A DNA stretch of 64,000 bases, from positions 1 through 64,000 of the forward strand of contig CAMVOS010000007.1 of the NCBI GenBank assembly GCA_947169185.1, written 5' to 3'. How positions within the stretch are numbered: position 1 is the first letter of the stretch; every line of letters begins with the position of its first letter. Below, in pieces: positions 1 through 64,000 of the stretch. Both the position numbers and the translations under genes were made by a program. The notes beneath the pieces are model-generated. The model did no database searches. It was given only the letters and a program-made list of their open reading frames with translations, and was not told where the DNA came from. This DNA is from an uncultured Prevotella sp. Lineage in GTDB: Bacteria; Bacteroidota; Bacteroidia; Bacteroidales; Bacteroidaceae.

Positions 1-43
1 TTCATGGTACATCATTTTTCACTTTTCACTCTTCTCTTTTCAC

Positions 44-643
44 TTAATATGATTTTAGGTCCTTGTTCTCCAGCGTACGCCAGTTGGTAATCAGCAGACC
101 ATGCGGATTGTTCTGCGTCCTCGGTACGTTCTGCAGTTTTCCGACGGTGATGATACTGCGTTTTACGCTATTGGTACGTCGCTTGATCATCTGCGTACCG
201 TAATACTTGAAACTCATCTGATCTTTGTCAAGTTCGATACTATCGGCAACAATGGTCTCTACGGCAGAGCTGGAGAGCAACTGCGAGTAAAAGCCAGTTT
301 CCTCAATGGCCTGTTTCTGTCTCAAAGCACTCTCATCGGCCAGATACATGGCCTTACCAAACGTCCACTTCAGATACTCATCATCTGGAGAAAGATTGAA
401 AAAATATTGGTGGAACAATTGGATATGTGCCTTGGCCTCGATGTCAAAGGTCATCTCGTTCTTACTACGCTCTGCCATGAACGGAATGCTCCCGTCCAAC
501 ACATACACCTGCTGCTGTTGGTCTCTGACCAAACTGATGGCAAAGTAAAAGCACAGGCCGCAAGTCACGGCGCTGGCACTGACTGCCAGCAGAACCGTGA
601 ACATCGCAAGCTTCGTTTTCTTCTCTAAACTTTCAATTAACAT
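44..643 (-). CDS. traK: Conjugative transposon protein TraK (VirB8-like)
   Basis: The 199-residue protein has a short cytoplasmic N-terminus, one membrane segment at about residues 14-36 and a periplasmic domain. This is the layout of TraK of CTnDOT-type elements, which acts like VirB8 as a scaffold of the type IV secretion channel. The C-terminal stretch NNPHGLLITNWR is typical of TraK. It is the last complete gene of the tra operon inside the window, 37 nt after traJ. An ATG at position 5 on the same strand may be the first codon of the next tra gene, but only two codons are visible. The 3' flank contains the GTGAAAAGTGAA-type repeat also seen near 3.2 and 9.5 kb. Confidence 0.88.
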   Translation of the reverse strand: MLIESLEKKTKLAMFTVLLAVSASAVTCGLCFYFAISLVRDQQQQVYVLDGSIPFMAERSKNEMTFDIEAKAHIQLFHQYFFNLSPDDEYLKWTFGKAMYLADESALRQKQAIEETGFYSQLLSSSAVETIVADSIELDKDQMSFKYYGTQMIKRRTNSVKRSIITVGKLQNVPRTQNNPHGLLITNWRTLENKDLKSY

Positions 644-680
644 GGTTATCTTTGTTTTTTCTTATTACTTATACTGTCTA

Positions 681-1838
681 TTATCTCGCACTACTTCTGG
701 CTACACTTCCCATGGTGTTACGTGTCACACTGATGCTTGAACCTACAAAGCTTCCTGCTGCGCCTCCTGCGGCGGCGGCTCCTGTGGTAGTCATCGAACT
801 AACTGCATTGCCGATACTGCTGCTGGCTCCTCCTGGAACAATCCATGAGGCAAGCTCTGGCACGAATTTCAAAAGCATGGCTCCAACCAATAATCCTACG
901 ACATACATACAGGTACTTCCAATGCCCTGCATACCCAGTCCTCCTATCTCTCCCCAACTGTAACTGGCGCTACCCAACAATGTTGTATAGGCTGTGGTGT
1001 CCTGTAGGATGGTATATTTCAGTATCATGTCGGCATAGATGCTACACATATAGATTAATGGTGCCCATAGCGACAGACTCACATACTTACTGATCCACTG
1101 ACTCCACGCACTGGCCCAAGGTGGTACGATACTCAGGGCAAAGGCTACAGGACAGAAGATTTTCAAGACGTTCATCATAAAGGCCTGACCAAGCAGCATA
1201 CCGAAATACATCACCTGATAGATAATTTCCCCGATATAGCGGAGCAGCATATTGATGGTTTCCGCTATCTTGGTCTCTGCGATGACAGCAGCTTCCTTAG
1301 CCCACTCCGACACGGCATTATCCATGTTCTTCACGGCATAGCTCACCTCTTCCCACCAATGGGAATCCTCTGAGAGTTTGGCTTCTGCTCTGCGCTTTCT
1401 GTCCAGCGAGTCGTTATGCGCACGTAGCCTATCCAGATACTGGCTCTGTAGTTTGGCCTCGTGTTTCTCCAAGGCATCGATACGCTGATGACTGATCTTT
1501 GCCTGTGCCTTCATTACACGTCCCATCTGCTCTCCCGGTGCTGCCACGGCATCGGCAATGGCATTGGCAGAGACGATACACAGTGAGATTCCCACGATAC
1601 GGAACAGCTTCATCACGTCAATACCGCGTCTGCCGAGCATCATCATCCAGCACTCATAGCTGGTCACGCACATGGCGAGTATTAGTCCCAACGACTTGGC
1701 AAAGCCGCCCCATGAGCCCAAGAATAGCGCGTGCTGGTGGATATAGTCCAGCACACTGGTCATCACTGGGTCTAATGTTGGCAAACCCATCGTCAGGAAC
1801 AAACTTCCCATGCTACAGTTCAATAACAATTCGTTCAT
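681..1838 (-). CDS. traJ: Conjugative transposon protein TraJ (VirB6-like polytopic membrane protein)
   Basis: The 385-residue protein has an N-terminal hydrophobic segment (about 42-60), a charged coiled-coil-like stretch (about 115-165) and a cluster of membrane helices from about 205 to 330. The tail is rich in Gly, Ala and Ser. This matches TraJ of Bacteroides conjugative transposons, the likely inner-membrane channel component equivalent to VirB6. It lies between an exported protein (12-nt gap) and traK, the expected order. The family and position agree, so the call is firm. The exact membrane topology is an estimate by eye. Confidence 0.85.
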   Translation of the reverse strand: MNELLLNCSMGSLFLTMGLPTLDPVMTSVLDYIHQHALFLGSWGGFAKSLGLILAMCVTSYECWMMMLGRRGIDVMKLFRIVGISLCIVSANAIADAVAAPGEQMGRVMKAQAKISHQRIDALEKHEAKLQSQYLDRLRAHNDSLDRKRRAEAKLSEDSHWWEEVSYAVKNMDNAVSEWAKEAAVIAETKIAETINMLLRYIGEIIYQVMYFGMLLGQAFMMNVLKIFCPVAFALSIVPPWASAWSQWISKYVSLSLWAPLIYMCSIYADMILKYTILQDTTAYTTLLGSASYSWGEIGGLGMQGIGSTCMYVVGLLVGAMLLKFVPELASWIVPGGASSSIGNAVSSMTTTGAAAAGGAAGSFVGSSISVTRNTMGSVARSSAR

Positions 1839-1850
1839 CTTTTTATCTCC

Positions 1851-2531
1851 TTATTTTGAAACTTCTACATATCTCATCAAATCGATGGTACTTTGTGTCA
1901 CCTTTTCCATATCTGCCTTCAGCTTGATATAGCACTCCTCACGTTTGGCATTCTCCAGCTCATAGCCGTTACTGCTTTTATGCACATAGCTGACCTGCTC
2001 TGTGATAAAGCGATTCTGGTTGGAGAGGCTGTTAACCAAGGATATGACATTGGTATCGCCTTTGCTATTAGCTAGACAGTAAGTCAGCCCTGCGGAAATC
2101 TTATTCTGCATCTCATTAAAGTCATCTTTGAACATTAGATAGGCAGCATCAATCCGTCGGTCTGCGGCAGCGAGTGTCTCTTGCTCCAGTTGGTGCTTGA
2201 AATTCTTTTCCTGGGCATCGGTGGATTCCCGTGTCCACTCATCAGTAGCTGCACCCAACGTACGCTTCGGAAGCAATGGCTTGGCATCGCTCTTATGGGG
2301 CTTCAGGTTCAGATAGAATCCGCTATGGAACAGTCCATGCCACTCCCATTCCCACTCATGATGGGCATAACTGTTATGGAACAGCCAGTAGTAAAACCTC
2401 GGTTCAAACTCTAACGGCCCAGTTTCCATCGACCGCCATTGCAGACGTTTTTCTTCATCATAGACCTGAGCCTTACTTATCTGCGGAAGTAAAGCCAAGC
2501 CCATCGTTATTGTAATCAATGTCTTTCTCAT
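1851..2531 (-). CDS. Exported protein of the tra operon, unknown function
   Basis: I place the start at the ATG at 2531 (226 aa). The longer ORF-track start is a TTG, and the ATG gives an ATGA overlap with the stop of the upstream gene. A signal peptide is visible (TLITITMGLALLPQISKA). The mature part is rich in Trp, Tyr and His near the N-terminus and helical after about residue 90. I do not recognise the family. CTnDOT has only traH and traI between traG and traJ, whereas this element has three exported proteins there. A VirB5-like minor pilus or periplasmic assembly role is an inference from position only. Confidence 0.7.
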   Translation of the reverse strand: MRKTLITITMGLALLPQISKAQVYDEEKRLQWRSMETGPLEFEPRFYYWLFHNSYAHHEWEWEWHGLFHSGFYLNLKPHKSDAKPLLPKRTLGAATDEWTRESTDAQEKNFKHQLEQETLAAADRRIDAAYLMFKDDFNEMQNKISAGLTYCLANSKGDTNVISLVNSLSNQNRFITEQVSYVHKSSNGYELENAKREECYIKLKADMEKVTQSTIDLMRYVEVSK

Positions 2532-3208
2532 ATTGGCCAATCTTTTATAACGCTTTTTCCTATTTCTTCTAGTACTGACGTATCAATAATCTCCCAGATA
2601 TGACTCTCACGAATATACCCGCCCACCAACAGGTCGCACCACATATAAGCTTGCTGGATGATATCGCGCATATTGGTGATGCTCTGATTCAGTGTCCAGA
2701 TGATGTTCATACGCTCCTTGTTGGTGGCTCTGAAGAACTGTGTTTCTGATGCTGCCACGGCTAGGTAGAGTTTCCTGATATTCTTAATTTCCTTCGATAC
2801 CTTGTAATTGGCTTCAAAGGCATACCAGGCAACCAACGGTTTGCCTTTAAGATGGTCTGCTGCAAAACGTGTAAACTCGGAATATTCCTTCGTCAGTCTG
2901 ACAGTATTTGTTACGCAACGACTCATCTCAGCTGCAAGAGCCAGATATGACATGGCATCGTTGCTCTTCTTGTCGAGAATGGTCTTGACATCATCATACT
3001 TCTGGGCGACATCCTTCACCATAGCCTTGATAGAGGCATTGGCAGCCAACTGTCGGTTGCTCTCATCTTCGGCACTCATACACTCCTTATGCTGGTCTAT
3101 CAGTGCTTCAATGGTAGGCAGGTCATTTGGCAAGATGCCAGCCTGTCCTGTATGTGGGAATGTCATTCCCACCATGATTGCGAATATGATTAGCTTTATT
3201 CTCTTCAT
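2528..3208 (-). CDS. Exported helical protein of the tra operon
   Basis: The start is placed at the ATG at 3208 (226 aa), which gives a clean signal peptide (KRIKLIIFAIMVGMTFPHTGQAG). The track start at 3244 is a GTG lying inside a GTGAAAAGTGAA repeat and is unlikely. The mature protein is largely alpha-helical, without recognisable catalytic motifs, and contains a few Cys residues. It overlaps the next gene by four bases (ATGA), so translational coupling is expected. Its position between traG and traJ and its helical character suggest a VirB5- or TraI-like periplasmic component. That is inference, since I see no sequence motif proving it. Confidence 0.7.
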   Translation of the reverse strand: MKRIKLIIFAIMVGMTFPHTGQAGILPNDLPTIEALIDQHKECMSAEDESNRQLAANASIKAMVKDVAQKYDDVKTILDKKSNDAMSYLALAAEMSRCVTNTVRLTKEYSEFTRFAADHLKGKPLVAWYAFEANYKVSKEIKNIRKLYLAVAASETQFFRATNKERMNIIWTLNQSITNMRDIIQQAYMWCDLLVGGYIRESHIWEIIDTSVLEEIGKSVIKDWPI

Positions 3209-3235
3209 TCGTACTTCTGCGGTAGCAAATTTTAC

Positions 3236-3260
3236 ACTTTTCACTCTTCACTTTTCACTT
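3236..3260. repeat. GTGAAAAGTGAAGAGTGAAA-type short repeat
   Basis: The junction of two tra genes contains ACTTTTCACTCTTCACTTTTCACT, on the minus strand AGTGAAAAGTGAAGAGTGAAAAGT. The same heptamer-based repeat occurs at about 17-45 and 9536-9570. It makes the GTG start proposed for the 238-aa ORF doubtful. Confidence 0.6.
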
Positions 3261-4020
3261 ACCCAAAGTCTTCCCAGCCACTGACAATGTCACCAACCGT
3301 CCACTTCATCTGCATGGCATTACACCATGTATCAGGATCCAACTCCATCAGCAGGTCTTCGAGTCCGTTATTGGTCTGACAGAGGAAGATCAGGGTATCA
3401 AGGTTGTTCCTGACAATCACCAAGTCTTCCAATATGTCATTGGCCATACCCATACGGTCAGCCCTTGACATGAAGTTATAGCCGTCATCCTTGCCGATGT
3501 TGGCTGTGCCGCCCTTCTGTGGTATCAGACTATTGGGTTTTAAAGGCGAAGTGACATGGCCGTTGTTCACAATGTTCACAAAGCCTGCAATACACTGCTC
3601 CGTCTTCATCGTCAGGTTGCTGATCTCATTCATACACAGGGGCAGGTTAATATGGGGCTTTCTTGCGAGCCAACTCACTGCTACAGGGATGTTAGTCACG
3701 ATATAGAGGGCATTTTCTCCGATAAGTTTGTAGTACCTGCTCTCCTCTCCGAAACCCTTGGTATTCTGCATAGACTGCTTATAGAGTTGTCTGATGACAT
3801 TGATAGCGGTGGTATATTCAGCGATACGCTCCTGCTTCTTCCGTTGCTCTGTGAGGGTGTTATTATGTATTCCCTCCGCTCCAGACTCAGCAGTAGTGTT
3901 CGCTCCGACCTGCATAATAGTCCAATAGTCGGTATTTATACGCCACCAGGCATTGGCAGGGACTGTGCTGACCAGTGCGGCCAGCAACAGTACCATGGCT
4001 TTTGTCATTTGTCGTTTCAT
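3259..4020 (-). CDS. Exported protein following TraG (TraI/VirB5 position)
   Basis: I choose the ATG at 4020 (253 aa) over the ATG at 4035, because 4020 gives an ATGA overlap with the traG stop and starts directly at a signal peptide (MKRQMTKAMVLLLAALVSTVPANA). The mature protein begins WWRINTDYW and is mostly helical, with conserved-looking Cys residues in PLCMNEI, EQCIAGF and FLCQTN that could form disulfides. Its place immediately after the VirB4-like ATPase is where CTnDOT-type elements carry exported proteins of the VirB5 kind. I do not recognise it as DUF4141. The function is inferred only from context. Confidence 0.7.
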   Translation of the reverse strand: MKRQMTKAMVLLLAALVSTVPANAWWRINTDYWTIMQVGANTTAESGAEGIHNNTLTEQRKKQERIAEYTTAINVIRQLYKQSMQNTKGFGEESRYYKLIGENALYIVTNIPVAVSWLARKPHINLPLCMNEISNLTMKTEQCIAGFVNIVNNGHVTSPLKPNSLIPQKGGTANIGKDDGYNFMSRADRMGMANDILEDLVIVRNNLDTLIFLCQTNNGLEDLLMELDPDTWCNAMQMKWTVGDIVSGWEDFG

Positions 4021-6884
4021 GCTGTCTTGTCCCATAGTTCCATGACTTTTTGTTGTTTATTGACTTCATTGGCAAACTTCAGGTATTTACCCGTCAGTCC
4101 AGCCTTCTCCATATCCCTGCAGAAGTGACGGATGCCCTCTACGGTATCACCTCCATAGTGCTTAATGTAGATTTTCAGAGCTTCTTTCTCTGCGCGTTCC
4201 GTGGTATAGGCCATATAGCACTCGGGAGGTTCTTCCACGCCATAGACATCTGCGCTCTGACCTCGGCATATCCAGACTTCCTTGAAGTAGTTGCGTCCCT
4301 CATGGTTGTCGAGCGAGTTGATCGTAAAGATCTGCTGTCGCTGTACATCAGTAATACCGAGGATAGCGGCTATCTCATCATACCTGTCCTTAAACTTGCT
4401 TTGATCCAGGAGTATCTTGATATCGGAGTTGTTGATAATAGCCTCTTTTACGATAGGCGAATCTATCACATCACCGAGTTCCTGAGTCACAACACCTGCA
4501 ATGCCATGGAACTTTCGCACGGTCTTATACAGGTACTTGATATACTCTGCCATCGTCGGTGAAGAGATGGCCTTCCACGCTTCTTCGATAATCAAAGCCT
4601 TGCGGCCTTTCTTGATACGCATCTTCTGCAGGAACACATCCATAATAATCAATACCACGATGGGAAAGAGCACGGGGTCATCCTTAATCTTATCAATCTC
4701 GAACACGATGAACTTCTCATCGAAGAGGTTCAAGTCCATGTCGTTATTCAAGATGGTTTCCATCTTACCGCCTTTATGGAAGGGTTCCAAGATAGCAGCA
4801 AACTCATTGATGGGAAAAGCAATGCCTTTCTCTTCCATCATCTGAGGAATACGCTCACAGGCGTACTCATAGAAGGTATCGAAAGAGAGCTTCGATACTT
4901 TCAGGTCGCGCTTCTGGCGCTCCATACGCTCGATACGCTGGTCTATCTTCATCAAGTAGTGTCCCTCTATCAGCTCCGGCATCAGGCGCATCAGCTGGTT
5001 ATTGGCATGCTCGCGCTCACCCACACTGGCCGATGGGTCATCTGCCAAGTTATGTAACTTCTCAACAAGACGCTGCACCTTGGCATGGTGTGCCTTTTCA
5101 TCCTCAGTATAGGTCTGCTTGTCGGAAGTTGGCTTTTCACCTTCAGTGGTGATTACATCTGCGTCATTCTCAATGGCCTCGATGTACTCGCCATACTTAC
5201 CATTACGCTTATCAGCCAACAGCAGCTGCTTGCGCAGTTCTTCCTTCTCTTCATTGGTATAACCACTAAAGGGATGGAAATAGGCATCATAATACTCGTT
5301 CAGCACGGTATCGATGATGGTGTCCTCCAACTTCTCAGGTGCCTTGTTGCCCTTGAAGATCTGGAAGATGAGCGACTTCAGGAAGTTTTTCTTCTCTCCG
5401 AAGTTCTGCTGATACTCCACGTCACTGACCTTGAAAGGGTTCATCGAGATAGGATGCTCCTTGCTATAGCTAATGTAGGTTCCATGGAAATAGCCACAGA
5501 TACCCTCATACGAATCACCAGTATCTACCATCACCACATCGGTGTCCTGCTCAATCAACTGACGCACCACGGTATTGGTCGAAAAACTCTTACCGCTGCC
5601 CGATGGCCCCAAACAGAAGAAGTTACTGTTGTTAGTGAGTTTCAGTTCTCCCTCCTTACCTGTAAAGTCGATGGCTATAGGCACACCCTGACGGTCTGTA
5701 TAGAACACTTTCAGCGGTGTCACCTCGTCATGCTTCATGCGCTCCTTGTAGAAGAGGCACAAGGCAGAGTCCTGCAAAGTCAAAAACAGGTCATAGTCCT
5801 TATTGAACTTATAGGCATTGCCGGGGAAGGAGCACATAAACAGCTCCAGCTGGTTATAGGCAGATTTGCTGGGGGCAATGCCCACCTCAAAGAGCTTGGT
5901 CTCCAGATAGCTTGTGACCTTGGTCAGGTTTTCCGGTCTGCACGACACAAGGACGTTGAAGTTCGTCCAGACCATCGTCTTCTGCTCTGTGGCAATAACC
6001 TCCAGCACCTCGTCAATGTCTGCCTTGGCCAGTTTGTTACTGGGGTCTGGCATTGAGGCATGGCGCTTGCTTTTACCAATCAGCCTTTGACGCTCCCTGC
6101 GCTGGGCAGGTATCTGTATCACCTGGTTATAGACCACGCAATCCGTCAGGGGTACGGTAGCCAGAAACGACAACAGATCGGTACTCATATTATAGCCGTT
6201 AATGGGCTTGGTCTGCACAGGATGGATGACCGTCGGCAAATCTATCACGTCGATGTCAACCAGCGAAAAGCTTTTTACCAGTCGGTCGCCCATCTTCAGA
6301 CTGTCATCGGTACACTTTAAGTTTGTCATCCCAAATGGCCCCTTCTTGAAGTCAAAGGCCATGAAGCGGTGGAGATATTCGTCTATCTCCTGCCTGTTCA
6401 GCAGATGGTGCCTAAGTCCCTTCTCTTCCAGGATGTCCTTTACCTTCTGCACCTTGTTATTGAACTCTGCCCATTTTTTCGGGTCGTAGGCCACGAAGGT
6501 ACTCTTTCTTGTTTCCTGCGTGATAATAATAAAGGTACGTATCTCGGTATAGGGTCTGCCCTCATAGTACCTAAAGTAGCTCTGGGTCAGGAACTCCATA
6601 CCCGGCGTGATGTCATGGTGGTACGCCTGTCTGCAAAAGATGTCCTGTTTTTGCAGGGCATAGCCCTCACCGAGTGTCTGCAGGATATGATCCAGCACGT
6701 TCATAAAGGTATAGTACTGGTCGGCATCGGTACAGTACTGCTGCACGGGATTCTCAATCTCGAAGATGGAGCTGTAGTTTCCCGCCTGACTGTACAGCAC
6801 GGTATTGACAACCCTGCCCTTTGCATCGGTAATGTCCTCAATGCCAGAAAACAGTCCGTCCAGTGTGTTTTTCCTAACGCTCAT
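4017..6884 (-). CDS. traG: Conjugation ATPase TraG (VirB4 family)
   Basis: The 955-residue protein carries a Walker A motif at about residues 426-433 (GPSGSGKS) and a Walker B-type segment near residue 765 (KALIIEEAW). An N-terminal domain of about 400 residues is typical of VirB4-like conjugation ATPases. Length and motifs match TraG of Bacteroides conjugative transposons, which energises assembly of the mating channel at the inner membrane. It overlaps traF by 11 nt upstream and the next exported protein by 4 nt downstream, so all are co-translated. A charged linker of about 80 residues around position 590 (EGEKPTSDKQTYTEDE) looks low-complexity. The ORF is intact. Confidence 0.93.
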   Translation of the reverse strand: MSVRKNTLDGLFSGIEDITDAKGRVVNTVLYSQAGNYSSIFEIENPVQQYCTDADQYYTFMNVLDHILQTLGEGYALQKQDIFCRQAYHHDITPGMEFLTQSYFRYYEGRPYTEIRTFIIITQETRKSTFVAYDPKKWAEFNNKVQKVKDILEEKGLRHHLLNRQEIDEYLHRFMAFDFKKGPFGMTNLKCTDDSLKMGDRLVKSFSLVDIDVIDLPTVIHPVQTKPINGYNMSTDLLSFLATVPLTDCVVYNQVIQIPAQRRERQRLIGKSKRHASMPDPSNKLAKADIDEVLEVIATEQKTMVWTNFNVLVSCRPENLTKVTSYLETKLFEVGIAPSKSAYNQLELFMCSFPGNAYKFNKDYDLFLTLQDSALCLFYKERMKHDEVTPLKVFYTDRQGVPIAIDFTGKEGELKLTNNSNFFCLGPSGSGKSFSTNTVVRQLIEQDTDVVMVDTGDSYEGICGYFHGTYISYSKEHPISMNPFKVSDVEYQQNFGEKKNFLKSLIFQIFKGNKAPEKLEDTIIDTVLNEYYDAYFHPFSGYTNEEKEELRKQLLLADKRNGKYGEYIEAIENDADVITTEGEKPTSDKQTYTEDEKAHHAKVQRLVEKLHNLADDPSASVGEREHANNQLMRLMPELIEGHYLMKIDQRIERMERQKRDLKVSKLSFDTFYEYACERIPQMMEEKGIAFPINEFAAILEPFHKGGKMETILNNDMDLNLFDEKFIVFEIDKIKDDPVLFPIVVLIIMDVFLQKMRIKKGRKALIIEEAWKAISSPTMAEYIKYLYKTVRKFHGIAGVVTQELGDVIDSPIVKEAIINNSDIKILLDQSKFKDRYDEIAAILGITDVQRQQIFTINSLDNHEGRNYFKEVWICRGQSADVYGVEEPPECYMAYTTERAEKEALKIYIKHYGGDTVEGIRHFCRDMEKAGLTGKYLKFANEVNKQQKVMELWDKTA

Positions 6885-7161
6885 ACAGCTGATGATAGTA
6901 TTTGATTCCTTTTTCTCGTTGTTTCGTATGCAGCCCCTTGCGCTGCTTCACATAGATAGTTAGCAGACCGCCTCCGGCACTTACGCCCAACACCAGCAGG
7001 GCGATGCCGAGTCCGAAGAGCACGTAACCGGCAATGAAGCCGAGAAACGACACGCCGAAGGTGACTGCGGCAATGAGGATAAAGCGTCCCCGGATGCCCA
7101 TAAATTCCAAGGGCATCTGGAGACCTTTGAATACAGGATAGCCTGCGTAGTTCGTTTCCAT
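6874..7161 (-). CDS. traF: Conjugative transposon protein TraF (DUF4133)
   Basis: The 95-residue protein starts with NYAGYPVFKGLQMPLEFMG, the signature opening of DUF4133/TraF. Two adjacent membrane helices follow at about residues 27-70, then a basic tail. It is the VirB3-like partner of the VirB4-like ATPase TraG. It overlaps traG by 11 nt and follows traE by 3 nt. The family call rests on the N-terminal signature, size and gene order. Confidence 0.9.
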   Translation of the reverse strand: METNYAGYPVFKGLQMPLEFMGIRGRFILIAAVTFGVSFLGFIAGYVLFGLGIALLVLGVSAGGGLLTIYVKQRKGLHTKQREKGIKYYHQLYER

Positions 7162-7164
7162 AGC

Positions 7165-7527
7165 TTAATAGCCAAAGAACTTCGGCAGGGCTACGGCCAT
7201 CGCTACCAGTGCGGCACAACCGCCAATGGTCATCATGATGGTCTTCTTCACATCCTGGTCGCCGTTGTTCATCTTGTAGAAGACGTTGAAGGCTCCGATG
7301 ATGCTGACCACTGCGGCAATCACATAGAGGAGGTTTCGCACAGGCTCGATGTAGCCCTTGAAGGTGCCTACGGCTCCCGTGATGGCACTCGATCCGGCAT
7401 CGGCCATAGCGTAGCCGGTACTCATGAAGAATAACAGTGCCAGGCTGGCAAGTCTCAAACCTTGGTAAGAAAGCTTACCCTTACAATTCTTAACGAGGGA
7501 ACACAGTTTGTTCCAGTTTTTCTGCAT
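7165..7527 (-). CDS. traE: Conjugative transposon protein TraE (DUF4134)
   Basis: The 120-residue protein has a signal sequence (about 20-42) and two further hydrophobic helices separated by FYKMNNGDQDVKKTI, a typical DUF4134/TraE signature. TraE is thought to be the VirB2/pilin-like subunit of these elements. It lies directly upstream of traF. The ORF appears intact and the ATG start is supported by the signal sequence, although the N-terminus before it is longer than usual (about 25 residues). Confidence 0.9.
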   Translation of the reverse strand: MQKNWNKLCSLVKNCKGKLSYQGLRLASLALLFFMSTGYAMADAGSSAITGAVGTFKGYIEPVRNLLYVIAAVVSIIGAFNVFYKMNNGDQDVKKTIMMTIGGCAALVAMAVALPKFFGY

Positions 7528-7650
7528 AATGTGTTTTTCATTTTGTTTTTGTCTTTCTTGAACATCTTAAAGTGGGGATTGTGTGTTTTTCATCCCATTA
7601 GGTATAACTGGTCATTAAACATCCTCTCCTTCGGGGGGCTTGGTGGGGTC

Positions 7651-7998
7651 TTACTCATAGAGTTTCATGACATCCTTCAAAGCTGTGCTCCCCGGATTGT
7701 CATGCTCCTGTTGGAGGGCGTTGTGCAACTGGTCAATGGTATAGCCGCCGCACATCTGGGTCAGTCCGTCATCCTGACTTCTTTCGTCATTTGATTCCTT
7801 TGCCAAAGGGATAGAGTCCCTGCTGATCTTCACAGGCTGGTACTTTTCCACCTCGCCCGTGATGTCCACCTCTTCCTCTATCCTCAGCTCATCACTCAGC
7901 AGACTGCCCTTACTGAAAAACAGGTCGTGAATGATCTGATAGGCATAATAGATGACGTAGCCCGTAATGATAATCGTCAATAGTGTCGTGAATTTCAT
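7651..7998 (-). CDS. Single-pass membrane protein, first gene of the tra operon
   Basis: The 115-residue product has one N-terminal membrane helix (about 4-26) followed by an acidic, hydrophilic tail containing MCGGYTIDQLHNAL. It is the first gene after the putative tra promoter and occupies the position of traD in CTnDOT. I see no motif that would let me name it. The 123-nt gap to traE contains a CCTTCGGGGGGCTTGGTGGGG stretch, a GC-rich island in an otherwise AT-rich spacer. Confidence 0.65.
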   Translation of the reverse strand: MKFTTLLTIIITGYVIYYAYQIIHDLFFSKGSLLSDELRIEEEVDITGEVEKYQPVKISRDSIPLAKESNDERSQDDGLTQMCGGYTIDQLHNALQQEHDNPGSTALKDVMKLYE

Positions 7999-8041
7999 AG
8001 TATTCTCTTTCTTATTCTATTCGTGTTTCTCAAATGCGCTG

Positions 8042-8073
8042 CAAAATTACATCGTTTTTCCAAAACACGATGT
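8042..8073 (-). promoter_or_regulatory. Candidate tra operon promoter with inverted-repeat operator
   Basis: On the minus strand TAATTTTG (8042-8049) matches the Bacteroidetes -7 element TAnnTTTG, about 44 nt upstream of the first tra gene. A perfect 7-bp inverted repeat ACATCGT/ACGATGT (8049-8055 and 8067-8073, 11-nt spacer) sits immediately upstream of the -7 box, where a repressor would block RNA polymerase. I do not see a good -33 TTTG at the right spacing. Confidence 0.5.
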
Positions 8074-8121
8074 GCTTTTTTCGCCTTTATATACTTTTCA
8101 TTCCTCCTTCACCTCCAGACA

Positions 8122-8152
8122 CAAAAAAACACCGACCCATCACGAGCCGGTG
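8122..8152 (-). terminator. Rho-independent terminator of the replication operon
   Basis: The minus strand reads CACCGG...CGGTG followed by TTTTTTT. It lies 43 nt downstream of the stop of the 266-aa gene and just upstream of the tra promoter, so it separates the two operons. The stem is short (5 bp), but the U-tract is strong. Confidence 0.65.
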
Positions 8153-8194
8153 CCTTTCCATTTTTATTATTAATCTCTAATCGTATGATCACTT

Positions 8195-8995
8195 TTATTC
8201 TCTCACCTCATGGTTGCCTCGCTCATAGCAAGGTCTTACCTTATAATTCTTGGTGAGCAGTAGCCAGATATAATAGACTCCATCATAAGTCCACTGTATT
8301 TCTGCTTTACCATCTGCTCCTGTCTTGATCACAGTATAGCCTCTGTCCTTGAAGCTCTCTGTCAACTCCCAGGAGGAATTACCTTCGTCATCTTCATCAA
8401 CATCAACGATAACACCATTCTGTTTCAAAGTACACAGCAAACCCTCTTCTGGCATACCGAAAGAATCGGCAATGGATGATGTGCTCTCTGAGAAGCCAGA
8501 CTTACGTATGAATTTGTCAAAGCAGATCTTGGCATACAGGTCGCCACAGCATTCCATGACTCCGTTGTGCCGGGAATCCCGTTTATTTGGCTGATAACCA
8601 TTGATAGGCACCTGAACGATTCGCATCTTGCCATCTGCATTTAGCTCACGTCTGGTCTCATAGTGTACTGGGATGTCGAAGATGGTCATCTGCTGTCTGT
8701 AAGTAGTATCACAGAAACAGGCGAGCAACTCTAGCGTCTTGTCCTGCATCACCACATGCTGGGTGAAACCCTGCATACACATCAGGTAGTCATCACCGTC
8801 GGGACTCTTCTGATACGAGAAGCCCTCCACGCCATTCTCTAGTAGTTCTTTCACTGCCTCGTCCCACGAGGAAAACGCAAGGGCGTATGTTTCCCTTAAA
8901 CTGTATGGAAACAAGTCACCATGCAAGAAGCACTTAAAAGTGCGAAGACAGTAGTCTTCGAAGCCCTCACCGGAGGGCATAATAAATGATTCCAT
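8195..8995 (-). CDS. Hypothetical protein of the mobile-element replication operon
   Basis: The 266-residue soluble protein is not recognised. It is acidic (VDVDEDDEGNSSW) with several Cys residues, and it has no membrane segment or signal peptide. It is the last gene of the run that begins at 11409, and a terminator follows. The operon position suggests an accessory function of the conjugative element. No catalytic motif is visible. Confidence 0.6.
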   Translation of the reverse strand: MESFIMPSGEGFEDYCLRTFKCFLHGDLFPYSLRETYALAFSSWDEAVKELLENGVEGFSYQKSPDGDDYLMCMQGFTQHVVMQDKTLELLACFCDTTYRQQMTIFDIPVHYETRRELNADGKMRIVQVPINGYQPNKRDSRHNGVMECCGDLYAKICFDKFIRKSGFSESTSSIADSFGMPEEGLLCTLKQNGVIVDVDEDDEGNSSWELTESFKDRGYTVIKTGADGKAEIQWTYDGVYYIWLLLTKNYKVRPCYERGNHEVRE

Positions 8996-9033
8996 AATTT
9001 TAAATGTTATGATTATAATTGATTGTATTTCTT

Positions 9034-9492
9034 CTATGCGGCCTTGGGGTGCGGCTGAGTCAGAAAGTTGGCAGTCACATGAACGCTCACCATCCTGGCT
9101 ATTTCGTCAAGGTAGGATTGCTGCACATGGAAGTCATTGGGAATAAACCCGTCGATATAGTCCTTTGGCCAAGACTTTAGCGACAATCGCCTACAGGCAA
9201 ACTCTTCATTGAAAGGCAGGTTGCAACGCTTGGCCTGGATATAGCCGATAAGGATGTTCTTCAGCACATCCTCAAAGGATTTGTTCTCCACTCTCACAGG
9301 TCTACGGTCATTCTCCACCTGACGGACAAGCATCATTCGTCTACTGTCACTCAGTTCTCCCAATAGGAAGGCCGAATTCAGCAGATTGCCCTTCATTTTC
9401 CTGACCTTGTGGGTATTTCCGATTTCTACCTCGTAGGTTAGTTTCTCCAACTCATTCAGTCGGAGTCTTTTCTCTTCACTCAACTGTTTCAT
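9034..9492 (-). CDS. Hypothetical basic protein of the replication operon
   Basis: The 152-residue protein is basic and largely helical (KQLSEEKRLRLNELEKLTYE at the N-terminus), with no signal or membrane segment. It sits 8 nt after the DnaC-like ATPase gene and 38 nt before the 266-aa gene. The composition would fit a nucleic-acid-binding or replisome accessory protein, but I cannot assign a family. Confidence 0.6.
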   Translation of the reverse strand: MKQLSEEKRLRLNELEKLTYEVEIGNTHKVRKMKGNLLNSAFLLGELSDSRRMMLVRQVENDRRPVRVENKSFEDVLKNILIGYIQAKRCNLPFNEEFACRRLSLKSWPKDYIDGFIPNDFHVQQSYLDEIARMVSVHVTANFLTQPHPKAA

Positions 9493-9500
9493 AGTACTGA

Positions 9501-10268
9501 TTAATGTTTGTTTGAATATCCTGTATCATAATCTTTTTCACTTTTCACTATTAACTCTTCACTTTTCACTTCCGGGTGGTGGCTATACCAAGCCAATTTC
9601 CGAAAATCAACATTCTCAAAGTGTATATAATATGCCATTTCGTTCATTCTGGAAACGATTCTTAGTCCCAGATGCTCCCTCAGCTGATCACTGTCGAGAT
9701 TGGTACTCACCACCATGGGAAGACGCAACTTATAGCGTTCCGTGAAGACATTTCTCAGAGGATAGAGCGGATTGCCCCATCGGAGTATCTCGGCTGGTTC
9801 ACAGCCCAAGTCCTCGATACCAAGGTACGACGGCCAAGTCACAAGTTCGTTCCACTCTCTGGTAGAATCTATCAGGGTGCACAGTTTGGTGGCATCGCAG
9901 ATCTTTAAGTTGACATCCTCCGACAGCAGCCTGTTTTCCACCAGCCACCAAAGGGTTTGTCGCATGGCCTCCATCAGCGTGGTCTTTCCCGTAGCAGTAC
10001 TGCCGTCCAGCACAATCATGAAGCGATTGTCATTGCTGTCGGTCAGGAAATGGGCCAGCTTGCTGATGACACCACTGGTCAGGTTATTGGGGACGTAGGT
10101 GACCCTACGATGGGCAACCTGTCTGCGATAAGCCATCTCCAACAGTGCTGTCAGCCCCTCTTCGTCCACGCCTATCTTAGAGCGGTCGGTCATACCCGGC
10201 AGCAAAAGAGTCCGTCCTTGACGCTTCAACTCCTCTACGAGGGTCTTGATATCCATTGGTTGTCCCAT
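9501..10268 (-). CDS. DnaC-like AAA+ ATPase (helicase-loader type)
   Basis: The 255-residue protein has a Walker A motif (GSTATGKTTL, about residues 89-98), a Walker B-like IEDLG and the sensor-type LPMVVSTNL. This is the arrangement of DnaC/IstB-like ATPases that load replicative helicase. A second ATG at 10256 (MDIKTL) is an alternative start. The first 92 nt overlap the preceding initiator gene in another frame. The C-terminus (VKSEELIVKSEK) is encoded by the GTGAAAAGTGAA repeat and probably represents a repeat-derived tail rather than part of the ATPase fold. Confidence 0.78.
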   Translation of the reverse strand: MGQPMDIKTLVEELKRQGRTLLLPGMTDRSKIGVDEEGLTALLEMAYRRQVAHRRVTYVPNNLTSGVISKLAHFLTDSNDNRFMIVLDGSTATGKTTLMEAMRQTLWWLVENRLLSEDVNLKICDATKLCTLIDSTREWNELVTWPSYLGIEDLGCEPAEILRWGNPLYPLRNVFTERYKLRLPMVVSTNLDSDQLREHLGLRIVSRMNEMAYYIHFENVDFRKLAWYSHHPEVKSEELIVKSEKDYDTGYSNKH

Positions 10269-11091
10269 ACGTCTGTGTTACTTGCTTGTTTCGATAAAAA
10301 TTCTCCAGAACTTTCTGAAAGTGCTGCGGCATCATGATCCAGTCGAAGTCGGCTATCCAGCCCTTTTGTCCCTTTCCGTTCAGGAAGTCACTGGCGGCTG
10401 CATTCCTGATGGCCTGCTTCACGCTTTCTTTATCAACACCCGTTTGCGCTATCAGCTGTTCGTATGCTTGTCTGCGTTCAGGCGTTTTTAGTGCCACCTG
10501 CGGAATAACTTTTCCCTTCATCTGCTGATTGAAGAAGTCTATAATCTCATCGAAATCATTTTCAAAAAGATTTCTCTCAAATATTTTAGCCACCGCCTCC
10601 TCGCGCGTACGCGCTCCTCCTCCGGCTATAATATTTATCTTTTTATCAATAAAAGGTGTAAGGTTCACTTGGGGGTACATCTGGCGGTCAACTTCGCCGT
10701 CAAGGTTTACCGCATCCTTTACCTCGGACTTTACCTCCAAATCAGCCCAACCGAGCTGAGTAATAGTAATTATCGACTTATGGTTATCGGTCTGTCTCTC
10801 AATAAGTTTGTCTTGCTCCAATCGTTGCAAGAACCTGATTACCGTAGGCTTGCTGACACCCCACTGCTTTACCAGCGAGTTGACCGTTACGATGACCTGT
10901 CTCGCTTGGAGGTAAACCTGTTGGCGGTTGAACCAGACGGTTTTCTCCGTCCAACTGGCTTCACGCCTGAGCCACGTCCACCATTTCAGGTAGCGCTCAT
11001 CATGACCTACCCATCCATCCAGCACAACCATGGGAATGGTGATAAACCTGGCCGTGCGCTGCTGTTGATCTTCCGTTTCTTCGTTTCTCAT
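10177..11091 (-). CDS. Winged-helix replication initiator-like protein
   Basis: The 304-residue protein has an N-terminal region resembling phage replication organisers (RQQVYLQARQVIVTVNSLVK) and a winged helix-turn-helix (VKQWGVSKPTVIRFLQRLEQ, about 75-100). The C-terminus is helical, with Trp-rich DWIMMPQHFQKVLENFY at about 250-266. Such proteins open origins or recruit a DnaC-type loader, and here the loader is the next gene, overlapping by 92 nt. Together they suggest an autonomous replication module on the conjugative element. A G+C-rich inverted repeat (GCGCGTACGCGC) lies inside the gene around 10603 and could be part of an origin. Confidence 0.72.
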   Translation of the reverse strand: MRNEETEDQQQRTARFITIPMVVLDGWVGHDERYLKWWTWLRREASWTEKTVWFNRQQVYLQARQVIVTVNSLVKQWGVSKPTVIRFLQRLEQDKLIERQTDNHKSIITITQLGWADLEVKSEVKDAVNLDGEVDRQMYPQVNLTPFIDKKINIIAGGGARTREEAVAKIFERNLFENDFDEIIDFFNQQMKGKVIPQVALKTPERRQAYEQLIAQTGVDKESVKQAIRNAAASDFLNGKGQKGWIADFDWIMMPQHFQKVLENFYRNKQVTQTYGTTNGYQDPRRGVEASRTDSFAAGYDRPL

Positions 11092-11121
11092 AACTCTAAA
11101 CTCTCAACTTTCAACTCTAAA

Positions 11122-11409
11122 CTAGAGTAAGCTCTTGCATTTCACTGCTGCAAACGCTGCCTCAATCTGAAACTTCGAATAATAGTAAGGCGAGTTCTGA
11201 CTGGTTCCCTTCTTGAAGCCCTTAATCAAGCCTTTCCGCACCATCGCGTCAAACTTCCTACTCATCTTACTGTCATTACCCAGCCAGGCTCTTACCTCTG
11301 AAGCCTTCAGCTGGTCTTTCACAGGATCGAGCTTCTGCACCGCTGACAGTGCTCCAAGTGTGGCTGCATTCGTTAGCATCGCCTGTAAAGTTGTCACTGT
11401 TATGTCCAT
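11122..11409 (-). CDS. Small winged-helix-like protein, first gene of the replication operon
   Basis: The 95-residue protein is helical, with a segment (ASEVRAWLGNDSKMSRKFDA) that could form a DNA-binding helix-turn-helix, followed by basic residues. It is read from a recognisable minus-strand promoter at 11536-11567 and faces the XRE/S24 regulator. This is the place usually taken by a Cro-like or replication-control protein. No family is recognised with confidence. Confidence 0.6.
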   Translation of the reverse strand: MDITVTTLQAMLTNAATLGALSAVQKLDPVKDQLKASEVRAWLGNDSKMSRKFDAMVRKGLIKGFKKGTSQNSPYYYSKFQIEAAFAAVKCKSLL

Positions 11410-11478
11410 CTTTCTACCTTAAATTTTTTGCATTTATATTAAAATATAATATTCTTAATAACTTTTTTGCATTTTTAC

Positions 11479-11509
11479 TTGCATATATCGGAGCAAATGC
11501 TTACCTTTG
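11479..11509 (+). promoter_or_regulatory. Promoter of the XRE/S24-type regulator gene
   Basis: TTG at 11479-11481 and TACCTTTG at 11502-11509 match the Bacteroidetes -33/-7 pattern with a 20-nt spacer. Transcription would start near 11516, about 105 nt before the ATG at 11622. TTGCAT boxes (11428, 11468, 11479) and an inverted GCAAATGC (11493) surround it and are candidate operators. Confidence 0.7.
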
Positions 11510-11535
11510 CACCCGAACAGCGTTTAAAACGGCTG

Positions 11536-11567
11536 CAAAATTACAACTTTTCAGAATATTCACAAAA
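11536..11567 (-). promoter_or_regulatory. Promoter of the replication operon
   Basis: On the minus strand TTTTG (11563-11567) and TAATTTTG (11536-11543) lie 19 nt apart, as in a Bacteroidetes promoter. The start site would be near 11529. It points toward the plus-strand promoter at 11479-11509, so the two transcripts cross one another (a face-to-face arrangement). Confidence 0.7.
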
Positions 11568-11621
11568 CGAATTTAAAGTTTCATTCCTACAAATCATAAT
11601 ATTTTAGAATTTTTAAGCATT

Positions 11622-12302
11622 ATGACAACTGATAACGAACAAACTACCGTGCAGGGCGTTGCAGAGAGATTCGCCCAAGCAGCAGAAGAACTGCGTCTGA
11701 CAGGACGACAGTTATATCGTGACGGAATCGTCGCAAACGACCAAGTTCTGAGCAAAATCACGCATGGTTGGCAGAAGCCTACTAAGAAAGCTATCGAACT
11801 ATTCTGTCAGAAATACGGTGTAAGTGCAGCATGGATGTACACTGGTGAAGGTAACATGTATATAGGCAGAACTATGCCATTTGCCCCCACCATGGAAAAC
11901 GTAGAAGGGAAACTGTTCTATAACACTGATTTCAAATTATGTATCGACAATCAAGGGGAGCCTATACCCAATGGGGAAGAAAAGCCCATATATGTCCCTC
12001 AAATAGGTGTTGTTGATTTTTGGTGTTTAAACCTCGACGACTCTCTGGCACCAGCTATCATGCCGGGTGACATGATTGCCTTGAAGAAATTTTCCACATG
12101 GAAGGAGTATTTACCTGGTGATTTCGATTGTATCGTTGTAACAAACGGATTCAAAGTGTTACGCAAGGTTTCTGCAAAACAGGACGACGAACAAAGCATT
12201 GTTTTTATCCAGATGATTGACGGAAAACCCGTAGAGTCCAAGATTCCTAAAAACATCATCGTCGAGATTTACAGTGTTGTCTGCAATCTGCACCGCAGGT
12301 AA
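11622..12302 (+). CDS. XRE/S24-type (CI/LexA-like) transcriptional regulator
   Basis: The 226-residue protein has an N-terminal XRE-like helix-turn-helix region (about 10-80, ending AAWMYTGEGNMY) and a C-terminal S24/LexA-like fold. The serine region is visible (DDSLAPAIMPGDMIAL, Ser about 141). The usual catalytic lysine motif (VKRL-like) is replaced by GFKVLRKV, so autocleavage may be lost or altered. It is the only well-supported plus-strand gene in the window and faces the replication operon, as a phage-type repressor would. By analogy it should repress transfer or replication genes and respond to DNA damage or an antirepressor. That role is inferred. Confidence 0.82.
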   Translation: MTTDNEQTTVQGVAERFAQAAEELRLTGRQLYRDGIVANDQVLSKITHGWQKPTKKAIELFCQKYGVSAAWMYTGEGNMYIGRTMPFAPTMENVEGKLFYNTDFKLCIDNQGEPIPNGEEKPIYVPQIGVVDFWCLNLDDSLAPAIMPGDMIALKKFSTWKEYLPGDFDCIVVTNGFKVLRKVSAKQDDEQSIVFIQMIDGKPVESKIPKNIIVEIYSVVCNLHRR

Positions 12303-12324
12303 CCGTCACCTCCGAAAACGACAC

Positions 12325-12365
12325 ATCCCCCGACTCAGTCCACGAAGAACTGAATCGGGGGATGC
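12325..12365 (+). terminator. Long hairpin after the S24 regulator
   Basis: CATCCCCCGACTCAGT and ACTGAATCGGGGGATG form a 16-bp stem with one mismatch and a 9-nt loop, 22 nt after the regulator stop. There is no T-run on the plus strand, so it may be a bidirectional or factor-assisted terminator. Confidence 0.55.
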
Positions 12366-12424
12366 CCATTAAATGACATATAGACGACTGAGTTCATCAA
12401 CCCTCAGCCATCATCCATCAGACT

Positions 12425-12571
12425 TTATACATCATCCATCTTCCTTCTTTTCAGCTCTTCATTCACCAATCCTACGGGCATACCTTTCCCATAACCCAGA
12501 AAACCTCCGAACCCAAAGTCCATGAGGTAAGCCGGTATTCCCGTATACTCCGAATTATAGAGCTGTCTCAT
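12425..12571 (-). CDS. Small Gly-rich hypothetical protein (48 aa)
   Basis: This short ORF is not in the ORF track. It starts MRQLYNSEYTGIPAYLMDFG, contains a Gly-rich hydrophobic stretch (FGFGGFLGYGKGMPVGLV) and ends in charged residues. It lies 84 nt downstream of the small helicase-associated-domain gene on the same strand and could be the last gene of the defence operon. Its 3' end runs into a CATCATCCATC repeat. No family is recognised and no Shine-Dalgarno sequence is obvious. Confidence 0.35.
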   Translation of the reverse strand: MRQLYNSEYTGIPAYLMDFGFGGFLGYGKGMPVGLVNEELKRRKMDDV

Positions 12572-12655
12572 TTCTGTTTATCTTCTTGTTCAGTTTGTTG
12601 CCATGTCATGGCGACCAGCCACCGTTCCCTGTGGTTTTCCGCCGGGCCTTAGCGC

Positions 12656-12889
12656 CTATTCATATTGATTCTTCCTCCTATATTGTTCCGTCAATTCCAG
12701 AAGCTTTCTAAACTTCTCCACCCTTTCCAGCTTCAGCGTCCCAGCATTCATCTGCTTCCTGTTATGCTTCAACCACGTATAGTATTCACCTCTCTCTTCC
12801 GCATCATACTTCGAGGGATTGCGCTTATTGGTCTCAATAAACGTCATCACCTCATTATATCTTGCAATCCACTTCTCGTCCTGCGTCAT
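12656..12889 (-). CDS. Small helicase-associated (HA)-domain protein
   Basis: The 77-residue protein has the pattern W..RYNEVMTFIE....P...GEYYTWLKHNR, followed by a helix ending ERVEKFRKLLEL. This resembles single copies of the helicase-associated domain (PF03457-type) that are common in Bacteroidetes. These small domains probably bind nucleic acid. It starts 6 nt after the HEPN protein stop, so it belongs to the same operon and may be an accessory or antitoxin-like partner. The role is inferred from context. Confidence 0.6.
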   Translation of the reverse strand: MTQDEKWIARYNEVMTFIETNKRNPSKYDAEERGEYYTWLKHNRKQMNAGTLKLERVEKFRKLLELTEQYRRKNQYE

Positions 12890-12895
12890 ACCGCC

Positions 12896-14422
12896 CTAAA
12901 CTTTTTCATCATCTAAGACATCGTTCACATACTCTTCCATCACAATGCCCTGCTTCCTCGCCTCCACAATCTTGTCATACTCAATATGTTTCACCGCATT
13001 CACAAAACAGAAAACGGCCTCTCTCACAGTCGCTATCAGATTCATCGCCACTTCTTCAAACTCACCGCGAGAAATAGTCAGCACAGCGTCATTATCCTCC
13101 ATCAGTCCATTATCAACTATCTGTATAGCCCTGTGCTCCATAGCATTCCTTACCTTCTGCAGATTCTTGGTCTCTTCTGCCTGAAGATAGTATTCATTCC
13201 CACCATAGATATCATTTCTGATAAACAGCAGCCCTGCTAAGGAAATCACCGTTGAATGATTAAGAATCTCGGGTCTTATATTCCTACCTTTCTTGTCGTT
13301 ATACCACAATCCTTTAAACGAGACATCCTTACCGTTTATCCCAAGCCCCAAATATCCATTCAGCGCAAAGGCAATCTTATCCAATAAAGAATACAGTGAT
13401 CTGAAAGCAGCCTTTGCCAATTCTACATGATAGGAATAATTGGAGTAATCCAATACGTCCGCCAACTGCACATTCTTATCTGAGAAATGCACCTTCCCCG
13501 TCTCCTTGAAATAGGAATATAGCATAAACCTCGCAGACACATACTCCTGTTTGATTTCATTCAGCAGCGACATCATCCGATAACTATCATTTACAGCATC
13601 CTTAACCGTATATAACGAATCGAAATAAAGGCTGTCATCCTGTGAATAAAGCGAAGCGGGGGTTATCTCATTATATCCATTCAGACGCAGATAGTTCTCA
13701 TTCACCCACCTATTGTATTCGTCCTCTTCCGATGTCCCATATTCTACGTTCTTCTCATCTAGCGAGGCAGGTGTTTTCAGTCCGCTTATCCTGCGATACA
13801 TATCTCTGGCAGATTGAGTCGTTTCTGGCTTGTTCAGGAATTGCTTCAAAAGTTCCTTTGCTTTCGCCACCACAAACGGTTGCACTCGTTCTTCATAATA
13901 GCCAAACATCCCTCCAAATGAGAATCCTATATTGAACTGCCACATATAGTCGTTGGGCATCAACAGTCCAGCCTTAAAATAGGAATGTAAGGCTTCTTGG
14001 TGCCGTCCCAGATGATCATACACATTTCCCAAATGCACGTAAGCTTGGTATTCACACCCCTGTACAGTATTATACAGTGTCCATATCTTCTTTCTTCTCA
14101 CCTCATCTGCAATGCGCAATGTCATCCTATAGCAGAATAACTCCTTCATCACCAGCGGGTGATTATACATTGCTTGCGATGGGTCTTGGGTGAAGCATTT
14201 CTTGGTGTTACAGGCCTGCCCCAGAACATAGTACGACATCAGCCTGTCATATGTATTCAGCTGTCCTCCCTTTAGCAACGTCTCAACGCTGTTAATGATG
14301 GTGTCAACTTCTCCAACAGATTTCTGTCCAGCTCTGACTTCATTGATCGATGAGCCAAATCCTTTCAGTTCCTCTGAAGTCTTTGTCACCTCCGATTCTT
14401 TCAACTGTTCCTGTACGTCCAT
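12896..14422 (-). CDS. TPR-containing LA2681-like HEPN protein (predicted RNase)
   Basis: The 508-residue protein has TPR-like helices at about 124-170 (YQAYVHLGNVYDHLGRHQEA). Its C-terminal helical domain carries an Rx4H motif at about 425-430 (RNAMEH), preceded by LDKIAFALNGYLGL. This combination fits the LA2681-like HEPN family. HEPN domains with R-x4-6-H are usually metal-independent RNases acting in abortive defence or toxin-antitoxin systems. It lies 14 nt after the PD-(D/E)XK-type gene and 6 nt before the HA-domain gene. Family recognition is from motif and layout by eye; RNase activity is inferred. Confidence 0.72.
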   Translation of the reverse strand: MDVQEQLKESEVTKTSEELKGFGSSINEVRAGQKSVGEVDTIINSVETLLKGGQLNTYDRLMSYYVLGQACNTKKCFTQDPSQAMYNHPLVMKELFCYRMTLRIADEVRRKKIWTLYNTVQGCEYQAYVHLGNVYDHLGRHQEALHSYFKAGLLMPNDYMWQFNIGFSFGGMFGYYEERVQPFVVAKAKELLKQFLNKPETTQSARDMYRRISGLKTPASLDEKNVEYGTSEEDEYNRWVNENYLRLNGYNEITPASLYSQDDSLYFDSLYTVKDAVNDSYRMMSLLNEIKQEYVSARFMLYSYFKETGKVHFSDKNVQLADVLDYSNYSYHVELAKAAFRSLYSLLDKIAFALNGYLGLGINGKDVSFKGLWYNDKKGRNIRPEILNHSTVISLAGLLFIRNDIYGGNEYYLQAEETKNLQKVRNAMEHRAIQIVDNGLMEDNDAVLTISRGEFEEVAMNLIATVREAVFCFVNAVKHIEYDKIVEARKQGIVMEEYVNDVLDDEKV

Positions 14423-14436
14423 CTTACTACCAACAT

Positions 14437-16494
14437 CTATTTCCCAGACACGTAAGCCAACGTGCCCACCAAGGAATTACTGCTAAGAAAATGCGCTATC
14501 GTGAGCCAGTTCTTAGACTTATTCTTTTTTATCTCGTCCAAACTGACCGCTTGAATAAAACTATGCACTTCTTGTTTGGTACCCATCTCCATCACGACAA
14601 ACGTAAAACCGAAATCTCCTTTGCGGAAGCAATAGTACTCATCTTTACCAGCAGCCCCCTTCTGGAGAAGTTCGTTAATCTTCATTCCTATTTGCTTCAC
14701 CTCATCTCTACTGAAATTCAGAAGGCCAAGGACTACCTGGCCCAATCCGTAATGAGGAGATGAGTCGATCTCCTTTACAAGCGCATCGAATGTTCCATTC
14801 CGCCACGCACTATTATCCACCGTTACATCCTTATGTTTTGCATACTGAGGTAAGAGTTCTGCATCTATCGCTTTCGCATACGAGTTATCAAACATAAACG
14901 CATCATACTCACCCCCCTCCAGATTTAGCCGATTATAGGTGTATGCAGCCAGACAATTCAATTCTACATCTGTGCGGGTATTGTCATAATGTTTCTGGCG
15001 ATTGTGAACATAATGCATAAAATAGTAAGGCTCATTCAAATACAAGCCCATCACACTTACGTCAAATACATTAACGGCAAGTGCGGCTGGTTCCGATGGT
15101 TCCCTGTTCAGCAGTACTGCCATTTGATGCGTCAGCGATGGATATTCATCCGAAGTTTCACAAACAATATAGACCTCTCGAAGCGACGGAAGAGTAATTG
15201 TTTGCCGTGTCTTCTTATCCTCAAATCTGTAATCAGTTTGATGAAGCAATGCCTCTCTGCATTTTAAGCCCTGTTTGTAAGCTGCTTGAAAACTCTTCGT
15301 GAAATCCTTCCGTATGGATTCAAGATTCCCTTGTCGTGATGCAAGGGTCAATCCTTTTGACTTTATCTGGAAACAAATAGCATAGTCCTTCCAGATACAC
15401 AATGCATCAATATCGGTTTCTTGATTTTTCCCTTTACAAACAATTACATCCTTATAACAGTTCTTTCCAAATATGCCTTTCAGCACTCTCAACGTCTGAA
15501 CTTCAGAGAAATCGCCCGTATGCGAACCTATCTTTTTGTGTTCGTCAAGCTGCTCATACAGCCAGTACCTTGGCGTATCATACATGCTCTTAAAAAGCTG
15601 TTGTGCCTCTGACACAAGATAGGAGCCAACAGACGTTTTTATAACAGGAGATGACATCAAGATGCTTAAGTCTCCTGGTTCTTTACATGCTTCGTTACAG
15701 CCTTTTGATGGTTCTACACTGAATAGCTTAAGGTAGTTCTCAGCACCATCATATTCAACTATATCTTCCTTTGTAAAGGAAATAGCGTCCTTGAGTCTAT
15801 CACAGAATTCCTGTATAGTCAGTTGCTCTTCTTGGTTATAGAAGAACTGCCAAAGCGTCAACTCCTTCCGAAATTGTTCTTCTGTCAATTCAGAAGGCTT
15901 ATTTTTCAACTGTTGCTCCCAGGTTTCGGGTAAGGATTGCAGCCTGAAACGCCTAATCTTATTCCACACCGTCTGTTTTATTTTACTGGCTATATCGCAG
16001 AACTCATCCTTATCGTAGCCTTTATGTTCTTTCAGCCATTGGTCATCCTCTTCATAGCGTTTCTTGGTGTAGTAGATATACTCCTCATCATACAAAGCGC
16101 CACCACTATAGAAGATGGCTTCTTGAAAAACCGCTCCGTCATAATAAGGCTTAAACTCTGCGAGTTTTCCATTCATGATGTCTTGTACGTGCGAAGCAAC
16201 TCCCGAAAAGAAAGTGAAATGCAATTCTTCCATGAGACGCGGAATTTCACTCCTCATAGAATAAAGTTCATCGAAATCAGATGGATACTGCCAGAAATCC
16301 CCTTTATTCACCAAAAGGCTCCACAGGAAAAGAATCTCATTAGCAGAAAGCCGCTCTTGGTTATTCCTTTTCTCAATGTTGACGGTTGCTATCGACTCAT
16401 CTTCTATCTGAGCCATTATAAGAGCATAAACAAATCCCTTCTTTGAGATAAGTTCATCTATCTTCTCCAGTACCTGACGCATTTCATTATTCAT
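14437..16494 (-). CDS. Large protein with a NERD/PD-(D/E)XK-type nuclease domain
   Basis: The 685-residue protein has an all-helical N-terminal half. A restriction-endonuclease-like core lies at about 326-410, with GDFSEVQTLRVL (E331), ETDIDAL (D361/D363) and CFQIKSKG (Q376-x-K378). The spacing matches NERD/Mrr-type PD-(D/E)XK nucleases, with Gln replacing Glu in the last motif, which is tolerated in many families. The C-terminal 250 residues are not recognised. It starts 4 nt after the stop of the trypsin-STAND gene, so the two are almost certainly co-translated. It is a plausible DNA-cutting effector of the island. Nuclease activity is inferred from motifs. Confidence 0.7.
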   Translation of the reverse strand: MNNEMRQVLEKIDELISKKGFVYALIMAQIEDESIATVNIEKRNNQERLSANEILFLWSLLVNKGDFWQYPSDFDELYSMRSEIPRLMEELHFTFFSGVASHVQDIMNGKLAEFKPYYDGAVFQEAIFYSGGALYDEEYIYYTKKRYEEDDQWLKEHKGYDKDEFCDIASKIKQTVWNKIRRFRLQSLPETWEQQLKNKPSELTEEQFRKELTLWQFFYNQEEQLTIQEFCDRLKDAISFTKEDIVEYDGAENYLKLFSVEPSKGCNEACKEPGDLSILMSSPVIKTSVGSYLVSEAQQLFKSMYDTPRYWLYEQLDEHKKIGSHTGDFSEVQTLRVLKGIFGKNCYKDVIVCKGKNQETDIDALCIWKDYAICFQIKSKGLTLASRQGNLESIRKDFTKSFQAAYKQGLKCREALLHQTDYRFEDKKTRQTITLPSLREVYIVCETSDEYPSLTHQMAVLLNREPSEPAALAVNVFDVSVMGLYLNEPYYFMHYVHNRQKHYDNTRTDVELNCLAAYTYNRLNLEGGEYDAFMFDNSYAKAIDAELLPQYAKHKDVTVDNSAWRNGTFDALVKEIDSSPHYGLGQVVLGLLNFSRDEVKQIGMKINELLQKGAAGKDEYYCFRKGDFGFTFVVMEMGTKQEVHSFIQAVSLDEIKKNKSKNWLTIAHFLSSNSLVGTLAYVSGK

Positions 16495-16498
16495 AATC

Positions 16499-19400
16499 CT
16501 ACATCCCGTACCTTATCTTCATAAAGTCCTCACGGTTCTTCTCCATATCCAGCAACTTCTTCTCATCAGCTATGCACTTATCAGCCCATTCCCGAACTTC
16601 AGGTTTCGGATGCCCCAACAACTTCTCAAAACACTTGATGTTTCGTGCGTAGTAACTGGACACATCGTTTCCATACCATGAGAATGTTCCCAGGTTACTC
16701 GATATACTGCTTCTCACGTCCTTCTGTTCGCCAAAATTATCCAGCAACCATATAATCCACTTGTTAAATCTGCCAGTTTCCTTGCCATTTTCATCATACT
16801 CAAAACAAGGAACCATAGCGGCAATCCTGTTCGGACCAGATTCTGGGTTGTCTATGCACAGTTGCTTAATCAGCTTCTCGTCTATATCGAACAATGGCCC
16901 TTTACCAAAGCCAAATCCCGAGCCTAGTTCGTCCTTCACCTGGTAATAGAACAAGAATGAATCGGGGCCTAACAGAGCTTTTGCGAATTCCGGCCATACA
17001 GCATCAAAATAGTCTTTCAATAACTCTGTAAAGACCCCCTCCGTACTCAAATGAACCATCTGGGTATTATATACTTCTATAAACTTTTGGTTCACCAGCT
17101 TGGCAAATTCAACATCATGCCACAGTTGAAGCGTCTCAACTAGAATGCGACTATACTCATTGAGCATACGACCATTGTCGCCGTCAATCTTATAATTGAG
17201 TAAAGCCTCTTTTACAATCGCTATTGATTCGGGATGGTCATCTTTTCTCATCGTGAAACGCTCGGTTTCAACGTATGCCACCAGCTCGTTGGGACGATCT
17301 GGGAAATTCTCTTTTAATGCCTTAAGCAATAGAAGATATCTTTCATCTCCATATGATCTGAAGAAGTGCAGATATACGGGCAGGAAATCCGTTTTCAACA
17401 AACCTTCCTTTTGTTCTGTCAGCAATTGACAAAACTGTCCTAAATCAGCATTTTCCGTTCCAGCCATCAGCGAAATATAAAGCTGTTCCCGTCCATTATT
17501 TCTCAGTTCAGTAAGGAAATCAGCCAAGGGGTTTCTGTCCTTTGAATAGTATGCTAGATTACCCAAGAATGGACTATAGAACTCTTTGGGTTCTGATGAT
17601 AATATGCCCTCAATTGTTTTATAAAGACCTACTAACTGCTCGTCAGAGGAGATTGTCGCCAATGGCCTTACGAAATCTATCGGAATGTACTCTTTGTCTT
17701 CCAGCAGTTTTCTTACTTCGTCAGCATCAATATAAACTTTCTTATCAAAGAAATCTACAGCCAGAGGAGAAAATAGTGTTTCTGACAATTTCATCTGCTC
17801 TTTATCGCCCAGATGATACTTCCCATGTAGTTTATAGAGAGCCTCATTGAGCCTTGTCTTAAACGAACCACCTCTCAATTTTTCCATTAGCACATCTACA
17901 CCCAAGGCCTTTGCATCAATGCCAAAGTTATAAACAGTTTTGGCCAGAGCCTCATATCCCTTATCCCATTGATATCCTTTCGCTTCTGCAATCCTTTCCA
18001 ATAATGGTATAAGAACATTCTTCTGACCTCCTCTCGCCCAGTGATAGACATTTTCTTCCACTACTTCTGCTATCAAGTCCACCACTTCGGGATTCCGGTC
18101 CATCCATTCCAGCAAAAAGTTTCGACAACCATACCAATATTCAAATATCTCATTCCATGTATCCGGAGTATAGTCTTTCCTGTTCTCAAAACCGAATTTT
18201 TCTGCTCCTCCCATTTTGGTGAACCCACCATTTCTTAGCGCAGCAGCAAAACAGCGAACCGTTAGAGCCATATAATCTTCACTTTCATAGGTGAGCCCTC
18301 CAAGGGTTTGCAGACGTTCATGTAAATTCACCTCTGTTCCTGCAAGTCCAATATGGAAGAGCTGAATCAGCTGTCCTGTGGCGTTGTTGCCTATATCTTC
18401 ATTCTCAGCAGCAGCCAGACGTGCCATTACAACAACGCCATCGTGGTAGCTTTCATGTGCGAAGCAAAGTCTTTCCAAAGCCCAAACCACATTCCGTCTT
18501 CCATCTCCATCGAAATGATCTCTTAACCAACCTATGTCTTTTTGTCCTAAAGTTCCTCTAAGATTTGCTGCAATGGCGGCAGGGTTCACCGTACTCATTG
18601 CGAGGAAAAGCTTAGAACCCAAGCCAGAACACAGGTTTTCCTCGTCGAAAAAAGGGTGGTTCACGTCAGCATTCACCAGTCTTTCCACCATCTTAAAGGC
18701 TTCCTTGTTTCCTGACATCTGCTGAATATGCTTACAGAATCCTTCGCTGATTGCGTTCTGTACCCATTCGGGCTGTTCTTTTATATGGTTTATTAGTTCC
18801 TTGAAGTGTATTGGAGTGTTACAAACGTTCTTGAACCACTCTGCCGTCAACCATACAGCCAGGGGAAATGGTCTCACATAAAGCCATATTCCCTGCACGT
18901 CTATAAGCGTTGGAAAATACTTCTCTACTAATTTCCCGGCTATACTTCTGCGTTCGGTGAACTCCATTCCGTTCAGTGGGGTCACGAGATTGTCCTTTAT
19001 GAGATATTCAAACCCTTCGTGAGCAGCATCCTGGTATGGGAATGGCAGGCAGAGTGATAGGGTTTGCCACACTCTTTTTTCCTCTTCTTCTTTGCCTGCT
19101 GTCAAATCTAGTAGCTTTGGCATGAGGTGCGCCACGGCTTCAGGTCCTGCTGTGTTGTCTTCCTGATATGCCTTTATCAGTTCCAATGCCATCTGAGGAT
19201 ATCCTTCTGCCAATTTTTGAATTTCAGCTACATCATTCTTATTGTTTTCATTTTCTTCCAGTTTCTCACTGATGTATTGATTAACCCTATCGAGCATTTC
19301 TTCCGGCTTCAGTTTTATCACTGGAAATGATTTGATATTGTCAAGAGCATCATTGAAATAATCGTGATGGACCATAATGAGTCGAAACTGGTCGTTTTTT

Positions 19401-20449
19401 TGATTCCTGATGCTTATCAATATAGAAACCATTTCCATTGGGCAATCATCCACTATGATAATCCCATCATTACCATGATTTTGGATGAGTATCTGTTTCA
19501 ACTCGCCCGTTAACTGCTCCTGGTTATTATTATATTTTGCATAGTATCGGTTGGGTTCTCGTTCAGTACCTTTGAATGCTTCGTAAATGAGTTTCGACTT
19601 GCCCATACCCGACAATGCGGTCAACAACAGCGTCGGTTCATCGTCATCTCTGAGCTGATTGATAATCTCTTTTGTCCTCTCGTTTTCTATGAAAGGACCC
19701 GTCTGGTTCAATTCATAACCTGATTGGTCAAGAGGATTCAACAGTTTACGACTATCGATACTATTGGCTATACCACTGTCTGCAATATAATCAAAGTCTC
19801 TATTCTCCACAATTCCGTCAAACAAACCGGTGGATAAGAATTTCGAAGATGGCATACATACAAACTCGTTGTTGTTTCCATCATACCTCCCCACTTCCGA
19901 CATATAGGCGGCCATATACAGCACATTCGATGAATCTTGATAGAAAATACCTCCTCCTGACGTACCCTCAAAATTAATCACGGGTTCCAGACTCTGTACA
20001 TTCAATTGAATATTAATAACTGCCCAGCTGTTTTCTCCTCTATGTTCGAAAGCGTAATGTTTTGGTACCTTGTCGCCTTTGTGAAAGCCACAAAACTCTG
20101 CTGGTCCGTTAACGCTTGACGTTAGGAGCCTTACTCTGTCAATGCCAGAAAGAGACGTATCGCCCGAATAGGTAGCAAGCATTACCGTAGCATCATCCTT
20201 TCTGTCGTAATAAACAACCTTTGCAACCTTAAAAACAAGTTTCCGGCTGTTTCTTGTCATCGACACACCTATCTGGTCTTCGTCCAGATATCCGTCTTTT
20301 GCATCGTTCTCTATTACGTGGGCGGCAGTAAGTATATAGACAACATCTCCAACAGCGACGATGGTTCCCGAACCTTCGCTACCGTTGGAGCACTCTATTT
20401 TTACCGTGACCTTCTTCAGGTCTCGAATGTTTGCTTTCGTCAGATTCAT
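16499..20449 (-). CDS. Trypsin-like protease fused to a STAND NTPase (Avs1-like)
   Basis: The 1316-residue protein begins with a trypsin-like protease whose triad is visible: H44 in TAAHVI, D86 in KDDATVM and S164 in EGTSGGGIF. A P-loop STAND NTPase follows, with Walker A ALSGMGKSKL (about 278-287) and Walker B IIIVDDCP (about 330-337). The remaining 800 residues are helical and repeat-like, the usual sensor half of STAND proteins. It overlaps the MBL gene by ATGA and is followed after 4 nt by a nuclease-like gene. AVAST type 1 systems contain an MBL protein, a trypsin-like protease and a STAND protein; here protease and STAND are fused. By analogy it should sense a phage protein and trigger cell suicide. 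That outcome is inferred. Confidence 0.85.
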   Translation of the reverse strand: MNLTKANIRDLKKVTVKIECSNGSEGSGTIVAVGDVVYILTAAHVIENDAKDGYLDEDQIGVSMTRNSRKLVFKVAKVVYYDRKDDATVMLATYSGDTSLSGIDRVRLLTSSVNGPAEFCGFHKGDKVPKHYAFEHRGENSWAVINIQLNVQSLEPVINFEGTSGGGIFYQDSSNVLYMAAYMSEVGRYDGNNNEFVCMPSSKFLSTGLFDGIVENRDFDYIADSGIANSIDSRKLLNPLDQSGYELNQTGPFIENERTKEIINQLRDDDEPTLLLTALSGMGKSKLIYEAFKGTEREPNRYYAKYNNNQEQLTGELKQILIQNHGNDGIIIVDDCPMEMVSILISIRNQKNDQFRLIMVHHDYFNDALDNIKSFPVIKLKPEEMLDRVNQYISEKLEENENNKNDVAEIQKLAEGYPQMALELIKAYQEDNTAGPEAVAHLMPKLLDLTAGKEEEEKRVWQTLSLCLPFPYQDAAHEGFEYLIKDNLVTPLNGMEFTERRSIAGKLVEKYFPTLIDVQGIWLYVRPFPLAVWLTAEWFKNVCNTPIHFKELINHIKEQPEWVQNAISEGFCKHIQQMSGNKEAFKMVERLVNADVNHPFFDEENLCSGLGSKLFLAMSTVNPAAIAANLRGTLGQKDIGWLRDHFDGDGRRNVVWALERLCFAHESYHDGVVVMARLAAAENEDIGNNATGQLIQLFHIGLAGTEVNLHERLQTLGGLTYESEDYMALTVRCFAAALRNGGFTKMGGAEKFGFENRKDYTPDTWNEIFEYWYGCRNFLLEWMDRNPEVVDLIAEVVEENVYHWARGGQKNVLIPLLERIAEAKGYQWDKGYEALAKTVYNFGIDAKALGVDVLMEKLRGGSFKTRLNEALYKLHGKYHLGDKEQMKLSETLFSPLAVDFFDKKVYIDADEVRKLLEDKEYIPIDFVRPLATISSDEQLVGLYKTIEGILSSEPKEFYSPFLGNLAYYSKDRNPLADFLTELRNNGREQLYISLMAGTENADLGQFCQLLTEQKEGLLKTDFLPVYLHFFRSYGDERYLLLLKALKENFPDRPNELVAYVETERFTMRKDDHPESIAIVKEALLNYKIDGDNGRMLNEYSRILVETLQLWHDVEFAKLVNQKFIEVYNTQMVHLSTEGVFTELLKDYFDAVWPEFAKALLGPDSFLFYYQVKDELGSGFGFGKGPLFDIDEKLIKQLCIDNPESGPNRIAAMVPCFEYDENGKETGRFNKWIIWLLDNFGEQKDVRSSISSNLGTFSWYGNDVSSYYARNIKCFEKLLGHPKPEVREWADKCIADEKKLLDMEKNREDFMKIRYGM

Positions 20450-21810
20450 AGTTCTGTTATTTTTTCATGCACCTCGAAATTCCATTTCTCTTTCTCTCCC
20501 TCATTTAGGAAGGGAGCTCCATTAGTAACTATTAGGTCCATCTTGTGATTAAAGCTAAGATGCACCTTTTCTTCTTTATTTCTGTTAGGATGGCATAGTA
20601 TATGGGCAATGGCTGTCCTGTCAGGATGATTAGAGCGATTCTTTCCTCCGTTCGTTGAAATGAGATAATTGTTGCATTTAATAATGTCAAGCAGGCTATT
20701 GCTCGTATTATTCCTACTGCCATGGTGTGATACCTTAACATAGTCCACCTCCAGTGGTTTATCTTCAGAATATCCTTTTACTTCCCTCAGATATTTCTCC
20801 ACATTTTGAGGGTAGCTGTCACCCAACATCAGAATACTAAGATCTTCGCATCTGAGGATAAATGCTATGCTTGCAGCGTTAGCAAGTTCATTGTCTCTTT
20901 CCAAATTTGGCTCATCGGGTATATCCTTAGCAAGTTCTTCAAGTGGTGTCTTGAGATCTTGTATATTTCGCTGTGATGCTTTTAGAAGCTGTTTACCTTC
21001 TTCTTCCTGTTTCTGGATAGCCATCATCCTCACTTCATTAGTCGGCGAAAAGACCTCAATGGTTGCAAATGGCAAATCTATGTCAAGACCTTCGCATATA
21101 TCATCTCGCCATGTCATTTCCCCTGTATTAGCCATCTCGTTCAGCAAAACCGACAGTTTAGCTCCTTGTTTGGCACTGGTTGTCTTGTCTTCTGCCACCT
21201 CAACAAATCCGGCACAGTTAGCCCATATACTCTTGGCGGGAATCGTGCCGTTATCTCGGCAAGTGTTTATCCATTGTAAGATACCACCAATATGGTCGTC
21301 ATCATAGTGTGTCAGTATCATGAGGTCGGGTATCCCTGTTTGCTGAAATTTGTTTTGTAAGACATATCCACATCCTGTTGGGCCTCCGTCCACTACTATC
21401 ACTCCATGATTATCTCCCCTATGGCATTCTATCACAAAGGCATCGCCATGTTTCACTTGTAGAAAATGTATTTTGTTCTTTTTTGTCTTTCGTCCAGGAT
21501 ACAACATTATATTCTTTCCTTCCACTGGTGTCATTTGGAATAATGAAACCATCACTCTAAAATTCTCATCATCCTTTAATGTCTCGTCAAAATAAAAATG
21601 AGGGTATTGTGGATACAACGACCCACCGTTCTGTTTTTCCAGTATAGCCCAATTAATCTCCCCCTCAACTTCTTTCAACAGATTCTCAAATACGTCTGCT
21701 TCCACCCCTTCAGGACGATTTATCTTCTCTATCTTGTACAACACTGTCTCGCCATTAGGTAATTCCAATGGCTTTTCAAAATACTCTACACATCCGTTTT
21801 GACTTATCAT
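20446..21810 (-). CDS. ComEC/Rec2-like metallo-beta-lactamase-fold hydrolase
   Basis: I place the start at the ATG at 21810 (454 aa). It has GGAGGG 7 nt upstream, whereas the longer track start is a TTG. The MBL metal-site motifs are visible: LTHYDDDHIGG (about 166-176), LMLGDS, VKVSHHGS and SNHPD near the C-terminus. This is the ComEC-type branch, whose members act on nucleic acids or phosphodiesters. An N-terminal region of about 110 residues precedes the fold. It overlaps the trypsin-STAND gene by 4 nt. As in AVAST type 1 it may be an effector or regulator. There is no signal peptide, so it should be cytoplasmic. Confidence 0.83.
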   Translation of the reverse strand: MISQNGCVEYFEKPLELPNGETVLYKIEKINRPEGVEADVFENLLKEVEGEINWAILEKQNGGSLYPQYPHFYFDETLKDDENFRVMVSLFQMTPVEGKNIMLYPGRKTKKNKIHFLQVKHGDAFVIECHRGDNHGVIVVDGGPTGCGYVLQNKFQQTGIPDLMILTHYDDDHIGGILQWINTCRDNGTIPAKSIWANCAGFVEVAEDKTTSAKQGAKLSVLLNEMANTGEMTWRDDICEGLDIDLPFATIEVFSPTNEVRMMAIQKQEEEGKQLLKASQRNIQDLKTPLEELAKDIPDEPNLERDNELANAASIAFILRCEDLSILMLGDSYPQNVEKYLREVKGYSEDKPLEVDYVKVSHHGSRNNTSNSLLDIIKCNNYLISTNGGKNRSNHPDRTAIAHILCHPNRNKEEKVHLSFNHKMDLIVTNGAPFLNEGEKEKWNFEVHEKITEL

Positions 21811-21893
21811 AACTACACCCTCCAATCTAATATAGACAGGTTGAAATCATCTGCTTTCCTTCTTCATCTATCACATACCATATCACCACCTGC

Positions 21894-22913
21894 TTATTTC
21901 ATCTCCTTAAGCGGAAACTCCTTCGTGTTTTTAAGGTTCCTTTCCAACAAACCGAACAAAGACAAGTCATAATGCGCCATTGAGTCTTTGAATATATCCA
22001 CATTGACCACACCGACATCAAGGTTGTTCTTGATACGCTCATATTCCTCACTTGTTGGTTCCGTCAAAACAAACAGTTCATCTAAGCCCTTTGCAAAGAA
22101 TGGCTTCTTAGGGCCTGGCACCGGCAGCGCAAGGTTATTGAAAGTAATCTGTGGGTAGTTAAACTGCTCGTTGACATGCACGGACGTGTAGCGTACACCT
22201 TTAAAATCCTGATGTATCGCTATCTCGTCACAAGTCAACCATTCCATAATAAGTTGTGGTATCAGATAGCAGGATTTGTATGGATCACCATAATCTGCGA
22301 CCTTTACCATACATGCCATAATTAACGGAAACAGTTTAACGCAGGCCTTTAAATCTGAGGAAAAAGTATCATATGATGGTATTTCCAACGATATAACTTG
22401 GAATTTTTTGATAACTTCATATCTACTTATCATACAATCGCCTACTGGTGGCCGGTGTAACTCTTCCCAACAGGCATTAGCATGATAGCCAAGATAGAGG
22501 CATGGGAGTCCTGGCATACTGAACCTTTGGGTTTTCACCAAATAACGTTTATCATCAGGTATGGGTAATAGGTCTTTATACCCAAACTGAACATCATCTT
22601 TGCGAAGTCTCATCCTATAAAAACTCTCACCGATATCCACGAAAGGCTTTAGATACGAGAGTTTGTGCAATTGGGGGCTTAGTGTTTCATACGCCTTCGT
22701 CTGATTACCAGAATAAGCATAATCAAAACAAGTCAATATGGCATCACACAAAGAGACAACCTCGCTTACTGTATCTTCATCTACGAGATTAGCAGCACCT
22801 TTTATAACACCTTGAAAAACCTTAAAGGAATCCTCTAACAGCACCTTGGCATCATGTTCCCCATGATGTTCTATAGGTACTAACGTAACGATTTTCCTAT
22901 ATAGAATATCCAT
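21894..22913 (-). CDS. RES-domain protein (predicted NAD+-degrading toxin)
   Basis: The 339-residue protein has the RES-type pattern FYRMR (R100), TQRFSMPGLPCLYLG (R130, Y140) and ANACWEEL (E150/E151). RES proteins have an ADP-ribosyltransferase-like fold and characterised members phosphorolyse NAD+ as toxins. It lies 83 nt upstream of the MBL gene on the same strand. No Xre-type antitoxin of the usual kind is adjacent. It is therefore either part of the island's effector set or a separate defence gene. An N-terminal helical region of about 95 residues precedes the RES core. Confidence 0.72.
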   Translation of the reverse strand: MDILYRKIVTLVPIEHHGEHDAKVLLEDSFKVFQGVIKGAANLVDEDTVSEVVSLCDAILTCFDYAYSGNQTKAYETLSPQLHKLSYLKPFVDIGESFYRMRLRKDDVQFGYKDLLPIPDDKRYLVKTQRFSMPGLPCLYLGYHANACWEELHRPPVGDCMISRYEVIKKFQVISLEIPSYDTFSSDLKACVKLFPLIMACMVKVADYGDPYKSCYLIPQLIMEWLTCDEIAIHQDFKGVRYTSVHVNEQFNYPQITFNNLALPVPGPKKPFFAKGLDELFVLTEPTSEEYERIKNNLDVGVVNVDIFKDSMAHYDLSLFGLLERNLKNTKEFPLKEMK

Positions 22914-23031
22914 TATTATGGCACATATTTAATCCCTTATAAAACCAACAAGGAGCCATATCCCTATTGGAGTTGCTCATAACCAACAGTTCTATGACTC
23001 ACTTGCCAGAATGTATTATCGTCGTGCGAAT

Positions 23032-24090
23032 TTAGTCATAGTACGCCTTATACCACTCTGCAAATTTCCTCAATCCCTCTCTCAACGTTATCTTAGGAGT
23101 GAACCCATAATCCCGTTGCAAAGCCTCAGAATCTGCATAGGTTGTAGGCACATCCCCAGGTTGCATCGGAACGAGTTTCTTGTGCGCATCAAAGTCGTAA
23201 TCCTTAGGCAACACACCTGCACGTACCAACTCCTCTTGCAGAATGTTCACAAAGTCCAGCAAGTTCTCAGGCTGTCCACCACCTATGTTATATACGGCAT
23301 ACGGCGGAATGGGAAGTCCATCCTCACCATTCTTGCGTTCAGGAGCACCAGCCATTACACGAACGATTCCCTCTACAATATCATCCACATAGGTGAAGTC
23401 CCTACGGCAGTTACCGTAGTTGTATATTTGGATGGTATCACCCTTCAATAACTTATTGGTAAAACCAAAGTAAGCCATATCAGGACGACCTGCAGGACCA
23501 TAAACCGTAAAGAACCTCAAGCCTGTTGAAGGAATATTATAGAGCTTGCTATAGCAATGCGCCATCAGCTCATTACTTTTCTTGGTAGCAGCATACAGCG
23601 AAACAGGATTATCCACCCTATCATCCGTAGAGAACGGGACCTTCTTATTACCACCATACACAGAGCTTGAAGAAGCATAAACCAAATGCTGTACAGGATT
23701 GTGGCGGCACGCTTCCAGAATATTATAGAATCCAATGATATTACTCTCAATATACACATCCGGATTCTCAATAGAGTAACGCACACCTGCCTGAGCTGCC
23801 AGATTCACAACAATATCAAACTTATAATCCGCAAAGAGTTTGTCTATTAACACCTTATCAGCAATGCTTCCCTTTACTGACTTATAGTTGATGCCAGCAG
23901 GTTTTGCTTTATCCAACTCGCTAAGACGGTATTCTTTCAGTGAAGGATCATAGTAGTTATTGAGGTTATCAATACCCACAATGGTACCTTCTTTCATATC
24001 GTGAAAGAGACGATGAACAAGGTTGCTGCCTATAAAACCAGCATGTCCTGTTACCAGAATGGTTTTGTGATTAAGATCTATCTTTTCCAT
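23032..24090 (-). CDS. UDP-glucuronate 4-epimerase-like SDR, cassette copy 1
   Basis: The 352-residue extended SDR has a Rossmann motif (TGHAGFIGSNL), the GIDNLNNYYDPSLKEYRL signature of UDP-GlcA 4-epimerases and a YxxxK-type active site (SLYAATKKSNE). It would interconvert UDP-GlcA and UDP-GalA for surface polysaccharide. It overlaps the nucleotidyltransferase gene by 20 nt and is the last gene of a three-gene cassette. A close second copy lies at 56451-57569. Copy 1 lacks the roughly 20-residue insertion found in copy 2, so it represents the uninterrupted form. It is also the last gene before the defence island. Confidence 0.85.
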   Translation of the reverse strand: MEKIDLNHKTILVTGHAGFIGSNLVHRLFHDMKEGTIVGIDNLNNYYDPSLKEYRLSELDKAKPAGINYKSVKGSIADKVLIDKLFADYKFDIVVNLAAQAGVRYSIENPDVYIESNIIGFYNILEACRHNPVQHLVYASSSSVYGGNKKVPFSTDDRVDNPVSLYAATKKSNELMAHCYSKLYNIPSTGLRFFTVYGPAGRPDMAYFGFTNKLLKGDTIQIYNYGNCRRDFTYVDDIVEGIVRVMAGAPERKNGEDGLPIPPYAVYNIGGGQPENLLDFVNILQEELVRAGVLPKDYDFDAHKKLVPMQPGDVPTTYADSEALQRDYGFTPKITLREGLRKFAEWYKAYYD

Positions 24091-24814
24091 ATTTATCTAC
24101 GGCCTCATAATATGTATCCAGGCTTCCGATGTCAAACCGTCCGGCACTCATCTTCCACGCGTGCATAGTGGTATGTTCCACCATATAGTGTGCCAGGTTG
24201 CCCGGGGCATCTTTGCCACAACCATTTTCCACGGAGTGACGAACCAAGTCTAAGTCTTTCTTCAAATAAATATAAAAAGGAGGAACAGCCCAATGAGTCT
24301 TAGGCTCCTGCGGCTTCTCTGCCATCTCCAGTACTTTCTGGTTATCATCCAGTACCACCACACCCGTCCTTTGCAGTTTCTCTATCGAGGGCTGCTCGTG
24401 GCACATAATGCACGAAGTTCCTTTCTGGTATGCAAAGTCCACAAACTCTTTGAACGAGAATTCCAGGATATTGTCAGCCGCCACCACCAGCATATCCTCA
24501 TAAATATCTAACTTCTCCATCGAAAACAGCAGGTCGCACACAGCCCCTAGTCGCGTCTCATTGGTCTCTGTGCCGTCATCCATAATGGTGATGGGGCAAC
24601 GATAATGCTGACCATTCACCCATTCATCAAAGATGGGTGCGAACTTATGGTTGGTGATAATGATATGTTCGTCTATCTCCGGAATTCGGTCTATATCATC
24701 CAACATCCTTCCCAGAATGGTACTATTCCCAATCTTCAACAACGGCTTCGGGAAGTTCTTGGTCAACTCCCCCAACCTCGTGGCATAACCTGCAGCAATA
24801 ACTACATTCTTCAT
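24071..24814 (-). CDS. Sugar-1-phosphate nucleotidyltransferase, cassette copy 1
   Basis: The 247-residue protein starts with the nucleotidyltransferase signature AAGYATRLGELTKNFPKPLL, and VVAADNILEF marks the metal-binding Asp region. It belongs to the NTP_transferase (glucose-1-phosphate thymidylyltransferase-like) family. Placed between a sugar kinase (ATGA overlap) and a UDP-uronate epimerase (20-nt overlap), it most likely makes a UDP-uronic acid from its 1-phosphate. The nucleotide and sugar are inferred from neighbours. Copy 2 (57556-58350) is 17 residues longer, mainly because of an insertion. Confidence 0.82.
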   Translation of the reverse strand: MKNVVIAAGYATRLGELTKNFPKPLLKIGNSTILGRMLDDIDRIPEIDEHIIITNHKFAPIFDEWVNGQHYRCPITIMDDGTETNETRLGAVCDLLFSMEKLDIYEDMLVVAADNILEFSFKEFVDFAYQKGTSCIMCHEQPSIEKLQRTGVVVLDDNQKVLEMAEKPQEPKTHWAVPPFYIYLKKDLDLVRHSVENGCGKDAPGNLAHYMVEHTTMHAWKMSAGRFDIGSLDTYYEAVDKYGKDRS

Positions 24815-25977
24815 CCTTCTACGAATCTTGCTCCGTCATCACTCTTACAGAAATACACTTTGAACGAGTTCTTATATTGCGGGAACTGCTCCAAGTATTT
24901 TTCCGTAATCTCTTTCTCAATCTGCTCCTTCTTAGCAGGATCAACCAACGCAATGCAAGCGCCCTTGAATCCCGCACCTGAGAAACGGCCACCATACACA
25001 CCATCTGTGGTCAGCATAGCATTATAAATAGCAATCAACTCTGGGCTTCCACACTCATAGTTATGAATGCTGCTCTCACAACTGGCCTTTGAAAGACTGC
25101 CAAGCCATTCCAAATTTCCCGTTTCCCAAGCCGTAATACCTTCACGAACTCTCTTATGCTCTCCAAAGAAGTGTTCTGCTCTACGAGCAAACCTGGGTGG
25201 CATCTCATCCCTATGTCTGCGATACATAGTCTCCGGCACATCCCGTAAGAAGGTCTTATCGTGCGTCTTCAGCGGCACGTTCTCATACGCCTGCACAATC
25301 CAAGCAGCCGTCTTACATTCCGTTACGCGCAGGTTATAGTCAGATGACATCAGGCTACGGGTCAGACCGCTAAAGAAGATACCCAACTCGAACTCCGGCA
25401 TATTCTCTGCCTTGGGTATCAAGCGATATTCATCACTCTCACAGTCCAACATCAACAGGTGGTCTTTCTTGCCCAGTGCAATGCAAGCCTGATCCAGCAG
25501 ACCGTTGTTCAGACCTATATACTCCCGTTCTGCTTCGCTGGCAATCTTCATCACCTCAAATGGAGCCAGCGTAATGTTGTTAGCCTTGGCGAAAGCCATC
25601 ACGTAGGCAATCAGAACAGCCGCACTTGATGACAATCCACCTACCGGCAACGATCCCTTAATGGTTCCCGTGATACCCGTCTTCAACTGGAACCGCTTCT
25701 GCAATGCAAACTTGGCTCCTCGGGCATAATCACCCCAGTTGCCCTGCTTCACCAGTGTGGGTGCTGCAATATCAAAACTCACATCACCCGTAAAGGTTTC
25801 GCTCTTCAACACTACAAGGCTTTCACCTCTTCCATCTTCCTTCTTACTTCTTACATCGAAGTATAGGTCCACGCCCTTATCAATGGCGAAACCCGTCACC
25901 AACCCATGCTGGTGATCCACGTGAGCGCCCAATGGGCACACTCTATACGGACTGAAAATATGATATTGGGAATCCAT
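24811..25977 (-). CDS. GHMP sugar kinase (galacturonokinase-like), cassette copy 1
   Basis: I start at the ATG at 25977 (388 aa), because the track start at 26004 is a TTG and copy 2 begins at the equivalent point (YHIFSPYR). The GHMP motifs are SPYRVCPLGAHVDHQ at the N-terminus, PVGGLSSSAAV in the centre and GGRFSGAGFKG at the C-terminus. The N-terminal motif recalls plant galacturonokinase (SPYRxCPLGAHxDHQ, from memory) rather than bacterial GalK. This suits the neighbouring UDP-uronate genes. A seven-residue insertion relative to copy 2 (SKKEDGRG) is encoded by a GTAAGAAGTAAGAAGGAAGATG-type repeat. Substrate assignment is inference. Confidence 0.78.
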   Translation of the reverse strand: MDSQYHIFSPYRVCPLGAHVDHQHGLVTGFAIDKGVDLYFDVRSKKEDGRGESLVVLKSETFTGDVSFDIAAPTLVKQGNWGDYARGAKFALQKRFQLKTGITGTIKGSLPVGGLSSSAAVLIAYVMAFAKANNITLAPFEVMKIASEAEREYIGLNNGLLDQACIALGKKDHLLMLDCESDEYRLIPKAENMPEFELGIFFSGLTRSLMSSDYNLRVTECKTAAWIVQAYENVPLKTHDKTFLRDVPETMYRRHRDEMPPRFARRAEHFFGEHKRVREGITAWETGNLEWLGSLSKASCESSIHNYECGSPELIAIYNAMLTTDGVYGGRFSGAGFKGACIALVDPAKKEQIEKEITEKYLEQFPQYKNSFKVYFCKSDDGARFVEG

Positions 25978-26004
25978 TCTATCGTTTAAACTAAACCTTT
26001 TCAA

Positions 26005-26127
26005 GGTAGCATGTGAACTGCCTTAACCGTCACATCGTCGTAGCAACGTGCCTTGCCGTCCTCAATGTTATTCTGTTGCACACAGAGATTCTTCCCCCCC
26101 CTTTGCACCAGTTACTAGAATCTTCAT
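26005..26127 (-). pseudogene. capF remnant with an 8-G tract
   Basis: Two bases after the capE stop, an ATG opens MKILVTGAKG, identical to the start of the intact CapF at 47721. A run of eight G (26094-26101) then shifts the frame. After the shift KNLC and a degenerate NI..GK can be aligned to CapF before similarity fades. The original locus therefore probably had capE-capF adjacent. The G-run is either the mutation that killed it or a slippage site. The remnant is too short to be functional. Confidence 0.62.
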
Positions 26128-26129
26128 TA

Positions 26130-27188
26130 TTACTTTACTATATTGGGGATTCCATTCAACTCGTTCTGAATATACTCGAGGCTGGCAATCTTTGCCTTTG
26201 TCTCTTCAACATCCAGAAGTTTGGTATTATGCGAATTAAACTCGGTCAAATGAACCCTATTTGCATCACCCTCAGTGAAATACTTGTCATAGTTCAATGT
26301 ACGATTATCTGCTGGAACACGATAGAAATTACCCATATCCTCAGCTTTTGAGCATTCTTCGTTAGTCAGCAAAGTTTCGTACATCTTTTCACCATGGCGT
26401 ATACCAATCACGCGGATTTCTGGTTCGTTGGGCGCCTGATGCTTAAAGAGTTCTATCACAGCTTCTGCTTGAGTTTGGATGGTGCATGCTGGGGCCTTTT
26501 GGACTAAAATATCTCCATTCTGACCATGTTCGAATGCGAAGAGTACCAAGTCAACGGCCTCTTCCAATGACATGATAAAACGCGTCATCGAAGGCTCGGT
26601 GATGGTGATAGGATTACCCTTACGAATCTGGTCAATCCAGAGAGGAATAACAGAACCACGGCTGCACATCACGTTACCATAACGAGTACAACAGATTTTT
26701 GTATTACCAGACATACGAGATTTCGCCACTGCCACTTTTTCCTCAATCGCTTTGGTGATGCCCATCGCATTGATAGGGTAAGCAGCCTTGTCTGTGGAAA
26801 GACAGATGACACTCTTTACACCTGCGTCAATTGCCGTATCAAGTACATTATCCGTTCCTAACACATTGGTCTTCACCGCCTCCATAGGGAAGAACTCACA
26901 ACTGGGCACCTGCTTCAGAGCTGCAGCATGGAACACATAGTCCACGCCTTTCATTGCGTACTTCAACGTGCTCTTGTTGCGCACATCACCAATATAGAAC
27001 TTAATCTTGTTAGCCACCTCCGGCATACGCGCCTGGAAGTCGTGGCGCATATCGTCCTGCTTCTTCTCGTCGCGGCTGAAGATACGAATCTCACCAATGT
27101 CTGTTCTCAAAAAACGGTTCAGTACAGCGTTACCGAACGAACCAGTACCTCCTGTAATAAGAAGGGTTTTGTCCTTAAATACACTCAT
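26130..27188 (-). CDS. capE: CapE-type UDP-GlcNAc 4,6-dehydratase (5-inverting)
   Basis: The 352-residue SDR has GGTGSFGNAVLNRF (NAD site), VFHAAALKQVPSCEFFP and STDKAAYPINAMGITK, the signature of CapE/FlaA1-type dehydratases. It converts UDP-GlcNAc to a 4-keto-6-deoxy-L-arabino sugar, the first step to UDP-N-acetyl-L-fucosamine. CapF (46522) and CapG (48186) later in the locus complete the pathway. A WbuC-like cupin precedes it by 19 nt. It is intact and well recognised. Confidence 0.9.
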   Translation of the reverse strand: MSVFKDKTLLITGGTGSFGNAVLNRFLRTDIGEIRIFSRDEKKQDDMRHDFQARMPEVANKIKFYIGDVRNKSTLKYAMKGVDYVFHAAALKQVPSCEFFPMEAVKTNVLGTDNVLDTAIDAGVKSVICLSTDKAAYPINAMGITKAIEEKVAVAKSRMSGNTKICCTRYGNVMCSRGSVIPLWIDQIRKGNPITITEPSMTRFIMSLEEAVDLVLFAFEHGQNGDILVQKAPACTIQTQAEAVIELFKHQAPNEPEIRVIGIRHGEKMYETLLTNEECSKAEDMGNFYRVPADNRTLNYDKYFTEGDANRVHLTEFNSHNTKLLDVEETKAKIASLEYIQNELNGIPNIVK

Positions 27189-27207
27189 TGTTATATTAAA
27201 TTAATAA

Positions 27208-27597
27208 TTATTTCTTCATTATATCTTCTTCACCAAGCGGCTCATATGGACCATCCTTGGCCTCAAAGAGGATAGTACCAGACTCAAGGCATTTGAGACT
27301 ATGCCACTGCCCTTTCTCGATATTTAGTACATCCCCACCAGGAACCATATCAACGGTCCCAGTCAACTTCCCGTTGTCATCATAAAAGTACTCCTCAAAA
27401 TGTCCTCTAATGCAGATGCAAGTCTCAGAAGAGTCTCTGTGTCTATGTATTGGCACTATTGTACCAGGCTCCAGAGCATTCAGCATCCGCTGGCTATTAT
27501 CCTCTGTCGAGTTTCTAAGATCCAAATTGCAACGTAGTCTTTCAATTGTCTTTGCTTGGGCGGTCAACTCATTAAACTTTGCTTTCCTAATAATCAT
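27208..27597 (-). CDS. wbuC: WbuC-family cupin
   Basis: The 129-residue single-cupin protein has PGTIVPIHRHRDSSETCICI and IEKGQWHSLKCL, the two halves of a cupin metal site. The family is WbuC, which occurs next to L-FucNAc genes in O-antigen loci; its reaction is not settled. Here it precedes capE by 19 nt and follows the beta-helix gene by 12 nt, consistent with a role in FucNAc-containing glycan synthesis. The symbol reflects family resemblance rather than a proven function. Confidence 0.8.
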   Translation of the reverse strand: MIIRKAKFNELTAQAKTIERLRCNLDLRNSTEDNSQRMLNALEPGTIVPIHRHRDSSETCICIRGHFEEYFYDDNGKLTGTVDMVPGGDVLNIEKGQWHSLKCLESGTILFEAKDGPYEPLGEEDIMKK

Positions 27598-27609
27598 AGC
27601 AAGTTATTA

Positions 27610-29337
27610 CTAAAAACTCTTCTTAATATTATCACGCGAAGGTAAATCAATACCGTCTAGTAATTTAACCTTAACGTCATTATTTGAACATTTTATTATA
27701 TTACCACTCATCTCGTAGTCTATAGGTGTGTCCGAGAATAAAACGGGTATTTGAGTCGATGTGTTGGGATTGAAACGAATATAATTATTACACAGTTTAT
27801 AACGTATTTTTTTTGACCCAACAATTAATATAGCTCTGACGTCAATATTGTTATTATACAGAGTCAAACAATTCCCTTCTTTCTCGATATCTGAACCCGC
27901 AAACACCCCTGTGGAAAAATCTGAAATGGGGACAACCTTATTATTTATGATTGTAGTATTATAGCCATAACCTACCATCCAAATAGCAAAACATTCAAAT
28001 AAGTTACCATCAATTATTTCATTCTCCCCCCTACATTGTATGCCGATCTGATAATCACCGTAGATTCGATTGTTTCTATAGATATTACCATATGAAGTTG
28101 AATGTCCACCTATAGCGCTACCTGTTTCCCCGATATTTTTCTCCTGATAAAAAGAACAATTTCTAACTATATTATAGCGGGATTCAAAACTGCCTGAAAA
28201 ATCAACTCCCCTCCTATTCTCATAGAACTCTGAGTTTTCTATTACAATGTGGGAACCTTTGTTAACCTGTATACCATAAGATGTTCCCGTTCCTGAATAA
28301 TATGCTCCTTTAAATAAGCAGTTTCTTACACATCCTGAATACCCACCTAAACTCAACAGCGCATTCGACCCTTCTTGGGCTTCAAAACTACAATCTTCAA
28401 TAAGAAAATCACTTCCATTAAAGCTTAATCCATCTTTACCAGTAAATACAAAATGACAATTTTTCAGTTTGTATGCCCTTGGTTTATAAATTACATAAGT
28501 TGATTTTACGCTTTGTTTACTATAAGTTCTTTCGATTGAAAAACGCTCCAAACTATCTGCCAATAGAATTTTATCTCCGTCTACACTGAGAATTCTAGAT
28601 GTAATACCTTTATATAAAGTCGGAATCCCTTTCTCATTAGGTCTTGAATCAAATATTGTTTCATCAGCCGTCGATATTTCAATGACATATCCTTCATATT
28701 TCTCAGAAACTTCATTGGAAACCTTAACAGAATTAATAAAATTCTTATCACCTATTGGAGAACAAATACCACATGTAGATGCAGATGACCAATAGCGAAT
28801 ACTATTGTTTGTTTTCAAGTATAGGTTTTTAAAATTGACGCTCTGGTTATCATCTAATATTATTGTTTCATTAATAATAAATGGAATACTTTCAAAATCC
28901 ACCTCAACGTTTGGTAGACCTTGGAAATCCTTCACATTCAACAAAGTGCGATCGCCAACTAACCATGAGATCTTTATCGGATGCTGGTAAGAGGAAATAT
29001 CAACATTATCAAAGATTCGCTTAGATTCACTATCTATAATATAATCCCCTTGTAATTTACCGTTACAAATTACACCATTTTTGAATATAAGCCTGGTATT
29101 TTCAAGCAAATTAACGGTTTCACCCTTAAGATCTATTGTTCCGCTAATTACATATCTTGTATTACTTCTAATCACCTGCTTCGAAAAGGGCTTCCTAGTG
29201 CATATTATTACTGTTCTTTGTTTAATATCTCTGTTGTTCTCTCTAGTAAAAGCTTGAATAGGGCGCAAATAGAAGAAGCCAACTAAAAAAAATATGTATA
29301 ACCATCCTCTAAAAAATGATTCAGTTATCCGATGCAT
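27610..29337 (-). CDS. Exported right-handed beta-helix protein
   Basis: The 575-residue protein has an N-terminal signal peptide or anchor (WLYIFFLVGFFYLRPIQA). It then shows many short repeats rich in Asn, Gly, Ser and hydrophobic residues (for example FNGSDFLIEDCSF, SYGNIYRNNRIYGDYQIG), typical of a parallel beta-helix as in polysaccharide lyases and epimerases. It overlaps the upstream nucleotidyltransferase-like gene by 17 nt. Secreted beta-helix proteins in capsule loci may modify or trim the glycan; which activity applies here cannot be told. The region is clearly more AT-rich than its flanks, suggesting separate acquisition. Confidence 0.72.
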   Translation of the reverse strand: MHRITESFFRGWLYIFFLVGFFYLRPIQAFTRENNRDIKQRTVIICTRKPFSKQVIRSNTRYVISGTIDLKGETVNLLENTRLIFKNGVICNGKLQGDYIIDSESKRIFDNVDISSYQHPIKISWLVGDRTLLNVKDFQGLPNVEVDFESIPFIINETIILDDNQSVNFKNLYLKTNNSIRYWSSASTCGICSPIGDKNFINSVKVSNEVSEKYEGYVIEISTADETIFDSRPNEKGIPTLYKGITSRILSVDGDKILLADSLERFSIERTYSKQSVKSTYVIYKPRAYKLKNCHFVFTGKDGLSFNGSDFLIEDCSFEAQEGSNALLSLGGYSGCVRNCLFKGAYYSGTGTSYGIQVNKGSHIVIENSEFYENRRGVDFSGSFESRYNIVRNCSFYQEKNIGETGSAIGGHSTSYGNIYRNNRIYGDYQIGIQCRGENEIIDGNLFECFAIWMVGYGYNTTIINNKVVPISDFSTGVFAGSDIEKEGNCLTLYNNNIDVRAILIVGSKKIRYKLCNNYIRFNPNTSTQIPVLFSDTPIDYEMSGNIIKCSNNDVKVKLLDGIDLPSRDNIKKSF

Positions 29338-30475
29338 TCCTTAAATCTCTATAACCCACTTTATTAAAATAGTCTATTACGCCATTAGAAGTAATCCTTA
29401 TAAGAAATTTTACTGAATCCACAGGGAAAATTCTAGAATGTCTACATAAATCTAAAACTCTGCGATTGTACGACATTACTTTTCTTACAAAAAAAGAAGA
29501 CTTACCATAGTAAGAGTTATCACGATTATGCCCCATATTCCCAACCTCTAGAAGAAAACAATTGATTAGCACAGCTTTTTTCCCCCACCTTTTAGTAGTG
29601 ATATAGAAAGGCATCGCTTCCTCTGGCATACCTAAAAAATTCACGGCATAATAACCAAACGCCCTCCATTCGCTCAGTAGCCCCATTCTTCTAAGTCTAT
29701 TCCCAAGCAAATCATAGTCTATTGAGCTTCTATTAGTCCATAGTAGCCTACACCAATCACAGATCTGCCTTAAGCCTAAACCACCTTTAAAAAAATGCTT
29801 TAGAAAATGAGTGAATACAAAAAGAATATCATTATTAATCCCTGGCAGAAAAACCGGAGTTTTACCATTCATCCATGAACGAACATTTCCACAAAAAAAG
29901 ATATCATCCTGAATTTCCTTAATTACAAGATCAACCCTATTAGAAAGTCCGCAAAATTGATTGTCATGTAATTCTATCTCCCAAAGTGACACCTGAGCAC
30001 TTATATTTCTTGCCTGTTCAAAAACCGGATCAAAGCCATTCTTCGTTAATGGTCTGAGAAATTCACGCGCCTTATGAAAGTTCTCTTCACTTAATAAAAG
30101 ATCTATATCCCCGCTTGAACGCCATAAAGGCCTCTTATAGCACTGAGCAACCCCCTGTCCTTTAACCAATACAGCATCAATCCCAATAGCACGCATCTTT
30201 TCGATAAGCCCACCAATAAAATTGTTCATTGCTGTGTTTCTTTGCTCAAGTTGCAAAGCTTCACCAACAAACAAGAGCACTTCTTCCTTTGGTATCTTAA
30301 TATCTGCAATATGTTCTAGTCCAGCAGCAACAAGGCCAACAACCGATTGTTCTTGCGCCAATCGATATATTACATTGAAATCAACATCTCCATACGGTTC
30401 GAGTTGGACATCATTTTCCCAAAGACCAGCTCTTACTAAGGCGAGGAATGCTTGTGTATTATTATCCAAAATCAT
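29321..30475 (-). CDS. NTP_transf_5-type uncharacterised nucleotidyltransferase
   Basis: The start is taken as the ATG at 30475 (384 aa); the previous codon is a GTG. The region VLVKGQGVAQCYKRPLWRSS followed by GDIDLLL is the signature of the PF14907-type nucleotidyltransferase family (GS...DxD of the Pol-beta superfamily). These proteins are frequent in Bacteroidetes and cyanobacterial polysaccharide or peptide clusters, but their substrates are unknown. It overlaps the beta-helix gene by 17 nt, suggesting linked functions, perhaps in modification of the glycan. It is AT-rich like its neighbour. Confidence 0.75.
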   Translation of the reverse strand: MILDNNTQAFLALVRAGLWENDVQLEPYGDVDFNVIYRLAQEQSVVGLVAAGLEHIADIKIPKEEVLLFVGEALQLEQRNTAMNNFIGGLIEKMRAIGIDAVLVKGQGVAQCYKRPLWRSSGDIDLLLSEENFHKAREFLRPLTKNGFDPVFEQARNISAQVSLWEIELHDNQFCGLSNRVDLVIKEIQDDIFFCGNVRSWMNGKTPVFLPGINNDILFVFTHFLKHFFKGGLGLRQICDWCRLLWTNRSSIDYDLLGNRLRRMGLLSEWRAFGYYAVNFLGMPEEAMPFYITTKRWGKKAVLINCFLLEVGNMGHNRDNSYYGKSSFFVRKVMSYNRRVLDLCRHSRIFPVDSVKFLIRITSNGVIDYFNKVGYRDLRNASDN

Positions 30476-30534
30476 CACAAATCGAATGCCGCGAACTCAT
30501 TCATTGCTGAGGTGCAGCTTGACTTCGCCCGATA

Positions 30535-31791
30535 TTAGGCAATGATTGCACTCTTAATAGAGTCAACAATATATTTGACATCCTCGTCCTTTACATAAGG
30601 ACCGGCAGGTAAGCACATCCCCACCTTAAAGACAGCCTCACTCAAGCCATTCACGTATGCTGGCGCATTCTTATAAACAGGTTGCTTATGCATAGGTTTC
30701 CATACCGGACGAGCCTCAATACCAACTTGATCCATGAATACACGAAGTGCCTCTACATTGTCATTGGGCTGACAATCAGTAGTTGCACTATCTGCCACAT
30801 GGATGACACCGGCAGCTCCGCCTACGGCACCCTTTACTACGGTCTTATAAGCGTTTTCTTGACCTTTGACCTTCACATCAGGGTCAATGGTAATGGTGCA
30901 GAGCCAATAGTTGCTGTCATACTCTCCAGTTGCCGGCTGGCTATGTACCTTGATACCCTTTACATCTTTGAGCAACTCTTCATACAGTTTCTGCACATGC
31001 TTATGGTGTGCAATATGATCATTAGCCACGGTCATCTGCCCTCGACCAATACCAGCACAGATGTTACTCATACGGTAGTTATATCCAATCTTCTCATGCT
31101 GATAGTATGGATAGCTCTCACGATACTGAGTGGCATACATCATAATTTCGCGCCATTCATCTTCATTATCGGTAATCAATGCACCTCCACCTGAGGTTGT
31201 GATCATCTTATTGCCATTAAATGAGAGTACGCCATACTTACCAAAAGTTCCAAGAATTTGGCCCTTGAACTTAGAGCCAAAGCCTTCAGCTGCATCTTCC
31301 ACTACAGGGATGTCATACTTGTTGGCAATCTCCATAATACGGTCTGCCTTATAAGGCATACCGTAAAGTGCTACTGGTACTATGGCCTTAGGTTTCTTAC
31401 CAGTCTTGGCAATTCGGTCCTTGATGGCTTCCTCCAATAACTCAGGATCCATATTCCAAGTGTCTTTCTCGGAGTCAATGAAAACCGGAGTAGCACCCAG
31501 ATAGGTAATCGGGTGACTGGAAGCGCAGAAGGTAAAGCTCTGAACACACACTTCATCACCAGGCTTTACACCACAGGCAATCAGGGCCAGGTGGACGGCT
31601 GCCGTACCGGCAGAAAGCGCGACAACGCGCTTGTTCTGCCCACAGAACTCCTCCAGGTCCTTCTCAAAACCGTTGACGTTCGGGCCAAGAGGAACGACCC
31701 AGTTGGTATCAAATGCTTCTTTAATGTAATTCTGTTCAAGTCCGGCCTCGCTCATGTGAGCCAAGCAAAGGTATATTCTTTTATCAGCCAT
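30535..31791 (-). CDS. DegT/DnrJ/EryC1/StrS aminotransferase
   Basis: The 418-residue protein shows the DegT pattern: VVALSAGTAAVHLAL, then PVVEDAAEGFGSKFKG and SFNGNKMITTSGGGAL with the PLP lysine. These PLP enzymes transfer an amino group to a 4-keto nucleotide sugar (PglE-like). It lies 12 nt after the ATP-grasp gene, in a run with a PLP decarboxylase-like enzyme and a PglC-like transferase. A roughly 25-residue segment near position 330 (KGAVGGAAGVIHVADSAT) looks like an insertion relative to typical family members. A product such as a 4-amino sugar is inferred. Confidence 0.85.
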   Translation of the reverse strand: MADKRIYLCLAHMSEAGLEQNYIKEAFDTNWVVPLGPNVNGFEKDLEEFCGQNKRVVALSAGTAAVHLALIACGVKPGDEVCVQSFTFCASSHPITYLGATPVFIDSEKDTWNMDPELLEEAIKDRIAKTGKKPKAIVPVALYGMPYKADRIMEIANKYDIPVVEDAAEGFGSKFKGQILGTFGKYGVLSFNGNKMITTSGGGALITDNEDEWREIMMYATQYRESYPYYQHEKIGYNYRMSNICAGIGRGQMTVANDHIAHHKHVQKLYEELLKDVKGIKVHSQPATGEYDSNYWLCTITIDPDVKVKGQENAYKTVVKGAVGGAAGVIHVADSATTDCQPNDNVEALRVFMDQVGIEARPVWKPMHKQPVYKNAPAYVNGLSEAVFKVGMCLPAGPYVKDEDVKYIVDSIKSAIIA

Positions 31792-31803
31792 CTTATATAA
31801 TTA

Positions 31804-32811
31804 TTAATCAACTTCAACTAAATAATCATTCTTTGCGAATGTCTTTCCATACTTAGGCGTCAAGATGCTCGCATCCACCCTCTCGCCTTTTAACCATGAA
31901 ATAATAGCCTTAGGCATATTCACGCCAGCTTCGTACGAGAATGGGTATCCGCCACCAAAACGGGGGTTCAATTCAAGCACACAATAATCGCCATTGGCTC
32001 TCTGCATAATATCCACATCCAAATTACCAATGTGCTTCAAATTGCGTCCTATTGAAGCACCCATCTCCCGCACTTCAGGAAGATCAACAGTAGTAGCTTT
32101 ATCAGTTTCGCCAGCGCGCATCGCCAATTTCTGCTTTACAGAAACGGCAATGTTATTGCCCTTCAGGTCATTAATCACATCCAAGCCAAACTCTTTTCCG
32201 CCCAGTTTTTCTTGAATCATGATATACTCATCACCCACTGAAGCTGCTGCAAGAATAGTCTTCTTTATTTTCTTCATCAGAAGGTTGTAATAGATGTCCA
32301 GTTCCTTCATATCTGCAATAGATTCCAAACCAATAGAACCAGAGCCCCAACGAGGTTTCATAAATAGCGGGAAAGCAATCTCTCCTTTTGCCAATGCAGC
32401 TTTGGCATCAGCAAGACGTACATAAGTCTTAGGTGCGTTTAAGCCTATTGATTCTACCCACTGAGCAGTCTTATACTTATCAAAACATATGTCAATAACT
32501 TCTGGATCAGATACTATCACTTTCACACCCTGTGCTTCAAACTTTGCTTTGTGCTCAGCCAGGATTGGAAGCTCCAAGTCGTTAAGCGAAATCAGAGCAT
32601 CTACTTTCTGCTCCTTGCAGATGTCCAGAGTAATATCAATATATTTCGGGTCATAAACCGCAGGGACTTGAATCTTAACATCTGCAGCAGTAAGTGCGGG
32701 TGCACTCAGCTGCATGTCTGTTGCAACAATCTTGTCGCCTTCAGACATATTCTCTTTAAAATATTTCAGAAGATACGTGCGTCTTCCCGCACAAGTAAAA
32801 AGTATATTCAT
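31804..32811 (-). CDS. ATP-grasp ligase
   Basis: The 335-residue protein has an N-terminal preATP-grasp Rossmann part (MNILFTCAGRRTYLLKYF) and ATP-grasp motifs FPLFMKPRWGSGSIGL and VLELNPRFGGGYPFSYEAG. ATP-grasp enzymes of this CarB-like type join a carboxylate to an amine or similar nucleophile. Its neighbours are a decarboxylase-like PLP enzyme (9-nt gap) and an aminotransferase (12-nt gap), so it may attach an amino-acid-derived group to a sugar. The substrate is unknown. Confidence 0.82.
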   Translation of the reverse strand: MNILFTCAGRRTYLLKYFKENMSEGDKIVATDMQLSAPALTAADVKIQVPAVYDPKYIDITLDICKEQKVDALISLNDLELPILAEHKAKFEAQGVKVIVSDPEVIDICFDKYKTAQWVESIGLNAPKTYVRLADAKAALAKGEIAFPLFMKPRWGSGSIGLESIADMKELDIYYNLLMKKIKKTILAAASVGDEYIMIQEKLGGKEFGLDVINDLKGNNIAVSVKQKLAMRAGETDKATTVDLPEVREMGASIGRNLKHIGNLDVDIMQRANGDYCVLELNPRFGGGYPFSYEAGVNMPKAIISWLKGERVDASILTPKYGKTFAKNDYLVEVD

Positions 32812-32820
32812 TATGCTATC

Positions 32821-34056
32821 TTAGTATTTATAAATCTGAATAATATCTTCTATTGTCTGTCTTCTCCTGGCCTCCACAAACTCACCATTTTTTTCCATCA
32901 AGATGGGCTCGAGGTAATTGATAAATGTTGGGGTAAGACATATTGTGTAGGCACCTACACCTCTAAACTGAATGTATTCACCTGCCTTCATCTTAGGCAT
33001 ATTAACCTCTTTCAGCATAACATCCTTCTCCATACAGGTTGAACCCACGACATCACAAACATAATTTTCAGCTGTTTCTGTTGCTGTCAATGCTTTATGA
33101 GGAAGGTTGTTTGAGTGCATCGTTGGTTTAACGTCGAACACAGAGCCATCAACCATCACAAAGTTCACCTTTCCGACCCTCTTGTTCTGATATACTTTCG
33201 TGTAATAAGTAAACACATTGGAAACAACAGAAGATCCCGGCTCAATCACGATGTAAGGCTTATGAGACATAAACCATTGGTTAGTCAATGTTTCTCCAAG
33301 CACACAATCTGCATAATCTTCATATGTGGGCCGTCCTGTCAAATCCATGCCCTCTGGTGCTGCACCAAAATAACCACCGCCTATATCAAAAAACTCCAAG
33401 TCATTAAGCTGATATTTCTCACAGACCGTAAGCATGTGTTTGGTAATTATCTTATAATTTAAGACGGCTCTATCAGAAGTTGAGGTGTGCCCATGTAAAG
33501 ATATTATACTAACGCCCGCTTTGCGAAGTCTTTCAACGTTCTTTTCAATTAGATCAGCTGGAAAGCCAAACCTTCCAAATCTTAACCCGCACTGAATTGT
33601 GCTATTTCCATTCTCGTCAGTTAAGTTGATATTGATACGCATACCAACCTTAAGGTTACATGAAGGATGCTGTTCTTTATACTTGCACACAGCATCTACT
33701 TCATATTCACTGTCTAGATTGATAATTGATCCATCCTCAATTGCCCGTATCAAAACGGTAGACCTTTTAATTGGGCCATTGAAAATAATCTTTTTAAAGC
33801 CAAGATTTTGAGCCAATGCATATTCCATATCAGACACCACTTCTGCAAAGCAGCCCTCGTCCTTGGCTATCTTGCAGAGTGCAGGCACATAGTTGGTTTT
33901 AAAAGAATAACCCGCAATGATTCTTTCATACTTTCGCTTGAAAGCATTAATAAACCCATTGACGTTATGCCTATATCTGTCAGAATCCATTATATAAAAC
34001 GGAGTTCCGAACTTATCATCAAGGCTCTTAATTAAGCTATAACTAATTGGTTCCAT
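32821..34056 (-). CDS. PLP fold-type III decarboxylase (LysA/ornithine decarboxylase-like)
   Basis: I choose the ATG at 34056 (411 aa), preceded by GGAAGA, over the track ATG at 34080. Motifs are AGYSFKTNYVPAL (PLP lysine), ISLHGHTS, FFDIGGGYFGA and IEPGSSVVSN, which place it in the diaminopimelate/ornithine decarboxylase superfamily. It overlaps the sugar transferase gene by 14 nt. In this setting it probably makes an amine or amino acid for glycan decoration rather than lysine. This is inferred from the adjacent ATP-grasp ligase. Confidence 0.8.
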   Translation of the reverse strand: MEPISYSLIKSLDDKFGTPFYIMDSDRYRHNVNGFINAFKRKYERIIAGYSFKTNYVPALCKIAKDEGCFAEVVSDMEYALAQNLGFKKIIFNGPIKRSTVLIRAIEDGSIINLDSEYEVDAVCKYKEQHPSCNLKVGMRININLTDENGNSTIQCGLRFGRFGFPADLIEKNVERLRKAGVSIISLHGHTSTSDRAVLNYKIITKHMLTVCEKYQLNDLEFFDIGGGYFGAAPEGMDLTGRPTYEDYADCVLGETLTNQWFMSHKPYIVIEPGSSVVSNVFTYYTKVYQNKRVGKVNFVMVDGSVFDVKPTMHSNNLPHKALTATETAENYVCDVVGSTCMEKDVMLKEVNMPKMKAGEYIQFRGVGAYTICLTPTFINYLEPILMEKNGEFVEARRRQTIEDIIQIYKY

Positions 34057-34651
34057 CAAAATCTTCCATTGTGGCGTCATTGTCAGAGTTGATATCTTCT
34101 CTGAACAACACCTTCTTGATTGTTATAAAAATGACCTTCAAATCAGTAAGAAGCGACACATGATCAACATACCACACATCCAACTTAAATTTTTCAGTCC
34201 AGCTAATTTGATTCCTGCCATGACACTGTGCCCATCCGCTAATGCCAGGCCTAACTTCATGCCTGCGCATCTGCTCTTTACTATACAATGGCAAATACTG
34301 CACGAGAAGAGGACGCGGTCCAATTAAAGCCATATCACCTTTCAGGACATTAATCAACTGTGGCAACTCGTCAATAGATGTAGAGCGAACAAATTTTCCA
34401 ACCTTTGTCAAGCGATCACCATCAGGTAGTAAATTACCATCAGCATCCCTTTCATCGGTCATTGTTTTATATTTAATGACCTTGAACAGCTTTCCATCTC
34501 TACCTGGTCGCTCCTGTAAGAAAAATGCGCCTGCCCCTTTGTTGGCAAAATGTAACCAAATTGTAACCACCAGCAAAATTGGTGAAATACAAATAAGTGC
34601 AATCAGTGAGATGCAGAAATCAAAGAATCGCTTAAAGAAATGCTTATACAT
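34043..34651 (-). CDS. PglC-like initiating sugar-phosphate transferase
   Basis: The 202-residue protein has one membrane helix (about 8-32) and then the conserved blocks QERPGRDGKLFKVIKYKTM, SIDELPQLINVLKGDM, ALIGPRPLL and VRPGISGWAQ. This is the minimal (PglC-type) monotopic phosphoglycosyl transferase that moves a sugar-1-phosphate to undecaprenyl phosphate, starting each repeat unit at the inner membrane. The WbuB-like gene just upstream overlaps it by one base (TAATG). The donor is not certain: a FucNAc or diamino-sugar derivative would fit the local enzymes. Confidence 0.9.
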   Translation of the reverse strand: MYKHFFKRFFDFCISLIALICISPILLVVTIWLHFANKGAGAFFLQERPGRDGKLFKVIKYKTMTDERDADGNLLPDGDRLTKVGKFVRSTSIDELPQLINVLKGDMALIGPRPLLVQYLPLYSKEQMRRHEVRPGISGWAQCHGRNQISWTEKFKLDVWYVDHVSLLTDLKVIFITIKKVLFREDINSDNDATMEDFDGTN

Positions 34652-35862
34652 TATTTCTTTAACTTAGAATAAGTAGTTTCTAATACATCAGCAACTTGCG
34701 CAGATAACTTGGCTTTGTCATAAACCTCCACAGAGAGTTTACGGGCATTCTCTCCCCATTTCTGCAGCTGGGGCTTGTTGTCTTTGTACTCTAGCAATTT
34801 TACGGCAAGCATCTCAGGCTTTTCAGGGTCAACATAGAAGCCACAATTATCTTTTTCAACCATATCCTTTGTCCAACCAGCAGAATTAACAATAATTGGT
34901 TTACCAGCGGATAAAGAATCAAAAAGTTTATTTGGTGAGTTTGTTGCCAATATAGGAAGATTTTTAAATGATGTAATACTTGCATCACAGCAATTAGTAA
35001 CCTCCGCAACAATTCCCACTTTATAATTACCTAAGAAGCGTACATTGTGCAAATCATTATCTTTTACCATTTCCTCAAGCATGGGCAGCATAGCTCCTTC
35101 GCCCATGAAAAGGAACTGAATACAGTTGTCGCCTCTTTTCTTTAATTCAATAGCGGCCTTAACAATGTAATCAAGTCCGTTGGCTACGGCAAGCATTCCA
35201 AAATGAATGACATTGAACTTAGTCAAATCAAGATCAAACTGCTTGACAATATCTTGGTTCATTTCGTGCGGATAGAATATGTCAGGTTTCGACATATTGG
35301 GTATCATAGAAGTCTTCTCTACAGGTGTTCCGGTCTTAATGACACCTTCTTGCATACCAGGAGAGAGCGCAACAACATGCTCAGATCGTTTGTATATTCT
35401 TTTTTCAAACTTTCGAAGTAACCATATCAAAATAGGATTAGTTACAGCCCCCACTTGAATAGGAAACTCTGGCCAAAGATCACGAACTTCAAACACATAT
35501 CTCCAGCCTTTTAAGGCTCTTAAAGCCAATGCAACAGCACCAATTGTAAGAGGAGTAGATGTTGCATAAACTAAATCCACATCTTTCTCTTTAGCTGCAA
35601 CAGAAATAGACTGAAAAATAAATTTCACAAAGGACCAAACCTTTTGTAACTTTGTCTGTGAATTGTTATAGAAATTATTGATATAAATAACATCTATACC
35701 ATCTCTATCAAACCTTCCTGGCTCATGCTTTGACTCGCTATTGCCTGTTATCACAGTTACATGATGACCTCTTTTTACCAATTCCTTTGAAATCCAATAA
35801 GACCGTGTTGCTCCTGGTTCTTGTGGAGTTACAAAGTATTGGTGAATATATAATATATTCAT
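34651..35862 (-). CDS. GT4 glycosyltransferase (WbuB-like)
   Basis: The start is the ATG at 35862 (403 aa); the track start is a TTG. The N-terminus (MNILYIHQYFVTPQEPGATR) is characteristic of WbuB-type L-FucNAc transferases. The donor-binding half has FLGNYKVGIVAEV and LSAGKPIIVNSAG. It should add a sugar, plausibly L-FucNAc given capEFG and wbuC, to the lipid-linked acceptor. It overlaps the PglC-like gene by one base, suggesting it acts in the second step. Confidence 0.85.
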   Translation of the reverse strand: MNILYIHQYFVTPQEPGATRSYWISKELVKRGHHVTVITGNSESKHEPGRFDRDGIDVIYINNFYNNSQTKLQKVWSFVKFIFQSISVAAKEKDVDLVYATSTPLTIGAVALALRALKGWRYVFEVRDLWPEFPIQVGAVTNPILIWLLRKFEKRIYKRSEHVVALSPGMQEGVIKTGTPVEKTSMIPNMSKPDIFYPHEMNQDIVKQFDLDLTKFNVIHFGMLAVANGLDYIVKAAIELKKRGDNCIQFLFMGEGAMLPMLEEMVKDNDLHNVRFLGNYKVGIVAEVTNCCDASITSFKNLPILATNSPNKLFDSLSAGKPIIVNSAGWTKDMVEKDNCGFYVDPEKPEMLAVKLLEYKDNKPQLQKWGENARKLSVEVYDKAKLSAQVADVLETTYSKLKK

Positions 35863-35950
35863 ATTAATCAAGAATTAAATTATGCCCTATGTGAAAAACT
35901 ATTACGTTAGCCAACTAATCTCAAATAATTAAGAGATATCTCTTCTTTTT

Positions 35951-36787
35951 TTATTTATACTTATTCTCGTCTTTCTTAATCTCTTCAGCATACTTCTCAG
36001 ATATAGATTTTATACCAAATAAACTAAAAAGAGAACGAACCAAACTAAAGATTTGCTTATTTTGTCGAATATAGAGATGTAAATCCAAGTAAAGGCTAGT
36101 AATAATATCTAGTTTCCCTCTCTGGCGATAATCTATTATGTAACCTTTTTTCTTAAAACGTCTTAAACCTTCTCTTAAATATTTACCTCTTTGAACCATA
36201 TGCTCAATATGAAGAATATTCCGAGTATCACAAAGACATAGCCCGTCTAATGAATGAGTTATATCATTCTTTAAATTCCTCTTTATTTCAAATTCCCACG
36301 CGGTATAATCCTCATTATTGATAACTTTCTTAAGAAAATCAACACTCCATATTGATGTTAAAAGGCTGATTCCATACTCAACGTTTGCGTCTATCTTTTT
36401 TAGAAATTTACTATCACCATAATACTCCGTAAACAATGGCGTTCTCTCTTCTAATTTATAATACACCACATTATTCGACTCAATAAAAGTGATAGCTTCA
36501 CTTATTTTACTGTCAACGTAATCTGAAATATAATAATCCTCTAACATTAAGATTACATATTTTGAATGTATCTGCTCTAATGAGTATAGTAATCTTCCTG
36601 TCCAATTAAGAACATCCCCACATAAAATCGTCTTTACGTTGTTTTCAGTACAATCTTTACTATTCGTCACTAAATATGTGGGATATTCGCATTTATTCCA
36701 ATATAGATCTTTCAAAACAAAAAAATCATGCCACAAGTCACTATAAGCATCGCAACTCATGACTATAATACTAACGTCTTCTCTCAT
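35951..36787 (-). CDS. Putative GT-A-like glycosyltransferase
   Basis: The 278-residue protein begins DVSIIVMSCDAYSDLWHDFF and has YVILMLEDYYISDYV, whose acidic LEDYY may serve as the DxD-like metal site. The layout resembles small GT-A proteins found in capsule loci. I cannot assign a numbered family. It is strongly AT-rich, starts 6 nt after the stop of the PIG-L gene, and its basic C-terminal part may be membrane-associated. Confidence 0.6.
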   Translation of the reverse strand: MREDVSIIVMSCDAYSDLWHDFFVLKDLYWNKCEYPTYLVTNSKDCTENNVKTILCGDVLNWTGRLLYSLEQIHSKYVILMLEDYYISDYVDSKISEAITFIESNNVVYYKLEERTPLFTEYYGDSKFLKKIDANVEYGISLLTSIWSVDFLKKVINNEDYTAWEFEIKRNLKNDITHSLDGLCLCDTRNILHIEHMVQRGKYLREGLRRFKKKGYIIDYRQRGKLDIITSLYLDLHLYIRQNKQIFSLVRSLFSLFGIKSISEKYAEEIKKDENKYK

Positions 36788-36793
36788 ATCTCT

Positions 36794-37426
36794 TTATAAT
36801 AACATTTTTAGAGGAAGGAATCCCTCCACATAATCAACTTTATTTGCATAGCCCCAGATATGATTACGTTCGATAACAGTCCCGAATAACTTATTGAAAC
36901 GATTATGGTCGCCCTCATATGCGGCTAATGAATCAAGTTTCTTTTGAATTTGTTCAGATATATCTACAAAAACTAAAGGATTGAGTTGTTGCTGGAGAAT
37001 ATAACCATTCGAATGGTACATTAAGACATTGCGGCAATGCCGAGAAGCTGTTTTGCAAATACGCGAGGCTTCAACATGATCTTGGTTCATGTCATCATAA
37101 TAATGCATGAAAACCGTATCAATATTTAAATCAAATATCACCTTCTCAACTCGTTGCATAATAGCTGTGTTATATACTAACTCGTTACACTGTACCGGCT
37201 TAAATTCTGTGATTTCTTTGATGCCAAGTATCTCACAGGCTTTAGCACTCTGGCGAATGCTTGAATCAGCATCAACATGAATATTCATTTGTGCAAAATT
37301 GGTCTCATTATTTGTCAGAGTTAATTTGTATACATTTTTCCCCTGCGCAGCTAATTTTGCAGCTGTACCGCCACACCCAAGCTCAGTATCATCATAGTGG
37401 GCCCCAATAATTAAAATGTTGTTCAT
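36794..37426 (-). CDS. PIG-L/LmbE-family deacetylase
   Basis: The 210-residue protein has IIGAHYDDTELGCGG at the N-terminus (His/Asp zinc ligands, His10, Asp12/13) and HYDDMNQDHVEASR further on. These are the family's two metal-binding motifs. Such enzymes remove N-acetyl groups from GlcNAc-like sugars. In this position it could deacetylate a sugar nucleotide or a lipid-linked intermediate. Intact and of normal length. Confidence 0.82.
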   Translation of the reverse strand: MNNILIIGAHYDDTELGCGGTAAKLAAQGKNVYKLTLTNNETNFAQMNIHVDADSSIRQSAKACEILGIKEITEFKPVQCNELVYNTAIMQRVEKVIFDLNIDTVFMHYYDDMNQDHVEASRICKTASRHCRNVLMYHSNGYILQQQLNPLVFVDISEQIQKKLDSLAAYEGDHNRFNKLFGTVIERNHIWGYANKVDYVEGFLPLKMLL

Positions 37427-37458
37427 TATTTAATATTTTTTGGTTATCATATATAATA

Positions 37459-38598
37459 CTAACAATTCACGTCTACCCCTTTTATAATACTATCATAGAA
37501 ATGATAGTATACTTTTGCAATATTAATCCATCGGAATTGAGTGAAGTCAACTCCATTAGCATTAAAATGGCTCCTATTTTGGAATATTTTATCAATAGCT
37601 TTTACAATATCTGGAACTGATAACGGATTAACGCCAATCCCTATTTCCTCAGGAAACATTTGGTCTATTCCTTGTCCTTTGGTATAGACACAGGCCAGAC
37701 CTTGAGTCATTGCCTCAATGTAAACAAGCCCAAAGGTCTCGTGAATTGAAGGCATGGCAAATATCGAGTTATCTAAATAAATATCCTTTAACTCCGTCTT
37801 ATCATTAACCTGTCCCATATAACACAAGGTTTGTGGATTTTTATTAGCTAAAGACATAATCCTTTCCTTTAGCTCTCCACGCCCCCCAACTAAGGTGAGT
37901 CGAATATCTGGATATTTTTCACTAAGACACAATACAGCTTCTACTAATCTGATAACGTTCTTATTATCATCATATACCCCAACGTAAATAAGATTGTGAT
38001 TGTTTGGAGCGATTATACGACCTTTAACACTATTATCAAGCCAGTAATCATCTACCCCGTTAGGCTGCACAACAATTCTATTTTCAATTTGAGATAAAAA
38101 TGTTTTTATATATGGATGTTCACAAAAGCTGCGCCTTAGTGCTTCTGATATAAAAACTATTAATCTAGCATTCATCAAAATTCGCTTACCAAATGGCCAT
38201 TCATGATACGCATTCTTAAGGTGTATGTTAATATCAGAATTTCTAACTGTTACGATATAAGGAATATAATAACTTCTGAATAGTCTATATGCGACACCGC
38301 CATCACTAAATAGAGTTGTTGCATGGCATATGTCAATCTTACTCGCGTTTATCCTCCCAGTTAAGTCATGAAAGACTTTTCGACCCTTATGGTAGTAGAA
38401 GTAACGGTCGTATTTCTTTAGGATGCATGCATAATGTATTTTTGACACATCGCTATCAAAATAATTCCGTCCCTCATATTTCTTTTCAATGAAATAAGAG
38501 TAAATTTCCTGAGTAACACCTAAACATTCAAGCGACTTATAAAGATTCTGATGTACCTTGCTACCAGGAAAGTCACTACATATATGTAAGACCTTCAT
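37459..38598 (-). CDS. GT4-type glycosyltransferase
   Basis: The 379-residue GT-B protein has VVQPNGVDDYWLDNS, the phosphate-binding LIYVGVYDDNKNVIRL and MPSIHETFGLVYIEAMTQG, in which the E-x7-E region of retaining GT4 enzymes is recognisable. It would transfer one sugar in repeat-unit assembly. It is AT-rich and lies 8 nt from the short dehydrogenase gene. Donor and linkage cannot be told from sequence. Confidence 0.8.
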   Translation of the reverse strand: MKVLHICSDFPGSKVHQNLYKSLECLGVTQEIYSYFIEKKYEGRNYFDSDVSKIHYACILKKYDRYFYYHKGRKVFHDLTGRINASKIDICHATTLFSDGGVAYRLFRSYYIPYIVTVRNSDINIHLKNAYHEWPFGKRILMNARLIVFISEALRRSFCEHPYIKTFLSQIENRIVVQPNGVDDYWLDNSVKGRIIAPNNHNLIYVGVYDDNKNVIRLVEAVLCLSEKYPDIRLTLVGGRGELKERIMSLANKNPQTLCYMGQVNDKTELKDIYLDNSIFAMPSIHETFGLVYIEAMTQGLACVYTKGQGIDQMFPEEIGIGVNPLSVPDIVKAIDKIFQNRSHFNANGVDFTQFRWINIAKVYYHFYDSIIKGVDVNC

Positions 38599-38606
38599 AA
38601 TGACAA

Positions 38607-39362
38607 TTATATATGTTCCTCTACGCCACGGAAATGAACATTAAGTTCGTGCAGGTGTTCCAACAGTGTACCGAGGGGTGTACCCTCTGTCATCTTGGCA
38701 AATGCATTCACATCCTTGGGAAAACACTTACCGCCATAACCGAACTTACCATCAGGTCCAGGTACGTAAGTATGAGTATCATTGATATATCCAGACAGGA
38801 GTATACCTGTATGAACCTTGCGCCAGTCTGCGCCCATCTGTTCGCAATACTCGCGACAAGCATTAAAGTATGTTACTTTGTATGCTCCAAATACATTGTG
38901 CATGTACTTAGTTAGTTCTGCCTCCAACGGAGTCATCACAGTAAACTTCTTGCCCACAAAGATTTTGGTCAAAAGATCATGAGCACCCGTGAAAACCATT
39001 GTCTGCTTTCTGAAGTCCTCGATAAAGGTACGTTCCGTTAGGAATTCAGGCATATAACATACCTGGTGCCCTGTCTCTTTTGAAAGGAGGTCGCTAGTAC
39101 CAGGAAGGATAGTTGTACGAACAAATACTGGTACGTCAGGAAGATTTGTTATTAACTCTTTCATGAGAGTCAGATCCTGTGTACCATCATCTTCGGTAGG
39201 AACATGAATTTGCAGAAATGCAATATCAATGTTACTTAGGTCATCATTATAACCCTTTGGCGGATCACTGATGAACAATTTACACTCAGGATTGTTATGC
39301 TCCAACCAATCTTTAAGGGCTCCACCTACGAAGCCACACCCAATAATTCCAACGTTAATCAT
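38607..39362 (-). CDS. Short UDP-sugar dehydrogenase-like protein lacking the C-terminal domain
   Basis: The 251-residue protein has the N-terminal Rossmann motif GIIGCGFVGGAL, MPEFLTERTFIEDF, and the active-site Cys motif GYGGKCFPKD. It stops after the central helical domain. Normal UDP-glucose or UDP-ManNAc dehydrogenases are about 390-440 residues, so the C-terminal UDP-binding domain is missing. The ORF is not obviously disrupted. It may act as a partner or on another substrate; a full-length Ugd lies at 45164. The reaction is uncertain. Confidence 0.72.
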   Translation of the reverse strand: MINVGIIGCGFVGGALKDWLEHNNPECKLFISDPPKGYNDDLSNIDIAFLQIHVPTEDDGTQDLTLMKELITNLPDVPVFVRTTILPGTSDLLSKETGHQVCYMPEFLTERTFIEDFRKQTMVFTGAHDLLTKIFVGKKFTVMTPLEAELTKYMHNVFGAYKVTYFNACREYCEQMGADWRKVHTGILLSGYINDTHTYVPGPDGKFGYGGKCFPKDVNAFAKMTEGTPLGTLLEHLHELNVHFRGVEEHI

Positions 39363-39439
39363 ATTATAAAAATTAAATTACAATTTTCTACTATTATTAT
39401 GATACTGTTTACACGAAAGTGCAACCGAAATTAACCTAA

Positions 39440-40705
39440 TTAGAGCCTTGCCAATCGTAATTTCTCAAAACCATAATCTTTTATATTCCATCTTTGACTT
39501 TGCACTGCAATAAACAAAACGAGCCCCAAATACTCACTATGAACAAACACAGCCTCTAGATTATAATTTAAAACCAATATTAAAAATAATCCCCAATTAA
39601 GTAGGTTGCTATTTTTGCTTGTTTTAGACAGCAGCAAAATATAAAATAAGATTACTAAAAAACCTCCTATTAAACCTAATTCACTTAAGTAAACTAAATA
39701 AGTATTATGCATTCTTACATTATGGTCCTTCGGGAGTATTTCTGAAAGATGCTTTTCAGGGAACACTTTTCCTGAACCAACGCCAATATAATCTGATTGT
39801 TCTAGAACGCTCCATGCCTCATTGTTCAAATCCCAGCGACCGGAAGACATATCTGATGTTGATGACGTTGCCTTATAATCTAAACGTTCTTTAAATGGCA
39901 TGAACACCCCATAATGATCCATTATTAAGAACCCGCCAATGAATACAATCAACACTAGGACCTTATTTTTGAATGATTCCGTCTTAAAAAGGCGAAGAAT
40001 ATAAAACAACAGAAATAGAATCCATAATAATATTGGACCACGAGATAATGTCAAGAACAGAGCAATTGTCGAAACAGAAAGAGCTGCTATCTTTGTGAAC
40101 TTCCTTAGTTTATAAAAACTTAGAATAAGTATACTAAGCATGGCAACAATCAAACCCGAACCTGTAGATGCACCCACAGTAGTTGCGACTCTAAAAACTC
40201 CACCAATATCATATTCATCCGCTGTTAAATCGACTCCTGCTGCTGAGGTATAAGTCAATAAGCCAAGACCATAAATTATGATTTGTAATGAAATAAAAAA
40301 CAACGAAAATAGCATTAAATATTTTGTCTTGTCAGCATGCACAACATCTAGTGGAAAGAGAAGAAACAATAGCGGCAAATAAATAAATGTTAAATTCCCC
40401 AAAATAATATTTAGATACTGCACCAGGCTGTATCCATCTCCAATAGAGCGAACGAACACATATACAAATAACAACAATAAAATGCTAATATAGCTTCTTA
40501 CTTTTTTTCGCTTGGACGGTATTCTAAGTTTATAATAATACAATATATAGAAATAGAAAAATATGCTTGGTAAATAAAACAATACACCTAGAATGCTAAT
40601 ATAAAACTTATCCTCTAAACCACTGGGCAATATCCAATGAGTAACCATTGGTAAGACTAGTAAGTTCGGAATGACAAATTCACGAAATTCCTTTAGGCTA
40701 ATCAT
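39440..40705 (-). CDS. wzy: Wzy-like repeat-unit polymerase
   Basis: The 421-residue protein has about ten hydrophobic membrane segments and a periplasmic loop with ERLDYKATSSTSDMSSGRW and HNTYLVYLSELGLIGG, the pattern of O-antigen polymerases. LSRGPILLWILFLLFY matches the conserved region of this family. It should join lipid-linked repeat units in the periplasm, together with the flippase two genes away. It overlaps the GT gene by 4 nt. Wzy proteins vary greatly, so the call rests on topology, these motifs and context. Confidence 0.78.
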   Translation of the reverse strand: MISLKEFREFVIPNLLVLPMVTHWILPSGLEDKFYISILGVLFYLPSIFFYFYILYYYKLRIPSKRKKVRSYISILLLLFVYVFVRSIGDGYSLVQYLNIILGNLTFIYLPLLFLLFPLDVVHADKTKYLMLFSLFFISLQIIIYGLGLLTYTSAAGVDLTADEYDIGGVFRVATTVGASTGSGLIVAMLSILILSFYKLRKFTKIAALSVSTIALFLTLSRGPILLWILFLLFYILRLFKTESFKNKVLVLIVFIGGFLIMDHYGVFMPFKERLDYKATSSTSDMSSGRWDLNNEAWSVLEQSDYIGVGSGKVFPEKHLSEILPKDHNVRMHNTYLVYLSELGLIGGFLVILFYILLLSKTSKNSNLLNWGLFLILVLNYNLEAVFVHSEYLGLVLFIAVQSQRWNIKDYGFEKLRLARL

Positions 40706-41907
40706 ATTGTTTTGTATAGATTTACAATGTTTTCACATTGATAGTCATTTTTGATTGGTTGATTATGACATAAACGCCCATTTGAATAGGCTTTCCAGAT
40801 TATCTCTAACTGATTCTCAATATCATCTACTTTATCAACATCTGCAAAAAAAGGGATTTCCCCATTGAGATACAAATCGTTTAACACACCATGAGCTGGA
40901 GAAATTGAAAAAATGGGTATGCGCATCTGCATAAAATCAGACACTTTTGTAGGTAAAAAAATACCGATTTCACAAGGTGCTTCTATTATAACTGCAACAT
41001 CATAATTATTTAGCGCAAGAAGGCTTTCTGAATATTTCATTGGTGCTATATAGTATATGTATCTATCAAGCGAAAGCTCCTTAATATAAGCATCTAATGA
41101 ATCATTACCCTTCCCCATAATTGAAAAACTAATATTCGCATCAGGATGCTTATCTATAAACAATCGTAAAGCTTTAAGAAACGAATATGGATCTCTCGGT
41201 TGCCCAAGATTACCAGAATGAATAAGACGTAACATACCTTCTTTCTTCTGGGGTTTAATATTCGCACCTTGTGTTATAACGGCATGAGGAATAACCAAAC
41301 AATTGCCTTTATTAATTTGTAAATACTGAAGCATATAATCCATAATACGTTTGTTGGGGAAAATATGAACATCTGCTTTTTCCATAATACGTATTATGCA
41401 TTCACTCTGAGAATTAACCTTACAAAAGGCGCCCTTTCCATATGGCGCCGGGTATTTTTCGCTTGGGAATGGATCATTCCATGTTGCTACCCATTTTATA
41501 TTATAGTGTTTTTGCAAATAGTATCCTACAAGAAATGATGGCGAATTTTTTGTAAGAATATAGTCATAATTATTCTTTTTTACTAATTCACGAGCTTTCC
41601 TAATTGCCGGATATGCCCAATGGCATCCTTTAAAGAACACCCCTGTAAAAAGAAAAGATAAAAAGTGTTGAAGGAGCGTTCTTAAAGACAACTTATTATC
41701 AACACGGATTATACTGAGGCTATTTACTTTTACGCCAAAGTAACTCAAGTCGTCAGATGGATAATTTTCCCATACCATCTGACGACTAATTAAATCAATA
41801 CAATATTCATCCGATGATGAAAGCGCCTGTAATAGCTTAATGTTTACTATGTTTTCAGCACCTGTTACCGGAAAGCACGCAGGGGCAATTACAAGAATCT
41901 TTTTCAC
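40702..41907 (-). CDS. GT-B glycosyltransferase
   Basis: The 401-residue protein starts with GTG at 41907, which gives a GTGA overlap with the flippase stop. The N-terminus ILVIAPACFPVTGAENI and the central LIHSGNLGQPRDPYSFLKAL with PTKVSDFMQMRIPIFSIS show a GT4-like GT-B fold. It probably adds one of the later sugars of the repeat unit. It is AT-rich like the Wzy and Wzx genes on either side. No substrate can be given. Confidence 0.75.
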   Translation of the reverse strand: MKKILVIAPACFPVTGAENIVNIKLLQALSSSDEYCIDLISRQMVWENYPSDDLSYFGVKVNSLSIIRVDNKLSLRTLLQHFLSFLFTGVFFKGCHWAYPAIRKARELVKKNNYDYILTKNSPSFLVGYYLQKHYNIKWVATWNDPFPSEKYPAPYGKGAFCKVNSQSECIIRIMEKADVHIFPNKRIMDYMLQYLQINKGNCLVIPHAVITQGANIKPQKKEGMLRLIHSGNLGQPRDPYSFLKALRLFIDKHPDANISFSIMGKGNDSLDAYIKELSLDRYIYYIAPMKYSESLLALNNYDVAVIIEAPCEIGIFLPTKVSDFMQMRIPIFSISPAHGVLNDLYLNGEIPFFADVDKVDDIENQLEIIWKAYSNGRLCHNQPIKNDYQCENIVNLYKTI

Positions 41908-43211
41908 TGTCTTCTACTTTTGTTTACAGTAATTACAATATAAACTGATTGATATATAGTGTGAATAAAATAAGCACATAAAATAGCTAAAGATAAACCA
42001 GTTGCCCCCATTCCCATATGAATAAAGAGGTATGAAAAACCTATCATCATAGCCGACCATATAAAATTGAACAATAAGCCCGTCCACATCTTAGCCCTAC
42101 TAACTATAGTTAAACCAACAACGCTTGAAGCAGTACTGAAAATAGAAGAAATAGCCAAGACTATTAAAGGTAGAGTCTTTCCTTCGTATTCGGAGCCGAA
42201 TGATTTCATTATCCAAGGACTAGCAATGGCAACAATCATTGTTAAGAGAAAAACTATCCCTACGTTTAAGTATAAATTATATCTAAACACTTTCCAAAAC
42301 TTGTCTGTATCTGAACTTGATATACTAGAAAGTATTGGTAAAACTATTTGACTAATAGCAGCAGGAAAATAAATTATTAAGGTTTTCCAATAATCCGAAG
42401 CTTCATAAACCGCAAGTTCTCCATAATTTGAATAATTTATTAAAATATTTTTGGTTATCCAGTATGTTGGGGCCACCATAATAGAAGCCAGCATGGCCGG
42501 TAGAGAGAACTTGTATAACAGAGAAAAATCCTCTTTATCTATAATAAATCTTCTCGGGCCTATTTCTAATCGGGATAAATCTTTATTGATTGTTAAGTAA
42601 TTACAAACAAATAAAACAAGATAGCCAAGACCAAAGCCAACAAAAGCACCAGTTACACCATATAAGTATGCACCTAAAAGCATTAAGCCGGATTCTGCTA
42701 AACTACTTATGAATGTATTTATAGCTCTACCTTTAAAATCTTCGAGACCATATATAACACCATCTTGAGCACCATTCAATACAGTTATAAAAAGAAAAAA
42801 AGCTCCTATTTTTAGACATGGTGCCAAGGAAGGTTCTTTTATGCTGTGAATGGCTAAATAATCAGAGAAAAAATATACAATTATTGCTACAATTAAGCCA
42901 GTAATAAATGAAAATAATGTTGTTAAATTATAAATACTATATACTTTTGCTCTATTGGAAAACCTGTATTCCGAAATATATTTAATTGCCGTATGGCCAA
43001 GACCAGCTATACCAAAAACTACAAACATGTTAATAGTTGACCTAACCATCCCCAGTTGGCCATATTCTTCAATGGTCAATAATCGAGCACATATAATACC
43101 TGATAATAAAACTATTATTTTGGCCATTGCAGTTCCGGTAAAAGACCAGAATGCACCACTTGCCATTCTTTTCCCAATTTCAGATTTCAGCGCGCTTCTC
43201 CAATTTATCAT
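41904..43211 (-). CDS. wzx: Wzx-like polysaccharide flippase
   Basis: The 435-residue protein has about 12 membrane helices and starts with GKRMASGAFWSFTGTAMAKI, typical of the polysaccharide biosynthesis (MATE-like) flippases. It would move lipid-linked repeat units across the inner membrane. It overlaps the hydrolase gene upstream by ATGA and the GT gene downstream by GTGA. Confidence 0.82.
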   Translation of the reverse strand: MINWRSALKSEIGKRMASGAFWSFTGTAMAKIIVLLSGIICARLLTIEEYGQLGMVRSTINMFVVFGIAGLGHTAIKYISEYRFSNRAKVYSIYNLTTLFSFITGLIVAIIVYFFSDYLAIHSIKEPSLAPCLKIGAFFLFITVLNGAQDGVIYGLEDFKGRAINTFISSLAESGLMLLGAYLYGVTGAFVGFGLGYLVLFVCNYLTINKDLSRLEIGPRRFIIDKEDFSLLYKFSLPAMLASIMVAPTYWITKNILINYSNYGELAVYEASDYWKTLIIYFPAAISQIVLPILSSISSSDTDKFWKVFRYNLYLNVGIVFLLTMIVAIASPWIMKSFGSEYEGKTLPLIVLAISSIFSTASSVVGLTIVSRAKMWTGLLFNFIWSAMMIGFSYLFIHMGMGATGLSLAILCAYFIHTIYQSVYIVITVNKSRRQ

Positions 43212-43936
43212 ATTTCGATGGATTTCTTTACAAAAGAAGGGAAATAAGATCCTACATCGCCATGATCTGTAAACTTCTCTTCTATAGCTATTACCTTATA
43301 ATTATACTCATTAAGATCACTAAGCAAGTCTACAATTTCTTCTTGATATGTTGGCTCAAGCTTTGAGAACAATAAATAAATGATAGTGCCACAACCTTTA
43401 TTCTTTTCAACTATTTCTCGAATAGAATTATTTAATATTTTTGTAAATTCTAATGAATCTCCTTCTCCCATCATCGAATTAAAAATATCTAAATGTTTCT
43501 GACAATTTAGATATGTTCCAATATTATATTGGCAAGCACCACTGAATACTGCTGTTGCCCTATTGTTAATGCCATAAAATAGTGCGGCAGAACCTCCTTT
43601 AGAACTGCCTGAAAAATACGTAGATTTATAATTTTTGCGTTTGAGTATCCGATCTATCAGACCTTGCGTTTCATATTGAGGATAGTTAGAACCACTCTCA
43701 TACAAATAATAACTTCCCCTATATGCATAGGGATCTAATATATACAATTTATCAACATCAAGCCCGCTAAAACTTTTTACATAATTATATCTACGTTGAT
43801 TTCCAGGAGAAAAACCTGAAAAAACAATTAACAAAGAGTCTGAATGGTTATTAATGAATAAATAACGTAATTTCCGTCCAAAACGTCTTTCTTTTATTTT
43901 TATATATATTTTGTATAAAAGCGACTTAACACTCAT
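43208..43936 (-). CDS. Alpha/beta-hydrolase-like protein of the capsule locus
   Basis: The 242-residue protein has a nucleophile elbow G-S-S-K-G (about 110-114, Ser112) in TYFSGSSKGGSAALFYG and a late His in TDHGDVG (about H225), as in alpha/beta hydrolases. There is no signal peptide. In capsule loci such proteins may be esterases or acyltransferases, but the substrate is unknown. It overlaps the flippase by 4 nt, and it is AT-rich. Confidence 0.62.
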   Translation of the reverse strand: MSVKSLLYKIYIKIKERRFGRKLRYLFINNHSDSLLIVFSGFSPGNQRRYNYVKSFSGLDVDKLYILDPYAYRGSYYLYESGSNYPQYETQGLIDRILKRKNYKSTYFSGSSKGGSAALFYGINNRATAVFSGACQYNIGTYLNCQKHLDIFNSMMGEGDSLEFTKILNNSIREIVEKNKGCGTIIYLLFSKLEPTYQEEIVDLLSDLNEYNYKVIAIEEKFTDHGDVGSYFPSFVKKSIEI

Positions 43937-43972
43937 ATTAGATACATTTCTATCAAAAAACTACAATAAGTC

Positions 43973-45148
43973 TTATTTCACTTCGTATCGCGCCACCTTA
44001 TCACCATTCAGGACACGGACGATACGCGAGCATGCTTGGCCGTCACCATAAGGGTTGACGGCTTTGCTCATTCTTTCGTATGCAGCCGCATCATCCAGCA
44101 AAGTGCTCACCTCAGAAACAATTAGGTCATGATTGGTCCCAACAAGGTGTACCGTACCGCTCTTCAGAGCTTCAGGACGCTCTGTGGTGTCACGCATCAC
44201 GAGCACCGGCTTGCCGAGACCAGGAGCCTCCTCCTGAATGCCGCCAGAGTCTGTAAGAACCAAGGTCGATTTCTCCATCAGATACACAAACTCCAGGTAC
44301 TGCAGCGGCTCAATGAAGAAGAAGTTAGGACGGGTCAAGTCCTCACCGAACACCTCGTGAATAGGTTTGCGCACATTGGGATTGAGGTGCATGGGGTAAA
44401 CAAAATCCACATCAGGATACTTCTCCGAGAGATCCTTCATGGCCGTAACCATAGAGATAAATCCCTCACCAAAGTTCTCGCGGCGGTGACCAGTAATCAA
44501 AACCAACTTCTTGCCGCCATCCAAACGAGTTACATCATAACCGGCACTCTTCAGCACATTGATTTGTTCATCTGCCAGAGCCTTGTCACTCTTTAGCTTG
44601 TCCACCACCATGTGGAGAGCATCAATGACAGTGTTGCCTGTCACGAAGATCTGTCCTTGAGCCTTCTCCTCCTGCAGATTCTTCTCAGAAAGCGGAGTTG
44701 GAGCAAAATCGTAAGTGGCAATACGCCCTGTAATCTGGCGATTCATTTCCTCCGGCCAGGGAGAATAAATATTATGTGTTCTCAAGCCAGCCTCCACGTG
44801 ACCCACGGGAATCTGCTGATAGAATGCAGCAAGAGCAGCAGCTGTGCTGGTGGTGGTATCACCATGAACAAGCACCACATCAGGCTTACACTCCTTAAAC
44901 ACATCCCTCATACCCGTCAGCACACGCGCAGTAACATCATAGAGGTCTTGTCCCTGCTTCATGATGTTCAGATCGTAGTCCGGCTTCACATCAAAGATAG
45001 TCAGCACCTGGTCCAGCATCTCGCGGTGCTGTCCAGTTACACAAACAATCGTTTCAAACTCATTCGGATGCTTCTGGAACTCTTTCACCAACGGGCACAT
45101 CTTAATGGCCTCCGGGCGCGTTCCAAACACAAGCATTACTTTTTTCAT
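43973..45148 (-). CDS. wecB: UDP-GlcNAc 2-epimerase (non-hydrolysing)
   Basis: The 391-residue protein has VFGTRPEAIKMCPLVKEF, GHVEAGLRTHNIYSPWPEE, ITGHRRENFGEG and LTDSGGIQEEAPGLGKP, the full WecB signature. It converts UDP-GlcNAc to UDP-ManNAc. The ugd-type gene lies 15 nt upstream, so a ManNAcA product cannot be excluded, although that dehydrogenase resembles Ugd more than WecC. The gene is more GC-rich than the wzx-wzy block downstream. Confidence 0.9.
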   Translation of the reverse strand: MKKVMLVFGTRPEAIKMCPLVKEFQKHPNEFETIVCVTGQHREMLDQVLTIFDVKPDYDLNIMKQGQDLYDVTARVLTGMRDVFKECKPDVVLVHGDTTTSTAAALAAFYQQIPVGHVEAGLRTHNIYSPWPEEMNRQITGRIATYDFAPTPLSEKNLQEEKAQGQIFVTGNTVIDALHMVVDKLKSDKALADEQINVLKSAGYDVTRLDGGKKLVLITGHRRENFGEGFISMVTAMKDLSEKYPDVDFVYPMHLNPNVRKPIHEVFGEDLTRPNFFFIEPLQYLEFVYLMEKSTLVLTDSGGIQEEAPGLGKPVLVMRDTTERPEALKSGTVHLVGTNHDLIVSEVSTLLDDAAAYERMSKAVNPYGDGQACSRIVRVLNGDKVARYEVK

Positions 45149-45163
45149 TATCGTAATTCTTAA

Positions 45164-46477
45164 TTAGTCTCGCTTAAATATATCTCTTGTATAAACCTTC
45201 TCTTTCACATCATCCAAAACCGTATCATAGCGGTTGGCAATGATGGCATGGCTTTGGGCCTTGAACTTGGCAAGGTCATTGACCACTTCACTACCAAAGA
45301 ACAAACTGCCATCTTCGAGTGTAGGTTCGTAAATGATAACCTTAGCACCCTTGGCTTTTATACGCTTCATAATGCCCTGAATGGCGCTCTGGCGGAAGTT
45401 GTCGGAGTTACTCTTCATTGTGAGGCGGAAGACGCCAATGGTAGGTGTCTGGAGGCCGGCATTATTCTGCGTGTAAACATTATTCTGAGTATAGTCGTAA
45501 TATCCAGCCATCTTGAGGACCTGATCTGCAATAAAGTCTTTGCGGGTGCGGTTGCTCTCTACAATGGCAGACATCATGTTTTGAGGAACGTCTGCATAGT
45601 TAGCCAGGAGCTGCTTGGTGTCCTTGGGCAAGCAGTAGCCACCATAACCAAAGCTGGGGTTATTGTAGAAGGAACCAATGCGAGGATCAAGACCAACACC
45701 CTCAATGATAGACTGGGTGTCAAGGCCTTTTACTTCTGCATAGGTATCCAGTTCGTTGAAGTAGCTGACTCGGAGAGCCAGATAGGTGTTGGCAAAGAGC
45801 TTCACGGCCTCTGCCTCTTTCATGCCCATAAACAGTACGTCAATGTTCTCCTTGAGGGCACCTTCTTGCAACAGGGCAGCAAACTGACGGGCTTTCTGCT
45901 CCATCTTGGCCACATCAGTTACCTGCAGGATAGCCTCATTCTCTTCCTTGAATTCAGGTCGGTCAATAATCTTGGGGCTGCCCACAATGATGCGGGAAGG
46001 ATAGAGGTTATCGTAGAGGGCTTTACTCTCTCGGAGGAATTCCGGAGAGAAGAGCAGGTTGAACTTCTTGTGGCCTTTGGCAGCATACTGCACATAGAGG
46101 TTGCGGGTGTAACCTACAGGAATGGTGGACTTGATGACCATGGTGGCATCTGGATTGACGCTAAGCACAAGGTCAATCACCTCCTCAACGTGAGTGGTGT
46201 CAAAGAAGTTCTTTTGAGGGTCATAGTTGGTGGGGGCAGCAATCACCACAAAGTCTGCATCTTTGTAGGCGGCTGCACCATCTAAGGTGGCCTTCAAGTT
46301 CAGGGGCTTGTTGGCCAGGTAATCCTCAATGTAGTCATCCTGGATGGGTGACTTCTTGTTGTTAATCAACTCTACTTTTTCAGGAATCACATCAACCGCT
46401 ACCACCTCGTTGTGCTGTGCCAACAGAGTGGCAATGCTCATTCCCACATAACCGGTTCCTGCTACTGCTATCTTCAT
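45164..46477 (-). CDS. ugd: UDP-glucose 6-dehydrogenase
   Basis: The 437-residue protein closely follows the short E. coli Ugd type: [56 protein letters not shown] (catalytic Cys) and [20 protein letters not shown]. It oxidises UDP-Glc to UDP-GlcA, the substrate of the 4-epimerases encoded elsewhere in the window. An 18-nt tandem duplication ([11 protein letters not shown]) lies in the hinge before the C-terminal domain and looks recent. Confidence 0.88.
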
Positions 46478-46521
46478 AATGTCTGGTATTATATTCTATT
46501 GTTAAAATGTTAAATGTTAAT

Positions 46522-47721
46522 TTACACTTCCTCATAGAAGGTGTCGGGATGCGATGCATCGAACACTTCGTTGCAGTACATAACTGTCACAAGGTTTTCC
46601 GTTTGTGACAGATTTATAATATTATGCGTATAACCGGGCAACATGTGTACACACTGAATATTATCCCCAGAGACTTCGAACTCCAGGACTTCGTCGGTGC
46701 CCAGCTTGCGCTCCTGGATGAGGCCGTGGCCGGAGACTACAATGAAGAACTCCCACTTGGTGTTGTGCCAGTGCTGGCCCTTGGTGATGCCGGGACGGCT
46801 GATGTTGATGGAGACCTGGCCGCAATTGAGGGTGTGCACCAGCTCGGTGAAGGAGCCGCGGTCGTCTACATTCATCTTGAGGGGGAAGGCCACTTTCTCC
46901 TTGGGCAGGTAGCTGAGATAAGTGCTGTAGAGCTTTTTGGCAAAGCTGCCAGCAGGGATCTCAGGGATTAATAAGGTTGAGGGTTGAGAGCTGAAGGATT
47001 TCAGGAGTTCAACTATCTCTCCCAATGTTATCTTGTGTGTTACAGGACAGTAACAATACTTGCCGTCTGCCTGCGGCAGCACGTCAAGTCCATCGAACTC
47101 GCAATGGTGCTCGCGGCCCTGGAGGCAGAGGATCATCTCGTCTACCAGATCGTCGATATACAGCAGTTCCAACTCAACGGAGGGGTCGTTGACGGTATAG
47201 GGCAGGTCGCAGGCAAAGGCGTTGCAGAAGGTGGCCACGGCACTGTTGTAGTTGGGGCGGCACCACTTGCCAAAGAGGTTGGGGAAACGGTAGATGAGCA
47301 TTCGGGCTCCGGTCTCCTGACCATATTGCAGGAAGAGGTCTTCGCCGGCCTTCTTGCTTCGGCCATACTCGCTGTTGCCAAAGCGGCCGGTGAGGGAGGC
47401 CTGCTGGCTGCTGGAGAGCATGACAGGACAGGTGTTGTGGTGCTTCTTAAGCGTGTCCAGCAGGGTACTGGCAAAGCCAAAGTTGCCCTGCATAAACTCC
47501 TCCTGGTTCTGCGGGCGGTTCACGCCGGCCAGGTTAAACACGAAGTCGGCCTGCTGGCACCATTCGTCCAGTTGTTCGGGAGTGGAGTCCAGATCGTACT
47601 CAAAGACTCCGTCAATCCGTAGCTGCGGGAACCGTCTATCCTTGCCTTCGGCAATATTCTTCAGTGCCCAGCATAGGTTCTTCCCAACGAAGCCCTTGGC
47701 TCCTGTAACAAGTATTTTCAT
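46522..47721 (-). CDS. capF: CapF bifunctional epimerase/reductase
   Basis: The 399-residue protein has an N-terminal SDR domain (ILVTGAKGFVGKNL; NSEYGRSKKAGEDL as the Y-x3-K site) and a C-terminal cupin (GQHWHNTKWEFFIVVSG). This is the CapF fusion that acts after CapE in UDP-L-FucNAc synthesis. A linker at about 240-255 (SFSSQPSTLL) is encoded by CTCTCAACCCTCAACC, which resembles a short intergenic repeat. An inactive capF remnant follows capE at 26127, showing that this copy is displaced from its partner. Confidence 0.9.
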   Translation of the reverse strand: MKILVTGAKGFVGKNLCWALKNIAEGKDRRFPQLRIDGVFEYDLDSTPEQLDEWCQQADFVFNLAGVNRPQNQEEFMQGNFGFASTLLDTLKKHHNTCPVMLSSSQQASLTGRFGNSEYGRSKKAGEDLFLQYGQETGARMLIYRFPNLFGKWCRPNYNSAVATFCNAFACDLPYTVNDPSVELELLYIDDLVDEMILCLQGREHHCEFDGLDVLPQADGKYCYCPVTHKITLGEIVELLKSFSSQPSTLLIPEIPAGSFAKKLYSTYLSYLPKEKVAFPLKMNVDDRGSFTELVHTLNCGQVSINISRPGITKGQHWHNTKWEFFIVVSGHGLIQERKLGTDEVLEFEVSGDNIQCVHMLPGYTHNIINLSQTENLVTVMYCNEVFDASHPDTFYEEV

Positions 47722-47725
47722 TTTG

Positions 47726-47759
47726 TTAGCTTAATAGCTTATTTGTTTAATTGCTTAGT
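47726..47759. repeat. AT-rich repeat flanking the four-helix gene (3' side)
   Basis: GTTAGCTTAATAGCTTATTTGTTTAATTGCTTAG overlaps the 3' end of the gene. It mirrors, in looser form, the repeat upstream of its start, as is often seen around these mobile genes. Confidence 0.5.
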
Positions 47760-48143
47760 AGACGCTTGCTCTTCGAGCTTTTGTTCGTAAGAGTTGCTTA
47801 GACCATTAATCATCTTTGCAACGGCATCAATCGAAGGCTTAATTGCCTCTACGCTTTCTTCTGTTATATAAGTAAGTTCAATTGCTATTAGCAGTTGGTT
47901 GTAGGTTTCCATCAGTGAGCCATAGGCTATTTCTAAGAAATGAATTTGTTCCTTCAATGACCTACGTCCACTGCCTTCTGCAATGTTTGAAGGAACTGAT
48001 ACTATGGCTCTTCTTATCTGGTCACAGAGGGCATATTTTTCAAACTTTGGAAAATTGTCAAGCAGATGATAAACATCTACCACCAGTTTCTTGGCTTCCT
48101 GCCAAACTTTCAGTTTCTCAAAAGAATAAGCAATGCCCGTCAT
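47739..48143 (-). CDS. Four-helix bundle protein (S23/IVS family)
   Basis: The 134-residue protein has SFEKLKVWQEAKKLVVDVY, then VSVPSNIAEGSGR and FLEIAYGSLMETYNQL, the signature of the four-helix bundle family known from 23S rRNA intervening sequences and common as free-standing genes in Bacteroidetes. It lies between capF and capG, where it has no obvious biosynthetic role. Both flanks carry AT-rich TTAA/CTTAATAGC repeats, and the C-terminal residues STKQLNK are read from the repeat. It looks like a mobile insertion that did not break the flanking genes. Confidence 0.85.
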   Translation of the reverse strand: MTGIAYSFEKLKVWQEAKKLVVDVYHLLDNFPKFEKYALCDQIRRAIVSVPSNIAEGSGRRSLKEQIHFLEIAYGSLMETYNQLLIAIELTYITEESVEAIKPSIDAVAKMINGLSNSYEQKLEEQASTKQLNK

Positions 48144-48148
48144 TCTAT

Positions 48149-48185
48149 TTAACCTACTAACCTACTAAGCTATTAACCAATTAAA
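48149..48185. repeat. AT-rich repeat flanking the four-helix gene (5' side)
   Basis: TTTAACCTACTAACCTACTAAGCTATTAACCAATTAAAC lies between capG's stop and the four-helix start. The unit TTAACC/CTACTAACC is repeated and related to the sequence on the other side of the gene. Confidence 0.5.
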
Positions 48186-49352
48186 CTAGAACTTCCTCCA
48201 CACCATCTTATTTACCACACCGACGTAGGATTGGATAATCCTTACAACCTTAGTACTTACGTTTTCGTCGGTGTAATCAGGTACGGGTATTCCGGGTTCG
48301 TTATTCTTGATGAGTTCCACGGCAACGTCAACGGACTGGAGTAATCCCTTGGTGTCTATGCCGCTCAGGACAAAGCATCCCTTGTCAAGGGCCTCGGGGC
48401 GCTCGGTGCTGGTGCGGATGCACACGGCGGGGAAGGGCTTGCCAATGGAGGTGAAGAAGCTGCTCTCCTCGGGCAGGGTACCGCTGTCGCTCACCACGGC
48501 AAAGGCGTTCATCTGCAGGCAGTTGTAGTCGTGGAAGCCCAGGGGCTCATGCTGGATGACGCGCTTATCGAGCTGGAAACCACTTGCCTCCAGGCGCTTG
48601 CGGCTGCGGGGGTGGCAGGAGTACAGGATGGGCATATCGTACTTCTCGGCCATCTTGTTGATGGCGTTGAACAGGCTCAGGAAGTTCTTCTCGGTGTCAA
48701 TGTTCTCCTCACGGTGGGCGCTCAGCAGGATGTACTTGCCCTTCTGCAGGCCCAGGCGCTGGTGGATGTCGCTGGCCTCTATCTCCTTGAGGTTGCCACG
48801 GAGCACTTCGGCCATGGGGCTGCCGGTGACGTAGGTGCGCTCCTTAGGGAGGCCGGTGTCGGCCAGGTAGCGGCGGGCGTGCTCGCTGTAGGCCATATTG
48901 ACGTCGGAGATGATGTCCACGATGCGGCGGTTGGTCTCCTCGGGCAGGCACTCGTCCTTGCACCGGTTGCCGGCCTCCATATGGAAGATGGGGATGTGCA
49001 GGCGCTTGGCCCCGATGACGCTCAGGCAGCTGTTGGTGTCGCCCAGCACCAGCACGGCATCGGGCCCCGTGGCCACCATCAGCTGGTAGCTCTTGGCAAT
49101 GATGTTGCCCATGGTCTCGCCCAGGTCACTGCCCACCGCCTCCAGGTAGATGTCCGGATCGGCCAGCTTGAGGTCCTTGAAGAACACCCCGTTGAGGTTG
49201 TAGTCGTAGTTCTGCCCCGTATGCGCCAGCAGGCAATCGAAATACTGCCGGCACTTGTTAATCACAGCGGCAAGACGGATAATCTCCGGTCTTGTACCAA
49301 CAATAATCAGAAGCTTTAATTTACCATCATTTTTAAATTGTTTCATTGCCAT
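48186..49352 (-). CDS. capG: CapG-type UDP-sugar 2-epimerase
   Basis: The 388-residue protein has LLIIVGTRPEIIRLA, FHMEAGNRCKDECLPEETNR, LLSAHREENIDTEKNF and VSDSGTLPEESSFF. This is the non-hydrolysing epimerase family in the variant found next to CapE and CapF, which makes UDP-L-FucNAc. The three genes together define FucNAc synthesis. A truncated, disrupted copy of its 5' end lies 1 kb upstream at 50373-50610. The gene is GC-rich and generates long antisense shadow ORFs. Confidence 0.9.
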   Translation of the reverse strand: MAMKQFKNDGKLKLLIIVGTRPEIIRLAAVINKCRQYFDCLLAHTGQNYDYNLNGVFFKDLKLADPDIYLEAVGSDLGETMGNIIAKSYQLMVATGPDAVLVLGDTNSCLSVIGAKRLHIPIFHMEAGNRCKDECLPEETNRRIVDIISDVNMAYSEHARRYLADTGLPKERTYVTGSPMAEVLRGNLKEIEASDIHQRLGLQKGKYILLSAHREENIDTEKNFLSLFNAINKMAEKYDMPILYSCHPRSRKRLEASGFQLDKRVIQHEPLGFHDYNCLQMNAFAVVSDSGTLPEESSFFTSIGKPFPAVCIRTSTERPEALDKGCFVLSGIDTKGLLQSVDVAVELIKNNEPGIPVPDYTDENVSTKVVRIIQSYVGVVNKMVWRKF

Positions 49353-49644
49353 TCTTTATTAAACACATTTGCTCTGACTGGCAGTATCGAACTGCATCGT
49401 GATACGACCACCTGTGCAGTCAGATATTCATTCGTTTGTTAAATTTTGTATCGAAATATTTATTTTTGTTTTCTAGCTAAACGAAGGTCTTTTCAACTTC
49501 TCTCGGATTTTCTCAGAACAGGCCGAGCCCTGAATTTTCTCGATTTTCTCTCATTTTCCTCTCAAACACCCCTTTTGTCACCTCAACCAACCTTCCAAAA
49601 ATTAACATTTCTTTACTCTCAAGGGATAAGAAATCTTAATGCTC
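49353..49644. other. Intergenic region upstream of capG
   Basis: About 290 bases with no supported gene. I see AT-rich sequence and a short CTCTCTCATTTTCC-type low-complexity stretch. No convincing TAnnTTTG promoter for capG was found on the minus strand. Confidence 0.4.
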
Positions 49645-49675
49645 TTGCGTATTCGGGTAAAAAGTAGTATCTTTG
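49645..49675 (+). promoter_or_regulatory. Orphan plus-strand promoter
   Basis: TTG at 49645-49647 and TATCTTTG at 49668-49675 fit the Bacteroidetes -33/-7 pattern with a 20-nt spacer. Transcription would start near 49682 and run antisense to two small coiled-coil ORFs. The only plus ORF behind it (49683-49949) does not look like a real protein, so the product may be an untranslated or antisense RNA. Confidence 0.55.
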
Positions 49676-49794
49676 TATAGAAATGAGCGGAAAAGGCTCA
49701 ATTTCCCGGATGTCTGATGAATGTCTGATGACTCTGGAAACGGTGGTTTCGTATTGCAATGACTGTCAGGCCGTTATGCGGAAGTTCACATTAG

Positions 49795-49965
49795 CTAGGA
49801 AAGCTGATTGGCTACACCACTATTCGAAGACTCTACTACGCTATACATCAGATCAGATTTTGCCTGCAAAACATCAAGCTTTGCTTGCAAAGAGTCAACC
49901 TTGCTTTGAAGGCTATCTGAATGTAATTCGAGGGCTTTCGCCCAAATAGAATCAGCGTGGTTCAT
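49795..49965 (-). CDS. Small coiled-coil protein (56 aa)
   Basis: An ORF too short for the track starts MNHADSIWAKALELHSDSLQ and continues SKVDSLQAKLDVLQAKSDL, a clear heptad pattern. It begins 14 nt after the stop of another small coiled-coil ORF. No family is recognised. The pair may be real, but there is no strong promoter or ribosome-binding site. Confidence 0.4.
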   Translation of the reverse strand: MNHADSIWAKALELHSDSLQSKVDSLQAKLDVLQAKSDLMYSVVESSNSGVANQLS

Positions 49966-49979
49966 TCTTCTGTCTAGTT

Positions 49980-50168
49980 TTATACTCTATCTTCCAGCTT
50001 AGCCAGGAGTTGGTCAACGCTCTCCTTGAGAGATTGTTGACTGGCGGAGCAGTCATCGACCTGACGGGCCAGGCGGTCAACAGACCGCTGCAGCGCTGCG
50101 CGCATAGCGGCACTCTGCTGCACAGCAGCATCAGTATCCCGTCGCAATTGTCTTATCTCGTCGTCCAT
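49980..50168 (-). CDS. Small coiled-coil protein (62 aa)
   Basis: The 62-residue product (MDDEIRQLRRDTDAAVQQSA, then RSVDRLARQVDDCS and SVDQLLAKLEDRV) is a continuous amphipathic heptad pattern. It precedes the 56-aa coiled-coil ORF by 14 nt. No homologue is recognised by eye. It sits between capG and the capG fragment, in a region that appears rearranged. Confidence 0.42.
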   Translation of the reverse strand: MDDEIRQLRRDTDAAVQQSAAMRAALQRSVDRLARQVDDCSASQQSLKESVDQLLAKLEDRV

Positions 50169-50250
50169 ACTCTATTCTATCGGTATTCTATCTCTCTTCG
50201 AGGAGTATTCGACCCCTAACAAAATTGTCTTCCTTCCAAAAACGTCTTTT

Positions 50251-50365
50251 ACGCTCTTAGGAGCGTGAACCCTCCGTGTTCCCTCCGTGTATGTACCGTG
50301 TACGTTCCGTCTTCCTATCGTCTCGCTACCCGAACGCTACCCTAACGCTACTGTCTCGCTATCGG
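50251..50365. repeat. Degenerate tandem repeats and hairpin
   Basis: ACGCTCTTAGGAGCGT (hairpin) is followed by CCCTCCGTGTTCCCTCCGTGTATG, TACCGTGTACGTTCCG and CGCTACCCGAACGCTACCCTAACGCTAC. These are short near-repeats without coding potential, next to the capG scar. Confidence 0.5.
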
Positions 50366-50372
50366 CTTGTTA

Positions 50373-50610
50373 AACACCCCGTTGAGGTTGTAGTCATAAT
50401 TACGCATTGCGTTTCCTCCTTCTCGCTCGACAGTGCTCATGCAAGCATGGCACTGTACTCACTCGTGCGTCGGTTCTGGCCCGTATGCGCCAGCAGGCAG
50501 TCGAAGTACGTGCGGCACTTGCCGATGACCGCCGCCAATCTTATAATCTCCGGCCGCGTCCCCACAATGATGAGGAGCTTGAGTTTGCCGTTGTTTGCGA
50601 AATTTGCCAT
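50373..50610 (-). pseudogene. capG 5' fragment interrupted by a 74-bp palindromic element
   Basis: From the ATG at 50610 the minus strand encodes MANFANNGKLKLLIIVGTRP and continues with close similarity to CapG through CLLAHTGQN. A 74-bp hairpin element follows, then YDYNLNGV, and similarity ends at 50373. The intact gene reads GQNYDYNLNGVF without interruption. The fragment therefore represents a truncated capG copy, presumably from an earlier capsule locus, that later received the palindromic element. Confidence 0.82.
50399..50472. repeat. 74-bp palindromic element, copy 1
   Basis: The core is GCTCGACAGTGC-T-CATGC-AA-GCATG-GCACTGT (50430-50456 for the hairpin): a 7-bp stem, a one-base bulge, a 5-bp stem and a short loop. 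It interrupts the capG fragment. Its boundaries are set by comparison with the intact capG. Confidence 0.75.
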
Positions 50611-50645
50611 ATTGTGTTTCGTTATTTGTTATCTTTTATTTATTG

Positions 50646-50836
50646 ACCACGGATTGCTCGGATTGAACGGATTACCTTTTTTATATTGATGGCAATCTTG
50701 AGTAAGATTGCTTTGCTTAAGCAAAGGTTTTGTTTTTCTGAAGTGCTTCTGAAAGCTAGCTTTCAAGACACTTAAGCAAAATAAAACTTATCATCAATAT
50801 TGGGAAATCTGTGTGTATCCGTTAGATCTGTGTTCG
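50646..50836. repeat. CACGGATT-type palindromic unit (3' side of GxxExxY gene)
   Basis: ACCACGGATTGCTCGGATTG starts the unit and ATCCGTTAGATCTGTGTTCG ends it. It is the same kind of unit as at 51225-51283, but it is split by a 118-bp structured insert. It abuts the GxxExxY stop codon. Confidence 0.6.
50683..50800. mobile_element. 118-bp MITE-like structured insert
   Basis: The ends are ATATTGATG and CATCAATAT (perfect 9-bp inverted repeats). Inside are CAATCTT-GAGT-AAGATTG, the perfect palindrome CTTTGCTTAAGCAAAG, and AAGTG..GAAAGCTA / TAGCTTTC..CACTT. Nothing is coded. It sits within the CACGGATT unit. A mobile nature is inferred from structure. Confidence 0.5.
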
Positions 50837-50837
50837 A

Positions 50838-51209
50838 CTATATAACTATTCTGTCTTTTTCCAGTTCGTCGGAGCATCCGAAGTTGTAGAGTAAACCTAA
50901 CTTCATGCCCGTGGCATGTAGATAATTATAGACTTGAGACCGGTGAGTGTCATCCAAGGCGCTTACCGCCTTCAACTCGACAATTATCTTATCATAGCAG
51001 ACGAAATCTGCTTTGTAAGTTTGTTTTAACTCTACACCATCGTAAGTTATCTTCAGTTCTTTCTCTCGTTCATACGGGATGTTGCGTCTCTGGAATTCTA
51101 TTTCCAGTGCTTCCTGATAGACTGCTTCAAGGAAGCCGTGACCGAGCTTATTGTAAACATGGAACGCAGCTCCGTTGATTGCATAAGTAAGGTCACTGTA
51201 TAGCAACAT
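50838..51209 (-). CDS. GxxExxY protein (PD-(D/E)XK-like)
   Basis: The 123-residue protein carries the name-giving G-x2-E-x2-Y motif in GHGFLEAVYQEAL, then KADFVCYDKIIVELKAV, a D...ExK nuclease-like site. The family is widespread in Bacteroidetes and of unknown function. It is flanked on both sides by CACGGATT palindromic units, one abutting the stop and one 15 nt before the start. This suggests gene and repeats travel together. The ORF is intact. Confidence 0.82.
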   Translation of the reverse strand: MLLYSDLTYAINGAAFHVYNKLGHGFLEAVYQEALEIEFQRRNIPYEREKELKITYDGVELKQTYKADFVCYDKIIVELKAVSALDDTHRSQVYNYLHATGMKLGLLYNFGCSDELEKDRIVI

Positions 51210-51224
51210 ATCCTTTATTCTTAG

Positions 51225-51283
51225 ACCACGGATTGTCCTGATTCAACTGATTTTATCCGTATTATCCGTTAAATCCGTGTTCG
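51225..51283. repeat. CACGGATT-type palindromic unit (5' side of GxxExxY gene)
   Basis: ACCACGGATTGTCCTGATTC ... TTATCCGTTAAATCCGTGTTCG, with inverted ends CACGGATT/AATCCGTG. It matches the split unit on the other side of the GxxExxY gene. Confidence 0.62.
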
Positions 51284-51295
51284 TAATTTATTCCC

Positions 51296-51736
51296 TCACT
51301 TGGCTAGCACAATGCTATCTGCGGCATCGGCAAACTTGGAGAGGTCGGCTTCGTGGAGAGGATAGTACATGCTCACCACTTCCTTGATGCCCAGGCCTTT
51401 CTTGCGCATATAGGCAAAGCTGCGGCGGGTGAGCCACTGGTAGTAGGCCAGCACCCAGCCGGCCCAGTACTCGGGGCCTACGGTATAGGTGCCGTCATTG
51501 TCGTGCAGCACAGTGCCGCCCGTGGACTCCACCACACTGTCGGCCAGCTCGGCACCCGACATGCCCACCAGATAGCGGGGGTTGCCGCCAGCGAACTGTC
51601 GCGACACGTCGGAGGCAAGGAACTTCTCGTAGAACTCCTCGATGGGGTAGCCGTACTTGCGCACGCCACAATCGAGCATCACGGCAAGGTTGCGCATGGC
51701 TCCGGAGAGGTATGTCTTCTTATATGCCCTGGCCAT
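51296..51736 (-). CDS. Partner protein of the DUF3990 gene, unknown function
   Basis: The start is the ATG at 51736 (146 aa; the track start is a TTG), which overlaps the DUF3990 stop by 17 nt. The protein begins MARAYKKTYLSGAMRNLAVM, is helical, and has a Tyr/Trp-rich centre (YWAGWVLAYYQWLTRRSFAY). No family is named. The overlap and the toxin-like neighbour suggest an antitoxin or immunity role, which is inference only. Confidence 0.62.
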   Translation of the reverse strand: MARAYKKTYLSGAMRNLAVMLDCGVRKYGYPIEEFYEKFLASDVSRQFAGGNPRYLVGMSGAELADSVVESTGGTVLHDNDGTYTVGPEYWAGWVLAYYQWLTRRSFAYMRKKGLGIKEVVSMYYPLHEADLSKFADAADSIVLAK

Positions 51737-52397
51737 TTTTCCAATTGTTTCTGATGATGTCAATCACGTATATCTCGTTCTCCGCCATGGGTTTAGCCGC
51801 AATCTGGCGGTACTTGCCGCGAGCCTCCTCGTCGCGCTGACGGTACTTGGCGAAGTACTCCTTGCGGGGAGCCTTGATAGCCTCCACGAAAGTGAGCGCA
51901 TCGAAAGCTTTCTTCGACTTCAGTACCACCTGCTCGCCTAACTTGCCCAGGCGCATGGCCTCGGATAGGTCGGAGAGCGAGAGCGTGCCGTTCACGAAGT
52001 CGCCCGCATAGGAGAAGTAGGAGTCGTTGGCACGGTAGCCAATGATGATGTCGTACTTCTTGTAATCGACCTTGAAGTTCTCCAGAATGTATGCCCTTGC
52101 CCGCTGCGGCAGACCCTCGGCCACGTTGAACTTGCGGTTCTCCAGCAGGATGGCCAGCCAGTTGAGAATGTTGTACTCGGGGGTGTTAAGATTCAAAACA
52201 CTGAGGCCGGTCATCTTCAGCTGATAGTGGTTGGCATACCCGTCAGTGTCCGACGAGCAGGCCCATTCCTTGGCCAACTCAGCATGCTCGGTGCAGTAGA
52301 AGCCCCGACCGTAGTCGTTGTAGAGTTTCCCCGCCCCAAACACAGGACTCTCTATCACCTTGGGAGAGCCGTGGTATATGTCAATCACATCAGACAT
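51720..52397 (-). CDS. DUF3990 protein (ADP-ribosyltransferase-like)
   Basis: The 225-residue protein has IYHGSP near the N-terminus and YNDYGRGFYCTEHAELAKEW, the hallmark of DUF3990. The HG...GxGFYxT pattern resembles ADP-ribosyltransferase folds, so it is a candidate toxin. It overlaps the DUF1016-N ORF by 8 nt upstream and the partner gene by 17 nt downstream. Whether the enzyme is active cannot be judged, as the usual catalytic Glu is not obvious by eye. Confidence 0.75.
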   Translation of the reverse strand: MSDVIDIYHGSPKVIESPVFGAGKLYNDYGRGFYCTEHAELAKEWACSSDTDGYANHYQLKMTGLSVLNLNTPEYNILNWLAILLENRKFNVAEGLPQRARAYILENFKVDYKKYDIIIGYRANDSYFSYAGDFVNGTLSLSDLSEAMRLGKLGEQVVLKSKKAFDALTFVEAIKAPRKEYFAKYRQRDEEARGKYRQIAAKPMAENEIYVIDIIRNNWKNGQGI

Positions 52398-52680
52398 AGT
52401 ACTGGTCGTTGTTATATTTCATTTTGGCAGTCGTAACTGCCGAATTACCGGCTATCTCACTTTTGGCAGACGCGTCTGCCAAATTGATTTCGTCAGTCGT
52501 AACTGACGAATTGCTGTCGAATACGCGCCATTCCTCGTAGAACGTGCGCATGTTACGCAGGTTACGGGCAGAGAAACCCTTGAGCCCGGGCAACTCGGCA
52601 CTGAGCTGGCGACTGATGGTCTCAGCCGTCTTGATCTGCTGCACCGCCTCGTTATACTGTGTACTCAGTTTCTCTTGCAT
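52390..52680 (-). CDS. DUF1016 N-terminal domain protein (truncated YhcG-like)
   Basis: The 96-residue protein begins STQYNEAVQQIKTAETISRQ and has AELPGLKGFSARNLRNMRTF, the DUF1016 N-terminal pattern that usually precedes a PD-(D/E)XK nuclease in YhcG proteins. Here the nuclease domain is absent. The C-terminal third (VTTDEINLADASAKSEIAGN) is encoded by three palindromes and is probably repeat-derived. It overlaps the DUF3990 start by 8 nt. It may serve as the DNA-binding or antitoxin component, or be a decayed gene. Confidence 0.66.
   Translation of the reverse strand: MQEKLSTQYNEAVQQIKTAETISRQLSAELPGLKGFSARNLRNMRTFYEEWRVFDSNSSVTTDEINLADASAKSEIAGNSAVTTAKMKYNNDQYYV
52426..52510. repeat. Three short palindromes inside the DUF1016-N ORF
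   Basis: GGCAGTCGTAACTGCC (52426-52441), TTTGGCAGACGCGTCTGCCAAA (52462-52483, perfect) and TTCGTCAGTCGTAACTGACGAA (52489-52510) lie in frame in the 3' part of the gene. They are related in sequence, with arms changed in a compensatory way. Confidence 0.72.
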
Positions 52681-52706
52681 CGCTTCTATTCTTTATCTTG
52701 TTAATC

Positions 52707-52814
52707 CGTCAGTCACGACTGACGTTTTATTCTTTCTATTTGTGGCACAAGTTGTGCAACAATTTGTTTCAATCTCGGTTGAGGGAATATTTAATCCCTC
52801 AGATATTCCCTCAA
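52707..52814. repeat. Palindrome cluster upstream of the DUF1016-N ORF
   Basis: CGTCAGTCACGACTGACG (52707-52724) belongs to the same family as those inside the ORF. GCACAAGTTGTGC (52745-52757) and TTGAGGGAATAT...ATATTCCCTCAA (52779-52814) are two further inverted repeats. The last contains the TGAGGGAATATT motif repeated around 53.6-54.0 kb. No promoter is visible. Confidence 0.6.
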
Positions 52815-52909
52815 ATGGGTTCGTTTATTTCCTTATTATATACTCGGCCACCATCGGCCTATGTTAGGTGCCACGGGGACAGGCCCCTGTCACGGTGAGG
52901 GCGGGAGTT

Positions 52910-53303
52910 TTATTCCGTCAGTTCTTGGGCCTCATGCATATTTTGCGCGTGACAGGCGTCAACGATCGTGACAGTATCGCCCTCTATCGTGTACGCAAAG
53001 TACCACTTGAGCTTTGCTCGAGTCTGCTCACGCTCGACAATGCACAAATACGATTTGGCATTGTTCTCGCTTAATCGCAGCCTTGTCAGTGTTCGCCATG
53101 TGGTAGCCCGCCCAACGTTTCAGAATAGGCGGACGTCGCAGAAGACCGTTTTCTATACGGTAGAATGCATCCACAGCATCATCGATATTCTGCAGCATCA
53201 GCTCCTCGGAATAGGTGTGTCTGTACTTCAGTGCCACGTGGTAATAGAACGAATATATTGCCTCATAGCACTGAGGGAGGACTAAGTACTGATACCTGCT
53301 CAT
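52910..53303 (-). pseudogene. ParE/RelE-type toxin gene interrupted by a 74-bp element
   Basis: The first part encodes MSRYQYLVLPQCYEAIYSFY and continues to HMANTDK. After a 74-bp insert the frame resumes as KWYFAYTIEGDTVTIVDACH and ends at the TAA at 52910-52912. Joined, this is a normal-length ParE/RelE-like toxin. As it stands translation stops at residue 91 with an aberrant tail, so the toxin has lost its last strands and should be inactive. The start overlaps the antitoxin stop by ATGA. Confidence 0.78.
53009..53082. repeat. 74-bp palindromic element, copy 2
   Basis: The core is GCTCGACAATGC-A-CAAAT-ACG-ATTTG-GCATTGT (53037-53064 for the hairpin). The architecture is the same as copy 1, with compensating base changes in the stem and the same total length by flank comparison. 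It interrupts the toxin gene. Confidence 0.75.
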
Positions 53304-53590
53304 GGCATAGAATAGACCTCGTGAACCATCCGGTGAAGTCGCTCGCGCATAGTTTCCACGTCTATAGCATGGCTGGCTGAAGCAGACAACTCTGCCTGCC
53401 TGCTGCTTTTCACGCGTTGCTCTATGGCATCATAAACCTCTTCTGTGGTCAGATTACTTTCATTACGCATCTGCTGGAGGCGAAGGTCTATAAGTTCCTG
53501 TGCCCAAAGGCGGATGGCTGCCGTGGAGTCTAACTCGGGACGCATGTCGCGAAGTGCAGCCTCATCAACGTTTATACTTACCATGCACAT
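53300..53590 (-). CDS. Antitoxin of a ParE/RelE-type pair
   Basis: The 96-residue protein (or 94 from the second ATG at 53584, MVSINVDEA) has an N-terminal beta strand and helices (INVDEAALRDMRPELDSTAA, RLWAQELIDLRL) as in ribbon-helix-helix antitoxins. The C-terminal part would wrap the toxin. The next gene is the interrupted toxin, overlapping by 4 nt. The antitoxin remains intact although its partner is broken. Confidence 0.66.
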   Translation of the reverse strand: MCMVSINVDEAALRDMRPELDSTAAIRLWAQELIDLRLQQMRNESNLTTEEVYDAIEQRVKSSRQAELSASASHAIDVETMRERLHRMVHEVYSMP

Positions 53591-53644
53591 AATTCAAACC
53601 TTTCTTTATTTGTTGACTACTAAATTACTTGTTTTTATCTCATT

Positions 53645-53680
53645 TGAGGGAATATTTTCCGTCGGGTGAGGGAATATTTT
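53645..53680. promoter_or_regulatory. Two identical TGAGGGAATATTTT direct repeats
   Basis: TGAGGGAATATTTT occurs at 53645-53658 and 53667-53680, 22 bp apart (two helical turns), between the antitoxin start and the 3' end of the wHTH gene. Related copies lie at 52780, 53872 (inverse), 53995 and 54007. They may be binding sites for the neighbouring winged-helix protein. Confidence 0.45.
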
Positions 53681-53739
53681 ATCTTAACGAGGTCCGAACA
53701 GGACCTGTGCCATGCACGGACCTCGTGATGAGAGTTTAT

Positions 53740-54354
53740 TTACAGGGCATGATAGCCTCCGGTCTTCTTGCTGCCTCGGTGCTCAATGAGACCTCGCTCA
53801 ATCAGCACCTTGATGTGGCGCTCAATGGACTTCGAGGGTATCCCCGTCTCGGCTTCAATTCCAGGGACATTTATTCCCTCATTGACCTTGATGCAGTCGA
53901 GGACCTTAGTTTGTCCCGCAGAAAGGTCGGAAAGAGCAGAAATAATGTCTTTTTCCGAACACGAATCACTCGAATTACACGAATTTGAGTCCTCTGAGGG
54001 ATTATCTGAGGGAATATCCACTCGCTTTTTTTTATCCCTCATCGCGAAGTACCGTTTCCGGAATCGCTCCGACTCCGTGATCAGCCGGCCTTCAGCATAG
54101 TGCATAAAGCCTTTTGCCTTGTGCTCTGGATCATCCTCGATGAAAGGCAGCAGCCTTAACATCGCCCGATAAATCTTTTCCGCTTCCTCAATGCGCTTCT
54201 GCTCCAGCCGGAGTTTGAACACATCAGAAGCGACCCAGAACATGCACAGGGTCGTGAACCGCCCCTTATGCTCCCTATAGATCGGACGTATCGCCTCGTA
54301 CGCCTCCTCAATCTTGCCCTGCTTGCGCAAAGCAAATATATCCTTAACGTTCAT
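53740..54354 (-). CDS. TPR-like plus winged-helix protein
   Basis: The start is the ATG at 54354 (204 aa; the track start is a TTG). The N-terminal half is helical and TPR-like (LRKQGKIEEAYEAIRPIY, KRIEEAEKIYRAMLRL). The C-terminal 60 residues form a winged helix (VPGIEAETGIPSKSIERHIK, LIEHRGSKKTGGYHAL). The linker (PSDNPSEDSNSCNSSDSC) is encoded by TGAGGGAATAT and CGAATTACACGAATT repeats, so it is a repeat-derived spacer. It lies 14 nt after the upstream Mfa2-like gene. A regulatory role is likely but inferred. Confidence 0.68.
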   Translation of the reverse strand: MNVKDIFALRKQGKIEEAYEAIRPIYREHKGRFTTLCMFWVASDVFKLRLEQKRIEEAEKIYRAMLRLLPFIEDDPEHKAKGFMHYAEGRLITESERFRKRYFAMRDKKKRVDIPSDNPSEDSNSCNSSDSCSEKDIISALSDLSAGQTKVLDCIKVNEGINVPGIEAETGIPSKSIERHIKVLIERGLIEHRGSKKTGGYHAL

Positions 54355-54368
54355 AAACCGCAAGGATA

Positions 54369-55271
54369 TTAGAAGGCTATCGGATCTATATCGTCCAACC
54401 AGGTTGTATTAACCAGAAATGAACCAACTGTTGCACTTGCTGCCGTAGGATACATCGAACCCGTCAGCTTGGTCACGCGGTTGCGCTTGAACGGCACGTT
54501 GGCCACCACCGTACTGTAGATCGTATTGCCATCCGCATCCAGCGTCTCGATGGTGACATCCATGGTCTGCTCATCGGTCGCCAGGAACACATAGCCAACG
54601 GAACTGGATGTCTCTCCCACTCCGGCACTGTTGCCCACGGTACTGACCGAACCCGTATTCGAAGGAGCCAGACCCGTTGTTGGATCAAAACTCCTACTGC
54701 CGGCCGCAAACGTCATGCGCACCTTGCTCACATTAGCCGTTTTGCCATCGGTGGACTCCACAATCAGCTTCGTCACGATACGGTCGAGCGTTGCACTAAG
54801 CTCCACGGCATTAGCACTGGTGATACTCACCGGCTGAGTGGCTGCAAAGGTCTCACGCACATCGCCCGTAAAACCTGCCAGATTTGCATTGGTCAGCGTG
54901 AACTCATCGCCCTCGTAGAACGTGTAGCCCAGCACCACCATCGTGTAACTGCCCAACGGCAATGAGGTCGAAAACTCACCAAAGGTGGTGTAGGTGTCGG
55001 CATCATCGCGATTCTGGGTGTGCTTGTACACCTCCGTGCCATTGCTGGCATAGAATGCCAGTGTAAGAAACTTGATGCCGTTGTAACTACCAACAGCCGT
55101 CGCCCGCGTGGTGCCAGGGAAGTCCTCCTGGGAGACGACAAAACCGTCAACCCTTACAGTCACCGGTGCAGCGGCCTGCTCGCTAGAGAGATTAACACTT
55201 GAGTCCAAAGACTCGTTGGTGCAGCTGGCTGCCATCAGCGCCATTGCTGCGAAAATCATTTTGTAATTCAT
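54369..55271 (-). CDS. FimB/Mfa2-type lipoprotein
   Basis: The 300-residue protein has a lipoprotein signal (MIFAAMALMAASC, Cys17). The fimbrial anchor pattern is PVTVRVDGF near the N-terminus, followed by TLAFYASNGTEVYKHTQ and SLPLGSYTMVVLGY. Mfa2/FimB proteins anchor and terminate fimbriae on the outer membrane. Here no major fimbrillin gene follows. A close paralogue lies just upstream at 55498 and a more distant one at 60919. It could be a surface adhesin or capsule-associated lipoprotein. Confidence 0.78.
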   Translation of the reverse strand: MNYKMIFAAMALMAASCTNESLDSSVNLSSEQAAAPVTVRVDGFVVSQEDFPGTTRATAVGSYNGIKFLTLAFYASNGTEVYKHTQNRDDADTYTTFGEFSTSLPLGSYTMVVLGYTFYEGDEFTLTNANLAGFTGDVRETFAATQPVSITSANAVELSATLDRIVTKLIVESTDGKTANVSKVRMTFAAGSRSFDPTTGLAPSNTGSVSTVGNSAGVGETSSSVGYVFLATDEQTMDVTIETLDADGNTIYSTVVANVPFKRNRVTKLTGSMYPTAASATVGSFLVNTTWLDDIDPIAF

Positions 55272-55317
55272 AAAAGTTATAAAATAAAGTTGTGGTGTGC
55301 AATATGCAACACCGCAC

Positions 55318-55325
55318 CAAAATTA
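55318..55325 (-). promoter_or_regulatory. Possible -7 box of the Mfa2-like gene
   Basis: TAATTTTG on the minus strand, about 47 nt before the ATG at 55271, fits the TAnnTTTG -7 consensus. A -33 element at the right distance is not evident, so this is tentative. Confidence 0.35.
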
Positions 55326-55394
55326 CAACTTTTTGTAATTACAGAAAATGATTCTTGTATTTTTTTACAAACAGCAGCGGGAGGGAGATATTAT

Positions 55395-55497
55395 CCCGAC
55401 CGAGAACGGTCGGGCACGGTGGCTATTTATCTGCGGGGAAACCGCCGAGGGCGAGACCTGCTAGGAAACCGCTGGGCACATTAGAGGCGAACCGTTA
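55395..55497. repeat. GC-rich hairpin repeat, intergenic copy
   Basis: CCCGACCG-AGAA-CGGTCGGG (55395-55414) is followed by GCACGGTGGCTA and then CGGGGAAACCGCCG and AACCGCTGGGCACAT. A related unit (CGACGG-AGAA-CCGTC, GCACAGTGGCTA) is inserted in frame in the epimerase gene at 57305-57385. The stem differs by a compensating G-C swap. Confidence 0.62.
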
Positions 55498-56382
55498 TCA
55501 GAAATTGATGGTGTTACCCGGCAACCAGTCGGTATTCAGCTTGAAGGAGCCCGATGAGGTTGATGCTCCATACATTGCACCTGTCAGAGTCGTTATACGA
55601 TTGCGTTTGAGAGGTACATCCTTCACTGTCTTACTGAAAAGCACATTATCATTGGCATCGAGGGTTTCGATGGTGATATCCATGATCTGCTCATCGGTCG
55701 CCAAGAACACACCGCTAGATATGGTGGTAGCAGTGCCTACCGCCACACTGGTGGCCACAGTATTGGCAAAGCCGGTGTCATCGGTAGCAAGACCGGTAGA
55801 AGGATTGAAACTCCTGCTTCCACCGGAAAATGTTGTACGAATGGAGGTGACAGCAGCGCTACGACCGTCAGTAGAAATGACGCTCACTTTCGCCATGATG
55901 CGGTCGAGGGTGGCAGTAAGCTCTATTTCGTCAGTGTTGATAACCGACACAGCCTGGGTAGCCACAAACGTCTCGCGGACATAGTCATCAAATCCTGCTG
56001 CAGTAGGGCTAGTCAGCGTGACTGCATGACTGGTGGAACCTTGTCCATATCCTATCACCACCATGGTATAGCTGCCCATGGGGAGCGATGTAGTGAACTC
56101 GCCAAAGGTGGTATAGGTAGTGTTGTCGCTCTTAAACTGCGTATGCTTGTACATCTCGGTACCATCGTTCTTATAGAAAGCGAGAGTGATGGCCTTGGCA
56201 GTGGCGTAGGAACCAATGTCTGTGCTCCGTGTAGTGGGGAACTCCTCTTGCGTGATAGTGAAGTCGTTTACATGAACCGTCACCGGTACTAGCGTTTTAT
56301 TGCTTTCTGAACCGTTGTCATTGCTGCACCCTGCAAAGAGCAAGCACAACATAACGGTAGCTATTAAAATTTTATTAAACAT
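55498..56382 (-). CDS. FimB/Mfa2-type lipoprotein (paralogue)
   Basis: The 294-residue protein has a lipobox (LIATVMLCLLFAGC, Cys19) and the same domain order as the 54369 protein (VPVTVHVNDFTITQEEFPTT, LPMGSYTMVVIGYG, RSFNPSTGLA). It is a tandem paralogue about 110 bases upstream of the -7 box of the other copy. It probably sits on the outer membrane. No fimbrillin is seen nearby, so the partner is unknown. Confidence 0.78.
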   Translation of the reverse strand: MFNKILIATVMLCLLFAGCSNDNGSESNKTLVPVTVHVNDFTITQEEFPTTRSTDIGSYATAKAITLAFYKNDGTEMYKHTQFKSDNTTYTTFGEFTTSLPMGSYTMVVIGYGQGSTSHAVTLTSPTAAGFDDYVRETFVATQAVSVINTDEIELTATLDRIMAKVSVISTDGRSAAVTSIRTTFSGGSRSFNPSTGLATDDTGFANTVATSVAVGTATTISSGVFLATDEQIMDITIETLDANDNVLFSKTVKDVPLKRNRITTLTGAMYGASTSSGSFKLNTDWLPGNTINF

Positions 56383-56450
56383 TATTTTAAGATATATTAA
56401 TCATTTATATACTGGAGAGTGTGAGCTTTTCCCACGATTTGAAAGCGGGG

Positions 56451-57569
56451 TTAACCGTAATACTCCTTATACCATTCGGCAAACTTTCTTAACCCTTCGC
56501 GGAGGGTTATTTTCGGGGTGAACCCGAAATCGCGAGCAAGGGCGGAGGAATCCGCATAAGTCACGGGCACGTCACCTGGTTGCATCGGGACGAGTTGCTT
56601 GTGGGCCTCGAAGTCATAGTCCTTGGGCAGGACACCGGCACGGACGAGCTCCTCCTGGAGAATGTTCACGAAGTCCAGCAGGTTCTCCGGCTGGCCGCCA
56701 CCGATGTTGTAAACGGCATACGGCGGAATGGGCAGGCCGTCTTCTCCGTTTTTACGTTCAGGCGCACCTTTCATTACACGTACGATACCCTCTACGATAT
56801 CATCGACATAGGTGAAGTCGCGTCGGCAGTTGCCGTAGTTATAGATCTGAATGGTCTTCCCGGCCAGCAACTTGTTGGTGAAACCGAAGTAGGCCATATC
56901 CGGACGGCCGGCAGGTCCGTACACCGTGAAGAAGCGCAGGCCCGTAGTAGGGATATTGTACAGCTTGCTGTAGCAGTGGGCAAAGAGTTCGTTGCTCTTC
57001 TTGGTAGCCGCATATAGCGAAACCGGATTGTCCACGCGGTCATCAGTCGAGAACGGCACCTTCTTGTTGCCGCCATAGACGCTGGAGCTGCTGGCATAGA
57101 CCAAGTGTTCAACAGGATTGTAACGGCAGGCCTCGAGGATATTGTAGAAGCCCATCATGTTAGACTGGATGTACGCATCCGGATTCTCGATGCTGTAACG
57201 GACTCCGGCCTGGGCAGCCAGATTCACCACAATATCGAAGTGGTTATCGGCAAAGAGCTTGTCGATGAGGGCCTTGTCTGCGATATCGCCCTTGATGAAG
57301 GACCAGGTGTTTCCCGGCCGCTGAAGCGGCGGGCACATGGACGAAGAGGAATCACCCGACGGAGAACCGTCTAGCACAGTGGCTAGTTGTTCGATTTCCT
57401 GGAGGCGGTATTCCTTGAGGGAGGGGTCGTAATAGGCATTCATATTGTCAATGCCCACGATGGTGGCACCAGTCAAGTCCTGGAACAGGCGCTTCACCAG
57501 GTTGCTGCCAATGAATCCGGCGGCACCGGTGACTAATATCGTTTTACCGTTTAAATCAATTCTTTCCAT
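56451..57569 (-). CDS. UDP-glucuronate 4-epimerase-like SDR, cassette copy 2
   Basis: The start is the ATG at 57569 (372 aa), giving a 14-nt overlap with the nucleotidyltransferase as in copy 1. The Rossmann (VTGAAGFIGSNL) and SLYAATKKSNE motifs are kept. The sequence is nearly the same as copy 1, apart from about 20 extra residues (ATVLDGSPSGDSSSSMCPPL and beyond) encoded by a GC-rich hairpin repeat inserted in frame at 57305-57385. The insertion lies in a surface loop after the YDPSLKEYRL segment, so the enzyme may still work. Confidence 0.85.
   Translation of the reverse strand: MERIDLNGKTILVTGAAGFIGSNLVKRLFQDLTGATIVGIDNMNAYYDPSLKEYRLQEIEQLATVLDGSPSGDSSSSMCPPLQRPGNTWSFIKGDIADKALIDKLFADNHFDIVVNLAAQAGVRYSIENPDAYIQSNMMGFYNILEACRYNPVEHLVYASSSSVYGGNKKVPFSTDDRVDNPVSLYAATKKSNELFAHCYSKLYNIPTTGLRFFTVYGPAGRPDMAYFGFTNKLLAGKTIQIYNYGNCRRDFTYVDDIVEGIVRVMKGAPERKNGEDGLPIPPYAVYNIGGGQPENLLDFVNILQEELVRAGVLPKDYDFEAHKQLVPMQPGDVPVTYADSSALARDFGFTPKITLREGLRKFAEWYKEYYG
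57305..57385. repeat. GC-rich hairpin repeat, in-frame copy in the epimerase
   Basis: GCCGCT-GA-AGCGGC (57317-57330) and GACGG-AGAA-CCGTC (57358-57371), then GCACAGTGGCTA. It accounts for the length difference between the two epimerase copies and matches the intergenic unit near 55.4 kb. Confidence 0.65.
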
Positions 57570-58350
57570 ATTTCTTTTGTGCTTCGTAATAAGTATCAAG
57601 GCTTCCGATGTCAAATCGGCCGGCACTCATGGGCCAGGCGTGCATGGTGGTGTGCTCTACCATATAGTGCGCCAGATTGCCCGGGGCGTCCTTGCCGCAG
57701 CCGTTCTCTACAGAGTGACGGACGAGGTCGAGATCTTCGCGCGTATATATATAGAAAGGTGGCACGGCCCAGTGCGACTTAGGCACCTGCGGTTTCTCCT
57801 CCATACCCAAAACACGGTTGTTGGCATCGAGCTCGACCACACCTGTGCGCTGGAGCTTCTCGATAGAGGACTGCTCATGGCACATGATGCAGCTGGTGCC
57901 TTTCTCTTTTGCAAAGTCCACAAATTCTTGGAACGAGAAGAACAACAGATTATCTGCAGCAACGACCAACAAATCATCATTGATAATTGACAATTGAGAA
58001 TTGAGAATTGACAATTGCTTTCCATCAGCAAGAGGAACACCCCCCCCATTGATAGCGAGAATAAGGTCGCACACAGCACCCAGGCGGGTGTCGTTGGTCT
58101 CAGTTCCGTCATCTACGATAGTGATAGGTTTCAGCCATCGACATTCTTTCTGTTTCCACTCCTCAAAAATGTGGGCGAACTTATGGTTTGTGATGATAAT
58201 GTGCTCGTCGATCTCAGGAATCTGGTCGATATCATCGAGCATACGTCCGAGAATCGAGCGTTCACCTATCTTCAACAACGGCTTCGGGAAGTTCTTGGTC
58301 AACTCTCCCAGCCTCGTTGCATATCCTGCGGCAATAACTATATTTTTCAT
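57556..58350 (-). CDS. Sugar-1-phosphate nucleotidyltransferase, cassette copy 2
   Basis: The 264-residue protein has the same signature (AAGYATRLGELTKNFPKPLL) as copy 1 and is nearly the same protein. It contains an additional in-frame stretch (KQLSILNSQLSIINDD) encoded by AATTGACAATTGAGAATTGAGAATTGAC. It overlaps the kinase by ATGA and the epimerase by 14 nt. It probably makes the UDP-uronic acid from the kinase product. Confidence 0.82.
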   Translation of the reverse strand: MKNIVIAAGYATRLGELTKNFPKPLLKIGERSILGRMLDDIDQIPEIDEHIIITNHKFAHIFEEWKQKECRWLKPITIVDDGTETNDTRLGAVCDLILAINGGGVPLADGKQLSILNSQLSIINDDLLVVAADNLLFFSFQEFVDFAKEKGTSCIMCHEQSSIEKLQRTGVVELDANNRVLGMEEKPQVPKSHWAVPPFYIYTREDLDLVRHSVENGCGKDAPGNLAHYMVEHTTMHAWPMSAGRFDIGSLDTYYEAQKKYGKN

Positions 58351-59492
58351 TCGTCTACAAATCTTGCACCATCGTCGGGGCGAACCCAGAAGACCTGGAA
58401 TGTCTTTTCATATTCCGGGAACTGAGCCAGGTAGCGCTCTGTCAGAACTTTCTCGACATTCTCCTTATGGGCGGGATCCACCAGTGCGATACAAGCGCCC
58501 TTGAATCCGGCACCGGAGAATCGGCCGCCATAGACTCCGGGGAGTGAGCGCATAATCTCGTAGATGGCAATCAACTCGGGTGAGCCACACTCATAGTTGT
58601 GAATACTCGACTCACAGCTATCGAACGACAGCTTTCCGAAGAGCTTCAGATTACCGGTCTCCCATGCCGTAACGCCCTGACGAACTCTACGGTACTCACT
58701 ATAGAAATGCTCAGCCCTACGTGCAAATCTCGCGGGCATAGCGATACGCGTCTTGTCGAACGTGGCCTTGGGGATATCGCGCAGGAAGGTCTTATCGAAC
58801 GTCTTCAACGGCTGCTCGGTATAAGCCAGCATGTTCCAGGCAGCGGTCTTGCACTCGTAAACACGGAGGTTATAGTCGGAATTGACAAGGCTTCGTGTGA
58901 GTCCACTGAAGAAGATGCCAATCTCAAACTCCGGCATCTCGGGATTGCGCTTGATGATGCGCCAGTCGTTGCTGTCGCAATCGAGAAACAGCAGTCCATC
59001 CTTCTTGCCCAGGGCAATACAAGCCTGATCCAGAAGACCATTGCTCAGTCCGATATACTCACGCTCCGCCTCTGAGGCAATCTTTACGACTTCAAAAGGC
59101 TGTAGCTTGATTTCATTGGCTTTGGCAAAGGCCATTACGTAGGCAATCAACACGGCAGCACTACTGGAGAGACCACCCACAGGCAGTGAACCCTGCAGCA
59201 CGCCCGTAATACCCTTAGAAAGCTCAAAACGTTTCCTCAATGCATATTTCGCGCCACGAGCATAGTCGCCCCAATGATATTCTCGAACCTGCGATGGGGC
59301 ATTAATCTCGAAATCGACGATACCCTCAAAGGTCTTAGACTCCAGGTGTACATGTCCGTCATCGGATACATCGAACCACAGGTCCACACCCTTGTCGATG
59401 GCAAAACCGGTGACTAAGCCATGCTGATGATCCACATGTGCACCCAAGGGGCACACACGGTAAGGGGAAAAAATATGATAAGTATATTTCAT
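58347..59492 (-). CDS. GHMP sugar kinase (galacturonokinase-like), cassette copy 2
   Basis: The 381-residue protein starts MKYTYHIFSPYRVCPLGAHV and keeps all GHMP motifs (VGGLSSSAAV, RFSGAGFKG). It lacks the seven-residue insertion of copy 1. It is coupled by ATGA to upxY upstream and to the nucleotidyltransferase downstream, so the salvage cassette is expressed from the upxY promoter. The substrate (galacturonate or a related uronic acid) is inferred from motif and neighbours. Confidence 0.78.
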   Translation of the reverse strand: MKYTYHIFSPYRVCPLGAHVDHQHGLVTGFAIDKGVDLWFDVSDDGHVHLESKTFEGIVDFEINAPSQVREYHWGDYARGAKYALRKRFELSKGITGVLQGSLPVGGLSSSAAVLIAYVMAFAKANEIKLQPFEVVKIASEAEREYIGLSNGLLDQACIALGKKDGLLFLDCDSNDWRIIKRNPEMPEFEIGIFFSGLTRSLVNSDYNLRVYECKTAAWNMLAYTEQPLKTFDKTFLRDIPKATFDKTRIAMPARFARRAEHFYSEYRRVRQGVTAWETGNLKLFGKLSFDSCESSIHNYECGSPELIAIYEIMRSLPGVYGGRFSGAGFKGACIALVDPAHKENVEKVLTERYLAQFPEYEKTFQVFWVRPDDGARFVDE

Positions 59493-60646
59493 TTTGTCTT
59501 CTTTGCTTTTATGTCTTTAATAATAGCATGATAACGCCGGAAGATGTCCGGACAACCGGAATGGGTGTTGCGATAGTCCTTGACCGCTTGTCGCCAGTGG
59601 GCCTGACGGGTGGTAATGAAGAGGGCGATCATCAAGTAGGCATCAGTAGGGCTGAGGGAGGAGGGAGAAGGGAGGAGGGAAGACGGCTGAAGGCTGATGT
59701 CTGATGGAAGATGTAAGAGATCTAAAGCCTGCTGCTGGTAGAGGTCGCGCTTCTTGGCACTCTTCAGCAGATAGGCACAGATGAGTTTGAGGGCCACGAA
59801 ACGGGCATGCTCATCAGCATCGTCGACATAGATGCGGTCATAGGTCGCCAGTCGCTTGAGGCGCTGCTGGTCGACCTTGGTCACTTCCTCAGTATAGCGT
59901 TTGCCAAAGCGGTGGCTCAGGATGTCGATAATCTCCTCTTCGTAGTTGGTGATAGGGTTATCGGTGAGCATACGACCGCGTTCGGCATCCTCGAAGAGTA
60001 CGTCGCCCACACGAACGTCCGTAAAATTAATGCTCTTGGTACGGCCCAGGATGTTCATGCTGATGGTCATGCAGAGCTGTCCGTGCTTGATAACAACCTT
60101 CTTCACCACACCCCGCTTGCCAGTCCACGGCTCGGTCTGTAGGATGACACGGTCGCCAATAGTAAAGTCATCCAGCGGTTGGTCAATATAGAACTGTAGG
60201 TGGCGATTTTGGACGGTATCCATCAATAGTCGTATCTCGGCATCGGTAACCTTTACTTCCTTGTGATTGGTGTCACGATAGTAGCGCAAACGTGAGCGTG
60301 CCTTAGTGTTCCAGTCGGACGAGACAATAGCCCGTACGCGCTCTTCCGGTGCCTGAATGAACACAAAGTTATGGAGGTCATCGCGCAAGGCATTCGGATC
60401 GTCCTGTGCTTTATAGTGCTTATCGGTGACAGCACCCTTCACCTCCTGTCCTTCATGGAAGATGGGCATGTACTGAAAGGGTACATAGAAACGATAAGGG
60501 GGCAGTGGGGTTTCGTCCGGCTTGCAGAACAAGCCAGCACTGTCTTTCTGCAGCATAGTTTCGATGTACTGCGGTTTAAGGTGCCACATGACATACCATG
60601 AGTCGTGAGCGTTTTCCTTGTCAATCATTTGTTGAGACATAGCCAT
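59489..60646 (-). CDS. UpxY-like transcription antiterminator (NusG family)
   Basis: The 385-residue protein has an NGN-type N-terminal domain (DSWYVMWHLKPQYIETMLQ, about 15-115), a KOW motif (GDRVILQTEPWTGKRGVVKK, about 164-183) and a helical C-terminal extension. This makes it longer than the classical UpxY of about 170-180 residues. UpxY proteins load on RNA polymerase at the capsule operon leader and prevent early termination. It is the first gene of its operon, ATGA-coupled to the sugar kinase. The C-terminal linker (PSDISLQPSSLLPSPSSL) is encoded by a CATCAGACATCAGCC and CTCCTCCC low-complexity repeat. Its own leader (60647-60842) may be its target. Confidence 0.85.
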   Translation of the reverse strand: MAMSQQMIDKENAHDSWYVMWHLKPQYIETMLQKDSAGLFCKPDETPLPPYRFYVPFQYMPIFHEGQEVKGAVTDKHYKAQDDPNALRDDLHNFVFIQAPEERVRAIVSSDWNTKARSRLRYYRDTNHKEVKVTDAEIRLLMDTVQNRHLQFYIDQPLDDFTIGDRVILQTEPWTGKRGVVKKVVIKHGQLCMTISMNILGRTKSINFTDVRVGDVLFEDAERGRMLTDNPITNYEEEIIDILSHRFGKRYTEEVTKVDQQRLKRLATYDRIYVDDADEHARFVALKLICAYLLKSAKKRDLYQQQALDLLHLPSDISLQPSSLLPSPSSLSPTDAYLMIALFITTRQAHWRQAVKDYRNTHSGCPDIFRRYHAIIKDIKAKKTK

Positions 60647-60856
60647 AGTTCTTTCTTGTCCGCGTCTTATTCCATACGGGACCTAAGCTCCTGTTTATAA
60701 GCTTATTATATTTACCAATCGGTCCACCTGCACTTGCGGAGTCTCGAGAAACCACACACTAGTAAGTTTTCGTCCGACGGCAGGTTCACCTGTCTTTTGT
60801 ACACACCAAAAATAGACCTTTTAAGGTCTTTATGGCATAATACGGGTGCAAAGGTA
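60647..60856 (-). promoter_or_regulatory. upxY promoter and 5' leader
   Basis: TACCTTTG on the minus strand (60849-60856) is a good -7 box, giving a leader of about 195 nt before the upxY start. Within it are AGACCTTTTAAGGTCT (60814-60829), CAGGTGAACCTG and the palindrome ATAAGCTTAT (60697-60706). A long structured leader is expected for UpxY-type control. I did not find a JUMPstart/ops-like motif. Confidence 0.6.
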
Positions 60857-60918
60857 CGAAGAAAAAATGATATAAACTATTTTTTAATTAAGAAAAAATA
60901 AGTTTTTTACAAAAAGCG

Positions 60919-61725
60919 TTAAAAGTTCAGATGATATTCACCGTCCCAACCATTAAATAGTCCAATCGAGGAAGCCATAGTAGCCCCTGAAAAGTAGGGA
61001 CAATTGCAATGTGTGATATGATTCTGTTGGAGTGACACATCATAGTCACGTTCCAGGAGGACGTTATCACTGGCATCATAGGCGGTCACCAGGAGACGAA
61101 TCGTGCCCTCAGCAGCATGCAGAAAGGTATACAGGTCGAACGTTTTCTGACCGTTGGAAACATCGAACAGCACCGACTGCTTACTGTTCACGCAGCCCAG
61201 ACCGGTGGTAGCATCGAAGGCTCCACTGCCGCCAGTATAATAAAAGCGCATCTTCTTGACATTTGCAGGATAGTCATCCTTAAGTACAAACCGGCAGAGT
61301 GATACGATACGATGTGGAGCGACCGTCTTCGTCACCGATTCATCACCAATAGAAATATAACTCGTAGCAAGGAAGGTATCGGTAAAGCCCTGGGCATTCG
61401 TGTATTGCACCTTCTTAATGCTTGCCAAAGTGGGGTTACCGTCACTGCTATGGGCTACGACCACCAGTTGATATGTGCCGGATTCCAACTGAAAGGAGGC
61501 ACATCCGTAATCGGCCACGCCAGAAATTTGGTTAACCTGCTTAACACGTGAGCCATTCATATCGAAGACTACGAAGTTCAGGCGGGTTACTGGCAATCCA
61601 ATATTGGCAATACTGACAACGAGGTTACCATCCTGCTTTATCGTCTTGTCATCTTCTGGCGATATAGGCTTTTCGCAAGAGACCATCGCCATCAAGAATA
61701 CAAATATGGCGAGAATCTGTTTCAT
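60919..61725 (-). CDS. FimB/Mfa2-like lipoprotein, divergent
   Basis: The 268-residue protein has a lipobox (FVFLMAMVSC, Cys17) and a fimbrial-anchor-like layout (VTRLNFVVFDMNGSRVKQV, FQLESGTYQLVVVAHSSD, GGSGAFDATTGLGC). It is more divergent than the 54369/55498 pair. It overlaps the mannose-6-phosphate isomerase stop by 4 nt (ATGA), so it is expressed with that gene rather than with fimbrial genes. Confidence 0.7.
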   Translation of the reverse strand: MKQILAIFVFLMAMVSCEKPISPEDDKTIKQDGNLVVSIANIGLPVTRLNFVVFDMNGSRVKQVNQISGVADYGCASFQLESGTYQLVVVAHSSDGNPTLASIKKVQYTNAQGFTDTFLATSYISIGDESVTKTVAPHRIVSLCRFVLKDDYPANVKKMRFYYTGGSGAFDATTGLGCVNSKQSVLFDVSNGQKTFDLYTFLHAAEGTIRLLVTAYDASDNVLLERDYDVSLQQNHITHCNCPYFSGATMASSIGLFNGWDGEYHLNF

Positions 61726-62759
61726 CGTTCGATGTGGAGCAGTTGGGTGATTTGGCGCGTAAGGGGCGTGGGGCGGTTGTCGATATAGGCATCGAGGATG
61801 CGGGATTTAGCCTTGAGGGGAATTACGTCGTAGTCGGCAATGGCGGCAGGAATGAGGGCGCTATGGCCTTCACGCAGTAGGATTTCGTCACCCGTGCTAC
61901 GAACGCGTAACGTGCAGTCGCCCTCAATACACATGGTGATGATAAAGCTGTCATACTTCAGCAGGTTGCGATGGAAACGATCCTTAAATTCTAACACACG
62001 GACACTGAAATAGGGCGAATCGACAATGAGTACCGCCCGATTATCGAGTTGGGGATAATCCGTACGATAGTTACGCTCCACCTCGTAATCGAGGGCCTTG
62101 GCCGCCAGTTCGGTATGCAGTTCACGAGGCTTACCATCGAGGCCCGGACGGTTATAGTCGAAGATACGATAAGTAACATCGCTGGACTGCTGAACCTCAG
62201 CTAACAGAATACCGCCACAGATGGCATGGACACGACCGGCAGGTAGGTAGAAGACATCGCCGGCCTTGACCTTGTGGTCAGCCAAGACCTCAGTGATGCT
62301 TCCATCTTCTATTCGTTTCTGATATTCGTAGGGGGTGATATGCTGCTTGAATCCCGCATAGAGATGTGCATCGGGGGTGGCCTTGATGACATACCACATC
62401 TCAGACTTACCCATCTTGCCGTGTTCTCGTTGCGCCATCTCGTCGTTGGGGTGTACCTGAATGCTCAGGTCGCGCTGGGCATCGATGAACTTCACCAAGA
62501 GCGGCAGTTGGCCATGGTACTTCTCGTTAACAGCACGACCCAAGATGGCTTCAGGGTGTTCGGTCACGACCGATATCAGGTCGCGACCAGCCCACGCACC
62601 ATTGCTGATGATGCTGGTGCTGGAGGGTACTGCACTGACCTCCCACGACTCTCCAATGAGGTCATCAGTGGCAGGCAAACCCTTGTAGGGTTGCAACTGA
62701 TGACCTCCCCATACGACGGTATGGAGATTGGGTTGGAAGAGAAGAGGATAGAAGCGCAT
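61722..62759 (-). CDS. manA: Mannose-6-phosphate isomerase, class I
   Basis: The 345-residue protein has HTVVWGGHQL, VHPNDEMAQREHGKMGKSEM (zinc-site region) and GDVFYLPAGRVHAICGG, the class I phosphomannose isomerase pattern. It interconverts fructose-6-phosphate and mannose-6-phosphate, supplying GDP-mannose and other sugars. It lies 51 nt after rny and overlaps the lipoprotein gene by 4 nt. Confidence 0.9.
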   Translation of the reverse strand: MRFYPLLFQPNLHTVVWGGHQLQPYKGLPATDDLIGESWEVSAVPSSTSIISNGAWAGRDLISVVTEHPEAILGRAVNEKYHGQLPLLVKFIDAQRDLSIQVHPNDEMAQREHGKMGKSEMWYVIKATPDAHLYAGFKQHITPYEYQKRIEDGSITEVLADHKVKAGDVFYLPAGRVHAICGGILLAEVQQSSDVTYRIFDYNRPGLDGKPRELHTELAAKALDYEVERNYRTDYPQLDNRAVLIVDSPYFSVRVLEFKDRFHRNLLKYDSFIITMCIEGDCTLRVRSTGDEILLREGHSALIPAAIADYDVIPLKAKSRILDAYIDNRPTPLTRQITQLLHIER

Positions 62760-62810
62760 GCGCTAAATAATTAGAGGTGAGAGGTGAGTGGTGAGTGGTG
62801 AGAGGTGAGG

Positions 62811-64000
62811 TTATTTGGCGTAAGCTACGCTACGCGTTTCACGGATCACGGTGATCTTCACCTGACCGGGATAGGTCATCTCGTTCTGGATCTTCGATGC
62901 AATCTGGCCGCTCAGTGCCTCCGTCTCGGCATCGTCCATCTTGTCGGCACCCACGATAACACGCAACTCACGACCAGCTTGGATAGCGTAGGTCTTGGTA
63001 ACACCGGGATACGACATGGCAATGGCCTCAAGGTCGTTCAGACGCTTGATATAAGCCTCGACAATCTCACGACGGGCACCAGGACGGGCACCAGAGATAG
63101 CATCACAAATCTGTACGATAGGTGCCAACAGGGTCTGCATCTCCATCTCGTCATGGTGGGCACCTATGGCATTGCAGATATCGGGTTTCTCTTTGAATTT
63201 CTCGGCAATCTTAGCACCATACAATGCGTGGGGCAACTCGCTCTCCTCATCGGGTACCTTACCAATATCATGCAACAAGCCGGCACGCTTAGCCTTCTTG
63301 GGATTCAGGCCCAGCTCAGCAGCCATCACCGCACAGAGGTTAGCAGTCTCACGGGCATGCTGCAACAGGTTCTGACCATACGAGGAACGGTACTTCATCT
63401 TACCGATGATACGTACCAGTTCGGGATGCAGACCATGAATACCCAGGTCAATAGTCGTACGCTTACCAGTCTCGATAATCTCGTTCTCGAGCTGTTTCTT
63501 GACCTTGGCAACGACCTCCTCGATACGGGCTGGATGGATACGACCATCGGCCACCAACTGGTGGAGCGCCAAACGGCAGGTCTCACGACGTACAGGGTCG
63601 AAAGCTGAGATAACAATGGCCTCAGGCGTATCGTCAACGACAATTTCAACACCGCAGGCAGCCTCGAGGGCACGGATATTGCGACCTTCACGACCAATGA
63701 CACGACCTTTAACGTCGTCGTTATCGATATGGAAGACGGAAACAGAGTTCTCGACAGCAGTCTCAGTAGCGACACGTTGGATAGTCTGAATAACAATTTT
63801 TTTCGCCTGAGCATTAGCATTGAGCTTAGCCTCATCCATGATCTCGTTGATATAGGCAGCAGCATCGGTCTTAGCCTCGTCCTTCAGCGACTCCACCAAG
63901 CGCGCTTTGGCCTCATCAGCACTGAGTCCGGAGAGTTCTTCGAGCTTGGCACGCTCCTGCAACTGCATCTTCTCGAGTTCCTCAGACTTGATGGTCAGCA
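62811..64000 (-). CDS. rny: Ribonuclease Y, 3' part (5' end beyond the window)
   Basis: The ORF runs open to the window edge. The frame upstream of the first visible Met continues [10 protein letters not shown], so the true start is outside. A KH domain ([20 protein letters not shown]) and an HD domain ([20 protein letters not shown]) identify RNase Y, the membrane-anchored endonuclease that starts mRNA decay. About 395 residues are visible of the usual 510-520. This is housekeeping sequence, marking the chromosomal edge of the accessory region. Confidence 0.93.

Follow-up and report, generated by a model that had tools for sequence, protein, structure and literature searches.

Conjugative transposons of the CTnDOT type carry RteA/B/C-type control genes. 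In SXT/R391, SetR controls the conjugative element, and similar ICE repressors likewise combine a helix-turn-helix (HTH) with an S24-like part. To our knowledge, no control circuit of the kind considered here has been described for a Bacteroidetes conjugative element. Comparable layouts are found in phages. In phage 186, pL is subject to interference from pR, and the promoters of P2-like phages are placed face to face with 40–60 bp of separation (PMC7498355). In the CI/MOR switch of TP901-1, the promoters are back to back (PMC7250872).

The window analyzed here is the whole stretch of 64,000 nucleotides of Prevotella DNA, and positions refer to it. The mobile element in the window is conjugative, as the earlier note on this DNA had proposed: it contains genes for a TraG P-loop ATPase, DUF4134, and DUF4133. 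The gene order is common to the element copies in genomes G269, G044, G255, and G728. The copy in G728, a one-contig genome, additionally encodes a coupling protein, DUF4138, ArdC, and a topoisomerase. All these genes are shared with CTnDOT-type transposons. The Bacteroidetes-type tra set is present in the window itself, and the coupling protein is known from the orthologous G728 element, the contig of the window ending short of it. With the tra gene set and the coupling protein, the element belongs to the Bacteroidetes conjugative elements. Unlike in CTnDOT, no RteA/B/C-type genes are seen adjoining the switch, where a phage-like regulator and a RepO/DnaC-like module are found instead.

The switch lies in a 212-bp intergenic region between two divergent genes. 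One encodes the CI-like regulator of 226 aa (11622–12302, plus strand), with an N-terminal HTH and a degenerate S24-like C-terminal domain. The other encodes a 95-aa protein (11122–11409, minus strand), which opens the opposing operon and occupies the position of Cro, Cox, or Apl. It is followed on the minus strand by genes for a DnaD/RepO-like replication initiation protein (10177–11091; PHROG replication initiation protein, E 1.3e-18), a DnaC-like helicase loader (9501–10268; PHROG DnaC-like, E 5.6e-12), and a conserved protein of 152 aa (9034–9492). The two PHROG matches support the replication module that had been predicted opposite the regulator. The 152-aa gene is syntenic in G269, G044, G255, G728, G081, and G155, and its product was assigned to no family in a PHROG-type search. 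The final gene ahead of the tra promoter encodes a 266-aa protein (8195–8995, minus strand) with a weak KilAC antirepressor domain at its C-terminus (Pfam ANT, E 8e-4, under the curated cut-off). The tra operon begins with the gene at 7651–7998 (minus strand), and the DUF4134, DUF4133, and TraG ATPase genes follow. The genes flanking the switch thus have the form of a phage-style module, in which a CI-like regulator stands opposite a small winged-helix-like gene and the RepO-like and DnaC-like genes. An Rfam scan of 7900–12500 found no family. At 8121–8153, a terminator-like hairpin with a T run separates the KilAC-like gene from the tra promoter, and it is kept in related elements.

The consensus of Bacteroidetes primary-sigma promoters is TTTG near −33 and TAnnTTTG near −7 (PMC7366714). 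Two putative promoters of this type face each other in the intergenic region. The plus promoter, ahead of the CI-like regulator gene (11479–11509, plus strand), is composed of the −33 element TTG (11479–11481), a 20-bp spacer, and the −7 box TACCTTTG (11502–11509), and its predicted start is at around 11514–11516. The minus promoter, ahead of the replication operon (11536–11567, minus strand), is composed of the −33 element TTTTG (11567–11563), a 19-bp spacer, and the −7 box TAATTTTG (11543–11536), and its predicted start is at around 11529–11531. Both agree with the sigma-ABfr type, with TAnnTTTG at −7 and TTTG or TTG some 19–20 bp upstream. The −7 boxes are separated by 26 bp, and the predicted starts are about 13–17 bp apart. 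Judged from the predicted starts, these are opposed promoters with overlapping early transcribed regions, as in P2/186-type switches. The earlier note had claimed such an overlapping pair with starts near 11516 (plus) and 11529 (minus), and both predicted promoters sit where it had placed them. A sigma-70 promoter scan misses both, and is uninformative here because the promoters are of the Bacteroidetes type.

The overlap of the opposed promoters is further upheld by its rarity and its conservation. When the 212-bp intergenic region was shuffled 5000 times with dinucleotides preserved, no complete pair, defined as TTG-N18-22-TAnnTTTG on each strand in face-to-face orientation, appeared. A sample of 464 kb of Prevotella DNA contained four complete pairs against 0.1 expected from shuffles; this sample consists of fetched stretches, partly picked for carrying orthologues, and its informative point is the absence of further pairs. 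The four pairs are the locus in the window and three orthologues, and the idea that complete face-to-face pairs are a generic feature of Prevotella was rejected. Face-to-face pairs of −7 boxes only are mildly enriched in the same 464 kb (15 against 3.1 expected). The strict pair TANNTTTGC/GCAAANNTA is seen at five places in the window's own genome, and at none for the reversed control.

A genome search yielded relatives of both the regulator and the 95-aa gene, and seven orthologous loci were aligned across the whole intergenic region. Six of them are clearly distinct, and G189 is a near-duplicate. The distance of exactly 26 bp between the −7 boxes is kept in all seven. The plus promoter keeps TTGCA and TAnCTTTG in the six distinct loci as well as in the near-duplicate. 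The −7 box of the minus promoter is invariant at 8 of 8 positions in the orthologues, and its −33 box is partially conserved, in two of five columns. The stretch between the −7 boxes (11510–11535) has the same length of 26 bp in the seven loci, with 16 of 26 positions invariant, and it can be read, when the ends of the −7 boxes are included, as an imperfect, weak dyad, TTTGCACCCG/CGGCTGCAAA. Distant homologues of the gene pair, 26–32% identical, are found in G081, G155, and G642. There the −7 boxes are still face to face, at 31, 34, and 34 bp, and therefore the architecture outlives the sequence. On this sequence evidence, the pair is a real, rare, and conserved promoter arrangement.

In the coliphage 186 pR/pL and P2-like switches, as at this locus, a repressor-like gene and a small gene have promoters that face each other (PMC7498355); the small gene is of the HTH type in the phages and putatively so here. 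Here, however, the arrangement belongs to a conjugative element, the promoters are of the sigma-ABfr type, and 26 bp lie between the −7 boxes, while P2-like promoters are 40–60 bp apart. The likeness is one of layout, and the sequence evidence does not establish membership in the P2/186 class. TP901-1 also resembles this locus in having a small opposing regulator, and among solved structures its CI is the one most closely related to the regulator's HTH; its promoters, however, are back to back and not face to face, and the 95-aa protein has no detected sequence relation to it.

The HTH of the regulator matches the PHROG transcriptional repressors (E 8e-6) and the profile of the N-terminal domain of TP901-1 CI (E 3e-4). 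These matches are weak and consistent, and point to a putative HTH repressor gene on one side of the promoters, as in P2/186-type switches; the earlier claim of a CI-like regulator on one side is borne out by them. The match to Bacteroides phage repressors covers 65 residues, the HTH only. No relatives of the regulator were found in the plasmid collections or viral contigs searched. Its C-terminal part aligns with S24-like regulators from other genomes of the family. In all ten members of the regulator family, the catalytic lysine is replaced by leucine while the serine is kept in the regulator itself, and 13 canonical S24 relatives, three of them confirmed as Peptidase_S24, retain both serine and lysine. 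The Ser-Lys catalytic pair of the self-cleaving LexA/CI class of S24 proteins is thus missing from the regulator. In a Pfam search, the regulator had no match, and one of ten relatives was matched at E 0.034, with the curated threshold of S24 not reached. The earlier description of the regulator as an S24 protein therefore appears right as to descent, but probably not as to activity, with the catalytic lysine lost. For the same reason, RecA-type self-cleavage and a lambda/LexA-style SOS switch are unlikely, and SOS-type control of the switch is judged unlikely from the sequence. By description, the regulator resembles SetR of SXT/R391, and it differs from SetR in having lost the lysine. The AlphaFold model of the regulator (pLDDT 64) is too weak for its fold to be matched with confidence.

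The 95-aa protein is far better conserved among the orthologues than the regulator (85–87% against 60–67% identity). Its AlphaFold2 model is winged-helix-like with a moderate pLDDT of 76, and its matches to MarR-type folds are weak, none being significant.

A candidate regulatory box, GGAATGAAA-CTTTAAATT, is located at 11570–11587 (minus strand), with 35 bp between it and the downstream −7 box of the minus promoter. It is also within the predicted 5' leader of the plus transcript, just beyond the interval of the earlier note (11424–11567). On the minus strand it reads GGAATGAAAnnTATAAA. The part TTTCATTCC (11579–11587) is invariant at 9 of 9 positions in the alignment, while the neighboring parts vary. 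In the window, TTTCATTCC recurs once, at 8096–8104, directly upstream of the tra operon. It belongs there to a second copy of the box, GGAATGAAAAGTATATAAA (8086–8104, minus strand), which lies upstream of the tra operon promoter and is near-invariant in five elements. At the matching tra site, G269, G044, and G728 have TTTCATTCC, and G255 and G189 carry GGAATGAGA instead. The putative −7 box of the tra operon, TAATTTTG (8042–8049, minus strand), is without a conserved −33 box, and none was found at the tra promoters of related elements. The box is separated from the −7 box by 35 bp at all of the switches and by 46 bp at all of the tra promoters. The difference, 11 bp, is about one helical turn. 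Unlike in 186 and P2-like phages, the conserved box is upstream of, and not over, the replication promoter, and a copy of it is found at the tra promoter. These sequence features suggest that the switch and the tra operon are connected through the shared box.

The exact 18-mer is found in 7 of 398 genomes of the genus, and every one of them has the element; in one of those surveyed, G035, the tra end of the element is at a contig edge. Since the exact 18-mer was seen only together with the element among the 398 genomes, a host-wide factor is disfavored as the binder. Outside the element, an exact GGAATGAAAAGTATATAAA with the 46-bp spacing is seen on contig 33 of G189 (L110, 11266–11328), ahead of an uncharacterized operon for proteins of 99 and 166 aa. 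In G269, a solitary paralogue of the regulator (L052 9702–10397, contig 24), located downstream of a 342-aa gene, has GGAATGAAAAGT, in which the second half of the box is changed, exactly 46 bp ahead of its own −7 box. This paralogue is 55–57% identical to the regulator, with a near-identical HTH segment, QVLSKIK-GWQKP. A near-match, TGAATGAAAAGTATAT, with a 46-bp spacing to TACCTTTG, is also present on contig 6 of G081 (L116, 23421–23483), flanked by a 370-aa ORF that looks tyrosine recombinase-like by eye and by a 284-aa gene.

When 84 genomes were searched for the box followed at 46 bp by a −7 box, three matches were in elements and seven elsewhere, and the reversed control gave none. One of the seven is in a genome of the genus without a known element, and six are in other families; several are within coding sequence, and some background therefore exists. 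Chance often gives a pair of AT-rich regions one 9-mer in common (1326 of 2000 shuffles), and such a match is not significant alone. The weight of the box would come from finding it repeatedly at fixed spacing in elements that are themselves related by descent. In form, it resembles direct half-sites spaced by 11 bp more than a palindrome, and a CI-type dimer with such a site would be unusual.

These features could be combined as follows. The control region of this Bacteroidetes conjugative element would contain two primary-sigma promoters face to face, one for the CI-like HTH regulator and the other for the small winged-helix-like gene and the replication operon. Judging from the geometry, polymerase on either promoter would lie across the −7 box of its counterpart, and the two could not be in use together. 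GGAATGAAAnnTATAAA would be recognized by a regulatory protein, for which the CI-like regulator is the likeliest candidate, both upstream of the replication promoter and ahead of the tra promoter, where the site is more distant by one helical turn. The position of the box fits activation of both replication and transfer, and its upstream placement with a fixed helical phase favors activation over repression. With mutually exclusive switch promoters, a rise in activity of the replication promoter would at the same time lower that of the regulator's own, and the loop could be self-limiting, and not a plain repressor lock. We infer the mutual exclusion, the identity of the binder, and the sign of control, and likewise any bistability. 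The model as a whole, an exclusive promoter pair in a P2/186-like layout that is coupled to tra via a shared box bound by the regulator, is given slightly less than an even chance. It can be speculated further that a non-cleavable CI-like activator turns on replication and transfer via the shared box while its own gene is silenced by promoter exclusion, giving a self-limiting pulse rather than a stable lysogeny lock; this version is rather unlikely.

The binder and the sign of control could be different. The CI-like protein might be a plain repressor, as in the lysogeny of P2 and 186, which binds near 11570–11587 or between the promoters, silences the replication promoter, and is relieved by the KilAC-like antirepressor. 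The resemblance of its HTH region to phage repressors and the possible KilAC antirepressor domain encoded in the opposing operon are in line with this, and P2-like phages have their repressor gene on one side of face-to-face promoters (PMC7498355). However, the conserved box is upstream of both minus promoters in a fixed helical phase, and the tra box, 46 bp from its −7 box, is too distant for overlap with the contacts of the polymerase core. A plain repressor is accordingly a possible but somewhat unlikely explanation. Alternatively, the GGAATGAAA box might be bound by the 95-aa protein, the KilAC-like protein, or a host factor, and the CI-like regulator would act elsewhere, for example at the dyad between the −7 boxes. 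The 85–87% conservation of the 95-aa protein, compared with 60–67% for the regulator, matches the invariant box, every genome with the exact box has the element, and Apl-type proteins, which occupy the equivalent position, bind direct repeats that are spaced by one helical turn (PMC7498355). Against such a binder, the solitary paralogue in G269 has the box at its own promoter with no other element genes adjoining. Since this paralogue has a near-identical recognition segment, the CI-like regulator is the leading candidate on sequence grounds, with the 95-aa protein as a serious alternative; the solitary sites in G269 and on contig 33 of G189 do not single out the regulator, because these genomes also carry the 95-aa gene and the element. 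A binder other than the regulator is considered unlikely.

Two further readings concern the promoters and the sites between them. In cells, a single promoter might be active and the other be a functionless consensus match, and the conservation of the minus −33 box in two of five columns would agree with this. Yet both −7 boxes and their exact spacing are kept while the neighboring intergenic DNA is not, and each promoter precedes an intact gene start, which makes a single active promoter very improbable. The earlier note had itself proposed that the regulator binds TTGCAT/GCAAATGC boxes to form a bistable lysogeny switch. Three TTGCAT and one GCAAATGC indeed exist within 75 bp, and of 3000 shuffles of the 212-bp region, 6 gave three or more TTGCAT, which makes the cluster an unusual one for this single sequence. 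Across the window, TTGCAT is under expectation (37 observed, 56.65 expected). The operator role found no support, however, since the orthologues have zero or one TTGCAT and the boxes are not conserved: the invariant positions are 0 of 6 in the box at 11428, 1 of 6 at 11467, 2 of 8 at 11493, and 5 of 6 at 11479. The sole conserved one, at 11479, is the −33 element of the plus promoter. The boxes were rejected as operators on this ground, and a switch based on them is extremely unlikely. The conserved box at 11570–11587 is the better operator candidate.

Under the favored model, in which the shared box couples an exclusive promoter pair to tra, the locus would be a compact and testable circuit, with two opposed promoters in 212 bp and a second copy of the box at the tra promoter. 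Should the box and the promoter exclusion act in this way, a phage-style decision circuit would be wired to conjugation. Its activator logic, if true, would be unlike that of P2/186-type switches.

Several other genes are located near the switch. A 77-aa protein is encoded at 12656–12889, near the regulator, and is kept in G269, G044, G255, G728, G081, and G155 with 67–86% identity. Three proteins are encoded in the adjoining segment at 12896–20449 (minus strand): one of the HEPN_LA2681/TPR type (Pfam E 1.8e-54), one of 685 aa in which a NERD nuclease domain is weakly matched, and one of 1316 aa with no Pfam match. These genes resemble cargo, possibly for defense, and the content of this slot varies among related elements. 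On the tra side of the related element in G728 (L113, 17954–19967), a SMODS nucleotidyltransferase gene lies beside a gene with a SAVED domain, in a CBASS-like arrangement.
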